Origin: Neglectibacter sp. X58 | GTDB lineage: Bacteria > Bacillota > Clostridia > Oscillospirales > Acutalibacteraceae | Length of the DNA stretch: 36,783 nt | Reading direction: 5' to 3' | Assembly: GCF_009936035.1 (NCBI RefSeq) | Contig: NZ_QWEO01000028.1 | Location: 1-36,783, forward strand | Part shown: in pieces, positions 1 to 36,783 of the stretch | Layout of the letters: each line of letters starts with the position of its first letter | Position numbering within the stretch: position 1 is the stretch's first letter | Translations under genes and position numbers: made by a program | Notes under the pieces: generated by a model | The model's input: only the letters and a program-made list of their open reading frames with translations | Told to the model about the DNA's origin: nothing | Database searches by the model: none

Positions 1-3000
1 GGAAACGGAAGCCTCGTCCTTGAAGGGCACAGTGGCATTCTCGTCAACCTCAACGCCCAGCATACGGACTGTCATCATAGCGAAGTCCTCGCGGGTGATG
101 TTGCCATAGGGGTTGAAGGTGCCGTTGCCCTGGCCCAGAACGATGCCGGCGTCAACAGCCTTCTCAACATACTCGGCAAACCATGCGTTGGCAGGCACGT
201 CTGTGAAGCGCTCGCCCAAGGTGGTCTTGAGGGTGTAAACGTTGGTGGTCTTGCCGTCCTCGGAGGTGACAGTGATAGTCACGTCAGAGTTCAGGCTGTA
301 GTTGTTAGTGGCCTTGTACGGATTGCCGTTGATGAACACCTTAGCCATCTTATCAGCAGTGATGTCCAGCTTGATGGGGTTCAGGGCGGTGCCGAAGGGC
401 AGGCTCAGGTTGATGGTGCTGCCGCTAATGCTGGCAGAACTGTTGCCAACCTTCAGGCTCTTAATGGTGGCGCCTGTTTCAGCAGGGGCAACCTTCACGC
501 TCACAGGATACTTGGTGCTGTTGGCACCATCCTCGCTGGTGACAACCCAGTTACCTGTCACTTCTGCGTCATCAGCAGCAAAATGCAGCTTAGGTGTTCC
601 ATCGGCTTCCAACTGCACGTAAAGTTTTGTGCCATCGTCTTTAGTTTTCCCGTTATCGGAAAGCAGTGCAACCGGTGTTCCAGCAGTACTGTCAGTCATG
701 CTGGCCAGCTTGGACATGGCAAAATTCAGTGTGAAAGTAATGTTTGCATGAGTTGTAGAGCTGTAGGAATCGCCATCAGCCAGCGCATAAGAAGCAGGAA
801 CCGTGATAGTGATTTTGCCGCCGCTAAGCTTTGCAGTAACATTGGTGTCCACAACAGACTTTATGCTGGTCAGTGCGCTGCTCTTTTCAGGATCAGCCTT
901 CACAGCATAGACGTAGTAAACCTTAGCATTTTTGTTGGTAACAGCAGTATTGAGGGCGGCAATGTCAGTGTTTGCGTCAATGGGGGTTTTCTCGTTGACC
1001 ACATACAAGGTATAAGCCTCAGCAACTGTCAATTCCTTATTTGTGGTATTGTATGCGCCGTATGCATCGGCATCAAACTCAATCTTGTTGATGCCGCCCT
1101 GCGGGCCAAGCACCTTTTCGTCAAGCTGCTTAATCTCATTTGCAAGAACCTTGGTGGTATTCGCAGTTCCGCCAGCAAAGCCAAACACTCTGGCCTCAGG
1201 GCTAACCTTAAGTGTCTTGAAGAAAATTTTAGCAGGCACGGGCGTGGGCGTTGCGCCCATTCCTTCAACTACAGAATGGGGCAGAGTGAGTTTGACAGCA
1301 TCTTTCTCGCCATCATCGGTGTTCACCTTGCCAATCTCGGTCTTAAAGGTGTTGTTCTCGGTAACCTCGCTCAGGTTGTTGGTTCCAACAGCAGCGGTGC
1401 CGGAAAGGAGCAGGTTGCCGGTCTTGGGCTGTGCAAACACCAGCTTGATGGTGTAAGTACGGGTGGTGTCAGTATCGCCCAAAGCCAGGTCGTCGGCGGC
1501 AACGCGCACGTTGTAATACTCTACAAAGCCGCCGTTGGCAGTATCAGCAGCAGCGCCGTTCACCAGAAGCTTATCAAAAGTGGTCGTGCCGTTCACAATA
1601 GCTTTGGCAGGGTTTTCATTAGTGAAAGCTGTTGCCCCGGCACTGGGAGTTGCATAAATTGTCCAGCCAGAACCATTTGTTACGCCGCCCTTCATGCTGA
1701 AGGGCAGGTTGATGGTGCCGGTCAGGCCGTTAAAAGTGGCGCTGTAAATTTTGCCGTCATTGGTGTCCTTAATGCTGAAATCGGTCAGGTCGGTCTTCAC
1801 CTCGGAAGCGGACACCAGGGTGATGTTGTAGTCGTTGGTGGTCTTTTCATCCTCAGAAACCACACGGATAGTGAACTTCTTGCCGCTGATATTGACAGGC
1901 TTGCCAGTTGTTTCAAAAATGGTATCAACATTAGCATTTTGGGTAAGAGTCACGTTTTGAGACGGAATGGAAACGGTGGCGCCTTTAGAAGCCTCTACAA
2001 CAATATCAACGTTCACGCTGTAGTCAGTGTTCACGCCCATGTTCACGGTAACGTCCTTGCCGGTCACAGTGGCCCGGGCCTTCTCGCCCACCTGGATGGA
2101 CTTCAGCTCAGCGCCCTCGGCTTCATCTGTCTCCTCCACAGTGACTTTCACTTTAACAGGAGTCGTCACGCCTTTCAGGTACACATTAAAGGTTTTGGCA
2201 GAGCCAGAATTATCAAATTTTAGTTCCGTTTTGCCGGAAACCACGTCAATTTCATCATTATCCACGCTGGAGCCGCTGCCATTGGCAGTCGCGCCCTTGT
2301 AGGTGGTGACTTTCTCCACGGTTTCGCCCAGTGTAAAGGTGGGAACAATTTTATCAAAGTTTGTGCCCTTCTTCACTTTAACTTTCACTGTGGGGTCGCC
2401 GCTATTTGTTACCTTGTCTTTAATCTCAGCGTCGCCAATCTGGTCGGGAACAGAGAAGGTGGCGAAGCCGGTCTGGTTTTTAATCTCAACGTCATATACC
2501 TTTTCAGCGTTGGGCGCGGTAACAGTAACCTTCTTGGAAGGGGACACAGCATATGTCACAGTGCCATTGGTACCATCAACCTTCTTGGAGGAAGGCACAA
2601 AGATTGCACTCGCAGTTGCATGTGTACTCAAAGGAGAGGCAATCGCGGTGGGCACGTCCTCGTCAAAGGCCACAATGATGGTGATCTTGTCATCTGTGAT
2701 GGAATAGCTAACCATCTCGGGAATGCCGGTAACCTCTTTAATGGTGGCGTCCAGATCCACGTCAGCTTCTTTCACGGTGACCAGCAGGGTGTACTCAGCA
2801 GGGTTCTCCTGCCAGCCGCCCTCCTCGCTCTCCTCATACAGCCGCAGCGTAACAGTGTACACATCATCGGCAACGGGATAATCAGCCAGAGGCAGGTTGG
2901 CAATGCCCGCGGTGTCATCTACCTCATCCTCGTCGCCTTTTGCGTTCACCGCAACCAGCTTTGTTTTAGCCTGGCTGTCCCAGGTAAGCTTTGGAGTATT

Positions 3001-3171
3001 GTTGTCAACCGTCACAGACTGGCTGGCACCGCCCGCAAAATCAATTTGCTGGCTGTCCAAATATACCTTGGGAGCCGAAGCAGCAGCAGCGCTGAGCGGA
3101 ATCATCGCGACTATCATAAGAACAGCTAAGACAGCCGCAAGTGATTTCTTCAGAAACTTGCTTTTGTTCAT
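1..3171 (-). CDS. Secreted S-layer-homology (SLH) surface protein, C-terminus outside window
   Basis: Reading from the ATG at 3171 leftwards gives 1057 codons without a stop, so the gene continues past position 1. A GAGGG ribosome binding site lies about 9 nt upstream of the ATG. The N-terminus MNKSKFLKKSLAAVLAVLMI is a classic signal peptide ending in an Ala-rich cleavage region (about residue 28). The body is a series of degenerate Thr/Val/Lys-rich beta-sandwich repeats of roughly 100 residues, several ending in motifs such as SEDGKTTNVYTL, like the Ig/cadherin-like repeats of clostridial surface proteins. From about residue 985 an SLH domain begins (FTDVPANAWFAEYVEKA followed by GIVLGQGNGTFNPYGNITRE), and a second may begin beyond the edge. 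SLH domains bind secondary cell wall polymer, so this is probably an exported wall-anchored protein. There are no recognisable catalytic motifs; its precise role is unknown. Confidence 0.9.
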   Translation of the reverse strand, partial: MNKSKFLKKSLAAVLAVLMIVAMIPLSAAAASAPKVYLDSQQIDFAGGASQSVTVDNNTPKLTWDSQAKTKLVAVNAKGDEDEVDDTAGIANLPLADYPVADDVYTVTLRLYEESEEGGWQENPAEYTLLVTVKEADVDLDATIKEVTGIPEMVSYSITDDKITIIVAFDEDVPTAIASPLSTHATASAIFVPSSKKVDGTNGTVTYAVSPSKKVTVTAPNAEKVYDVEIKNQTGFATFSVPDQIGDAEIKDKVTNSGDPTVKVKVKKGTNFDKIVPTFTLGETVEKVTTYKGATANGSGSSVDNDEIDVVSGKTELKFDNSGSAKTFNVYLKGVTTPVKVKVTVEETDEAEGAELKSIQVGEKARATVTGKDVTVNMGVNTDYSVNVDIVVEASKGATVSIPSQNVTLTQNANVDTIFETTGKPVNISGKKFTIRVVSEDEKTTNDYNITLVSASEVKTDLTDFSIKDTNDGKIYSATFNGLTGTINLPFSMKGGVTNGSGWTIYATPSAGATAFTNENPAKAIVNGTTTFDKLLVNGAAADTANGGFVEYYNVRVAADDLALGDTDTTRTYTIKLVFAQPKTGNLLLSGTAAVGTNNLSEVTENNTFKTEIGKVNTDDGEKDAVKLTLPHSVVEGMGATPTPVPAKIFFKTLKVSPEARVFGFAGGTANTTKVLANEIKQLDEKVLGPQGGINKIEFDADAYGAYNTTNKELTVAEAYTLYVVNEKTPIDANTDIAALNTAVTNKNAKVYYVYAVKADPEKSSALTSIKSVVDTNVTAKLSGGKITITVPASYALADGDSYSSTTHANITFTLNFAMSKLASMTDSTAGTPVALLSDNGKTKDDGTKLYVQLEADGTPKLHFAADDAEVTGNWVVTSEDGANSTKYPVSVKVAPAETGATIKSLKVGNSSASISGSTINLSLPFGTALNPIKLDITADKMAKVFINGNPYKATNNYSLNSDVTITVTSEDGKTTNVYTLKTTLGERFTDVPANAWFAEYVEKAVDAGIVLGQGNGTFNPYGNITREDFAMMTVRMLGVEVDENATVPFKDEASVS

Positions 3172-3510
3172 AAATTTCAACCCTCTTAAATTTTAGATTC
3201 TCGCCTGGCCATTAGAGCAGCGCGCAAGGGGGATTTCACACAGCCTTCCCCCTCCTCCCCGCTCCGCCGGCGAGTGGAAGTTATCTATAAACTCACACTT
3301 GCGGAGATTTTGGCGGGAAATGGGGGATTTTGGGGGGATTGGGAGGGGGAATGGCGGGGTGAGGGTTGAATGGGGGTGGCAGGGATAAAGAGTATGCGGG
3401 TGGGGCTTTAGGAACAAAGAAACGCCTGGATGTGTCCGCAAAAGTTTGCGAGGGAAACGGTTTGAAAAGGGGAAGCGGCGGGAGGTTTCTTTTGTGCAGA
3501 TGGTAAAACG
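3172..3510. other. G-rich intergenic region upstream of the SLH gene
   Basis: This roughly 340-bp gap between the SLH gene and the htrA terminator has no convincing gene. The plus strand is strongly G-rich from 3322 to 3376, with G-runs at 3322-3326, 3332-3337, 3341-3343, 3345-3349, 3356-3359, 3363-3365 and 3372-3376. Because the SLH gene reads leftwards, its transcript, if it starts upstream, would be C-rich here. I see no good -35/-10 pair; a TATAGAT-like sequence on the minus strand near 3285 is only a weak candidate. Confidence 0.5.
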
Positions 3511-3524
3511 GCAAAACAAAAAGA

Positions 3525-3562
3525 AGCCTCCGGCCCGTTTTATAGTAAACGCGCCGGAGGCT
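3525..3562 (-). terminator. Intrinsic terminator after htrA
   Basis: Inverted arms AGCCTCCGGC (3525-3534) and GCCGGAGGCT (3553-3562) form a perfect 10-bp GC-rich stem, with an inner CGTTT/AAACG stem (3536-3540, 3547-3551). On the minus strand the hairpin is followed by TTCTTTTTGTTTTGC. It lies 22 nt past the htrA stop, so it should end the regulator-kinase-protease transcript. Confidence 0.85.
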
Positions 3563-3583
3563 CCCCTCTGGAACCGCTGTGTT

Positions 3584-5431
3584 TTATTCTTGGGTTTCCC
3601 CCTTGTCCTCTAGCAGGGTAATAGTAACCGTAAACTCGCTGGAGGTGCCGCCATTCTCCGGGGCGGGTCTGTAGAGGGTGACTGTGACCTCATCGCCGGG
3701 GGCGTACCGCAGCAGCAGGTTGGAAACGTCCCGCAGGGAGGAAACAGGCTCGTCATCCAGGGCAGTGATAATATCCCCTGCCTGGGCTTTTGTGCCGGTA
3801 AAGGCGCTGTCCTCATTTATCTCTGTGATGGCCAGACCAGCAGGCACGCCCAGCATGGCGGAGGTGCTGCTGTCTATCTCCCGTATCATAATGCCTAGCC
3901 GAGTGCGGCCCTTGATATAGCCGCCGGAAAGCAGTTCGTTGATAATGGGCCGGGCTTCGCTTATAGGGATGGCAAACCCCATGCCCTCATAATTCTCTGT
4001 AACAATTTTAGAAGAATTGATGCCCACCACCTGGCCGTACATGTTCACCAGCGGCCCGCCGGAATTGCCGGGGTTAATGGCGGCGTCGGTCTGGATATAG
4101 GTCATGCCATTTGCGCTGTACTGCCCCGCTTCCCGGTGCAGGCCGGAGACAATGCCCCGGGTAAGGGAATTGGCGTACTTTGTGCCGCCAGGGTTGCCCA
4201 GGGCCATAACCCACTCGCCCATGGAAAGCTCTTCTGTGTCCCCAAAGACAGCGGGGGTAAAATTGTGATCATTTGTCTTGATAACCGCCAGATCCGTGGT
4301 GCGATCCACGCCCACCACCACAGCGTCATATTCCTGCCCGTCATAAGTCTGCACAGTCACCCTGGCGTTTTTGGAGTTTAACACCACATGGGCATTGGTA
4401 ATCATATAGCCGTCTGCCGTGGCGATAATGCCTGTGCCCTTGCTTTCAGAGGTCTGGCCCTGGCGGGTGAGGGTGGCGGAAATGGCTACGGTGGATTTCA
4501 CCATCTTGTCATATACTGCCTCTGGCTCCAGCGTCTCCCCCTGGGGCTTTGGCTCCAGGCTGATGCCTTCCCGGTTGGGGGTCACGTCCACGTCAGGCAG
4601 ATCCTCCATCTCCTCGTCCTCTGCCGGAGGCAGGCTCTCCTCCGGCTGGCTTTCCGGCGGGAGGGGATCAGGCTCCATATATTCCTCCGGCAGCAGGGGG
4701 CGCCGGTCAGGAGACTGCAGCTCTGCTACAAGGTAAATCCCGAAACCCACCAGGGCGCCTGCCACCAGGATGGAAAGAATCCATAAAAACACCTTTAAGG
4801 CCAGGGGCTTTTTCTTTTTAGGCGGCGGAGCTTGCTGCTCTGGGGCGGGATAAGGGGCATAGGGCGCGGCGGCCGGATACCCGCCATAATAGGGGGGCGC
4901 TGCTGCCCCAGCCTGAGGGGGGATTCCGCCGTAATACCCGGCATAGCCTCCATAATAGGGCTGTTGGGCATTTGCCCCCTGCTGGTTCATATAGCCGGGC
5001 TGGCCCTGCCATGGGGCCTGGGGCGGCACAGGCTGAGACGGGTAGGGCGGCGCGTATCCCGGCTGGCCCTGCCATACAGGTGGGGGCATGGCGCCTTCCT
5101 GCTGCAAAGGCATGCTTCCAGACTGGGGGTATCCCTGCCAGGGCGGGGAAGGCAGGGGCTGCTGCACAGGGGGTTCCCCGCCCTGCACCCCTGCAGGCAC
5201 GCCGCTGGAAACATCCTGCCATATGGGCGGCGCTTCCTCTGCCGGGGCCTGCTCCCCTTCCTGGGGAGGCGGGGCTTCTGGGTACACCGGCTCTGCCGTT
5301 TCCGGCGGCACAGGTTCGCTTTCCTCCGGCATCTCCGGCGCGGGGGGCTGGCTGAAGCCGTCCTCCACAGGCTCCCGGGGCTGTTCTGCCTGCTCCTCCT
5401 GGGGGAGATCTTTATTTTCCATGTCCGTCAT
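3584..5431 (-). CDS. htrA: HtrA/DegP-like membrane-anchored serine protease (trypsin domain plus PDZ)
   Basis: This 615-residue protein has three parts. Residues 1 to about 205 are a Pro/Gln/Gly/Tyr-rich, probably disordered cytoplasmic region ending in PPKKKKPLALK. Residues about 210-235 form one membrane segment. The rest is an outside-facing S1C protease domain followed by a PDZ domain (about 515-605). The catalytic triad is visible as H348 (NAHVV), D380 (TTDLAVIK) and S457 (PGNSGGP), so it should be active. HtrA proteases degrade or refold misfolded exported proteins. An AGGAG lies about 7 nt before the first ATG (5431); a second ATG at 5422 is possible. The start overlaps the last 20 nt of the kinase gene, so translation is probably coupled. 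The N-terminal region of about 200 residues is long for the family. Confidence 0.95.
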   Translation of the reverse strand: MTDMENKDLPQEEQAEQPREPVEDGFSQPPAPEMPEESEPVPPETAEPVYPEAPPPQEGEQAPAEEAPPIWQDVSSGVPAGVQGGEPPVQQPLPSPPWQGYPQSGSMPLQQEGAMPPPVWQGQPGYAPPYPSQPVPPQAPWQGQPGYMNQQGANAQQPYYGGYAGYYGGIPPQAGAAAPPYYGGYPAAAPYAPYPAPEQQAPPPKKKKPLALKVFLWILSILVAGALVGFGIYLVAELQSPDRRPLLPEEYMEPDPLPPESQPEESLPPAEDEEMEDLPDVDVTPNREGISLEPKPQGETLEPEAVYDKMVKSTVAISATLTRQGQTSESKGTGIIATADGYMITNAHVVLNSKNARVTVQTYDGQEYDAVVVGVDRTTDLAVIKTNDHNFTPAVFGDTEELSMGEWVMALGNPGGTKYANSLTRGIVSGLHREAGQYSANGMTYIQTDAAINPGNSGGPLVNMYGQVVGINSSKIVTENYEGMGFAIPISEARPIINELLSGGYIKGRTRLGIMIREIDSSTSAMLGVPAGLAITEINEDSAFTGTKAQAGDIITALDDEPVSSLRDVSNLLLRYAPGDEVTVTLYRPAPENGGTSSEFTVTITLLEDKGETQE

Positions 5432-7004
5432 CTTCCTTACTCCTTTCAGGGGCCTGCCCCTCTGTATCCTGCTTGTCGTTTTTATCGCGCTTGTCGTGCT
5501 TGTCAGGCCTGCGCCTGCCCTCCCGGGATTTTTGCTCCTTGCGGGGGGGAGGGTCTTTCAGCTTCGGCGGTTCTGGGGGCTTGGGGATGGTAAACTCAAA
5601 GCGGCAGTATTCCCCCTGCACAGAGCTGACGTGGATGTCCCCGCCATGAAGCTTCAAAATGGTGCGCACCAAGTACAGACCCAGGCCCATGCCGTTTTTA
5701 TCCCGGCTGCGGGATTTGTCCCCTTTGTAGAACCTGTCGAACACCATGGGCAGATCCTCCGGGGCAATGCCCGGCCCGGTGTTTTCAATGACCACTGTGG
5801 TGCGGTCAATGCCGTCTATAACGCTGGGAGTGATGGAACCCCCTGCATTGGTAAATTTTACCGCATTTTCTACCAAGTTATACACCACCTGGTGCAGTAA
5901 ATCCGGATCCCCGTATACAGTTTGGGGGGAAGCCTCCTCCAGCCCCCGGATTTCTATCTGTTTTTCGTCTATGCTCTTTTCAAAGGTGAGCAGGGTGGTG
6001 ACAATGGTTTTGGTGATGTCGAACCGGGCGGGATGGATTTCCATTTCCCCGCTGTCAATGCGGGACAAGTCCAGCATGGATTTCACCAGCCGGGAAAGAC
6101 GCTTCACCTCGTCTGAAACGATGTGCAGGTATTTGCCCTGCTCCTCCTCGGGAATAGTGCCGTCCAGGATGCCGTCGATGAACCCGGCGATGGTGGTCAT
6201 GGGGGTTTTCAGCTCGTGGGAAACGTTTGCGATAAAGCTGCGGCGCATACCCTCGGAATTTGTCAGGGAGTCTGCCATGTTGTTGAAGGAGACGGCAAGC
6301 TGGCCCAGCTCGTCGGCGCTTGTCACCGGCACCCGCATAGAAAAGTCCCCGTCCCCAAAGCTTCTTGCCGCCGCGGACATCTGCCGCAGGGGCTTTACCA
6401 GCCGGAAGGAGAAGGCCCCGGCCATGCAGAAGGTGACGCAGATGGCCGCCAGGGAGGAAATGAGGAAGATTTTAAAGGCTTCCCCCTGCACCGCGTTCAT
6501 GGAGGCGGCGCTGGTGGCGGCAAACACCGCCCCCACTGTGGGGCCGCCGTCCTGTACGGACATGGGCACGCCGATAATGTAATACCGGCTTTTATACAGG
6601 CCTCCAAAGCTGTCCCGGCCCTCATACATGCCTGTTGCCGCCTGGGACACAAACTGCCCGGGCACCGATTCCGGGGATTCCAGCTTGCTGTTGGGATAGT
6701 TTCCCAACAGAATGCGGCCCTCCAGGTCTGTGATGAAGATGTCCGCGTCAATGCTCAGGGAAAACCCGGAGATAAAAGTTTTCAGCAGCTCGGTCTGCAA
6801 TTCATACTGGCCCGGGGATTTCTCCGATAAAAACCGCCTTGCCACCCCGGCGATAGAGCCGGCGTTCTGGGTAAGCAGATCCTTTTTCTCCGCCCGCCAA
6901 TACTGCCCGAAAAACACCATCAGCACGCTGCCCGTCATCACAAAGCTTAGGAGGACGATGCTCATGGTGATGCCCAGATATCTTTTAAAAATGCTTTTTT
7001 GCAC
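5412..7004 (-). CDS. Two-component sensor histidine kinase
   Basis: With the GTG start at 7004 this is a 530-residue membrane kinase. It has a membrane segment near residues 10-32, an extracytoplasmic sensor region of about 145 residues, a second membrane segment near 178-200, a HAMP linker, a HisKA domain with phospho-acceptor H263 (NVSHELKTPM), and a HATPase_c domain with N box (LVENAVKF), F box (DRFYKG) and G box (GMGLGLYLV). The last 50 residues are an unusual Lys/Arg/Asp/Glu-rich tail. I chose GTG 7004 because GGGAGG sits 5-6 nt before it. A TTG 10 codons upstream (7034) lies inside a strong hairpin and has no ribosome site. The kinase follows its regulator and precedes htrA, which suggests envelope-stress sensing as in CssRS systems (inference). 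Confidence 0.93.
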   Translation of the reverse strand: MQKSIFKRYLGITMSIVLLSFVMTGSVLMVFFGQYWRAEKKDLLTQNAGSIAGVARRFLSEKSPGQYELQTELLKTFISGFSLSIDADIFITDLEGRILLGNYPNSKLESPESVPGQFVSQAATGMYEGRDSFGGLYKSRYYIIGVPMSVQDGGPTVGAVFAATSAASMNAVQGEAFKIFLISSLAAICVTFCMAGAFSFRLVKPLRQMSAAARSFGDGDFSMRVPVTSADELGQLAVSFNNMADSLTNSEGMRRSFIANVSHELKTPMTTIAGFIDGILDGTIPEEEQGKYLHIVSDEVKRLSRLVKSMLDLSRIDSGEMEIHPARFDITKTIVTTLLTFEKSIDEKQIEIRGLEEASPQTVYGDPDLLHQVVYNLVENAVKFTNAGGSITPSVIDGIDRTTVVIENTGPGIAPEDLPMVFDRFYKGDKSRSRDKNGMGLGLYLVRTILKLHGGDIHVSSVQGEYCRFEFTIPKPPEPPKLKDPPPRKEQKSREGRRRPDKHDKRDKNDKQDTEGQAPERSKEDDGHGK

Positions 7005-7030
7005 CTTGCCCTCCCTTTTGCCGCCGGCAG

Positions 7031-7121
7031 CCAAAGGGGCAAAGCCCCTTTGGAATCCCGCGATTCGCTTTCCGCATGCGGCAGGTTTCCTACCCGCGTC
7101 TCGGACGCGGCGTTACGTTGC
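7031..7121. repeat. Hairpin repeat between regulator and kinase genes (copy A)
   Basis: The regulator-kinase gap holds a perfect 10-bp hairpin, CCAAAGGGGC (7031-7040), AAA, GCCCCTTTGG (7044-7053), followed by GAATCCC. A second hairpin, CCGCGTC-TCG-GACGCGG, lies near 7094-7110. Two pieces recur elsewhere in the window. ACCCGCGTCTCGGA (7092-7105) and GCGTTACGTTGC (7110-7121) each match, with one mismatch, sequences in the rplW-rplB gap (10569-10582 and 10616-10627). The CCAAAGGGGC/GCCCCTTTGG arms recur after rplQ (24292-24366). The right end overlaps the regulator stop codon. Confidence 0.65.
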
Positions 7122-7814
7122 GTCTTTTACTTCAAATTTATAGCCCACGCCCCAGACGGTTTTCAAAGCCCACTTGTCAGAAACGCCTTCCAGCTTTTCC
7201 CGCAGGCGCTTCACATGCACGTCCACTGTGCGGCTGTCTCCGTAATAGTCAAAGCCCCACACCTCGTCTAAAAGCTGGTCCCGGGTGAAAACCCGGTTGG
7301 GGTTGGAGGCCAGGTGGTAAATCAGCTCCATCTCCTTGGGAGGCGTGTCCACCTGCTGGCCCTTTACCCGCAGCTCGTAATTTGTCAGGTTGATGGTAAG
7401 GTTTTCATAGGAGACTTCCTTGCTGTCATCCTGCCTGCCGCTGTTCCTGCCGCTGCGGCGCAGCACCGCGTTTATCCGGGCCACAACCTCCTTGGTTTCA
7501 AAGGGCTTCACCACATAATCGTCCGCCCCCAGTTCCAGGCCCAGCACCTTGTCAAACACCTCGCCTTTAGCTGTGAGCATGATAATGGGCACAGAGGATT
7601 TCTTCCGCAGCTCCCGGCACACCTGCCAGCCGTCCAGGCCCGGCAGCATAATGTCCAGCAGAATTAGGTCTGGGGAAACGCTGTCAAACATTTTCAGGGC
7701 CGTTTCCCCGTCGTTTGCAATGGAGGCCTCAAAGCCCTCTTTCGCGATATACAGCCGCAAAAGCTCGCAGATATTGGTATCGTCGTCCACTATCAGGATT
7801 TTTCCAGTCGCCAT
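7113..7814 (-). CDS. OmpR/PhoB-family response regulator
   Basis: This is a 233-residue regulator with an N-terminal receiver domain and a C-terminal winged-helix DNA-binding domain. Receiver residues are visible: acidic pocket D10-D12 (IVDDDTN), phosphorylation site D54 (LILLDIMLPG), a conserved Thr (MLTAKG) and the Lys of VVKPF near residue 104. The C-terminal half carries OmpR-type sequence (VFTRDQLLDEVWG, SRTVDVHVKRLREKL, WGVGYKFE). The start is ATG 7814, preceded by AGGGAG at good spacing; an open frame extends further upstream without a ribosome site. It is the first gene of the operon with the kinase and htrA. The last codons (Asp-Ala-Thr-stop) lie in the hairpin repeat, suggesting that insertion of the repeat trimmed or replaced the original tail. 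Confidence 0.95.
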   Translation of the reverse strand: MATGKILIVDDDTNICELLRLYIAKEGFEASIANDGETALKMFDSVSPDLILLDIMLPGLDGWQVCRELRKKSSVPIIMLTAKGEVFDKVLGLELGADDYVVKPFETKEVVARINAVLRRSGRNSGRQDDSKEVSYENLTINLTNYELRVKGQQVDTPPKEMELIYHLASNPNRVFTRDQLLDEVWGFDYYGDSRTVDVHVKRLREKLEGVSDKWALKTVWGVGYKFEVKDAT

Positions 7815-7896
7815 GGTTTTTCTCCCTTTTCTTTTGCCTTTATAGTTTTCCGGGCTTTGCGCCCGATTGCACTCCAGGTGATTTTCATCCAAGCTT

Positions 7897-7925
7897 ATTC
7901 TACCGTGTAACTATGGCAAAATCAA
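7897..7925 (-). promoter_or_regulatory. Sigma-A-type promoter for regulator-kinase-htrA operon
   Basis: On the minus strand, TTGATT (7925-7920) and TAGAAT (7902-7897) are separated by exactly 17 nt. The predicted start is near 7889, about 75 nt before the regulator ATG. No other promoter-like pair is evident in this gap on this strand. Confidence 0.65.
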
Positions 7926-8004
7926 GAAGTTCCGGTGAATTTTATGTGAAGACGGGCCATGGGAAGCGGACTTTGAAAAAGTGGAAATTTTTTTAAAAAA
8001 CCAC

Positions 8005-8036
8005 TTGCAATGGGGCTTTAGCTGTGGTATTATAAT
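8005..8036 (+). promoter_or_regulatory. Promoter of the ribosomal protein cluster
   Basis: TTGCAA (8005-8010) is followed after 17 nt by TATTAT (8028-8033), which overlaps a perfect TATAAT at 8031-8036 (20-nt spacing). The site lies about 320 nt before rpsJ and is the only good plus-strand promoter in the gap, so it probably drives the S10 operon. Confidence 0.65.
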
Positions 8037-8040
8037 GGAG

Positions 8041-8353
8041 CGTGACTGCACAGGCATGGGAAAACTATGCCAGATATGCGATGAAGCGGGAGGTTGCGGC
8101 TGTACCAGCCGGTTTTTCCGTGGAGTATGTCCGATTTTAAACCGGGCGAAAGAATTTATGCGGCTGGAACCATCGGGAGTTTCCCGGCAGGCCGGCAAGC
8201 GCCGCATGAAGGATTTTTATGGGTTTCGGCTCTTCCCGGGGGTCCGCTTGGCGGATTTCCGGTTTTTCTATGCCGCAGGTGGAAACACCCGGCTAAGTGT
8301 TAAAAACCCACAGCGCCCGCCGCGAAGAATTTTTTCAAGGAGGCGATCTACAA
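8041..8353 (+). promoter_or_regulatory. Long leader of the S10 operon with attenuator-like hairpin
   Basis: The predicted transcript carries about 310 nt before rpsJ and no convincing gene. A short hairpin CGGCTG-TAC-CAGCCG (8097-8111) is followed directly by GTTTTT, which resembles an intrinsic terminator. Further small hairpins follow: CGGGA-GTT-TCCCG near 8172 and CCGC-TTG-GCGG near 8247. S10 operons are often autoregulated through leader RNA in other bacteria, but I cannot match this leader to a named family. Confidence 0.45.
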
Positions 8354-8665
8354 GTGGCAGTCAAAGAAAAGATCAGAATCAGGATAAAAGGGTACGACCA
8401 TCAGTTGGTGGACCAGTCATCTGAAAAGATTGTGGCAACCGCCAAGCGCACAGGCGCCCGGGTTTCCGGCCCTGTGCCCCTGCCCACCGAAAAGCAGATT
8501 ATCACCATCCTGCGCGCTGTCCATAAGTATAAGGACAGCCGGGAGCAGTTTGAAATGCGCACCCACAAGAGGCTGATCGACATTCTCAGGCCCAGCAACA
8601 AGACTGTGGAAGCCCTTATGGGCCTGGAGCTCCCCGCCGGCGTTGAAATCGAAATCAAGCTGTAA
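8354..8665 (+). CDS. rpsJ: 30S ribosomal protein S10
   Basis: This 103-residue protein begins [20 protein letters not shown] and carries the S10 core ([23 protein letters not shown]). Its length is normal for S10, which sits in the 30S head and also acts in transcription antitermination as NusE. The start is GTG 8354, about 10 nt after AAGGAGG; an in-frame upstream ATG at 8297 would add an atypical extension without a ribosome site. First gene of the S10-spc-alpha cluster. Confidence 0.97.
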
Positions 8666-8704
8666 AGCGGCCGCGGTTTTCAACCTACCGAGACGGAGGG
8701 TCAT

Positions 8705-8745
8705 GTTGGGGAAACCCAACCAATAACCTGATGGGGAAAATCCCC
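8705..8745 (+). promoter_or_regulatory. Two small RNA hairpins in the rpsJ-rplC gap
   Basis: The 104-nt gap holds GTTGGG-GAAA-CCCAAC (8705-8720), a 6-bp stem closed by a GNRA-type GAAA loop, and GGGGA-AAA-TCCCC (8733-8745). Neither is followed by a U-run, so they are not terminators. They could be a protein-binding or RNA-stability element; function is not known. Confidence 0.4.
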
Positions 8746-8769
8746 CGGAGTAGAAAGGAAAGGCAAGAC

Positions 8770-9402
8770 ATGAAAAAAGGCATCATCGGCAAGAAGATTG
8801 GCATGACGCAGATCTTCGATGAAAAGGGCAAGGTCATCCCTGTAACAGTGGTAGAGGCCGGCCCCTGCGTGGTAACGCAGAAAAAGACCCTGGAAAACGA
8901 CGGCTATGAGGCCGTGCAGGTGGGCTTTGGCGACCAGAAGCCCCAGCGCGTGAGCAAGCCTCTCATGGGGCACTTCAAGAAGGGCGACGCGGCCCCCAAG
9001 AAAACCCTCAAAGAGCTTCGGCTGGAGGACATCAGCGGCCTGAACGTTGGCGACCTGATTAAGGCCGACGTGTTCGAGGCAGGGGAAAAGGTGGACGTAA
9101 CCGGCACCAGCAAGGGCAAGGGCTACGCAGGCGTTATCAAGCGCTGGAACTTCCACCGCCTGAAGGAATCCCATGGTTCCGGTCCTGTGGTGCGCCACGG
9201 CGGATCCAGCGGCGCGTGCTCTTCTCCCTCCCGCGTATGGAAGGGCCTGAAGATGGCCGGCCATCTGGGCGCTGAGACGGTTACCGTGCAGAACCTGACA
9301 GTAGCAAAAGTGGACGCGGAAAACAACCTCATTGCCATCAAGGGCGCCATCCCCGGCCCCAACGGCGGCATCGTAGTTGTCCGCGACACTGTGAAAGCAT
9401 AA
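8770..9402 (+). CDS. rplC: 50S ribosomal protein L3
   Basis: The protein is 210 residues, the usual L3 length. It begins [20 protein letters not shown] and holds the conserved central loop ([30 protein letters not shown]) that reaches towards the peptidyl transferase centre. The start is ATG 8770 after an AAAGGA-type site; the 13-codon upstream extension in the same frame is not typical of L3. It follows rpsJ after a 104-nt gap with two small hairpins. Confidence 0.98.
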
Positions 9403-9420
9403 GGGAAGGAGGAAATGAGA

Positions 9421-10044
9421 ATGCCTACTATCGCAGTTTTGAATATGCAGGGGCAGGAAGTGGGCCAGCAGGAGCTGAGCGAAGCCGTGTTTGGCATCAC
9501 CCCCAACGTGTCCGTTATGAACGACATGGTAAAATGCTATCTTGCAAACCAAAGGCAGGGCACTCAGTCCGCCCTGACCCGTTCCGAGGTTTCCGGCGGC
9601 GGCCGCAAGCCCTGGCGCCAGAAGGGCACAGGCCATGCCCGGCAGGGCAGCACCCGGGCGCCCCAGTGGACCCATGGCGGCGTCGTGTTCGCCCCCAAGC
9701 CCCGGAGCTACCGTTACACGCTGAATAAGAAAGTAAAGAGGCTGGCTATGCAGTCCGCCCTTTCCTCTAAGGTGCAGGACGGCGAGATGATCGTGCTCGA
9801 CCAGATCAGCACCAGCGAGTTTAAGACCAAGACCATCGCAGCCATGCTCAAGGCAGTGGGCAGCGAGAAGAAGGCGCTGATTGTGCTGGATACCGTGGAC
9901 GAGAAGGTTATCGCTTCCGCCCGGAACATCCCCGGCGTCAAGACCGCCCAGGTGAACACCCTGAACGTGTACGACATCCTGGGCGCAGACAAGTTCATCG
10001 TGGTCAAAGACGCGGTGGCGAAAATTGAGGAGGTGTATGCGTAA
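9421..10044 (+). CDS. rplD: 50S ribosomal protein L4
   Basis: This 207-residue L4 has the expected exit-tunnel loop ([19 protein letters not shown], followed by [10 protein letters not shown]) and C-terminal domain. In several bacteria L4 also represses its own operon through the S10 leader. Of two close ATGs I prefer 9421, because AAGGAGG is 8 nt before it and only 2 nt before the ATG at 9415. Its TAA overlaps the rplW start (TAATG), so the two are likely translationally coupled. Confidence 0.97.
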
Positions 10045-10334
10045 TGGCGGCACAGGACATCATTATCCGCCCCATCATCACAGAAAAGACGATGGATGGC
10101 ACCACCCAGAAGAAGTACACCTTTGAGGTTGACAAGAAGTCTACCAAGATAGATGTAAAGAGAGCTGTAGAAGAGCTGTTCGGCGTAAAGGTGCAGAAAG
10201 TGAACACCCTGCATGTGCGGGGCCGGATGCGCCGGCAGGGCCGTTTCGAGGGATACACCCGCTGCTGGAAAAAGGCTGTGGTCACCCTCACCGAGGACAG
10301 CAAGACCATTGAGTTCTTCGAGAGCATGGTCTAG
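10044..10334 (+). CDS. rplW: 50S ribosomal protein L23
   Basis: A 96-residue L23 ([54 protein letters not shown]). L23 lies at the polypeptide exit and is a docking site for trigger factor and the signal recognition particle. The ATG overlaps the rplD stop by one base. Unlike the tight spacing elsewhere, it is followed by 361 nt before rplB, starting with a 15-nt near-perfect palindrome (10334-10348) that overlaps the stop codon. Confidence 0.97.
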
Positions 10335-10695
10335 CAGCGTGACGCTGCACCCGGGACGCGGGCAGCAGAAGCGGAAAGCTTCCGCCGCGCAATAGGGATT
10401 GCGCGGCTCAGGCGAGCCATCGCGTACCCGGGGTGCTCCCGGAAGTCCCGGTTTGAAACAAGCTTTTATAACTTCGGAAGCCACGCGGAGAACGCGTGGT
10501 GCAGCGTGAGCGCGGAATCCTGATTACGCGCGGACTGTTCCCTCACAGGCAGTGAGCAGAGCGAACGGACCCGCGTCTTGGATATGCACAAATGCAAATG
10601 CTTCGCATTAGCATTGCGTCACGTTGCACGCTGCGGCAAGAATGGGGGAGAATGCCGCCCCCGCAAAGCCAAATAGTAGGAGAGTGAAACAAAAA
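10335..10695. repeat. Hairpin-rich insert between rplW and rplB (contains copy B)
   Basis: This 361-bp stretch has no credible gene but many inverted repeats: GCAGCGT-G-ACGCTGC (10334-10348), GCGGAA-AGC-TTCCGC (10371-10385), a 10-bp stem GCCGCGCAAT-AGGG-ATTGCGCGGC (10384-10407), CCACGCG-GAGAA-CGCGTGG (10481-10499), CTCAC-AGGCA-GTGAG (10542-10556), an 11-bp arm pair with one mismatch around TTC (10591-10615), and GGGGG...CCCCC (10644-10662). The octamer GCAGCGTG occurs at 10334 and 10501 and inverted at 10627-10634. ACCCGCGTCTTGGA (10569-10582) and GCGTCACGTTGC (10616-10627) match the repeat at 7092-7121. No U-run follows any hairpin, so transcription probably reads through to rplB. Confidence 0.7.
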
Positions 10696-11529
10696 ATGGC
10701 AATTAAGAATTACAAGCCGACCACGGCGGCAAGGCGCAACATGTCCGTAACGGACTACACGGGCCTTTCCAAAAACGGGCCGGAGAAAAGCCTTCTGGCC
10801 CCCCTGGACAAGAAGGCGGGCCGCAACAGCTACGGCCGCATTACCGTCCGCCATCGCGGCGGCGGCAACCGCAAGAAGTACCGCATTATCGACTTCAAGC
10901 GCCAGAAGCACGACATGACCGCTACCGTGCTTTCCATCGAATACGATCCCAACCGCTCCGCTTTCATCGCCCTGGTGGAATATGAGGATGGCGAAAAGCG
11001 GTATATCCTGGCCCCCCATGGCCTGAAGGCCGGGGACAAGGTGGTGTCCGGGGCCGACGCCGACATCAAGCCCGGCAACGCGCTGCCCCTGAAGAACATC
11101 CCCGTAGGCACCTTTATCCACAACGTAGAGCTGTATCCCGGCAAGGGTGCCCAGCTTGCAAGAGCCGCGGGCATCATGGCCCAGCTTATGGCAAAGGAAA
11201 ACGGCATGGCCCTGCTGCGTCTGCCCTCTGGCGAACTTCGGAACGTGCCTGAGTCCTGCATGGCCTCCATCGGCCAGGTTTCCAACATCGACCATGAGAA
11301 CGTGAAGCTGGGCAAGGCCGGGCGCAAGCGCCACATGGGCTGGCGTCCCACTGTGCGCGGTTCCGTTATGAACCCCAACGACCACCCCCATGGCGGCGGC
11401 GAGGGCAAAAGCCCTGTGGGCCGTCCCGGGCCTGTCACTCCCTGGGGCAAGCCTGCTCTGGGTTACAAGACCCGCAAGCATCACAACCGCAGCGACAAGT
11501 TCATTGTGCGCAGAAGAAACGGCAAGTAA
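10696..11529 (+). CDS. rplB: 50S ribosomal protein L2
   Basis: This 277-residue L2 starts [20 protein letters not shown] at ATG 10696; an open frame from 10624 lies in the repeat-rich insert and is not L2-like. It has the RNA-binding core ([16 protein letters not shown]) and the conserved [13 protein letters not shown] loop whose His is implicated in peptidyl transfer and subunit association. The AGGAG is about 13 nt before the ATG, longer than usual for this cluster. It is preceded by the hairpin-rich insert, so the rplB ribosome binding site lies just downstream of unusual sequence. Confidence 0.98.
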
Positions 11530-11553
11530 GCACGGGAAAGGAGCGAACAGAAT

Positions 11554-11826
11554 ATGAGCAGAAGTCTGAAAAAAGGACCTTTCGTACAGCCCGTGCTGCT
11601 GAAAAGGGTACAGGCCATGAACGAGGCCGGGGAGAAGAAGATTGTGAAAACATGGAGCCGCGCCTCTATGATTTTCCCCGATTTCGTGGGCCACACCATT
11701 GCGGTACACGACGGGCGCAAGCACGTCCCCGTATATATCACCGAGGACATGGTGGGGCACAAGCTGGGAGAGTTTGCCCCCACCCGTACCTTTAAAGGGC
11801 ACGCCGGCTCGAAGACGACCAAGTAA
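11554..11826 (+). CDS. rpsS: 30S ribosomal protein S19
   Basis: A 90-residue S19 beginning [19 protein letters not shown], with the conserved [22 protein letters not shown] segment broken here as [13 protein letters not shown] and [15 protein letters not shown]19 forms a complex with S13 at the A-site side of the 30S head. Normal length; GGAGCG site upstream, 24 nt after rplB. Confidence 0.98.
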
Positions 11827-11844
11827 GGAAGGAGCAGAGAGTAA

Positions 11845-12180
11845 ATGGAAGCGAAAGCAGTTTTGAACTATACCCGTATCTCTCCCCGCAAGGTCTCTAT
11901 CGTGCTGGATCTCATCCGCAACAAGCCGGTTGACCTTGCCGCCGCTATCTTGAAGCACACACCCAAGGCAGCCTGTGAGGACCTGCAGAAGCTTTTGAAG
12001 TCTGCCGTGGCAAACGCGGAGAACAACTTCAACATGGATAAGGGGAGCCTCTATGTTTCCCAGTGCTATGTGACGCCCGGCCCCATCCTCAAGCGGATCC
12101 GGCCCAGCGCCCACGGCAGGGCTTTTCGGGTGCTGAAGAGAACCTCTCACATCACCATCGTGGTGAAGGAAAAAGAGTAA
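11845..12180 (+). CDS. rplV: 50S ribosomal protein L22
   Basis: A 111-residue L22 ([20 protein letters not shown], then the extended hairpin [18 protein letters not shown] that lines the exit tunnel near the macrolide site). Normal length; AAGGAG precedes the ATG, 18 nt after rpsS. Confidence 0.98.
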
Positions 12181-12199
12181 GCGGTAAGGAGGCAAAGTT

Positions 12200-12940
12200 A
12201 TGGGACAAAAAGTTAATCCCCACGGTTTGCGTGTGGGCGTTATTAAAGACTGGGATTCCCGGTGGTTCGCCAAGGACAACGTGTTCGGCGACACCCTGGT
12301 AGAGGACTACAACCTGCGCAAAGCCCTGAAAAAGCAGCTCTACTCCGCAGGCATCCCGAAAATAGAGATTGAGCGCGATGCGTCCAAGGTGCGCATCCAC
12401 ATCCACTGCGCCAAGCCCGGCATGGTTATCGGCAAGGGCGGCGCGGAGATTGAGAAGCTGCGGCAGCAGTGCGAGAAGATGCTGGGGAAACCCGTTGTCA
12501 TCAATATCGTAGAGGTGCGCCAGCCTGACCTGGACGCACAACTGGTGGCAGAGAACATCGCCTCCCAGCTTGAGCGCCGCATCTCCTTCCGCCGGGCCAT
12601 GAAGGGCTGCATCGGCCGCAGCATGCGCCTGGGCGCCAAGGGCATCAAGACAAAGGTTTCCGGCCGTTTGAACGGCGCGGACATTGCCCGTAGCGAAGAG
12701 TATCACGACGGCACCATCCCCCTGCAGACCCTGCGGGCCGACATTGATTACGGCTTTGCGGAGGCTGCCACCACCTATGGCCGGGTAGGCGTAAAGGTGT
12801 GGCTGTATAAGGGCGAGGTTTTGAATGACAACCGGGGCGAGCGGCCCGAGCGCCCCCGCCGGGAAGACCGCCGCGACCGCCGGGATCGCCGTGACGGCGA
12901 CCGCCGCCGTACAGACAAAAGGGAAGGAGGGCGCAGGTAA
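12200..12940 (+). CDS. rpsC: 30S ribosomal protein S3
   Basis: A 246-residue S3 with the [20 protein letters not shown] start, a KH domain ([15 protein letters not shown]) and a C-terminal domain ([20 protein letters not shown]). S3 lies at the mRNA entry channel and contributes to helicase activity. After about residue 212 it carries an extra tail of about 34 residues made almost only of Arg, Asp, Glu, Pro and Gly ([16 protein letters not shown]). The tail overlaps no neighbour; the rplP ATG follows the stop directly. Confidence 0.98.
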
Positions 12941-13357
12941 ATGCTACTGCCAAAGCGCGTTAAATACCGCCGCGTCCAGCGCGGCCGCATGAAGGGCAAG
13001 GCCCTTCGGGGCAACACTGTCACCTACGGTGATTTTGGCCTGCAGGCTTTGGAGCCTGCCTGGATCACATCTAACCAGATCGAGGCCGCCCGTGTTGCCA
13101 TGACACGTTACTGCAAACGTTTCGGCAAGGTCTGGATTAAGATTTTCCCCGATAAGCCCGTAACCCAGAAGCCCGCCGAAACCCGCATGGGTTCCGGTAA
13201 AGGTTCCCCCGAATACTGGGTAGCCGTGGTAAAGCCCGGCCGCGTTATGTTTGAGCTGGGCGGCGTGCCCGAAGCCACCGCCAGGGAGGCCCTCCGCCTT
13301 GCGGCAAATAAACTGCCGGTCAAGTGCAAATTCGTAGCTAAAGAAACGGAGGCGTAG
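12941..13357 (+). CDS. rplP: 50S ribosomal protein L16
   Basis: A 138-residue L16 ([59 protein letters not shown]). L16 contacts the A-site tRNA elbow. Its ATG abuts the rpsC TAA with no gap, and the GGAGG site lies inside the rpsC coding end, so translation is likely coupled. Confidence 0.98.
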
Positions 13358-13360
13358 AAA

Positions 13361-13564
13361 ATGAAAGCTTCAGAGATCAGAGAATTGACCGCTGACGAGC
13401 TGAACAGCAAGCTTCAGGACCTGAAGGCCGAGCTTTTCAACCTGCGCTTCCAGCTCGCTATCAATCAGCTCGACAACCCCATGCGTATCTCCGCTGTCAA
13501 GCGGGACATTGCCCGGGTGAAAACCGTCATCCGCGAGAATGAGCTCAGCGCCGGGAACGCATAA
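13361..13564 (+). CDS. rpmC: 50S ribosomal protein L29
   Basis: A 67-residue L29, a two-helix hairpin protein near the exit tunnel ([53 protein letters not shown]). It starts 3 nt after rplP, with GGAGG inside the rplP end. Normal length. Confidence 0.97.
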
Positions 13565-13584
13565 GGGAAGGGAGGATAAAATAC

Positions 13585-13845
13585 GTGAGCGAAGCTAGAA
13601 ATATGAGAAAAACCGCTGTCGGCCGGGTAGTCAGCAACAAGATGGACAAGACCGTGGTGGTCGCCATTCAGGACAGCGTGAAGCACCCCATTTACAACAA
13701 GGTCATCAAGCGCACTGTGAAGCGCAAGGCCCACGACGAGGAGAACACATGCAGCGTGGGAGATCGGGTACGCATTATGGAGACCCGCCCCCTTTCCAAG
13801 GACAAGAGATGGCGCCTGGTCGAGATCATCGAGAAGGCCAAGTAA
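13585..13845 (+). CDS. rpsQ: 30S ribosomal protein S17
   Basis: An 86-residue S17 ([40 protein letters not shown]), an OB-fold primary binder of 16S rRNA. I chose GTG 13585, 9 nt after GGAGG, which gives the usual length; an ATG 18 nt later (MRKTAVG) is a less likely start. A 58-nt AT-richer gap follows before rplN, where the S10 and spc groups traditionally divide. Confidence 0.96.
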
Positions 13846-13903
13846 GGCTTTTACAGGCTTGTTACGAAATTATTTGGCTTTGTAAGCAAAGGAGGAACGT
13901 ACT

Positions 13904-14272
13904 GTGATTCAACAGCAGTCTTACCTCAAGGTGGCCGACAACACGGGCGCAAAGGAGCTTATGTGCATCCGTGTCTTGGGCGGCACCGGCAGGAGGTATG
14001 CCAATATAGGCGACGTGGTGGTGGCTTCCGTGAAGAAGGCGGCCCCCGGCGGCGTAGTGAAAAAGGGCGACGTGGTAAAGGCGGTTATCGTCAGATCCGC
14101 TTCCGGCGTGCGCCGCGAGGACGGCACGTATATCCGCTTTGACGAGAACGCGGCCGTTATTATCCGTGACGACAAGAACCCCAGGGGCACCCGCATCTTT
14201 GGGCCGGTGGCCCGCGAGCTGCGCGACAGGGAATATCTGAAGATCCTGTCCCTGGCACCGGAAGTGCTTTGA
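13904..14272 (+). CDS. rplN: 50S ribosomal protein L14
   Basis: A 122-residue L14 ([47 protein letters not shown]). It starts with GTG 13904 after AAAGGAGG. L14 lies at the subunit interface and binds the silencing factor RsfS. First gene of the spc-type group; no separate promoter is obvious in the 58-nt gap before it. Confidence 0.98.
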
Positions 14273-14288
14273 TGGAGGTGCGCGTAAG

Positions 14289-14609
14289 ATGAATAATAAG
14301 GTTCATGTGAAAACCGGCGATACCGTTGTGATCTTAAGCGGCAAAGACCGCGGCAAGAAAGGCAAGGTCATGCAGGTAAGCCCCAAAGAGGGCAAGGTCA
14401 TCGTAGAGAACGCAAACTTTGTGCAGAAGCATGTGAAGCCCCGCAGAATGGGTGAGCCTGGCGGCATCATCAAGGCCGAAAGCGCCATTTACGCCTGCAA
14501 GGTGCAGGTGGTATGCCCCCGCTGCGGAAAGCCCACCCGCGTAGGCCACAAAGTCCTGCAGGACGGCACCAAAGAGCGCATTTGCAGGAAATGCGGCGAG
14601 TCGCTGTAA
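14289..14609 (+). CDS. rplX: 50S ribosomal protein L24
   Basis: A 106-residue L24 with an N-terminal KOW motif ([20 protein letters not shown]) and a C-terminal four-cysteine ribbon (C76, C79, C99, C102: [11 protein letters not shown] and CRKCGESL), probably zinc-binding. L24 is an assembly initiator of the 50S subunit. GGAGG precedes the ATG. Confidence 0.97.
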
Positions 14610-14626
14610 GGGAGGGAGAAGAACAC

Positions 14627-15166
14627 ATGGCAAGAATGAAGGATTTCTACAAGGCTGAGGTTGCCCCCGCTCTTATGAAGAAGTTCGGCTACAAGAGCGT
14701 TATGCAGATTCCGAAGCTGGAGAAAATAGTCATCAACGTAGGCGCGGGCGAAGCCAAAGACAACCTGAAGGTTATCGACGCTATCAGCGGCGACCTGATG
14801 AAGATAACGGGCCAGAAGCCCGTGGTGTGCAAAGCAAAGAAGTCCGTTGCGAACTTCAAGCTGCGTGAAGGCATGCCCATTGGCGTGAAGGTGACGCTCA
14901 GAGGAGAGCGGATGTATGAGTTTTTAGACAGGCTCTTTAACGCGGCCCTGCCCCGTGTCCGCGACTTCCGGGGCATCAACCCCAATTCCTTTGACGGCAG
15001 GGGCAATTACAACATGGGTATCAAAGAGCAGCTCATCTTCCCTGAAATCGACTATGATAAGGTGGATAAGGTGCGCGGCATGGATATCTGCTTTGTTACC
15101 ACCGCCCATACAGACGAAGAAGCCCGTGAGTTTTTGACGCTGATGGGCGCGCCGTTTACAAGATAA
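14627..15166 (+). CDS. rplE: 50S ribosomal protein L5
   Basis: A 179-residue L5 ([57 protein letters not shown]). It binds 5S rRNA and contacts P-site tRNA. The ATG at 14627 follows GGGAGGGAG; the longer open frame overlapping rplX is not L5-like. Confidence 0.98.
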
Positions 15167-15178
15167 GGAGGGTTTACT

Positions 15179-15364
15179 GTGGCCAAGACTTCTATGAAAA
15201 TCAAGCAGCAGCGCGGGCAGAAGTTCTCCACGCGGGAATACAACCGCTGCAAGATCTGCGGAAGGCCCCATGCCTACCTTCGGAAATTCGGTATTTGCCG
15301 CATCTGCTTCAGGGAGCTTGCCTATAAGGGCGAAATCCCCGGGGTAAAGAAGGCAAGCTGGTAA
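15179..15364 (+). CDS. rpsZ: 30S ribosomal protein S14, zinc-binding (type Z)
   Basis: A 61-residue short S14 of the C+ type, with zinc ligands C24, C27, C40 and C43 ([20 protein letters not shown]). It starts with GTG 15179, about 7 nt after AAGGAGGG, 12 nt after rplE. Species with several S14 copies often also have a zinc-free form, not present in this window. Confidence 0.98.
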
Positions 15365-15382
15365 ACATTAGGAGGTAAAGCT

Positions 15383-15781
15383 ATGCAAGTTACAGATACA
15401 ATCGCCGATCTGCTCACCCGTATCCGCAACGCCCAGTCCGCGAAGCACGATACCGTGGAGGTGCCTGCCTCTAACATGAAAAAGTCCATCTGCCAGATTC
15501 TGCTGGACGAGGGCTATATTAAAAACTTCACCGTGGCAGAGGACGGCAAGCAGGGCGTTATCACCATCACCCTGAAGTATGCTGCCGGCCGCACGCCGGT
15601 TATCAAAGGCCTCAAGCGTGTTTCAAAGCCCGGCCTGCGGATTTACAGCGGCGTGGAGGAACTGCCCAAGGTTATGAAGGGCCTGGGCGTGGCCATTGTT
15701 TCCACCAGCCATGGCATCATGACGGACAGGGCCGCCAGGAAGGCAAATGTCGGCGGCGAAGTGCTGGCATTCATTTGGTAA
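15383..15781 (+). CDS. rpsH: 30S ribosomal protein S8
   Basis: A 132-residue S8 ([59 protein letters not shown]). It binds the central 16S domain; in E. coli it represses the spc operon. AGGAGG lies before the ATG. Normal length. Confidence 0.98.
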
Positions 15782-15800
15782 AAAGAGGGGGTGCGCGAAT

Positions 15801-16349
15801 ATGTCGAGAATTGGAAGAAAACCCATAAATATTCCCGCCGGCGTCGATGTTGCAATTGACGGCAGCGTTGTTACAGTGAAGGGGCCTAAGGGCACCCTGA
15901 CCCAGAGCTTCAACCCGGTTATCACCATCCAGAAGGAAGGGGAGGAAATCTTAGTCACCCGCCCGGATGACCAGAAGGAATCCCGTTCCCTGCACGGCCT
16001 GACCCGGACCCTGGTGCAGAACATGGTGCTGGGCGTAACGGAAGGCTTCTCCAAAACCCTGGATGTGCAGGGCGTTGGCTACCGTGTGCAGAAGCAGGGG
16101 AAAGACCTGGTAATGAACCTGGGCTATTCCCATCAGGTGATCGTTTCGGAAAACGAGGACATCAAGATCGAGGCCCCGAACCAGAACACCATTGTCATTT
16201 CCGGCATTGATAAGCAGAAGGTCGGGCAGTTTGCGGCGGAAGTCCGCGAGAAACGGCCCCCCGAGCCTTATAAGGGCAAGGGCATCCGCTATCAGGGCGA
16301 GTATGTGCGCCATAAGGAAGGCAAGGCCGGCAAGGGCGCTAAAGGCTAA
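15801..16349 (+). CDS. rplF: 50S ribosomal protein L6
   Basis: A 182-residue L6 ([60 protein letters not shown]). It lies near the factor-binding site. The true start is ATG 15801; an earlier in-frame ATG overlaps rpsH and has no L6 homology. The upstream GAGGGGG site is at normal spacing. Confidence 0.98.
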
Positions 16350-16370
16350 TGGTTAAGGAGTTGAGAAGAA

Positions 16371-16730
16371 ATGGTCAATAAGGCAGATACAAATAAAGCG
16401 CGCCTGCGCCGCCACAAGAGGGTGCGGGGCAAAATAGCCGGCACTGCAGAGCGGCCCCGGCTGAATGTGTTCCGCTCCTCTACAAACATTTACGCCCAGA
16501 TTATCGACGATACAGCCGGACGCACCCTGTGCGCGGCCTCCAGCCTGGACAAGAGCTTTGAGGGCAAGGGCGGCAACAAGGAAGCGGCCCGCAAGGTGGG
16601 CAAGATGATTGCGGAAAAGGCAGCAGAAAAAGGCATTACCAATGTGGTCTTTGACCGCGGCGGTTATATCTTCCACGGCCGCGTCAAAGAGCTGGCCGAA
16701 GGCGCCCGCGAGGGCGGCCTCAACTTCTAA
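16371..16730 (+). CDS. rplR: 50S ribosomal protein L18
   Basis: A 119-residue L18 ([55 protein letters not shown]). It binds 5S rRNA together with L5. Normal length and order; AAGGAG-type site precedes the ATG. Confidence 0.98.
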
Positions 16731-16747
16731 GAAGGAGGAATACCATT

Positions 16748-17248
16748 TTGGCTAGTAATATCGACGCAACGACACTGGATATGCAGGAGCGCGTGGTTTC
16801 CATCAACCGCGTAGCCAAAACTGTAAAGGGCGGCCGCGTAATGAAGTTTTCCGCCCTTGTTGTAGTAGGCGACGGCCAGGGCACCGTGGGCTTTGGCATC
16901 GGGAAGGCCGCCGAAGTGCCCGACGCTATCCGCAAGGGCATTGAGGACGCCAAGAAGAACCTGACAAAGATTGCCCTCAGAGGCAGCACCATCCCCCACG
17001 AGATTGTGGGCGAGTTTGGCGCCGGCAAGGTGATTTTGAAGCCCGCCGCCCCCGGTACCGGCGTTATCGCCGGCGGCCCTGTGCGTGCTGTGGTGGAAAG
17101 CGCGGGCATTAAGGACATCCGCACTAAGGCCCTGCGTTCCAACAACCCCTGCAACGTGGTGCGTGCCACCATGGCTGGCCTTACCCAGCTTCGCACTGCA
17201 GAAGAGGTGGCCGCCATCCGCGGGAAGACCGTGAAGGAAATTCTGTAA
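16748..17248 (+). CDS. rpsE: 30S ribosomal protein S5
   Basis: A 166-residue S5 with the dsRNA-binding-like N domain ([37 protein letters not shown]) and C domain ([20 protein letters not shown]). S5 acts in decoding fidelity. It starts with TTG 16748, 9-10 nt after GAAGGAGG; no ATG gives the full N-terminus, so TTG is well supported. Confidence 0.97.
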
Positions 17249-17264
17249 AAAGGAGGGCTTGAAG

Positions 17265-17432
17265 GTGAAAATCACTTTGGTAAAGAGCCTGATTGGCTGC
17301 AAGAAGGATCAAATAGCCACAGCCCTCTCTTTGGGGCTTAAAAAGGTGGGGGACTGCGTGGAGCAGCCCGACAACCCCCAGACCCAGGGCAAGATTAAGA
17401 AAATAGGCCATCTGGTCACAGTCAGTAAGTAA
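17265..17432 (+). CDS. rpmD: 50S ribosomal protein L30
   Basis: A 55-residue L30 read from GTG 17265 to TAA 17430-17432. Sequence landmarks are [35 protein letters not shown] and [10 protein letters not shown]. Length and position between rpsE and rplO are as expected. AGGAGG lies about 8 nt before the GTG. Confidence 0.96.
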
Positions 17433-17453
17433 GCTTTAAGGAGGTGCGTGACA

Positions 17454-17894
17454 ATGAAGCTCAATCAGCTAACAGCTACGCCCGGCGCTACAAAAGAGCG
17501 TAAGCGCATTGGCAGAGGCTATGGCGCTGGCACCGGCAAGACCGCCGGCAAGGGCCACAAGGGCCAGAAGGCCCGGGCAGGCCATGGCATGCGGCCCGGC
17601 TTTGAAGGCGGCCAGATGCCCCTGCAGCGGCGTATCCCCAAGCGCGGCTTTAACAATATTTTCGCAAAGGACATCGTTTCCGTAAACGTGGGAAGCCTGA
17701 ACGGCTTTGAGGACGGCGCCGCGGTAGACGCTGCCGCTCTCATGGAAGCAGGCATTATCAAGAAGTGCGGCGACGGCGTGAAGATCCTTGCAAACGGGGA
17801 GCTGACAAAAAAGCTTACCGTAAAGGCCAGTGCTTTCTCTGAGGCGGCGAAAGCCAAGATCGAAGCCGCTGGCGGGAAGGCCGAGGTGATCTGA
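17454..17894 (+). CDS. rplO: 50S ribosomal protein L15
   Basis: A 146-residue L15 ([53 protein letters not shown]). I chose ATG 17454 because AAGGAGG is 9 nt upstream; the GTG at 17448 is only 3 nt from that site. The stop lies one base before the secY TTG, so secY translation is probably coupled to it. Confidence 0.97.
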
Positions 17895-17895
17895 G

Positions 17896-19209
17896 TTGCT
17901 GAACACGATAAAAAACGCGTGGCGGATACCGGATCTGCGGAAAAAGATGCTGTTTACCCTGTTTATCATCATCGCGTTCCGCTTTGGCTCTGTGATTCCC
18001 ATTCCGTTTTTAGACATGAATAGCTTACAGGCCCTGATGGAGAGCGCGAGCGCCAACACAGCCCTGGGCTATATCAACATGCTGACAGGCGGCGCGTTCC
18101 AGTATGCCTCCCTGTTCGCCATGGGCATTACCCCCTATATCAACAGCTCCATCATTATGCAGCTTTTGACCATCGCCATCCCTGCTTTAGAGCGCTTGCA
18201 GAAGGAAGGCGAGGAGGGGCGCAAGAAGATTGCCACCATCACCCGGTTTGTCACTGTGGGCCTGGGGCTTATCCAGGGCGTGGCCTATTATATCTACCTG
18301 CGCAGTTCCGGCATTGTGAAGTACACTGCCGGGGCAGGCGGCGTGTTTGTAGGCTTTGTCATTGTTCTGGCCTTTACGGCAGGCACAGCCCTCATTATGT
18401 GGATGGGCGAGCAGATTAACGAGAAGGGCATTGGCAACGGCATTTCCATGATCCTGTTTGCAGGCATTGTGGCAAGGCTTCCCGTCACCTTCGGATCTGT
18501 CTGGCAGTATTTCAAGCTGGGCCTGGACAGCCCCTCTACAGCCGGGCACTTCCTGGTGCTGGCCCCCCTGTTCATCGTGCTGTTCCTGGTGGTCATCTGG
18601 GTTATCGTCTTTATGAACGAAGCCGAGCGGCGCATCCCGGTGCAGTATGCCAAAAAGGTGGTAGGCCGCAAGATGTACGGCGGGCAGAGCACGTTCCTGC
18701 CCATCAAGGTGGCTATGAGCGGCGTTATGCCCGTTATCTTCGCCAGCGCCATCCTGTCCATTCCCCAGTTCGTCCAGTTCTTCGCGCATCCCGCTGAAGG
18801 CTCCTTCTGGGCCTCTGTCCTGAATGCCTTCCAACAGACCGGATGGGTTTATATCATCCTGTATTTCCTGCTGATCGTGATGTTCGCGTATTTCTATATG
18901 TCCGTCCAGTATAACCCACTGGAAATGGCCAATAATCTCCGCCAGAGCAACGGCACGATTCCGGGCCTCCGTCCCGGCAAGCCTACGGCGGATTTCATCG
19001 CCAAAATCCTCTCCAAAGTAACCCTGATTGGCGCGCTGTTCCTGGCCTTCGTGGCCCTCATCCCCATCATCTTCACCAATATCACCGGCATGAGCGGCCT
19101 GTCCTTAGGCGGCACCTCCGTCATCATTATTGTTGGCGTGGCGCTGGAGACTGTGAAGCAGTTGGAGTCCCAGATGATGATGCGCCATTACAAGGGCTTC
19201 TTGGATTAA
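17896..19209 (+). CDS. secY: Protein translocase subunit SecY
   Basis: A 437-residue polytopic membrane protein with the ten-helix SecY plan, the pore of the Sec translocon with SecE and SecG. Typical segments are ITPYINSSIIMQLLTIAIPA (plug and TM2), GNGISMILFAGI, ERRIPVQYAKKVVGRKMYGG and GLRPGKPTADFI, the cytosolic loops that contact SecA and the ribosome. It starts with TTG 17896, with GAGGTGAT about 5 nt upstream within rplO. A 163-nt gap with GC-rich hairpins separates it from adk. Confidence 0.98.
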   Translation: MLNTIKNAWRIPDLRKKMLFTLFIIIAFRFGSVIPIPFLDMNSLQALMESASANTALGYINMLTGGAFQYASLFAMGITPYINSSIIMQLLTIAIPALERLQKEGEEGRKKIATITRFVTVGLGLIQGVAYYIYLRSSGIVKYTAGAGGVFVGFVIVLAFTAGTALIMWMGEQINEKGIGNGISMILFAGIVARLPVTFGSVWQYFKLGLDSPSTAGHFLVLAPLFIVLFLVVIWVIVFMNEAERRIPVQYAKKVVGRKMYGGQSTFLPIKVAMSGVMPVIFASAILSIPQFVQFFAHPAEGSFWASVLNAFQQTGWVYIILYFLLIVMFAYFYMSVQYNPLEMANNLRQSNGTIPGLRPGKPTADFIAKILSKVTLIGALFLAFVALIPIIFTNITGMSGLSLGGTSVIIIVGVALETVKQLESQMMMRHYKGFLD

Positions 19210-19372
19210 GGCAGTACCCCGCAGACTGGTAGAAACGGGGGCTGCTTACCGGCTGGGAATCTGCCCAGCCAAAAGAGCGCTCCCCGGATAACGCAGGAGA
19301 CCCCCAAAGGGCAGGCGTGCAAAACGCCGCCGGGGGCGGCTCCGGCGGGTATTTGAGAAAGGGAGTTTTGCT
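19210..19372 (+). other. secY-adk gap with GC-rich hairpins
   Basis: No gene is seen. Two hairpins stand out: GGCTGGG-AATCTG-CCCAGCC (19251-19270) and GCCGCC-GGG-GGCGGC (19326-19340). Neither is followed by a U-run on the plus strand, so they may modulate stability or readthrough rather than stop transcription. No convincing promoter for adk is visible. Confidence 0.4.
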
Positions 19373-20011
19373 ATGAAGCTGATTCTTTTAGGTGCCCCGG
19401 GCGCCGGCAAAGGCACCCAGGCGGAAATTATTTGCCAGAAGAAAAATATACCCACAATCTCCACGGGGAATATCCTCCGTGAAGCGCTGAAAAGCGGCAC
19501 AGAGATGGGGCTGAAAGCCAAGAGCTATATGGAAAGCGGCCAGCTTGTGCCTGATGAAATCCTCATCGGCATCATCAAAGACCGCCTCTCTGAGGAGGAC
19601 TGCCAGAACGGGTTCATCCTGGACGGCTTCCCCCGCACCATCCCTCAGGCCGAGGCTCTGGACGCCATGGGGGTGGAGATCGACGCGGTACTGGATATTG
19701 AAGTACCCGACGAAGAGATCGTCTCCCGCATGTCCGGACGCCGTGTCTGCGAAGCCTGCGGCTCTTCCTACCATGTGCAGTACAAACAGCCCAAGGAGGA
19801 AGGCAAATGCGATAGCTGCGGCGGCACCCTTGTTCAGCGCAAGGACGACCACCCGGATACAGTGAAGGAACGCCTGGAAGTGTACCACACCCAGACAGAG
19901 CCTTTGAAGGAGTATTACTCCAACCAGGGCAAGCTGCTGGTGGTTCATGGCCAGGATGAGGTGGAGAAAACCACCAAGCTGGTATTGGAGGCTTTGGAGG
20001 ATCTTTCATGA
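19373..20011 (+). CDS. adk: Adenylate kinase
   Basis: A 212-residue long-form adenylate kinase (ATP + AMP to 2 ADP). It has the P-loop GAPGAGKGT (7-15), the AMP-binding region (STGNILREAL), the GFILDGFPRT motif (80-89) and a LID domain with four cysteines, C126, C129, C146 and C149, the zinc-binding LID of Gram-positive enzymes. GGGAG precedes the ATG. Its end overlaps map by 4 nt (ATGA), so the two are likely coupled. Confidence 0.98.
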   Translation: MKLILLGAPGAGKGTQAEIICQKKNIPTISTGNILREALKSGTEMGLKAKSYMESGQLVPDEILIGIIKDRLSEEDCQNGFILDGFPRTIPQAEALDAMGVEIDAVLDIEVPDEEIVSRMSGRRVCEACGSSYHVQYKQPKEEGKCDSCGGTLVQRKDDHPDTVKERLEVYHTQTEPLKEYYSNQGKLLVVHGQDEVEKTTKLVLEALEDLS

Positions 20012-20760
20012 TCGTGCTGAAAACGAGCCGGGAGCTTTCCATTATGCGGAAGGCCGGGAAAATCTCGCAGACAGCACTACGCCTTGCCGGTGAGGCTGTA
20101 CAGCCCGGCACCTCCACATGGGAGCTGGACAAAATAGTGCACAGCTATATCACGAAAATGGGGGCTACCCCCAGCTTCCTGCACTATAACGGCTTTCCGG
20201 CCAGCGCATGTATATCTGTAAACGACGTGGTGATCCATGGCATACCCAAAAAGGAAACCATCTTGAAGCGGGGCGACATCGTCAGCATAGACGTGGGGGC
20301 CTGCTATAAGGGGTTTCACGGCGACAACGCCTGGACCTTCCCCTGCGGAGAAATAAGCGGGGAAGCGCAGGCGCTGCTGGACGCTACCGAGCAGGCGCTG
20401 TTTAAAGCCATTGAGCAGGCCCGCCCCGGCAACCGCCTGGGGGATATCGGCAGCACAGTGCAGGGGTATGTCGAAGCTCGCAATTACTCGGTGGTACGAG
20501 AATTTGTCGGCCACGGAGTAGGTGCGAAGCTGCACGAAGACCCAAGCGTCCCCAATTACGGCACCTCCGGCAGGGGGGTGCGGCTGCAGGCCGGGATGAC
20601 CATAGCCATAGAGCCTATGATAAATCTTGGCCGCAAAGAAATAGAGGTATTAAAGGACGGCTGGACCACTGTGACAAGGGATCATTCCCTGTCAGCCCAT
20701 TTTGAGCACACAGTGGCTATCACCCCTGACGGCCCCGTTATCCTCACCCGGCTGGACTGA
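20008..20760 (+). CDS. map: Methionine aminopeptidase, type I
   Basis: A 250-residue type I enzyme that removes the initiator Met from nascent proteins. All five metal ligands are present: D95 (SIDVGA), D106 (HGDNAWT), H169 (VGHGVG), E202 (IEPM) and E233 (FEHT), plus substrate-positioning H77 (VVIHGIP). It lacks the N-terminal zinc-finger extension. It overlaps adk by 4 nt and is followed after 10 nt by the KOW gene, the usual Firmicute order. Confidence 0.98.
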   Translation: MIVLKTSRELSIMRKAGKISQTALRLAGEAVQPGTSTWELDKIVHSYITKMGATPSFLHYNGFPASACISVNDVVIHGIPKKETILKRGDIVSIDVGACYKGFHGDNAWTFPCGEISGEAQALLDATEQALFKAIEQARPGNRLGDIGSTVQGYVEARNYSVVREFVGHGVGAKLHEDPSVPNYGTSGRGVRLQAGMTIAIEPMINLGRKEIEVLKDGWTTVTRDHSLSAHFEHTVAITPDGPVILTRLD

Positions 20761-20770
20761 GGGGTGCGGG

Positions 20771-21025
20771 ATGGAAATAAAACGGGGGCAGGTGGTCAGG
20801 TCTATAGCAGGCCGTGACAAAGGGGATTTCCTGGCAGTGCTGGGAACGGAGGGGCCATGCCTCTGGGTGTGCGACGGCAAGCGCCGCCCCCTGGAGAGGC
20901 CCAAGCGCAAGAAGCCGTTCCATGTGGCGGCTACCGCCACGGTGCTTCCCGAGGAAGCCCTGAGAACCAATCGACAAATACGTTCCGCCCTCCGGCCTTT
21001 CCGGGACAGGGCGGGGAAATCGTAA
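20771..21025 (+). CDS. KOW-domain RNA-binding protein (L14e-like)
   Basis: An 84-residue protein starting [20 protein letters not shown], a KOW motif like that of eukaryotic L14e/L6e proteins, then a basic stretch ([16 protein letters not shown]). Small KOW proteins at this spot, between map and infA, recur in Clostridia; the exact function is not established. A GAGGGG-type site precedes ATG 20771, and the longer upstream frame overlapping map is not homologous to the family. Confidence 0.9.
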
Positions 21026-21044
21026 GTACGGAGGTTTTTGCCTA

Positions 21045-21263
21045 ATGTCAAAGCAGGACGTAATTGAAGTGCAGGGCATTGTGAAAGAAGCCCTGCCCAA
21101 CGCGACGTTTCAGGTTGAGCTGCAAAACGGCCACACGGTGCTGGCCCACATTTCCGGCAAGCTGCGCATGAACTTCATCCGCATCCTGCCGGGGGATAAG
21201 GTCACCATGGAGATGTCTCCTTACGACCTTACCAAAGGGCGCATCACCTGGCGTTCTAAGTAA
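21045..21263 (+). CDS. infA: Translation initiation factor IF-1
   Basis: A 72-residue OB-fold IF-1 ([51 protein letters not shown]). It binds the 30S A site during initiation. Normal length; the ribosome site GGAGG is about 10 nt before the ATG. Confidence 0.98.
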
Positions 21264-21303
21264 GCGATAGTGAGAAACAACCCGTACCAAGGAGGGTAAA
21301 GTT

Positions 21304-21417
21304 ATGAAAGTAAGGCCTTCTGTGAAGAAGATGTGCGAAAAATGCAAGATCATCAAGCGCAAGGGCAAGGTCATGGTCATCTGTGACAACCCCAAGCACA
21401 AGCAGCGCCAGGGCTAA
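21304..21417 (+). CDS. rpmJ: 50S ribosomal protein L36, zinc-binding
   Basis: A 37-residue L36 of the C+ type, reading [15 protein letters not shown] then [13 protein letters not shown], with zinc ligands C11, C14, C27 and H32. GGAGGG lies about 7 nt before the ATG. Confidence 0.97.
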
Positions 21418-21435
21418 TTTTTTGGAGGTGTAACA

Positions 21436-21804
21436 ATGGCTCGAATTTCCGGTATCGACCTGCCCAGAGACAAGCGCATTGAAATCGCGCTGACCTATAT
21501 CTATGGCATCGGCCGTAAGACCGCTTCTAACATTTGCGCCAATACCGGCGTAAACCCCGACATCCGCGTGCGCGATCTTTCTGAGGACGACACTGCGAAG
21601 CTCAGGGACTATATCGACAAGAACTGCCATGTGGAAGGCGATCTGCGCCGCGACGTGGCCTTCGATATCAAGCGCCTTATTGAAATCGGCTGCTACCGGG
21701 GCGTGCGCCACCGCAAGGGCCTGCCCGTAAGGGGCCAGCGCACCAAGACAAACGCCCGGACCCGCAAGGGCCCCCGCAAGACAATGGCTAACAAGAAGAA
21801 GTAA
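21436..21804 (+). CDS. rpsM: 30S ribosomal protein S13
   Basis: A 122-residue S13 ([56 protein letters not shown]) that bridges the subunits and contacts P-site tRNA. The C-terminal basic tail ends [16 protein letters not shown] precedes the ATG. Confidence 0.98.
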
Positions 21805-21819
21805 GGAGGGGTTTATCAC

Positions 21820-22221
21820 ATGGCAGCACAAAAGGGCGTAAAGGGTACGGTGCGCCGCCGCCGCGAGCGTAAGAATATCGAGCGCGGGGCAGCCCATATC
21901 CAGTCCACATTCAACAACACCATCGTCACCATCACCGACACCCAGGGCAACGCAATCTCCTGGGCAAGCTCCGGCGAGCTGGGCTTCCGCGGTTCCCGCA
22001 AGTCCACCCCCTTCGCCGCGCAGACTGCCGCTGAGACTGCCGCCCGCCTGGCTATGGAACACGGCATGAAGTCTGTAGAGGTCTATGTAAAGGGGCCTGG
22101 CGCCGGGCGTGAAGCCGCTATCCGCGCCCTGCAGGCAGCGGGCCTGGACGTCTCCATGATCAAAGACGTTACGCCCATCCCCCACAATGGATGCCGTCCT
22201 CCCAAGAGAAGACGCGTGTAA
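21820..22221 (+). CDS. rpsK: 30S ribosomal protein S11
   Basis: A 133-residue S11 ([51 protein letters not shown]) of the 30S platform. Normal length and position; AAGGAGG precedes the ATG. Confidence 0.98.
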
Positions 22222-22252
22222 ATGCAGCAATAATTAGGAGGTTACTCAGAAT

Positions 22253-22879
22253 ATGGCAAGATATACAGAAGCCGTGTGCAAGCTGTGCCGCCGCGAGGGC
22301 CAGAAGCTGTTCCTCAAGGGCGAGCGGTGCTACACAGACAAGTGTGCCATCAGCCGCCGGGCATATGCCCCCGGCCAGCATGGCCAGGGCCGCAAAAAGA
22401 CATCCGAATATGGCCTGCAGCTTCGCGCCAAGCAGATGACCCGCCGTTTCTATGGCGTGCTGGAAGGCCAGTTCCACCACTACTACGAAATGGCCACCAA
22501 GATGCCCGGCAAGGCTGGCGACAACCTGCTGATTTTACTGGAGTCCCGCCTGGATAACGTGGTGTACCGCTGCGGCTGGGCAAACTCCCGTGCCGAGGCC
22601 CGCCAGCTTGTGGTTCATGGGCACTACACGGTAAACGGCAAGAAAGTGGATATCCCTTCTTATCTCTGTAAGCCCGGCGAGACTGTTGCCATTAAGGACG
22701 GCAGCCGCCAGAGCGATAAATTCAAGGCTGTGCTGGAAGCTAACTCCGCCCGGCCCACTCCCAAGTGGCTGGACGTAGACGCCCCCAACGCGCAGGCGAA
22801 GATTGCCGAGATGCCCACCCGTGAGGACATCGATCTGGAAGTGGACGAGACGCTCATCGTCGAGTTGTACTCCAAGTAA
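22253..22879 (+). CDS. rpsD: 30S ribosomal protein S4, zinc-binding form
   Basis: A 208-residue S4 with a C+ N-terminus (zinc ligands C9, C12, C26, C31) and an S4 RNA-binding domain ([38 protein letters not shown]). S4 initiates 30S assembly and affects accuracy. Placement between rpsK and rpoA is the ancestral arrangement; in Bacillus it has moved elsewhere. TAGGAGG site upstream. Confidence 0.98.
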
Positions 22880-22926
22880 GAGTAGGCTGTGGCAATTTTT
22901 AGCGCTGTGTAAAAGGAGGATCGCGG

Positions 22927-23880
22927 ATGATTGAGATAGAAAGACCCAAAATTGAAATAGCGGAAATTCTCGAAAACGGCACCTATGGCAAGTTTGTCAT
23001 AGAACCCCTGGAGAGGGGATTCGGCACCACCCTGGGCAACTCCCTGCGCCGCGTGCTGCTCTCCAGCCTGCCGGGCGTCGCCGTGAAATCTATCAAGATT
23101 GACGGCGTGCTGCACGAATTTTCCACCATCCCAGGAGTAAAGGAAGATGTCACCGAGATCGTGCTGAACATCAAAGGGCTTGTGGCAAAGCTTCACTGCG
23201 ACGGCCCCAAGACCATTGAGGTTTCCGCTGAAGGGCCTTGCGTAGTTACAGCGGATTCGATTAAAAGTGACAGCGAGGTGGAGATCCTCAATCCGGATCT
23301 GCACATCTGCACACTGGGAGACGGGGCCAAGCTCTATATGGAGCTGACCCTTGATAAGGGAAGGGGTTATGTCTCGAACGAGCGCAACAAGCAGAACCTG
23401 CCGGAAGGCGTTATAGGGGAGATTGCGGTCGATTCTATTTACACACCTGTGCTCAAGGTTAATTTCAACGTGGAAAGCACCCGCGTGGGCCAAAGCATCG
23501 ACTATGATAAGCTGACGCTGGAGGTCTGGACAAACGGTGTTATCAACGCGCAGGAGGCAGTGTCTCTTGCGGCCAAGGTCCTCACCGACCACCTGAACCT
23601 GTTTGTGGACTTGTCCGATAAGGGCAAGAGCACAGAGATCATGGTGGAAAAGGATGAGGGCGGCAAAGAAAAGGTTCTTGAAATGACCATCGAGGAGCTG
23701 GATCTGTCGGTCCGTTCCTTTAACTGCCTCAAGCGCGCTGGCATCAACACCGTGGAGGATCTCATCAGCAAGTCTGAGGAGGACATGATGAAGGTGCGCA
23801 ACCTGGGGCGGAAATCGCTGGAAGAGGTCATATGGAAGCTGGCTTCTCTGGGCTTCAGCCTGCGTAAGGATGACGAATAA
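22927..23880 (+). CDS. rpoA: DNA-directed RNA polymerase subunit alpha
   Basis: A 317-residue alpha subunit. The N-terminal domain ([20 protein letters not shown]) dimerises and scaffolds polymerase assembly. The C-terminal domain after about residue 250 ([32 protein letters not shown]) contacts UP elements and activators. AAGGAGG lies before the ATG, 47 nt after rpsD. Confidence 0.98.
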
Positions 23881-23910
23881 GTTTTTTGACCATAGATAGG
23901 AGGGAATATC

Positions 23911-24252
23911 ATGCCGGGAACCAGAAAACTGGGCAGGGCCACTGCCCACCGGACGGCTATGCTGCGCGGCCTGGTAACGTTCTTCTTTGAGAACGGCAAG
24001 ATCGAAACCACCGTAACCCGCGCCAAGGAAGTGCAGTCCTTGGCGGAAAAGATGATTACCATTGCCAAGGATAACAGCCTGCACAACAAGCGGCTGGTTA
24101 TGGGCTTCATCACCAAGGAGGGCGTGACCAACAAGCTCTTCACAGAGATTGCTCCCAAATACGCGGAGCGCAACGGCGGCTACACCCGCGTTACAAAGCT
24201 TGGCCCCCGCCGGGGCGACGCTGCCGAAATGGCAGTTCTGGAGCTGCTGTAA
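23911..24252 (+). CDS. rplQ: 50S ribosomal protein L17
   Basis: A 113-residue L17 ([59 protein letters not shown]). Last gene of the ribosomal cluster. In many Firmicutes ecfA-ecfA-ecfT, truA, rplM and rpsI follow; here they do not, and a repeat region with an unrelated membrane protein follows instead. Confidence 0.98.
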
Positions 24253-24366
24253 GGGAAAGGCCTTGGGGGCTTCCCGCCCTCAAACCCCGCGCCAAAGGGG
24301 CATCGGTCTCACCTGCCGGTTCGGCCAGCGCTGAACAATCGCCACTGGCGATTAGCGCCCCTCTGG
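24253..24366. repeat. Hairpin repeat after rplQ (copy C)
   Basis: Arms CCAAAGGGGC (24292-24301) and GCCCCTCTGG (24357-24366), with one mismatch, enclose about 55 nt that contain a perfect hairpin AATCGCC-ACT-GGCGATT (24337-24353). The arms and the following GACTCCC match copy A (7031-7060), where the loop is only 3 nt. The stretch before the left arm (24253-24291) is also GC-rich with weak pairings. No gene is seen. Confidence 0.6.
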
Positions 24367-24410
24367 ACTCCCATCTGCCCAGCGGGCTGGGGAAATTAAA
24401 TATATGAAAA

Positions 24411-24443
24411 AAGGGGGGCTGTGTGCTGCACACAGCCCCCCTT
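24411..24443 (-). terminator. Strong hairpin with U-run on the minus strand
   Basis: AAGGGGGGCTGTGTG (24411-24425) and CACACAGCCCCCCTT (24429-24443) form a perfect 15-bp stem with a 3-nt loop. On the minus strand it is followed by TTTTTTCATA, giving an intrinsic terminator reading leftwards, yet no minus-strand gene lies just to the right. On the plus strand only TT follows, so it would be a poor terminator for the ribosomal operon unless hairpin strength suffices. Confidence 0.6.
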
Positions 24444-24471
24444 GCCATAGGCGGAAAGGAGGGATTGGATT

Positions 24472-25242
24472 TTGGAGAAAAGGAAAGCCTTCCGCATAGC
24501 CCTGGTGGCGGCAATCCTGCTGTGCCTGCTGCCTGTAGGAGCCGCCGCCAACGGGGCGATGGGGCCAGAGATGACGATTATTGTAATCGGCGGGCCGGAG
24601 GATTTAACCATTGACATTGTGAAAACAGACGGCATAAACGAAGGCCGCATACACTTGGAAGGCGCGGTACAGATTGGCTTTGAAAGGCGCTATAGGGTAG
24701 ACTACCTTCAGGAGTGGACCGCACACCCAAAAGAAGAGCTTCTCTGGAATGCCACAAAGACCACCCTGGAGGTGCGGGGCACAGGGCTGAGCTGGGACAT
24801 TCCCGCAGACGGGCTCGAATATAAAGGCTACAGCCATCTGGTAACCCTGGATGTGGGCAGCAGGGAGGTAATACCCGGCCAGCCCCCCTGGCGCCAGCCG
24901 CTGCTGGTAGGCATACGGGTCGTGTTCACGCTGCTGGTGGAGGGCATAGCCTTTTACTGCTTCGGGTACCGCCGAAAAGGAAGCTGGGCTGTGTTTATCC
25001 TCATAAACATCCTCACCCAGACGGGCCTTTCATTCCTCATGGCCCAGGCTGAATTCGGGATATACCTGCTGAGCCTGCTGGTGTATTTTGTGGCAGAGCC
25101 GCTAGTCTTTATCGTGGAAGCCCTGGCTTATGTGTTCCTGCTGCGGGAAAAGAGCTGGAAGCGCGGCATGGCCTGTGCTCTTTCCGCCAATGCCGCCAGC
25201 CTGTTTTTGGGGCTGCTGCTATACGCCTTTGTCCCCATATGA
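24472..25242 (+). CDS. Unrecognised membrane protein with signal peptide and about five membrane segments
   Basis: A 256-residue protein read from TTG 24472, with AAAGGAGGG about 9 nt upstream. It has a signal peptide-like N-terminus (RIALVAAILLCLLPVGAAAN), an outside domain of about 115 residues rich in beta-type sequence (PEMTIIVIGGPEDLTIDIVK), then about five hydrophobic segments from residue 145 to the end, with basic loops (GYRRKGSW, LREKSWKRG). I recognise no family or catalytic motif. It could be a sensor or an assembly factor for surface material, but nothing in the sequence decides this. It lies alone between the rplQ repeat region and a bidirectional terminator. Confidence 0.8.
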   Translation: MEKRKAFRIALVAAILLCLLPVGAAANGAMGPEMTIIVIGGPEDLTIDIVKTDGINEGRIHLEGAVQIGFERRYRVDYLQEWTAHPKEELLWNATKTTLEVRGTGLSWDIPADGLEYKGYSHLVTLDVGSREVIPGQPPWRQPLLVGIRVVFTLLVEGIAFYCFGYRRKGSWAVFILINILTQTGLSFLMAQAEFGIYLLSLLVYFVAEPLVFIVEALAYVFLLREKSWKRGMACALSANAASLFLGLLLYAFVPI

Positions 25243-25245
25243 TGA

Positions 25246-25283
25246 AAAAACCGTACCCGGTGAAAAAGCCGGATACGGTTTTT
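25246..25283. terminator. Bidirectional intrinsic terminator
   Basis: AAAAACCGTA-C-CCGG (25246-25260) pairs with CCGG-A-TACGGTTTTT (25269-25283) around an 8-nt loop, with one mismatch. Flanking A- and T-runs on both sides make it work in either direction, ending the plus-strand membrane gene and the minus-strand 1038-residue gene, which converge here. Confidence 0.85.
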
Positions 25284-25297
25284 GAGTTACAGGGTAA

Positions 25298-28200
25298 TTA
25301 TTTTCGCAGCTTGGGCAGGGCCAGCAGGATAAGCAGGCCAATGCCCTGAAAGACAAAGAGGGTAAAGGAAGAAAGCTGGCGCATACCTCCAAAGCAGGCC
25401 ATAAAGGCCACCAGGATAAAGCCGCACACCACCACCGCGCACTGGATTGCCACCAGCAGGCCTGTCATGCGCTTTTGCTCCACACAGGCGGAAATAACGC
25501 TGAGCATAGATTCCATGCGGCCTTTTGTGGCCACCAGCGCGTCTGCCCGGGGGATTTTCTCCTCCATCAGCTTCTGGGCCTCCTGACCAAGCTGACCGTC
25601 CAGAATCCCCACAGAGGCAGTGTCAATGCCAAACAGCCGGGCCACCAGCGCCGGGGTAACATTGGGATCCGTAGTGCGCACAAGCACCGTAATGCCGCTG
25701 TCCTCCATGCGCTGCAGCTCGTTTTTCTTCCGGCGGTCTGCGCCATAGGTGAGCACCAGCATGGCGGCAACTGCCGCGTCCACCGCAATATAAATGATAG
25801 ACTTATTCCCGGAGGCATACTGCGTCTCTTCCTCCCGGGCAGGCACTTCAATGCGGTTGTTGATAAGCAGGCCGCGATTGCCAATATAGATTTTCCTGCC
25901 ATCCACCCAGCCTACAATGCCGCCTCCCGGCTCATAGTGGAACTTTTCCACCTCCGGCAAAGCGTCCTCGTTTTCGCTGATAACCTGGTCAAACACGCTG
26001 GAAAGGGGGCCGCCGATTTCCTTCATCAAAGCGGAAGCGGACATAATGGCTTCCTCAGCCCCAATGCGGTTGCCAAAGGTCTTAATGCCCCCCAGCACCA
26101 CTGTGCCAGGAGGGAACAGCTCGGAAGCGTCGCACACAACAGCGTTTACGTCCCCCAGCTTTTCAATGGCTTCATAGCTGACCACCATGGCCCCGGCCCG
26201 GCGTGCCGTCTTGCACAGGCGGCTTAAAGGCAGGTTTACTGCCAGCATGTTCCCTGCCGCCACACAGGCACAGCAGGCCGCCGCCAGGGCGCTGAGGGCA
26301 GAGGACACGCTTTTCGTCACCAGCAGGCTGCAAATGCATAGCACCAGGGAGGACAAAAGCCCAATAGGCGCAATAAGCTGGGAGGAGGATTCTGTGGGAT
26401 CCGGGCTGTAGGAAAGCTCTAAAAAGCGCTTTAAGAAGCCAGCCCTGCACTGGTAGGCTACCAATGGTTTTTCCGCCACCACATCCTTGGTCATCTTCAA
26501 AGAGGTGTTGTAGTCATCAAAGGTGCGCACAGCGTATTTCTGCTCCCGGGAGGTGACAAACCGGAAATTGCTGTGGATGCGCCGGAGCATGGTCAGCTTT
26601 CCGGCCGCGTTTAAGAACAGCAGGGCAGTAAGCACAACAGCGTACAGGTGCAGCTTGCCGTCTGCCAAATCGCTTTGGAAGAAAACTGCTCCCAGGGTCT
26701 GCACCGCCACCGCCACCGCAGCCACTGCGCAGGCGCTGTCAGAGTTGGCGCTGAGGGAGAACAGGGCCTTTAAGCCGTTGCCCACTGTGCGGTAGCAAAT
26801 ACCCATGGACACACCGGCAAGCACCACAGTCAGGATAATAAAGATAATGGGCATAGAACCCACATCCCCGCCGGCAGAGAAGCGCCCGCCGAAAATCAGG
26901 TTCACAACAGTCAGGATAAGGGTACACACCCCGGTTATCATCATGCGCATGGAAAGCTCGTGCATGTCCCCCCGCAACTCGTGGGCAATGGACTTTGCAT
27001 CCTCCGGGCCAGTATAGTCCTCAATGGATTCTCCGGTGTCCACATCCGGGGCGGGCATTTCCTCCTCAGGGAGATTTATCTCCAGCTTTTTGTTCTTCAC
27101 CCTGCGGCGGGGCGCAGCCTCCTCCATCTCTGCCTGCAAGGCTTGCTGCAGCCCTTCAGATTCAGACAGCAGGGCGCTTTGCAGCACATCCGCATGGATG
27201 ATATGGGTGGCAATGCGCCGGGAGCGGTATTCGTATATGCTCTGCACCCGGGGGATTTCCGCCATGGGCCTGGGGGGCGGCGCTTTCTGCCTTGGAGGGG
27301 CCGCGGGCATTTCGATAGTGGCCTGAGGCTCTGCTTCCGGGGCTGGCTGTGCCAAGGACTCTCCTGCTTCCGCGGCTTGTCCCTCTCCGGAAAGGGGTTC
27401 CCGCTCTGAAAGGAGGGGCGCTGGCTGTGCTTCTTCCGCGTAGGCAGGTTCCTGCCCCACAGGGGCTTCCTGTGCCAGCCCGTCCTCCATGAGGGCTTCC
27501 TCCGGCTCCAGCATCACTTCCCCAGTCATGTGCTCTTCCAAAGCAGGCTCTGGCACTTCCTCCGGGGCTGGGGCGAATTCCAATATTTTGTGGACAGTTT
27601 CCTCGCTGACTGTGGCCGCTTCCATCCCGCCGCCTTCCTGCACCTGCTGCAGTTCCACGGTGTTGTTCAGCACATTCAGCTTGATTTCCATAGTCTGGTC
27701 GGAGGAGGTTTCCAGCATGGCCCGCTGGATGTCCGGCAGTTCCTCCTGGCTTCTCTTCCCGCCCTCCACGTCGATCCCGTGCTGGCGGGCATAGGGATCC
27801 GCCGCAAAGGCCGTAACAGGCATGGGGGCCACCACGCCGAATTCATCGGCTATCTGCTCCTCGTCCACCCCGGCAGTCTGGACGGCCTCTGCCACCCGGC
27901 GGCGGCGCTCTTTCTGCAGGCGCTGGAAATTCTCCTCCACCTCCTGATCAATGGCAGTGGTGGAGTCGTCAAACAGCGCCTTAAAGCTGTCCCCTCCCGG
28001 GGCCATGTCCTCGGGCACGTCATTGTCCAGGCGGTATTCATCCAGAGGCTTTAGCTGGATGCCATAGTACATGTCCTCGCCCTCGTCAAAGTCCGGCATC
28101 TTTTTCCGCCTGCCGAAAAGCCCCCACTTTTTCTTCTTCTTTTTCGGCTTCTCCTGGGGCAGTTCTTCCTCAGGGGAAATTTCCTCCTCCTGGAAAGGCG

Positions 28201-28414
28201 GCTCCGCAGGGGGAGCGGGTTGGGGCGCTTTTACAGGGACAGGCCGGGGCTGGGCAGGGGCCTTTGCGGGGGTCTCCTGCCTTGGGGGCGCAGGTTTGTC
28301 GGGGACAGGATCTGGCGGCTGGGGGGCAGGCAGATCCATCTCCCCTGCGCCCTCCCGGCGCGCCCGTTCTTCCGCCAGAATATCTTCCAAAGTAAAATCC
28401 GGTTTCTCTGCCAT
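25298..28414 (-). CDS. Degenerate P-type ATPase-like membrane protein with long disordered N-terminus
   Basis: With ATG 28414 (AAAGGAGGG upstream) this is 1038 residues. Residues 1 to about 485 are Pro/Glu-rich and mostly disordered, with a basic patch (PKKKKKKWGLFGRRKKMPD) and some helical stretches. Membrane helices start near 490. The second half follows a P1B-type ATPase plan: helix pair, a shortened loop where the actuator domain belongs, a helix with CCAC in place of CPC (about 713), then AIEKLGDVNAVVCDASELFP, where DKTGT of the phosphorylation site has become DASEL (Asp762). An N-domain-like segment (PGGGIVGWVDGRKIYIGN), a TTD where TGD is expected, and a C-terminal helix pair (about 970-1030) follow. 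The GDGxND hinge is missing, so ion pumping is very unlikely (inference). It starts 4 nt after the rlmB stop and is probably co-transcribed with it. Confidence 0.85.
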   Translation of the reverse strand: MAEKPDFTLEDILAEERARREGAGEMDLPAPQPPDPVPDKPAPPRQETPAKAPAQPRPVPVKAPQPAPPAEPPFQEEEISPEEELPQEKPKKKKKKWGLFGRRKKMPDFDEGEDMYYGIQLKPLDEYRLDNDVPEDMAPGGDSFKALFDDSTTAIDQEVEENFQRLQKERRRRVAEAVQTAGVDEEQIADEFGVVAPMPVTAFAADPYARQHGIDVEGGKRSQEELPDIQRAMLETSSDQTMEIKLNVLNNTVELQQVQEGGGMEAATVSEETVHKILEFAPAPEEVPEPALEEHMTGEVMLEPEEALMEDGLAQEAPVGQEPAYAEEAQPAPLLSEREPLSGEGQAAEAGESLAQPAPEAEPQATIEMPAAPPRQKAPPPRPMAEIPRVQSIYEYRSRRIATHIIHADVLQSALLSESEGLQQALQAEMEEAAPRRRVKNKKLEINLPEEEMPAPDVDTGESIEDYTGPEDAKSIAHELRGDMHELSMRMMITGVCTLILTVVNLIFGGRFSAGGDVGSMPIIFIILTVVLAGVSMGICYRTVGNGLKALFSLSANSDSACAVAAVAVAVQTLGAVFFQSDLADGKLHLYAVVLTALLFLNAAGKLTMLRRIHSNFRFVTSREQKYAVRTFDDYNTSLKMTKDVVAEKPLVAYQCRAGFLKRFLELSYSPDPTESSSQLIAPIGLLSSLVLCICSLLVTKSVSSALSALAAACCACVAAGNMLAVNLPLSRLCKTARRAGAMVVSYEAIEKLGDVNAVVCDASELFPPGTVVLGGIKTFGNRIGAEEAIMSASALMKEIGGPLSSVFDQVISENEDALPEVEKFHYEPGGGIVGWVDGRKIYIGNRGLLINNRIEVPAREEETQYASGNKSIIYIAVDAAVAAMLVLTYGADRRKKNELQRMEDSGITVLVRTTDPNVTPALVARLFGIDTASVGILDGQLGQEAQKLMEEKIPRADALVATKGRMESMLSVISACVEQKRMTGLLVAIQCAVVVCGFILVAFMACFGGMRQLSSFTLFVFQGIGLLILLALPKLRK

Positions 28415-28418
28415 GGTG

Positions 28419-29276
28419 TTAGAGATCCCTCCTTTTGGGATTGAACGCCTGCAGCCCGCTTCTCTGGCGGGCCGCCTCGCAGCACAGCACACCTGCCGCA
28501 ACTGAGGCGTTCAGCGAATTGATTTTGCCCATCTGGGGCAGGGACAGCACAAAGTCGGCCTTTTCTTTCACCAAGCGGCTTACCCCCCGGCCCTCAGAGC
28601 CTATCACCAGGGCGCAAGGCCCGGTCAAATCCGCCTGCACCCAGGGCTGCCCGTCCATATCGGCAGCGTATATCCACACGCCCTGTTTCTGTAAGTCCTC
28701 CAGCAGCCGGGGCAGGTTCTGCACCCGGGCCACAGGCAGATGCTCCACAGCCCCTGCCGAGGCCCTGCCCACAGCATAAGTAAGCCCCACGCTGCGCCGC
28801 TTGGGGATAATCACCCCATGGGCGCCCGCGCATTCCGCAGAGCGTATCACAGCCCCCAGGTTGTGGGGATCCTCCAGCCCGTCGCATATCACCAGGAAAG
28901 GAGGCTCGCCCCGCTTCCGGGCCAGGGCCAGCAGATCCTCCACCCGGGCATATTCCTTCACAGCCGCCACTGCCACCACGCCCTGGTGATGCTCTCCGGG
29001 GCACAGGTGGTTCAGCTTCTGTATGTCCACTTCCTTCACAGCGGCCCCGGCCTCCTTGGCTTTTGCCACAAGGGCCAACACCGGGCCGCTTGCCTCTCCC
29101 CGGGAAATATACAGGCTGTCAATGGTGCGGCCCGCCCGCAGGGCTTCGCTTACAGCGTTGCGCCCGGCTATGATGTTTTCATCTGTCCGGCTTCCTCTTT
29201 GCTTTTCCAACTTCCGGCGCACATCCTTTACAAAAGGGGATTTCTTCATGCAATACAGTTTTTCAGGGGTTATCAT
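28419..29276 (-). CDS. rlmB: 23S rRNA 2'-O-ribose methyltransferase, RlmB/TrmH (SpoU) family
   Basis: A 285-residue SpoU-class methyltransferase with an N-terminal substrate-binding domain (AGRNAVSEALRAGRTIDSLY) and a C-terminal trefoil-knot domain with its three motifs: LEDPHNLGAVIRSAECAGA, LVIGSEGRGVSRLV and LPQMGKINSLNASVAAG. The family methylates a guanosine 2'-OH in 23S rRNA (position 2251 for RlmB). The start is ATG 29276 or ATG 29249; neither has a clear ribosome site. The promoter at 29305-29333 predicts a short leader. An in-frame TGA just upstream excludes a longer protein. Confidence 0.93.
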   Translation of the reverse strand: MITPEKLYCMKKSPFVKDVRRKLEKQRGSRTDENIIAGRNAVSEALRAGRTIDSLYISRGEASGPVLALVAKAKEAGAAVKEVDIQKLNHLCPGEHHQGVVAVAAVKEYARVEDLLALARKRGEPPFLVICDGLEDPHNLGAVIRSAECAGAHGVIIPKRRSVGLTYAVGRASAGAVEHLPVARVQNLPRLLEDLQKQGVWIYAADMDGQPWVQADLTGPCALVIGSEGRGVSRLVKEKADFVLSLPQMGKINSLNASVAAGVLCCEAARQRSGLQAFNPKRRDL

Positions 29277-29304
29277 GGGAAACAGGGAAAATCATGTCCC
29301 TTAT

Positions 29305-29333
29305 ATTGTACCGTATTCTGCCGCAAATTTCAA
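29305..29333 (-). promoter_or_regulatory. Promoter of rlmB and the P-type ATPase-like gene
   Basis: On the minus strand, TTGAAA (29333-29328) and TACAAT (29310-29305) are 17 nt apart. The predicted start near 29298 leaves only about 20 nt before ATG 29276, which may explain the absent ribosome site there, or favour the ATG at 29249. Confidence 0.75.
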
Positions 29334-29503
29334 ATAAAAATGCGCAATCCAGCCGACAAAAGCCCGGTTTCTTTGACTTTCCCCATAAAATTGATACAGG
29401 GAAGGCGGATTTATCCCTTTTTTTGCAAAAAAATTCTTTTTGCAAGGGGAAAACAGGCTCAAACATCAGTTTCCATAAAACACTTTCCCTCTTTGTGAAC
29501 CAA

Positions 29504-29591
29504 TGTGGAAAACTCTGTGGAAAATGTGGATAACTCCTTGTCCGCCAAGGGTTTTCCCGGTGGAAAAGGGAAAGAAAGGGGCTTTTCCACA
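29504..29591. promoter_or_regulatory. Cluster of DnaA-box-like sequences
   Basis: TGTGGAAAA occurs at 29504-29512 and 29516-29524, directly followed by TGTGGATAA at 29525-29533, the exact complement of the consensus DnaA box TTATCCACA. TTTTCCACA in the opposite orientation lies at 29583-29591. The three tandem copies are spaced 12 and 9 nt apart. No dnaA or dnaN gene is in the window. Confidence 0.55.
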
Positions 29592-29760
29592 CTTATGGCA
29601 GGGAATTCCCCCATTCAATATCCACCCAGGGAATATATTTTCCCACAAATTCTTGTGTCAAGCCCCCTGCCCGGCAGGAAACGCATAGAGTATACAGCCG
29701 GGAAATAGGGAAATTTTGCCTGCCTGCCCTGTTTTGGGGCTGTTCATTTCCCCTTTTTTG

Positions 29761-29769
29761 TGCTATACT
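29761..29769 (+). promoter_or_regulatory. Extended -10 promoter for ogg-hemW
   Basis: TGCTATACT (29761-29769) is an extended -10 element. The -35 region 17 nt upstream (TGTTCA) is weak. It lies about 110 nt before the ogg ATG in the right orientation. Confidence 0.5.
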
Positions 29770-29777
29770 GCAAGAAA

Positions 29778-29820
29778 CAGGGCGAAATGCCGGGAAATCC
29801 TCCCTTGCGCCCTGCTTTTT
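29778..29820 (+). terminator. Terminator-like hairpin in the ogg leader
   Basis: CAGGGCG (29778-29784) pairs with CGCCCTG (29808-29814), followed by CTTTTT. It lies between the predicted start and the ogg ATG, so it could act as an attenuator. The 23-nt loop makes it moderate evidence only. Confidence 0.4.
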
Positions 29821-29877
29821 CATGATGCATATTTATACTTTTTGTAAATTTAACAAAAAAAGAAAGGCGGCGAACAT

Positions 29878-30723
29878 ATGACAGAACCCCTCTGCTCCAT
29901 CCCCGCCTCCTTCAGCCTGGCCCAAACCCTGGACTGCGGCCAGGCCTTCCGCTGGCAGCCCCTGCCGGGAGAGCCGGGGGCCTGGCAGGGCGTGGCACAG
30001 GATAAAGCGCTGGTTGTGCGGGAAGCCCAGGGCAGGCAGCACTTTTCCTGTTCCCAGGCGGAATTTGACTCCTTCTGGCGGGGATACTTTGATCTGGACG
30101 AAGACTATGAGGCAAAGCGCGCGGCCCTCAGCGCCCTAAGCCCGGTGCTGGCAGAGGCAGCCGCCTTTGCCCCGGGCATCCGGCTGCTGCGGCAGGATCC
30201 TTGGGAAGCCCTGTGCTCTTTCATCATCTCCCAGAACAACAATATACCCCGGATAAAGGGCATCCTCCAGCGGCTGTGCCAGGGCTGGGGCAGCCCCATT
30301 CCTGGCACAGGGCTTTCCGGATTCCCCTCCCCCCAGGCCCTGGCAGGGGAAACGCCGGAAAGCCTTGCCCCTCTGCGGGCAGGCTTCCGGGCAAAATATC
30401 TCATAGACGCGGCCCAAAAGGTATCGTCGGGAGAGGTAAGCTTGGAAGCCGTGGACAAGGCCCCTCTGGAGGAGGGCCGCCGGGAGCTGCAAAAAATCAG
30501 GGGCGTCGGCCCCAAGGTGGCGGAATGCGCCCTGCTGTACGGCTTCCATAAAACCCGGTGCTTCCCCATGGACGTGTGGATGAAGCGGGCCATGCACACC
30601 CTTCTTCCCGGCTTTTCCCCAGAGGATTTCGGGGAAAACGCGGGCCTTGCCCAGCAATACATTTTTCATTACAGCCGGATGCATCCCGCCCTTTTTGCCA
30701 AAGCGGCAGGAGAAAACCCATAA
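29878..30723 (+). CDS. 8-oxoguanine DNA glycosylase/AP lyase (OGG1 family)
   Basis: A 281-residue base-excision repair enzyme. The N-terminal OGG domain (SLAQTLDCGQAFRW) is followed by helices with the substrate-contacting IISQNNNIPRIKGI segment, then a helix-hairpin-helix (LQKIRGVGPKVAECALLYG) carrying the predicted catalytic Lys213, with catalytic Asp232 in FPMDVWMKR. Both residues are present, so it should be a bifunctional glycosylase that removes 8-oxoguanine. The ribosome site AAAGGCGG precedes ATG 29878. hemW begins 15 nt after its stop, so they are probably one operon. Confidence 0.93.
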   Translation: MTEPLCSIPASFSLAQTLDCGQAFRWQPLPGEPGAWQGVAQDKALVVREAQGRQHFSCSQAEFDSFWRGYFDLDEDYEAKRAALSALSPVLAEAAAFAPGIRLLRQDPWEALCSFIISQNNNIPRIKGILQRLCQGWGSPIPGTGLSGFPSPQALAGETPESLAPLRAGFRAKYLIDAAQKVSSGEVSLEAVDKAPLEEGRRELQKIRGVGPKVAECALLYGFHKTRCFPMDVWMKRAMHTLLPGFSPEDFGENAGLAQQYIFHYSRMHPALFAKAAGENP

Positions 30724-30738
30724 AGAGGAGGCCGCTAT

Positions 30739-31839
30739 ATGGCAGGCTTATATATCCATGTCCCTTTCTGCCGGGGCAAATGCCCTTACTGCGATTTTTA
30801 TTCCCTGCCCTGCGAGGAGGGCGCCATGGATGCCTATGTCCGCCGGACAGAGGCAGTGCTGGCCCAGTGGGGGGGTATGCCTATAACTACAATCTATTTT
30901 GGGGGCGGCACCCCCAGCCTGCTGGGGCCAGAGCGGCTTTCCCGTTTGCTCCGGCAGGCCAGAAAATCCTTCCCCCTTGCCCCTCCGGGGGAAGCCACCC
31001 TGGAGGCAAATCCCACCCATGTGAACGAGGCCTTTTTTGCCGCCCTGGCCGAAGCCGGGTTCACCCGCCTTTCCATGGGGATGCAGTCGGCAGACCGGGA
31101 AGAGCTAAAGCTCTTGGGCCGTGCCCACAGCCCGGAGAATGTAGAGGAAGCTGTGAAAGCCGCTCAAAGGGCTGGGTTCCGGAATATTTCCCTGGACATG
31201 ATGCTGGGCCTGCCCGGCGGGAGCAGGGAAAAGCTGGGCCGCACCATCGCGTTTGCCTCTGGCTTGGGAGTGCAGCATATCTCTGCCTACATCCTGAAGG
31301 TGGAGCCGGGCACTCCCTTTGCCTCGGCGGGCCTTGTTCTGCCAGACGGGGACGAAACCGCCGAAGAGTATCTTTTCTGCGTGGAAGAGCTTGCCCGTCA
31401 GGGTTTCTTCCAGTATGAAATCAGCAATTTCTCCCGCCCCGGCTTTGAAAGCCGCCATAACCTTATTTACTGGCAGGGGGAGGAGTATCTGGGCATAGGC
31501 CCCGGGGCGCATTCCTTCCAAAACGGCAGGCGGTTTTACTTTCCCCGGGATCTGGAGGGCTTCCTGGCGGGATCCGCACCCGCGGACGACGGGCCGGGCG
31601 GATCTTTTCCGGAATACGCCATGCTCCGCCTGCGCCTAACAGAGGGGCTAAGCGAGGCAGGCTGCGGGGAAAGGTTCGGCCCTGCCGGAAAGGGAGCCTT
31701 CCGCCGCCTGCTGGAAAACGCCAAAACCTGCCCGCCCCATCTTATCCGGATATCCCCCCAGTCCCTCCGGTTCACCCCGGAAGGCTTCCTGGTGTCAAAT
31801 GCCCTGCTGCTGCGCCTGCTGGAGGGCGCGGAGGCATAA
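30739..31839 (+). CDS. hemW: HemW-like radical SAM protein (heme chaperone)
   Basis: A 366-residue radical SAM protein with the 4Fe-4S cluster motif C11-x3-C15-x2-C18-x-F20 (CRGKCPYCDF), which marks HemW rather than coproporphyrinogen dehydrogenase HemN. SAM-binding FGGGTPSLL, the E of LEANP and RLSMGMQS are present, as is the C-terminal HemW_C region. HemW inserts heme into target proteins; older annotations call it an oxygen-independent coproporphyrinogen oxidase. GAGGAGG precedes the ATG, 15 nt after ogg. No terminator is evident after it. Confidence 0.93.
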   Translation: MAGLYIHVPFCRGKCPYCDFYSLPCEEGAMDAYVRRTEAVLAQWGGMPITTIYFGGGTPSLLGPERLSRLLRQARKSFPLAPPGEATLEANPTHVNEAFFAALAEAGFTRLSMGMQSADREELKLLGRAHSPENVEEAVKAAQRAGFRNISLDMMLGLPGGSREKLGRTIAFASGLGVQHISAYILKVEPGTPFASAGLVLPDGDETAEEYLFCVEELARQGFFQYEISNFSRPGFESRHNLIYWQGEEYLGIGPGAHSFQNGRRFYFPRDLEGFLAGSAPADDGPGGSFPEYAMLRLRLTEGLSEAGCGERFGPAGKGAFRRLLENAKTCPPHLIRISPQSLRFTPEGFLVSNALLLRLLEGAEA

Positions 31840-31876
31840 GGCACATGCTTTGGACACTCCCCCCGCCCAGGCCGCA

Positions 31877-31905
31877 TTGACAATCTGCTCAAAAGCAGGT
31901 ATGAT
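31877..31905 (+). promoter_or_regulatory. Strong promoter of the MurE-like gene with dyad in the spacer
   Basis: TTGACA (31877-31882) and TATGAT (31900-31905) are exactly 17 nt apart. The spacer holds a perfect inverted repeat CTGCT-CAAA-AGCAG (31885-31898), which could be an operator, since it occupies the polymerase contact region. Confidence 0.8.
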
Positions 31906-31958
31906 ATAAGCAGGATTCTCATACAATACAGATCAGAATACCGGAAGGAAGTGCTGGC

Positions 31959-33440
31959 ATGAAGGTATCGCGGCTGGTAAAAGCCTTGGGGCTTCAGGGC
32001 TTTGAGGACGTGGAGGTTACAGATATTGTGTACGATTCCCGGAAGGCCCTGCCGGGCTGCGCGTTTGTATGCCTGCGGGGGGCAAGCGCTGACGGGCACC
32101 AGTATGCCGCCAAGGCCTGCGCCGCCGGGGCAAAGGTGGTTGTGGCGGAAGAGCCTGTGGAGGCCCCGGGCGCCCAGGTGCTGCTGGTGCCGGACACCAA
32201 AAAAGCCCTGGCCCTGATGAGCGCCGCCTTTTTCGGGAACCCGGCAGAGGGGGACATCCAGGTTATCGGCATCACAGGCACAAAGGGGAAAACCAGCACC
32301 GCTTATATGATACAGGCCATTTTGCAGGCTGCGGGGCATAAAACCGGGATTATCGGCACGGTGGGGGTGCTTATCGGCCATAAGCTGACCCAGATTGAAA
32401 ACACCACCCCCCAAAGCTATGAGGTGCAGAGATACCTGCGGGAAATGGCAGACGCCGGGTGCGAATACTGCGTAATGGAGGCCTCCTCCATCGGCCTGCG
32501 GGACTTCCGGGTATACGGATTCCCCTTTAAAGCCGGGGTGTTCACAAATTTTTCCGAAGATCACATTGGCGGGGTAGAGCACAAGGACATGCAGGAGTAT
32601 CTGGAAAGCAAGGCCCTGCTGTTCCCCATGTGCGAAACCGCTGTAGGCAATTTTGACGATGAGGCCGTCATGGGCGTGCTGGAAAAGGCCCCCTGCCCTG
32701 TTAAGACCTTTGGCTTCGGCACGGGGGCAGATTATCAGGGAAGCGGCTGCGCCCACCTAAACCGGCCCGGCTTTCTGGGCATCACCTTCCAGGTGTCCGG
32801 CGCTCTCCAGTTCGCCGCCCAGGTGGGCCTGTCCGGACGTTTTAATGCCAGCAATGCCCTGGCAGCCATTGCCTGCTGCCACCAGTTGGGCATCCCCCAG
32901 GCCGCTATGGAGGAGGGCCTGGGGCAGGTGCGGGTAAAGGGGCGGGTAGAGCCTGTGGAGGTGCCAGGCCCCTTCACCCTGCTGCTGGACTATGCCCACA
33001 ATGCCGTTGCCATGGAAAACCTGCTTGTCACCCTGCGGGAATATAACCCCGCAAGGCTTATCTGCCTGTTTGGCGCAGGAGGAAACCGGTCCCGGGTGCG
33101 GCGGTATGAGATGGGGGAGGTAAGCGGCAGGCTGGCCGATCTCTCCGTAATAACAGAGGACAATTCCCGGGACGAGGACGTGATGGATATCATCGCGGAC
33201 ATTAAAACCGGAATGGCAAAAACCAGCGGGAAATATATCGAGATCCCCAACCGGCGGGCGGCAATCAAATGGTGCCTGGAGAACGCGGGGGAAGGGGATA
33301 TTGTGGTGCTGGCAGGCAAGGGCCACGAGGATTACCAGGAGATTAAGGGAAAAAAATATCCCTTTGACGAGCGTGTGGTGGTGAAAGAGCTGCTGGAAGA
33401 GCTGGCACAGGAAAGCGCCAACTGCGTGAGCGCGCCCTGA
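31959..33440 (+). CDS. murE: MurE-family Mur ligase (UDP-MurNAc-tripeptide synthetase-like), divergent
   Basis: A 493-residue Mur ligase with all three domains: an N-terminal MurE-type UDP-binding domain (VYDSRKALPGCAFVCLRG, DGHQYA), central ATPase (P-loop GITGTKGKTST, 104-114) and C-terminal ligase domain (DYAHNAVAMENL, GAGGNRSRVRRYEMGEV, VLAGKGHEDYQEI). MurE adds the third amino acid to the peptidoglycan stem. Two signature sites differ from well-studied MurE. The EVSSHGL segment is EASSIGL (His to Ile at 178), and the diaminopimelate-recognition motif DNPR is DNSR (401-404). DHLDYHG is also altered to DHIGGVEH. It may be a paralogue with another amino acid or substrate. It is monocistronic with its own promoter, away from other mur genes. 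Confidence 0.85.
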   Translation: MKVSRLVKALGLQGFEDVEVTDIVYDSRKALPGCAFVCLRGASADGHQYAAKACAAGAKVVVAEEPVEAPGAQVLLVPDTKKALALMSAAFFGNPAEGDIQVIGITGTKGKTSTAYMIQAILQAAGHKTGIIGTVGVLIGHKLTQIENTTPQSYEVQRYLREMADAGCEYCVMEASSIGLRDFRVYGFPFKAGVFTNFSEDHIGGVEHKDMQEYLESKALLFPMCETAVGNFDDEAVMGVLEKAPCPVKTFGFGTGADYQGSGCAHLNRPGFLGITFQVSGALQFAAQVGLSGRFNASNALAAIACCHQLGIPQAAMEEGLGQVRVKGRVEPVEVPGPFTLLLDYAHNAVAMENLLVTLREYNPARLICLFGAGGNRSRVRRYEMGEVSGRLADLSVITEDNSRDEDVMDIIADIKTGMAKTSGKYIEIPNRRAAIKWCLENAGEGDIVVLAGKGHEDYQEIKGKKYPFDERVVVKELLEELAQESANCVSAP

Positions 33441-33508
33441 TTTTAGGATCAGTCCCTTTTTTAAAAGCTTTGCCGGTAGCCTCTCTATAGGCTGTTCTCC
33501 GCAATCAA

Positions 33509-33545
33509 AAAAGCGCCGGGGGAAAATTCTCCCTCCGGCGCTTTT
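33509..33545. terminator. Bidirectional terminator between MurE-like gene and nrdR
   Basis: AAAAGCGCCGG (33509-33519) and CCGGCGCTTTT (33535-33545) form a perfect 11-bp stem with A- and T-runs on both sides. It separates the convergent MurE-like gene (plus) and nrdR (minus) and should serve both. Confidence 0.9.
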
Positions 33546-33551
33546 CCGCGT

Positions 33552-34013
33552 TTATTTTGATTTGCTGTTGATAATCTTGCTCAGCTCTTCCATGAAGCTG
33601 TTGATATCCTTAAACTGCCGGTATACCGAAGCAAAACGCACATAGGCCACCTCGTCCACAGACTTCAGCTTTTCCATGGCATAGGTGCCAATGCGCTGGG
33701 AGGAAATCTCCCTGTCCAGGGAGTTCTGGAGCAAAGCCTCAATCTCGTCCACAATCCGCTCCAGGGTGTCCACAGAGACAGGCCGCTTCTCGCAGGCGCG
33801 CAGAAGGCCGTTTAACAGCTTGCTGCGGTCGAAAGTTTCCCGGGACTTGTCCTTTTTAATCACGACAATAGGCACGTTTTCAATGATCTCATAGGTTGTA
33901 AAGCGCTTGCCGCATTTCAGGCATTCCCGGCGGCGGCGGATGCGCTCGCCTTCATCGGTGGGGCGGGAATCCACCACCCTGCTTTCACTGTAGCCGCAAT
34001 AGGGACACTTCAT
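33552..34013 (-). CDS. nrdR: Transcriptional repressor NrdR
   Basis: A 153-residue NrdR with an N-terminal zinc ribbon (C3, C6, C31, C34: [17 protein letters not shown] and [16 protein letters not shown]) and an ATP-cone domain ([20 protein letters not shown]). NrdR represses ribonucleotide reductase genes in response to nucleotide levels. No nrd genes are nearby. GGGAGGT lies about 10 nt before the ATG. Confidence 0.98.
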
Positions 34014-34216
34014 AGCCGATACCTCCCAAAAAGTATTCTATAAGTAAACACATTGCCTATGAGGGCAAAACGGAGTGTTTCTGTCAACCACAATATATGG
34101 GACACAAAGGCCCTGTCTGAAAAGTATACACGAAATATAGGGAAAATGCAAGAAGATCCGCGAAAAAAAGAAAGCGCGGCCCAAAAAAATTTGTGTATTC
34201 CCCCGGACAGCCGCCC
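34014..34216. other. nrdR upstream region with possible NrdR box
   Basis: The sequence CCACAATATATGGGAC (34088-34103) resembles the NrdR box consensus ACACwATATAtwgTGT, with the half-site CACAATATAT. It overlaps a perfect TTGACA on the minus strand (34087-34082). No equally good -10 is found at 17 nt, so the promoter is uncertain. No gene is seen in this 203-nt gap, and no terminator for the next gene's leftward transcript is clear. Confidence 0.35.
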
Positions 34217-35002
34217 TTAACAGCCAAAAGCCTTTTCCAGAACCGCCCGGGATTTTTCCAGCTCGCCCGGCTCGCCAAAGCCGCTGCGGTACACCTCTGT
34301 CACCACTGCGCCCTGATAGCCTGCCCTCTCCAGCAGGCGGCGGAACCCGGCCAAATCAAAATCCCCTGCCCCGGGCAGCAGGCAGGCCTCCCCCTCCCGG
34401 CAGCCGCTGAGATGTACATGGCAAAGCCTGTCCCCCATAGCCCCTGCCACATCCTCTATGGAAAACCCGGAAAGCCTGCACTGCTTTACGTCCAGCACAA
34501 AGGCGCAGTCCTCCCCCAAATAGGAGCGCATCCCCTGCAGGAAAGCCGGGCGGGCGCTTTTCAGCCTGCGTACATTTTCCTGGGCAGGGCGGGCGCCTGT
34601 CCCTGCCGCCCTGCGGTATAAGTTCCCAAAGCGCTCCCAATATTCCTGGTCGCTCAGCTTCCCGTGGCCCTCCATCTGCCCATGCACCACGAAATATCCG
34701 GCCCCCAGATAGGCGGCGGCTTCTGCATACCGCAGGTAAAAGTCCATCCCCTCCTCTGTGCGCCGGGGATAGTCCCCAAAAAGCAGCATGGATTCCATGG
34801 CAGCGGTAAAGGGGTGGACAGACACAAAGCTTGCCCCATAGCAGGATCCCATGGCCTTCAGCTCCCGCAGAAAGGGCTTTTCCATTTCCCGGGCAGAGTT
34901 GAGGAATACTTCAAAACAGCGGTACCCCTGCTCCAAGAGGATTTCCAGGGACTTCTCCGTTTCCATAGGGTACAGACATGCGGTGCTGATGCCGGTCTGC
35001 AA
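34217..35002 (-). CDS. Sugar phosphate isomerase/epimerase-like TIM-barrel protein
   Basis: A roughly 261-residue xylose isomerase-like TIM barrel. Metal-ligand candidates occur at the usual strand ends: Glu in CFEVFL, His in SVHPF and VVHGQ, Asp in FVLDVKQ, His in HVHLSG and Glu in VTEVYR. The family includes isomerases, epimerases, dehydratases and AP endonuclease IV, and the real substrate cannot be told. I chose TTG 35002, 8 nt after AAAGGGAG; GTG 35011 is only 0-2 nt from that site. It is a single gene, oriented like its neighbours. Confidence 0.8.
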   Translation of the reverse strand: MQTGISTACLYPMETEKSLEILLEQGYRCFEVFLNSAREMEKPFLRELKAMGSCYGASFVSVHPFTAAMESMLLFGDYPRRTEEGMDFYLRYAEAAAYLGAGYFVVHGQMEGHGKLSDQEYWERFGNLYRRAAGTGARPAQENVRRLKSARPAFLQGMRSYLGEDCAFVLDVKQCRLSGFSIEDVAGAMGDRLCHVHLSGCREGEACLLPGAGDFDLAGFRRLLERAGYQGAVVTEVYRSGFGEPGELEKSRAVLEKAFGC

Positions 35003-35056
35003 GGCAAACACTCCCTTTCCTGTGTTTCATCAAAAAAGCCTTATCAACGATATAGC

Positions 35057-35093
35057 AAAAAGGCCGGAGCCTGCTTTTGCAGGCCCGGCCTTT
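35057..35093 (-). terminator. Intrinsic terminator after cold-shock gene
   Basis: AAAGGCCGG (35059-35067) pairs with CCGGCCTTT (35085-35093), with an inner GCCTGC-TTTT-GCAGGC stem. On the minus strand it is followed by TTTTTGC. It lies 18 nt past the cold-shock stop. Confidence 0.9.
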
Positions 35094-35111
35094 AGCGCCT
35101 GGGCGGTAAAC

Positions 35112-35321
35112 TTACAGCTTAACCACGTTCACAGCGCGCAGCTTCTCGCTGTTCTTGGGATCCGGCTCGGTTTCAAAAGTGACCTTCTGGCCTTCTTCCA
35201 GAGTCTTGAAGCCCTCGGACTGGATAGCGGAGAAATGTACGAACACGTCCTCGCCGCCCTCGTCGTTGGAAATGAAGCCATAGCCCTTTTCTGCGTTGAA
35301 CCATTTAACTGTACCGTTCAT
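35112..35321 (-). CDS. Cold-shock protein (CspA family)
   Basis: A 69-residue OB-fold RNA chaperone with RNP1 (KGYGFI) and RNP2 (VFVHFSAI) motifs and the [16 protein letters not shown] start. It binds single-stranded nucleic acid and destabilises mRNA structure. The start is ATG 35321, with GGAGG 7-8 nt upstream; an upstream in-frame ATG five codons earlier is not needed. It has a strong promoter and a long leader of about 180 nt, typical of cold-inducible csp genes, although induction here is inference. Confidence 0.97.
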
Positions 35322-35349
35322 GATCGGCACCTCCATAGAAAGTATTGCG

Positions 35350-35372
35350 TATCCGGCTAGCCGAGCCGGATA
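35350..35372 (-). promoter_or_regulatory. Hairpin in the cold-shock leader
   Basis: TATCCGGCT (35350-35358), a 5-nt loop, and AGCCGGATA (35364-35372) form a perfect 9-bp stem about 15-20 nt upstream of the csp ribosome site. It could be a temperature-responsive or stabilising leader element. Confidence 0.5.
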
Positions 35373-35506
35373 ACGGGAATTTCCTTGAGGGGAGAAGCCC
35401 GTGCTCCGTGCCTGACAAAAAACTCACAGCTTGTGTAAATCATCAGACGCTCCAATGACTTACAGAAACTGCGAGTTCATCTTTCGTGCTATCAGAATAC
35501 AATGGT

Positions 35507-35535
35507 ATTATACCATGGGATATAGACTTTGTCAA
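35507..35535 (-). promoter_or_regulatory. Consensus promoter of the cold-shock gene
   Basis: On the minus strand, TTGACA (35535-35530) and TATAAT (35512-35507) are exactly 17 nt apart, a full consensus sigma-A promoter. The -10 lies inside a perfect dyad ATGGTA-TAA-TACCAT. The predicted start near 35500 gives a leader of about 180 nt. Confidence 0.92.
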
Positions 35536-35612
35536 CCCCCCAACCGCCGCAAATCCGGGAAAGAAAGGAAGAAAAAGCAAAACCGGCGGGGCTTCTGCCC
35601 GCCGGCCCTTTG

Positions 35613-35894
35613 TCAATCCGTTTCCTCTTTCATAGCGGCGAAACACTCGCTGCAATAGACAGGGCGATCCTCCCGGGGCTGGAAGGGCACATGGGCCTCT
35701 TTCCCGCAGGAAGCGCACACAGCCGTAAACATCTCACGCTGGGAACGGCCTGGGTTTTTGCGGGCTTGGCGGCATTCCCTGCAGCGCTGGGGCTGGTTAG
35801 CAAAGCCTTTTTCCGCATAGAATTCCTGTTCCCCGGCTGTGAACACGAACTCCCTGCCGCACTCTTTGCAGGTAAGGGTCTTGTCCTCATACAT
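35613..35894 (-). CDS. Double zinc-ribbon protein
   Basis: A 93-residue cysteine-rich protein with two CxxC-CxxC ribbons: C9, C12, C38, C41 (TLTCKECGREFVFTAGEQEF and QRCRECRQARK) and C60, C63, C81, C84 (CASCGKEAHVPF and RPVYCSECF). The first matches the 'probable zinc-ribbon' family of Firmicutes. The start is ATG 35894 with GAGGT upstream; the longer frame running into the sigma gene has no homology. It lies about 95 nt downstream of the sigma factor, in the same direction. Nucleic-acid binding is plausible but unproven. Confidence 0.85.
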   Translation of the reverse strand: MYEDKTLTCKECGREFVFTAGEQEFYAEKGFANQPQRCRECRQARKNPGRSQREMFTAVCASCGKEAHVPFQPREDRPVYCSECFAAMKEETD

Positions 35895-35989
35895 GATTTG
35901 AAACCTCGCTTTACCGTAATACTTGTTGCCCGCAACGGAGTTGCACCGTTTTCTCTCATACCTGGGCATATATAGGGTACAAGCCCGGC

Positions 35990-36565
35990 TTACTCCATGG
36001 CCCGCAGCTTGCTGCGCACCCTGTGCAGGGCATTGTCGCAGGACTTCTGGGACACCCCCAGCTTTTCCGGTAGCTCCCGCCTGGGGCAGCCGCTGAGGTA
36101 CAGCGCCAGCACCCGGCGTTCTAAAGGGGAAAGGGACGCTTCCAGCCTTTGGCGAAGCTGGTGAAGCCATTCCCGCAGCTCCAGCGCGGCCCCGGGATCT
36201 TCCCCTGCCACGGTGAAAGCCATATCGCCGCTGTCCAGGGAAACCGATTCGTTCAAAGTCCTGTTGCCGCTGCTGCCATAGCGCCGCACAGCGCTTGCCA
36301 TACGGTTATAGATGCACACCCCCGCATAGGTGGAAAAGGAAGCCCCGGCCCTTTCGTCAAAGGATACTGCCGCTGTGTACAGCCCCCAAAGGCCCTCCTG
36401 GGTCAGATCCTCCACCTCCGGCGCATGGGCGCCGGAAAACCTGTGGGCCTTTGCCCGCACCAGCCACAGATACCGGGCGCTAAGCGCCGTAAAGGCATCC
36501 GCGTCCCCCTGACGCACCCGGCGCGCTAACTGCGCGCTGCTCCATTCTTCAAAATCCCCGGACAT
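35990..36565 (-). CDS. RNA polymerase sigma-70 family factor, SigH-like
   Basis: A 191-residue sigma factor with region 2 (DLTQEGLWGLYTAAVSFDER, SFSTYAGVCIYNRMASAVRR) and region 4 helix-turn-helix (LSPLERRVLALYLSG, ELPEKLGVSQKSCDNALHRV). The NRTLNESVSLD linker resembles SigH (Spo0H), the transition-phase factor of spore-formers, so I call it SigH-like rather than a generic ECF. It is shorter than the usual SigH of about 215 residues. The start is ATG 36565, with GAGGTG 6-7 nt upstream. It may be co-transcribed with the zinc-ribbon gene. Confidence 0.9.
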   Translation of the reverse strand: MSGDFEEWSSAQLARRVRQGDADAFTALSARYLWLVRAKAHRFSGAHAPEVEDLTQEGLWGLYTAAVSFDERAGASFSTYAGVCIYNRMASAVRRYGSSGNRTLNESVSLDSGDMAFTVAGEDPGAALELREWLHQLRQRLEASLSPLERRVLALYLSGCPRRELPEKLGVSQKSCDNALHRVRSKLRAME

Positions 36566-36608
36566 CCCGACACCTCGCGGCAGGGCTTTACAGTCGGCAA
36601 GGCCGCAT

Positions 36609-36640
36609 GCTTGAAAATCAGGCTGTACCGGTTTTCAAGC
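36609..36640 (-). promoter_or_regulatory. Inverted repeat in the sigma leader
   Basis: GCTTGAAAA (36609-36617) and TTTTCAAGC (36632-36640) form a perfect 9-bp stem around 14 nt. It sits between the predicted promoter and the sigma gene and overlaps the stop of a short reading frame. No U-run follows, so it is not a terminator. Confidence 0.5.
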
Positions 36641-36685
36641 GCGTTTACTGTATCGCCCCTTCTGCTGTATTTTCTCTCTAATCAT
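36635..36685 (-). other. Possible 16-codon upstream reading frame before the sigma gene
   Basis: ATG 36685 follows GGGAGG at 8 nt and reads MIREKIQQKGRYSKRA then TGA, whose stop lies in the right arm of the inverted repeat. The ATG lies inside the predicted -10, so it would only be translated from a more distal promoter. It is speculative, but the ribosome site is good. Confidence 0.3.
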
Positions 36686-36709
36686 ATCCTAAACCTCCCG
36701 CTCCGTCAA
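36681..36709 (-). promoter_or_regulatory. Promoter of the SigH-like gene
   Basis: On the minus strand, TTGACG (36709-36704) and TATGAT (36686-36681) are exactly 17 nt apart. The leader to the sigma ATG is about 110 nt and includes the 36609-36640 inverted repeat. Confidence 0.7.
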
Positions 36710-36773
36710 GAAGTTTTTCCCATAAGTCTTAAAAAATATGGTTTTTCTCTAAGTTTCCCTTTTTGCGCCTTTA

Positions 36774-36782
36774 TGGTATAAT
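36774..36782 (+). promoter_or_regulatory. Extended -10 promoter element at the right edge
   Basis: TGGTATAAT (36774-36782) is a perfect extended -10. The -35 region 17 nt upstream is poor. It would drive a plus-strand gene outside the window, divergent from the sigma gene. Confidence 0.45.
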
Positions 36783-36783
36783 A

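Follow-up and report, generated by a model that had tools for sequence, protein, structure and literature searches.

What function keeps a protein that has the plan of a heavy-metal pump but lacks the motifs for pumping? The question is raised by a reading frame in the stretch of 36,783 nt from Neglectibacter sp. X58 that we analyzed (the window). The original prediction described it as a pseudo-P-type ATPase with a long disordered arm, tied to an rRNA methyltransferase gene. Its coordinates, strand and length were correct, and the rlmB stop at 28419 agrees with the 4-nt spacing given between the two genes. The upstream neighbor was recognized as RlmB (TIGR00186, 230.9 bits against a cut-off of 160.15). 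A consensus scan returned 3 promoter-like sites in the region, where 1.9 were expected, and the hairpin beyond the pseudo-P1B-ATPase gene, missed by a simple terminator scan, is a possible bidirectional terminator.

Features of the pseudo-P1B-ATPase locus, in window positions; residue numbers refer to the pseudo-P1B-ATPase product
Feature	Position	Strand	Remarks
Pseudo-P1B-ATPase gene	25298..28414	(-)	ATG at 28414, stop at 25298; 1038 aa; profile, model and Foldseek
Disordered N-terminal arm (predicted)	27032..28414	(-)	residues 1-461; composition and charge-hydropathy only
N-terminal tip motif FTLEDILAE	28370..28396	(-)	residues 7-15
Basic patch with LFG (KK..LFG motif)	28100..28147	(-)	residues ~90-105
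P1B-like core	25301..27031	(-)	residues 462-1038; eight transmembrane helices, read off the model's helix list
Shortened A-domain-like loop, M2-M3, without TGE	26375..26584	(-)	residues ~611-680; alignment and model
Degenerate phosphorylation site DASEL	26117..26131	(-)	residues 762-766
N-domain-like segment PGGGIVGWVDGRKIYIGN	25877..25930	(-)	residues 829-846; G832 and G845 invariant
Family signature TxDxNxT (TTDPNVT), replaces TGD	25655..25675	(-)	residues 914-920
rlmB (23S rRNA Gm2251 methyltransferase)	28419..29276	(-)	first gene of the pair
Promoter-like site TTGACA-18-TATATT, 5' of rlmB	29632..29661	(-)	consensus match only
15-bp hairpin, strong, ending in a T-run, 3' of the pseudo-P1B-ATPase gene, before the convergent neighbor	25246..25283		-22.6 kcal/mol, z -6.71

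The P1B-type ATPase plan proposed for the membrane half was borne out. The core matched LpCopA in a profile comparison spanning M3-M4/P/N (E 4.5e-39), and the NCBIfam CopA model matched 33 of 40 family cores, while Pfam scarcely recognises the family. Structure prediction with a fold search had been suggested as a check, and the predicted core structure (pLDDT 89.9, pTM 0.83) indeed returned the P-type ATPase fold, with Foldseek ranks 1-14 all occupied by heavy-metal P1B pumps (best TMq 0.58; E 5.8e-18). Profile, model and Foldseek results all indicate that the core, with its eight helices and P and N lobes, shares common descent with the P1B copper ATPases.

Motifs were counted in 86 orthologues from 86 genomes, aligned with five canonical P1B ATPases. 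These counts exclude repeat loci from a genome already represented and copies that are cut or split (L019, L043, L053 and L068); L022 and L024 were counted though most of their arm is missing. The homologue search suggested alongside the original prediction gave a uniform answer, as DKTGT and GDGxND were each found in 0/86 orthologues and in 5/5 canonical enzymes. Neither TGE[SP] nor [SED]HP was found in the core of any of the 86 rows, TGD was absent from the 914-916 site, and CPx was not found at the M4 site, where its Pro alone is retained in 50 rows; chance CPx strings lie elsewhere in L039 and L067. The alignment thus upheld, for the window protein, DASEL at Asp762, TTD at 914-916 and the loss of GDGxND, and the claimed loss at all catalytic sites extends to DKTGT, TGE, TGD, GDGxND, SEHP and CPx throughout the orthologues. 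The actuator domain is much shortened, as had been noted, with a family median loop of 78 residues (range 65-95) compared with 143 in all five canonical enzymes. A TGES string at residues 460-463 was rejected as an actuator motif because it precedes the first transmembrane helix. Other details needed revision. CCAC, originally read as the CPC-like site, sits at 714-717, while the canonical C-P-C aligns to V718-A719-A720; Cys occurs at 715 in 54/86 rows and at 717 in 35/86, both just N-terminal to the CPC site. The N-domain-like segment held up in its glycines: the second Gly of GxG (G832) and the Gly of GN (G845) are kept in 86/86 rows, and the first Gly of GxG in 36/86. Opposite the Glu-His pair of SEHP, which binds ATP, the window protein has Gly-Gly, and Gly stands at these two positions in 54/86 and 53/86 rows.

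Several polar residues follow a pattern of the family's own. In the TxDxNxT signature, D916 is conserved in 84/86 rows, N918 in 76/86 and T920 in 64/86, and Y890 is conserved in 83/86. Asp at 762 or 763 is found in 78/86 rows, as is an acid at 765, and these retained acids may make up a remodeled site for metal or phosphate within the HAD lobe. Such conservation would suit an enzyme with a new catalytic center and other chemistry, for example phosphatase-like. We nevertheless consider a recast enzyme improbable: lineages differ by one residue in where the Asp stands, and 8/86 rows have it at neither position; neither the Lys of DKTGT nor the GDGxND loop survives, and the stretch where GDGxND would lie is ~31 residues shorter (66 residues from TxD to M5, compared with 97-98 in canonical enzymes).

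The N-terminal arm is indeed acidic and rich in proline (97 D+E, 49 K+R, 12.4% Pro and no Cys) and, by composition and charge-hydropathy only, is predicted to be disordered. Its length is ~461 residues and not the 485 first given, because family conservation extends from residue 462 onward and the predicted structure shows helix from 470. Across 84 family rows, measured from the first ATG, arm length ranges from 0 to 1050 residues with a median of 360.5; a few members almost lack an arm, and the core must therefore have a task of its own. Many arms start with the peptide [FY]S[LV][DE][DE]ILAE. This tip motif is not universal, with a loose pattern matching 46/86 rows, though at least two of the misses (L051 and L074) have it upstream of the first ATG. 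With a reduced alphabet, fsl..ll was found in 14/53 arms (0.4 expected), le.ll.e in 25/53 (3.7 expected) and KK..LFG in 8/53 (0.15 expected); since the top count of any pattern reached 12-19 in 20 shuffles, the evidence lies in how many times each pattern exceeds its own expectation and not in raw counts. The basic patch with LFG is conserved in 24 genus rows.

Sharing of the tip motif with other proteins, as expected of a common partner, was considered and rejected. A stricter regular expression was applied to the 3,765 reading frames in the gathered (overlapping) loci. It matched 99 of 203 family frames and nine others, each of which is a truncated or frame-broken fragment of the pseudo-P1B-ATPase gene. 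Degenerate DNA patterns for the motif were searched in 10 and 15 genomes. In one such scan, 10 of 14 matches were the pseudo-P1B-ATPase gene; the remaining four were internal to a 347-residue frame, in a 21-residue frame, at residue 23 of a doubtful 97-residue frame and, for L122, not located. No second tip-bearing protein emerged from the DNA-pattern scans or the 3,765 frames.

The linkage to rlmB proved stronger and wider than a single locus could reveal. In 111 of 113 testable distinct loci, rlmB lies directly upstream on the same strand, an adjacency that is order-wide; this figure merges 66/68 loci from the genome set with 55/55 from named contigs, ten common to both being counted once. 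G061 has the two genes on separate contigs, and 4.2 kb lies between them in L067. There is no conserved third gene, as the next most frequent neighbor after rlmB occurs in 14/70 loci. Outside the order, the slot next to rlmB is often occupied by sigH (15/28 loci), and a weak sigma-like frame accompanies the pseudo-P1B-ATPase gene in just 1/129 loci. Many other Clostridia have sigH in that place at the rlmB locus.

This neighborhood bears on two further explanations. The core could act as a sensor, still able to bind a metal, an ion or a lipid within the membrane and to relay its state to the arm, in keeping with the retained P1B helix plan and the frequent Cys at 715 and 717. However, CPx is lost from its site, neither Cys is invariant, and none of the eight commonest neighbor groups, which recur in at most 14/70 loci, looks metal-specific by eye; we hold a sensor to be about as doubtful as a recast enzyme. 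Alternatively, the protein could be a regulatory subunit of an active P1B ATPase of the same cell. The same genomes also have canonical P1B-like genes, and dead paralogues that regulate active partners are known in other families, according to the part of PMC5201418 consulted, but the constant neighbor is rlmB and not a pump gene, which makes this role very unlikely.

The gene is present in 275 of 295 genomes of the order, which we take to be Oscillospirales (GTDB), and in 220 of the 226 high-quality ones, at one copy per genome nearly throughout. Named relatives include Acutalibacter and Neglectibacter. The family of Acutalibacter is Acutalibacteraceae, not Oscillospiraceae, and NCBI places Acutalibacteraceae in Eubacteriales. 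No full-length match was found in 373 other genomes of the class or 296 other genomes of the phylum. Among seven genomes without a detected gene (six high-quality ones and G033), five also lacked an RlmB match at 1e-20, through either co-loss or an assembly gap; in the other two the contig stops just past rlmB, and one of them retains the gene start with FSVEDILAEF. A tree of 35 of the 86 family rows, with long branches, separated them from 18 canonical rows by a 100/100 branch, consistent with a single origin. In 11 pairs, dN/dS was 0.03-0.13 for the core and 0.11-0.25 for the arm, ratios that are rough for the 3/11 core and 7/11 arm comparisons with dS above 1; these values indicate that the family is under purifying selection. 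A decaying gene, sequencing error or assembly artefact, hinted at by an in-frame TGA in at least two genomes among the matches listed (G082 and G703), a split frame in G071 (L068) and arms with a changed frame in L181 and, next to a masked stretch, L195, has next to no probability for the family and was rejected given the order-wide retention, the low dN/dS, the family's own invariant residues and the absence of DKTGT and GDGxND from all 86 orthologues. With a homologous fold, motifs lost family-wide and retention by selection, the sequences indicate that the pseudo-P1B-ATPase is a pseudoenzyme of the P-type ATPase superfamily, having lost the motifs for phosphorylation, dephosphorylation, ATP binding and metal binding.

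A structural, sensing or scaffolding job, as proposed originally, is a reasonable inference for such a protein, and a new role as a membrane scaffold is probable for this dead relative of copper pumps. We lean, by a modest degree, toward a membrane-embedded docking platform, into which the pump ancestor would have been turned. The eight-helix core and its cytosolic P and N lobes would serve as receptor or anchor, the long disordered arm as a flexible tether, and the acidic, probably amphipathic N-terminal peptide would capture a cytosolic partner. Because the gene pairs with rlmB, a partner process involving the ribosome or RNA appears more likely than one involving metal, although membership of one operon is no proof of a common process. 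More speculatively, and with little confidence on our part, a dead pump recruited at the rlmB locus might have become an order-defining platform that links the membrane to the maturation of ribosomes or rRNA; its tip, at the end of a linker as long as ~1000 residues, would capture RlmB, a pre-50S particle or another factor.

The family is a candidate order-level marker gene in an order that includes many gut bacteria, and its function in genera such as Acutalibacter and Caproiciproducens is probably a basic one. We found no description of it in the literature searched. DKTGT is treated as defining P-type ATPases; here a large family has the fold but no longer the chemistry, a natural experiment in the uses of the pump fold once the pump cycle is gone.

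Among known systems, the P1B copper ATPases (CopA; LpCopA, PDB 3rfu/4bbj) have the same eight-helix plan and the same P- and N-type cytosolic lobes. In contrast to these pumps, the window family lacks DKTGT, TGE, TGD, GDGxND, SEHP and CPx at their sites, and its A-domain loop is about half as long. Where CopA has metal-binding domains, the window family has a long disordered arm, often with the tip. Disordered arms with short binding peptides also occur in membrane-tethered scaffolds such as the C-terminal half of RNase E, ZipA and the FtsZ linker. We claim no homology with these, the resemblance being one of working parts (variable linker, short conserved peptides, membrane anchor), and unlike those scaffolds the window family is anchored by a dead pump of eight helices. 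Altered phosphorylation motifs are rare among P-type ATPases: in the portion of PMC3896382 consulted, DKTGT is altered in 22 of 9,634 P-type ATPases and kept in 99.77% of identified sequences. The variants described there are single point mutations in individual sequences, whereas the window family is order-wide, has lost all motifs and is scarcely seen by Pfam. The apicomplexan guanylyl cyclase with an appended P4-ATPase domain puts a P-type fold to use in signaling; that domain, as presented in the part of PMC7858053 consulted, retains the catalytic Asp and was inferred by the authors to be active, while the window family lacks the motif.

The pseudo-P1B gene is intact (1038 codons, one DNA match within its own genome) and encodes an N-terminal arm predicted to be disordered (residues 1-461) and a P1B-like core (residues 462-1038). 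A Pfam search of the window protein gave no match, and among 40 family cores Pfam returned Hydrolase in 3 and E1-E2_ATPase in 1, with a best E of about 0.005, besides a stray Radical_SAM hit. The NCBIfam CopA model matched 33/40 family cores and, at 9.3e-16, the window protein, this last match falling well short of the model's own cut-off; the family profile matched the copper pump LpCopA (PDB 3rfu) at 4.5e-39. Structure prediction and fold search, the check suggested alongside the original prediction, revealed a P-type ATPase fold. The AlphaFold2 model of residues 462-1038, built from 46 sequences, reached a mean pLDDT of 89.9 and a pTM of 0.83, and its Foldseek ranks 1-14 in PDB were all P1B copper, zinc and cadmium pumps (4bbj at 5.8e-18; best TMq 0.58 for 7r0g_B), followed by Kdp and other P-type ATPases. 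The rmsd values were high (8.2-16.9 A in the 50 rows shown), likely reflecting lobes that are placed differently. Hydropathy gave eight peaks, of which one (873-891) lies within the N lobe and a broad one (676-731) spans two helices, and eight membrane-length helices were recovered in the helix list of the model. The window protein is thus a copper-pump homologue.

The catalytic motifs are lost throughout the family. When 86 orthologues, drawn from 86 genomes, were aligned with five canonical P1B ATPases, both DKTGT and GDGxND were found in 0/86 orthologues and 5/5 canonical proteins, and none of TGD, TGE[SP], [SED]HP and CPx occurred at its expected position in any orthologue. The loop of the A domain is reduced to 78 residues (65-95) versus 143, and the stretch that would bear GDGxND to 66 versus 97-98. 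The original prediction had described precisely these losses of DKTGT and GDGxND, an altered TGD and a much shortened actuator, and all four hold family-wide.

Other residues in the cytosolic lobes are strongly kept. G832 and G845 are invariant (86/86), Y890, where canonical proteins carry Asp, is found in 83/86, D916 in 84/86 and N918 in 76/86; position 767 is aromatic in 83/86 and position 765 acidic in 78/86. The would-be phosphorylated residue is Asp in 53/86. The HAD lobe may hold a recast active site; alternatively, the core may sense a ligand. Across 11 pairs, dN/dS ranged over 0.03-0.13 in the core and 0.11-0.25 in the arm, indicating purifying selection on both; dS exceeded 1 in several comparisons. 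In a maximum-likelihood tree of 35 family and 18 canonical rows the two groups were split by a 100/100 branch, consistent with, though no proof of, a single origin of the family. The family's own invariants, purifying dN/dS and this split from canonical pumps point to repurposing of the gene rather than decay.

Coordinates of the features discussed
Feature	Position	Strand	Remarks
Pseudo-P1B gene	window 25298-28414	-	
Hairpin	window 25246-25283		15 bp, ending in a T-run; 3' of the pseudo-P1B gene, facing a convergent reading frame; -22.6 kcal/mol, z -6.71
Convergent neighbour	window 24472-25242	+	256 aa; likely membrane protein with signal-like start; on the other side of the hairpin from the pseudo-P1B gene; NCBIfam search negative at 0.001
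Tandem array in a relative's arm	L104:6708-7279		42-bp PPQQEYGEQSAYAE-like units, 13.6 copies

The rRNA methyltransferase gene reported 4 nt ahead of the pseudo-P1B start proved to be rlmB (TIGR00186, 230.9 bits against a cut-off of 160.15), and a Shine-Dalgarno-like AAGGAGG lies inside its final codons. Judged from the sequence, the two genes look like a two-gene unit, because a hairpin (absent from the output of a simple terminator scan) follows the pseudo-P1B gene, the recognisable genes past rlmB run in the opposite orientation, and a promoter-like site precedes rlmB (three such sites were found versus 1.9 expected by chance).

The predicted linkage to rlmB is conserved among relatives. 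Same-strand RlmB was directly upstream (at up to 1.3 kb, but mostly at 100 nt or less) in 66/70 loci of a first set, the others being two contig edges, one with rlmB 4.2 kb off and one without (G061, where rlmB is on another contig), and in 55/59 of a second set, the other four being contig edges. With ten shared loci counted once, the pair is present in 111/113 testable loci; two loci of the second set, L182 and L207, are pieces of one assembly. The next commonest neighbour occurred in 14/70 loci. In genomes of the class outside the order holding Neglectibacter and Acutalibacter, a sigH-like gene is the main frame downstream of rlmB in 15/28 loci (L219-L221, L223-L247). Its identity was checked in two, L224 exceeding the TIGR02859 cut-off and L234 falling short of it while passing two other SigH-type cut-offs. 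Near the pseudo-P1B gene, a sigma match was seen in 1/129 loci and was weak; SigH exceeded its curated cut-off in 0/60 genomes of the order, with diverged SigH (1e-45 to 1e-53) in six of these among the matches listed. The pseudo-P1B gene therefore occupies the place where many other Clostridia have sigH, which may be mere rearrangement.

Within this one order the gene is nearly universal. A 40-row profile (E <= 1e-50) matched 275/295 genomes, including 220/226 of high quality, with a single match per genome except in G717 among the matches listed. In a class survey of 391 genomes, 17/18 order members matched at E <= 3.4e-116 and none of the 373 others better than 1.0e-42; the non-order matches listed covered the M3-M4/P/N part only, and DKTGT was intact in all 13 fetched. 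In a phylum survey of 299 genomes, 3 matched at 1e-44, all from the order; at least 7 of the remaining genomes were shared with the class survey. Seven gene-less genomes were inspected (six high-quality ones from the order survey and family genome G033): in two a contig ends right after rlmB, one carrying the first part of the gene, and five high-quality ones (G426, G502, G526, G564, G702) also gave no RlmB match, representing either co-loss or an assembly gap. RlmB is otherwise common class-wide (75/79 genomes, 66/66 of high quality, at 1e-45). Two loci, L181 with arm and core in different frames and L195 with a frame break beside a masked stretch, are either frame-broken copies or assembly errors.

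The arm, acidic and proline-rich in the window protein, measures 0-1050 residues from the first ATG (median 360.5, 84 rows) and within the genus has about six or seven conserved islands (24 rows). Across genera, 53 arms were compared with within-arm shuffles. A short tip at the arm start (FTLEDILAE, residues 7-15, in the window protein), written [FY][ST][LIVM]..[ILVM][ILVM], recurs in 14/53 arms versus 0.4 expected, KK..LFG-like stretches in 8/53 versus 0.15 and Q[LM].L.GF-like ones in 9/53 versus 0.1; several arms share stretches resembling WS..DIDALLA and ADL.PLPTII as well. A stricter tip regex hit no other gene among the fetched loci, its nine non-full-frame matches being either frame-broken copies or fragments truncated where a contig or locus stops. 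A second recurrent peptide, WS..[DE]ID.LLA, is found in the arms of L040, L047, L056 and L057 and presumably resembles the FliM N-terminal peptide. The array in the L104 arm is a fast-changing linker.

The tip is conserved, whereas the linker that carries it is conserved neither in sequence nor in length, an arrangement that suggests a tether. We infer that the core would act as a membrane platform from which the arm reaches; more speculatively, the partner could be ribosome- or RNA-related. No account of such a family was found in the openly readable literature searched. According to one study, DKTGT is kept in 99.77% of identified P-type ATPases, the motif not being intact in 22/9,634 (PMC3896382).
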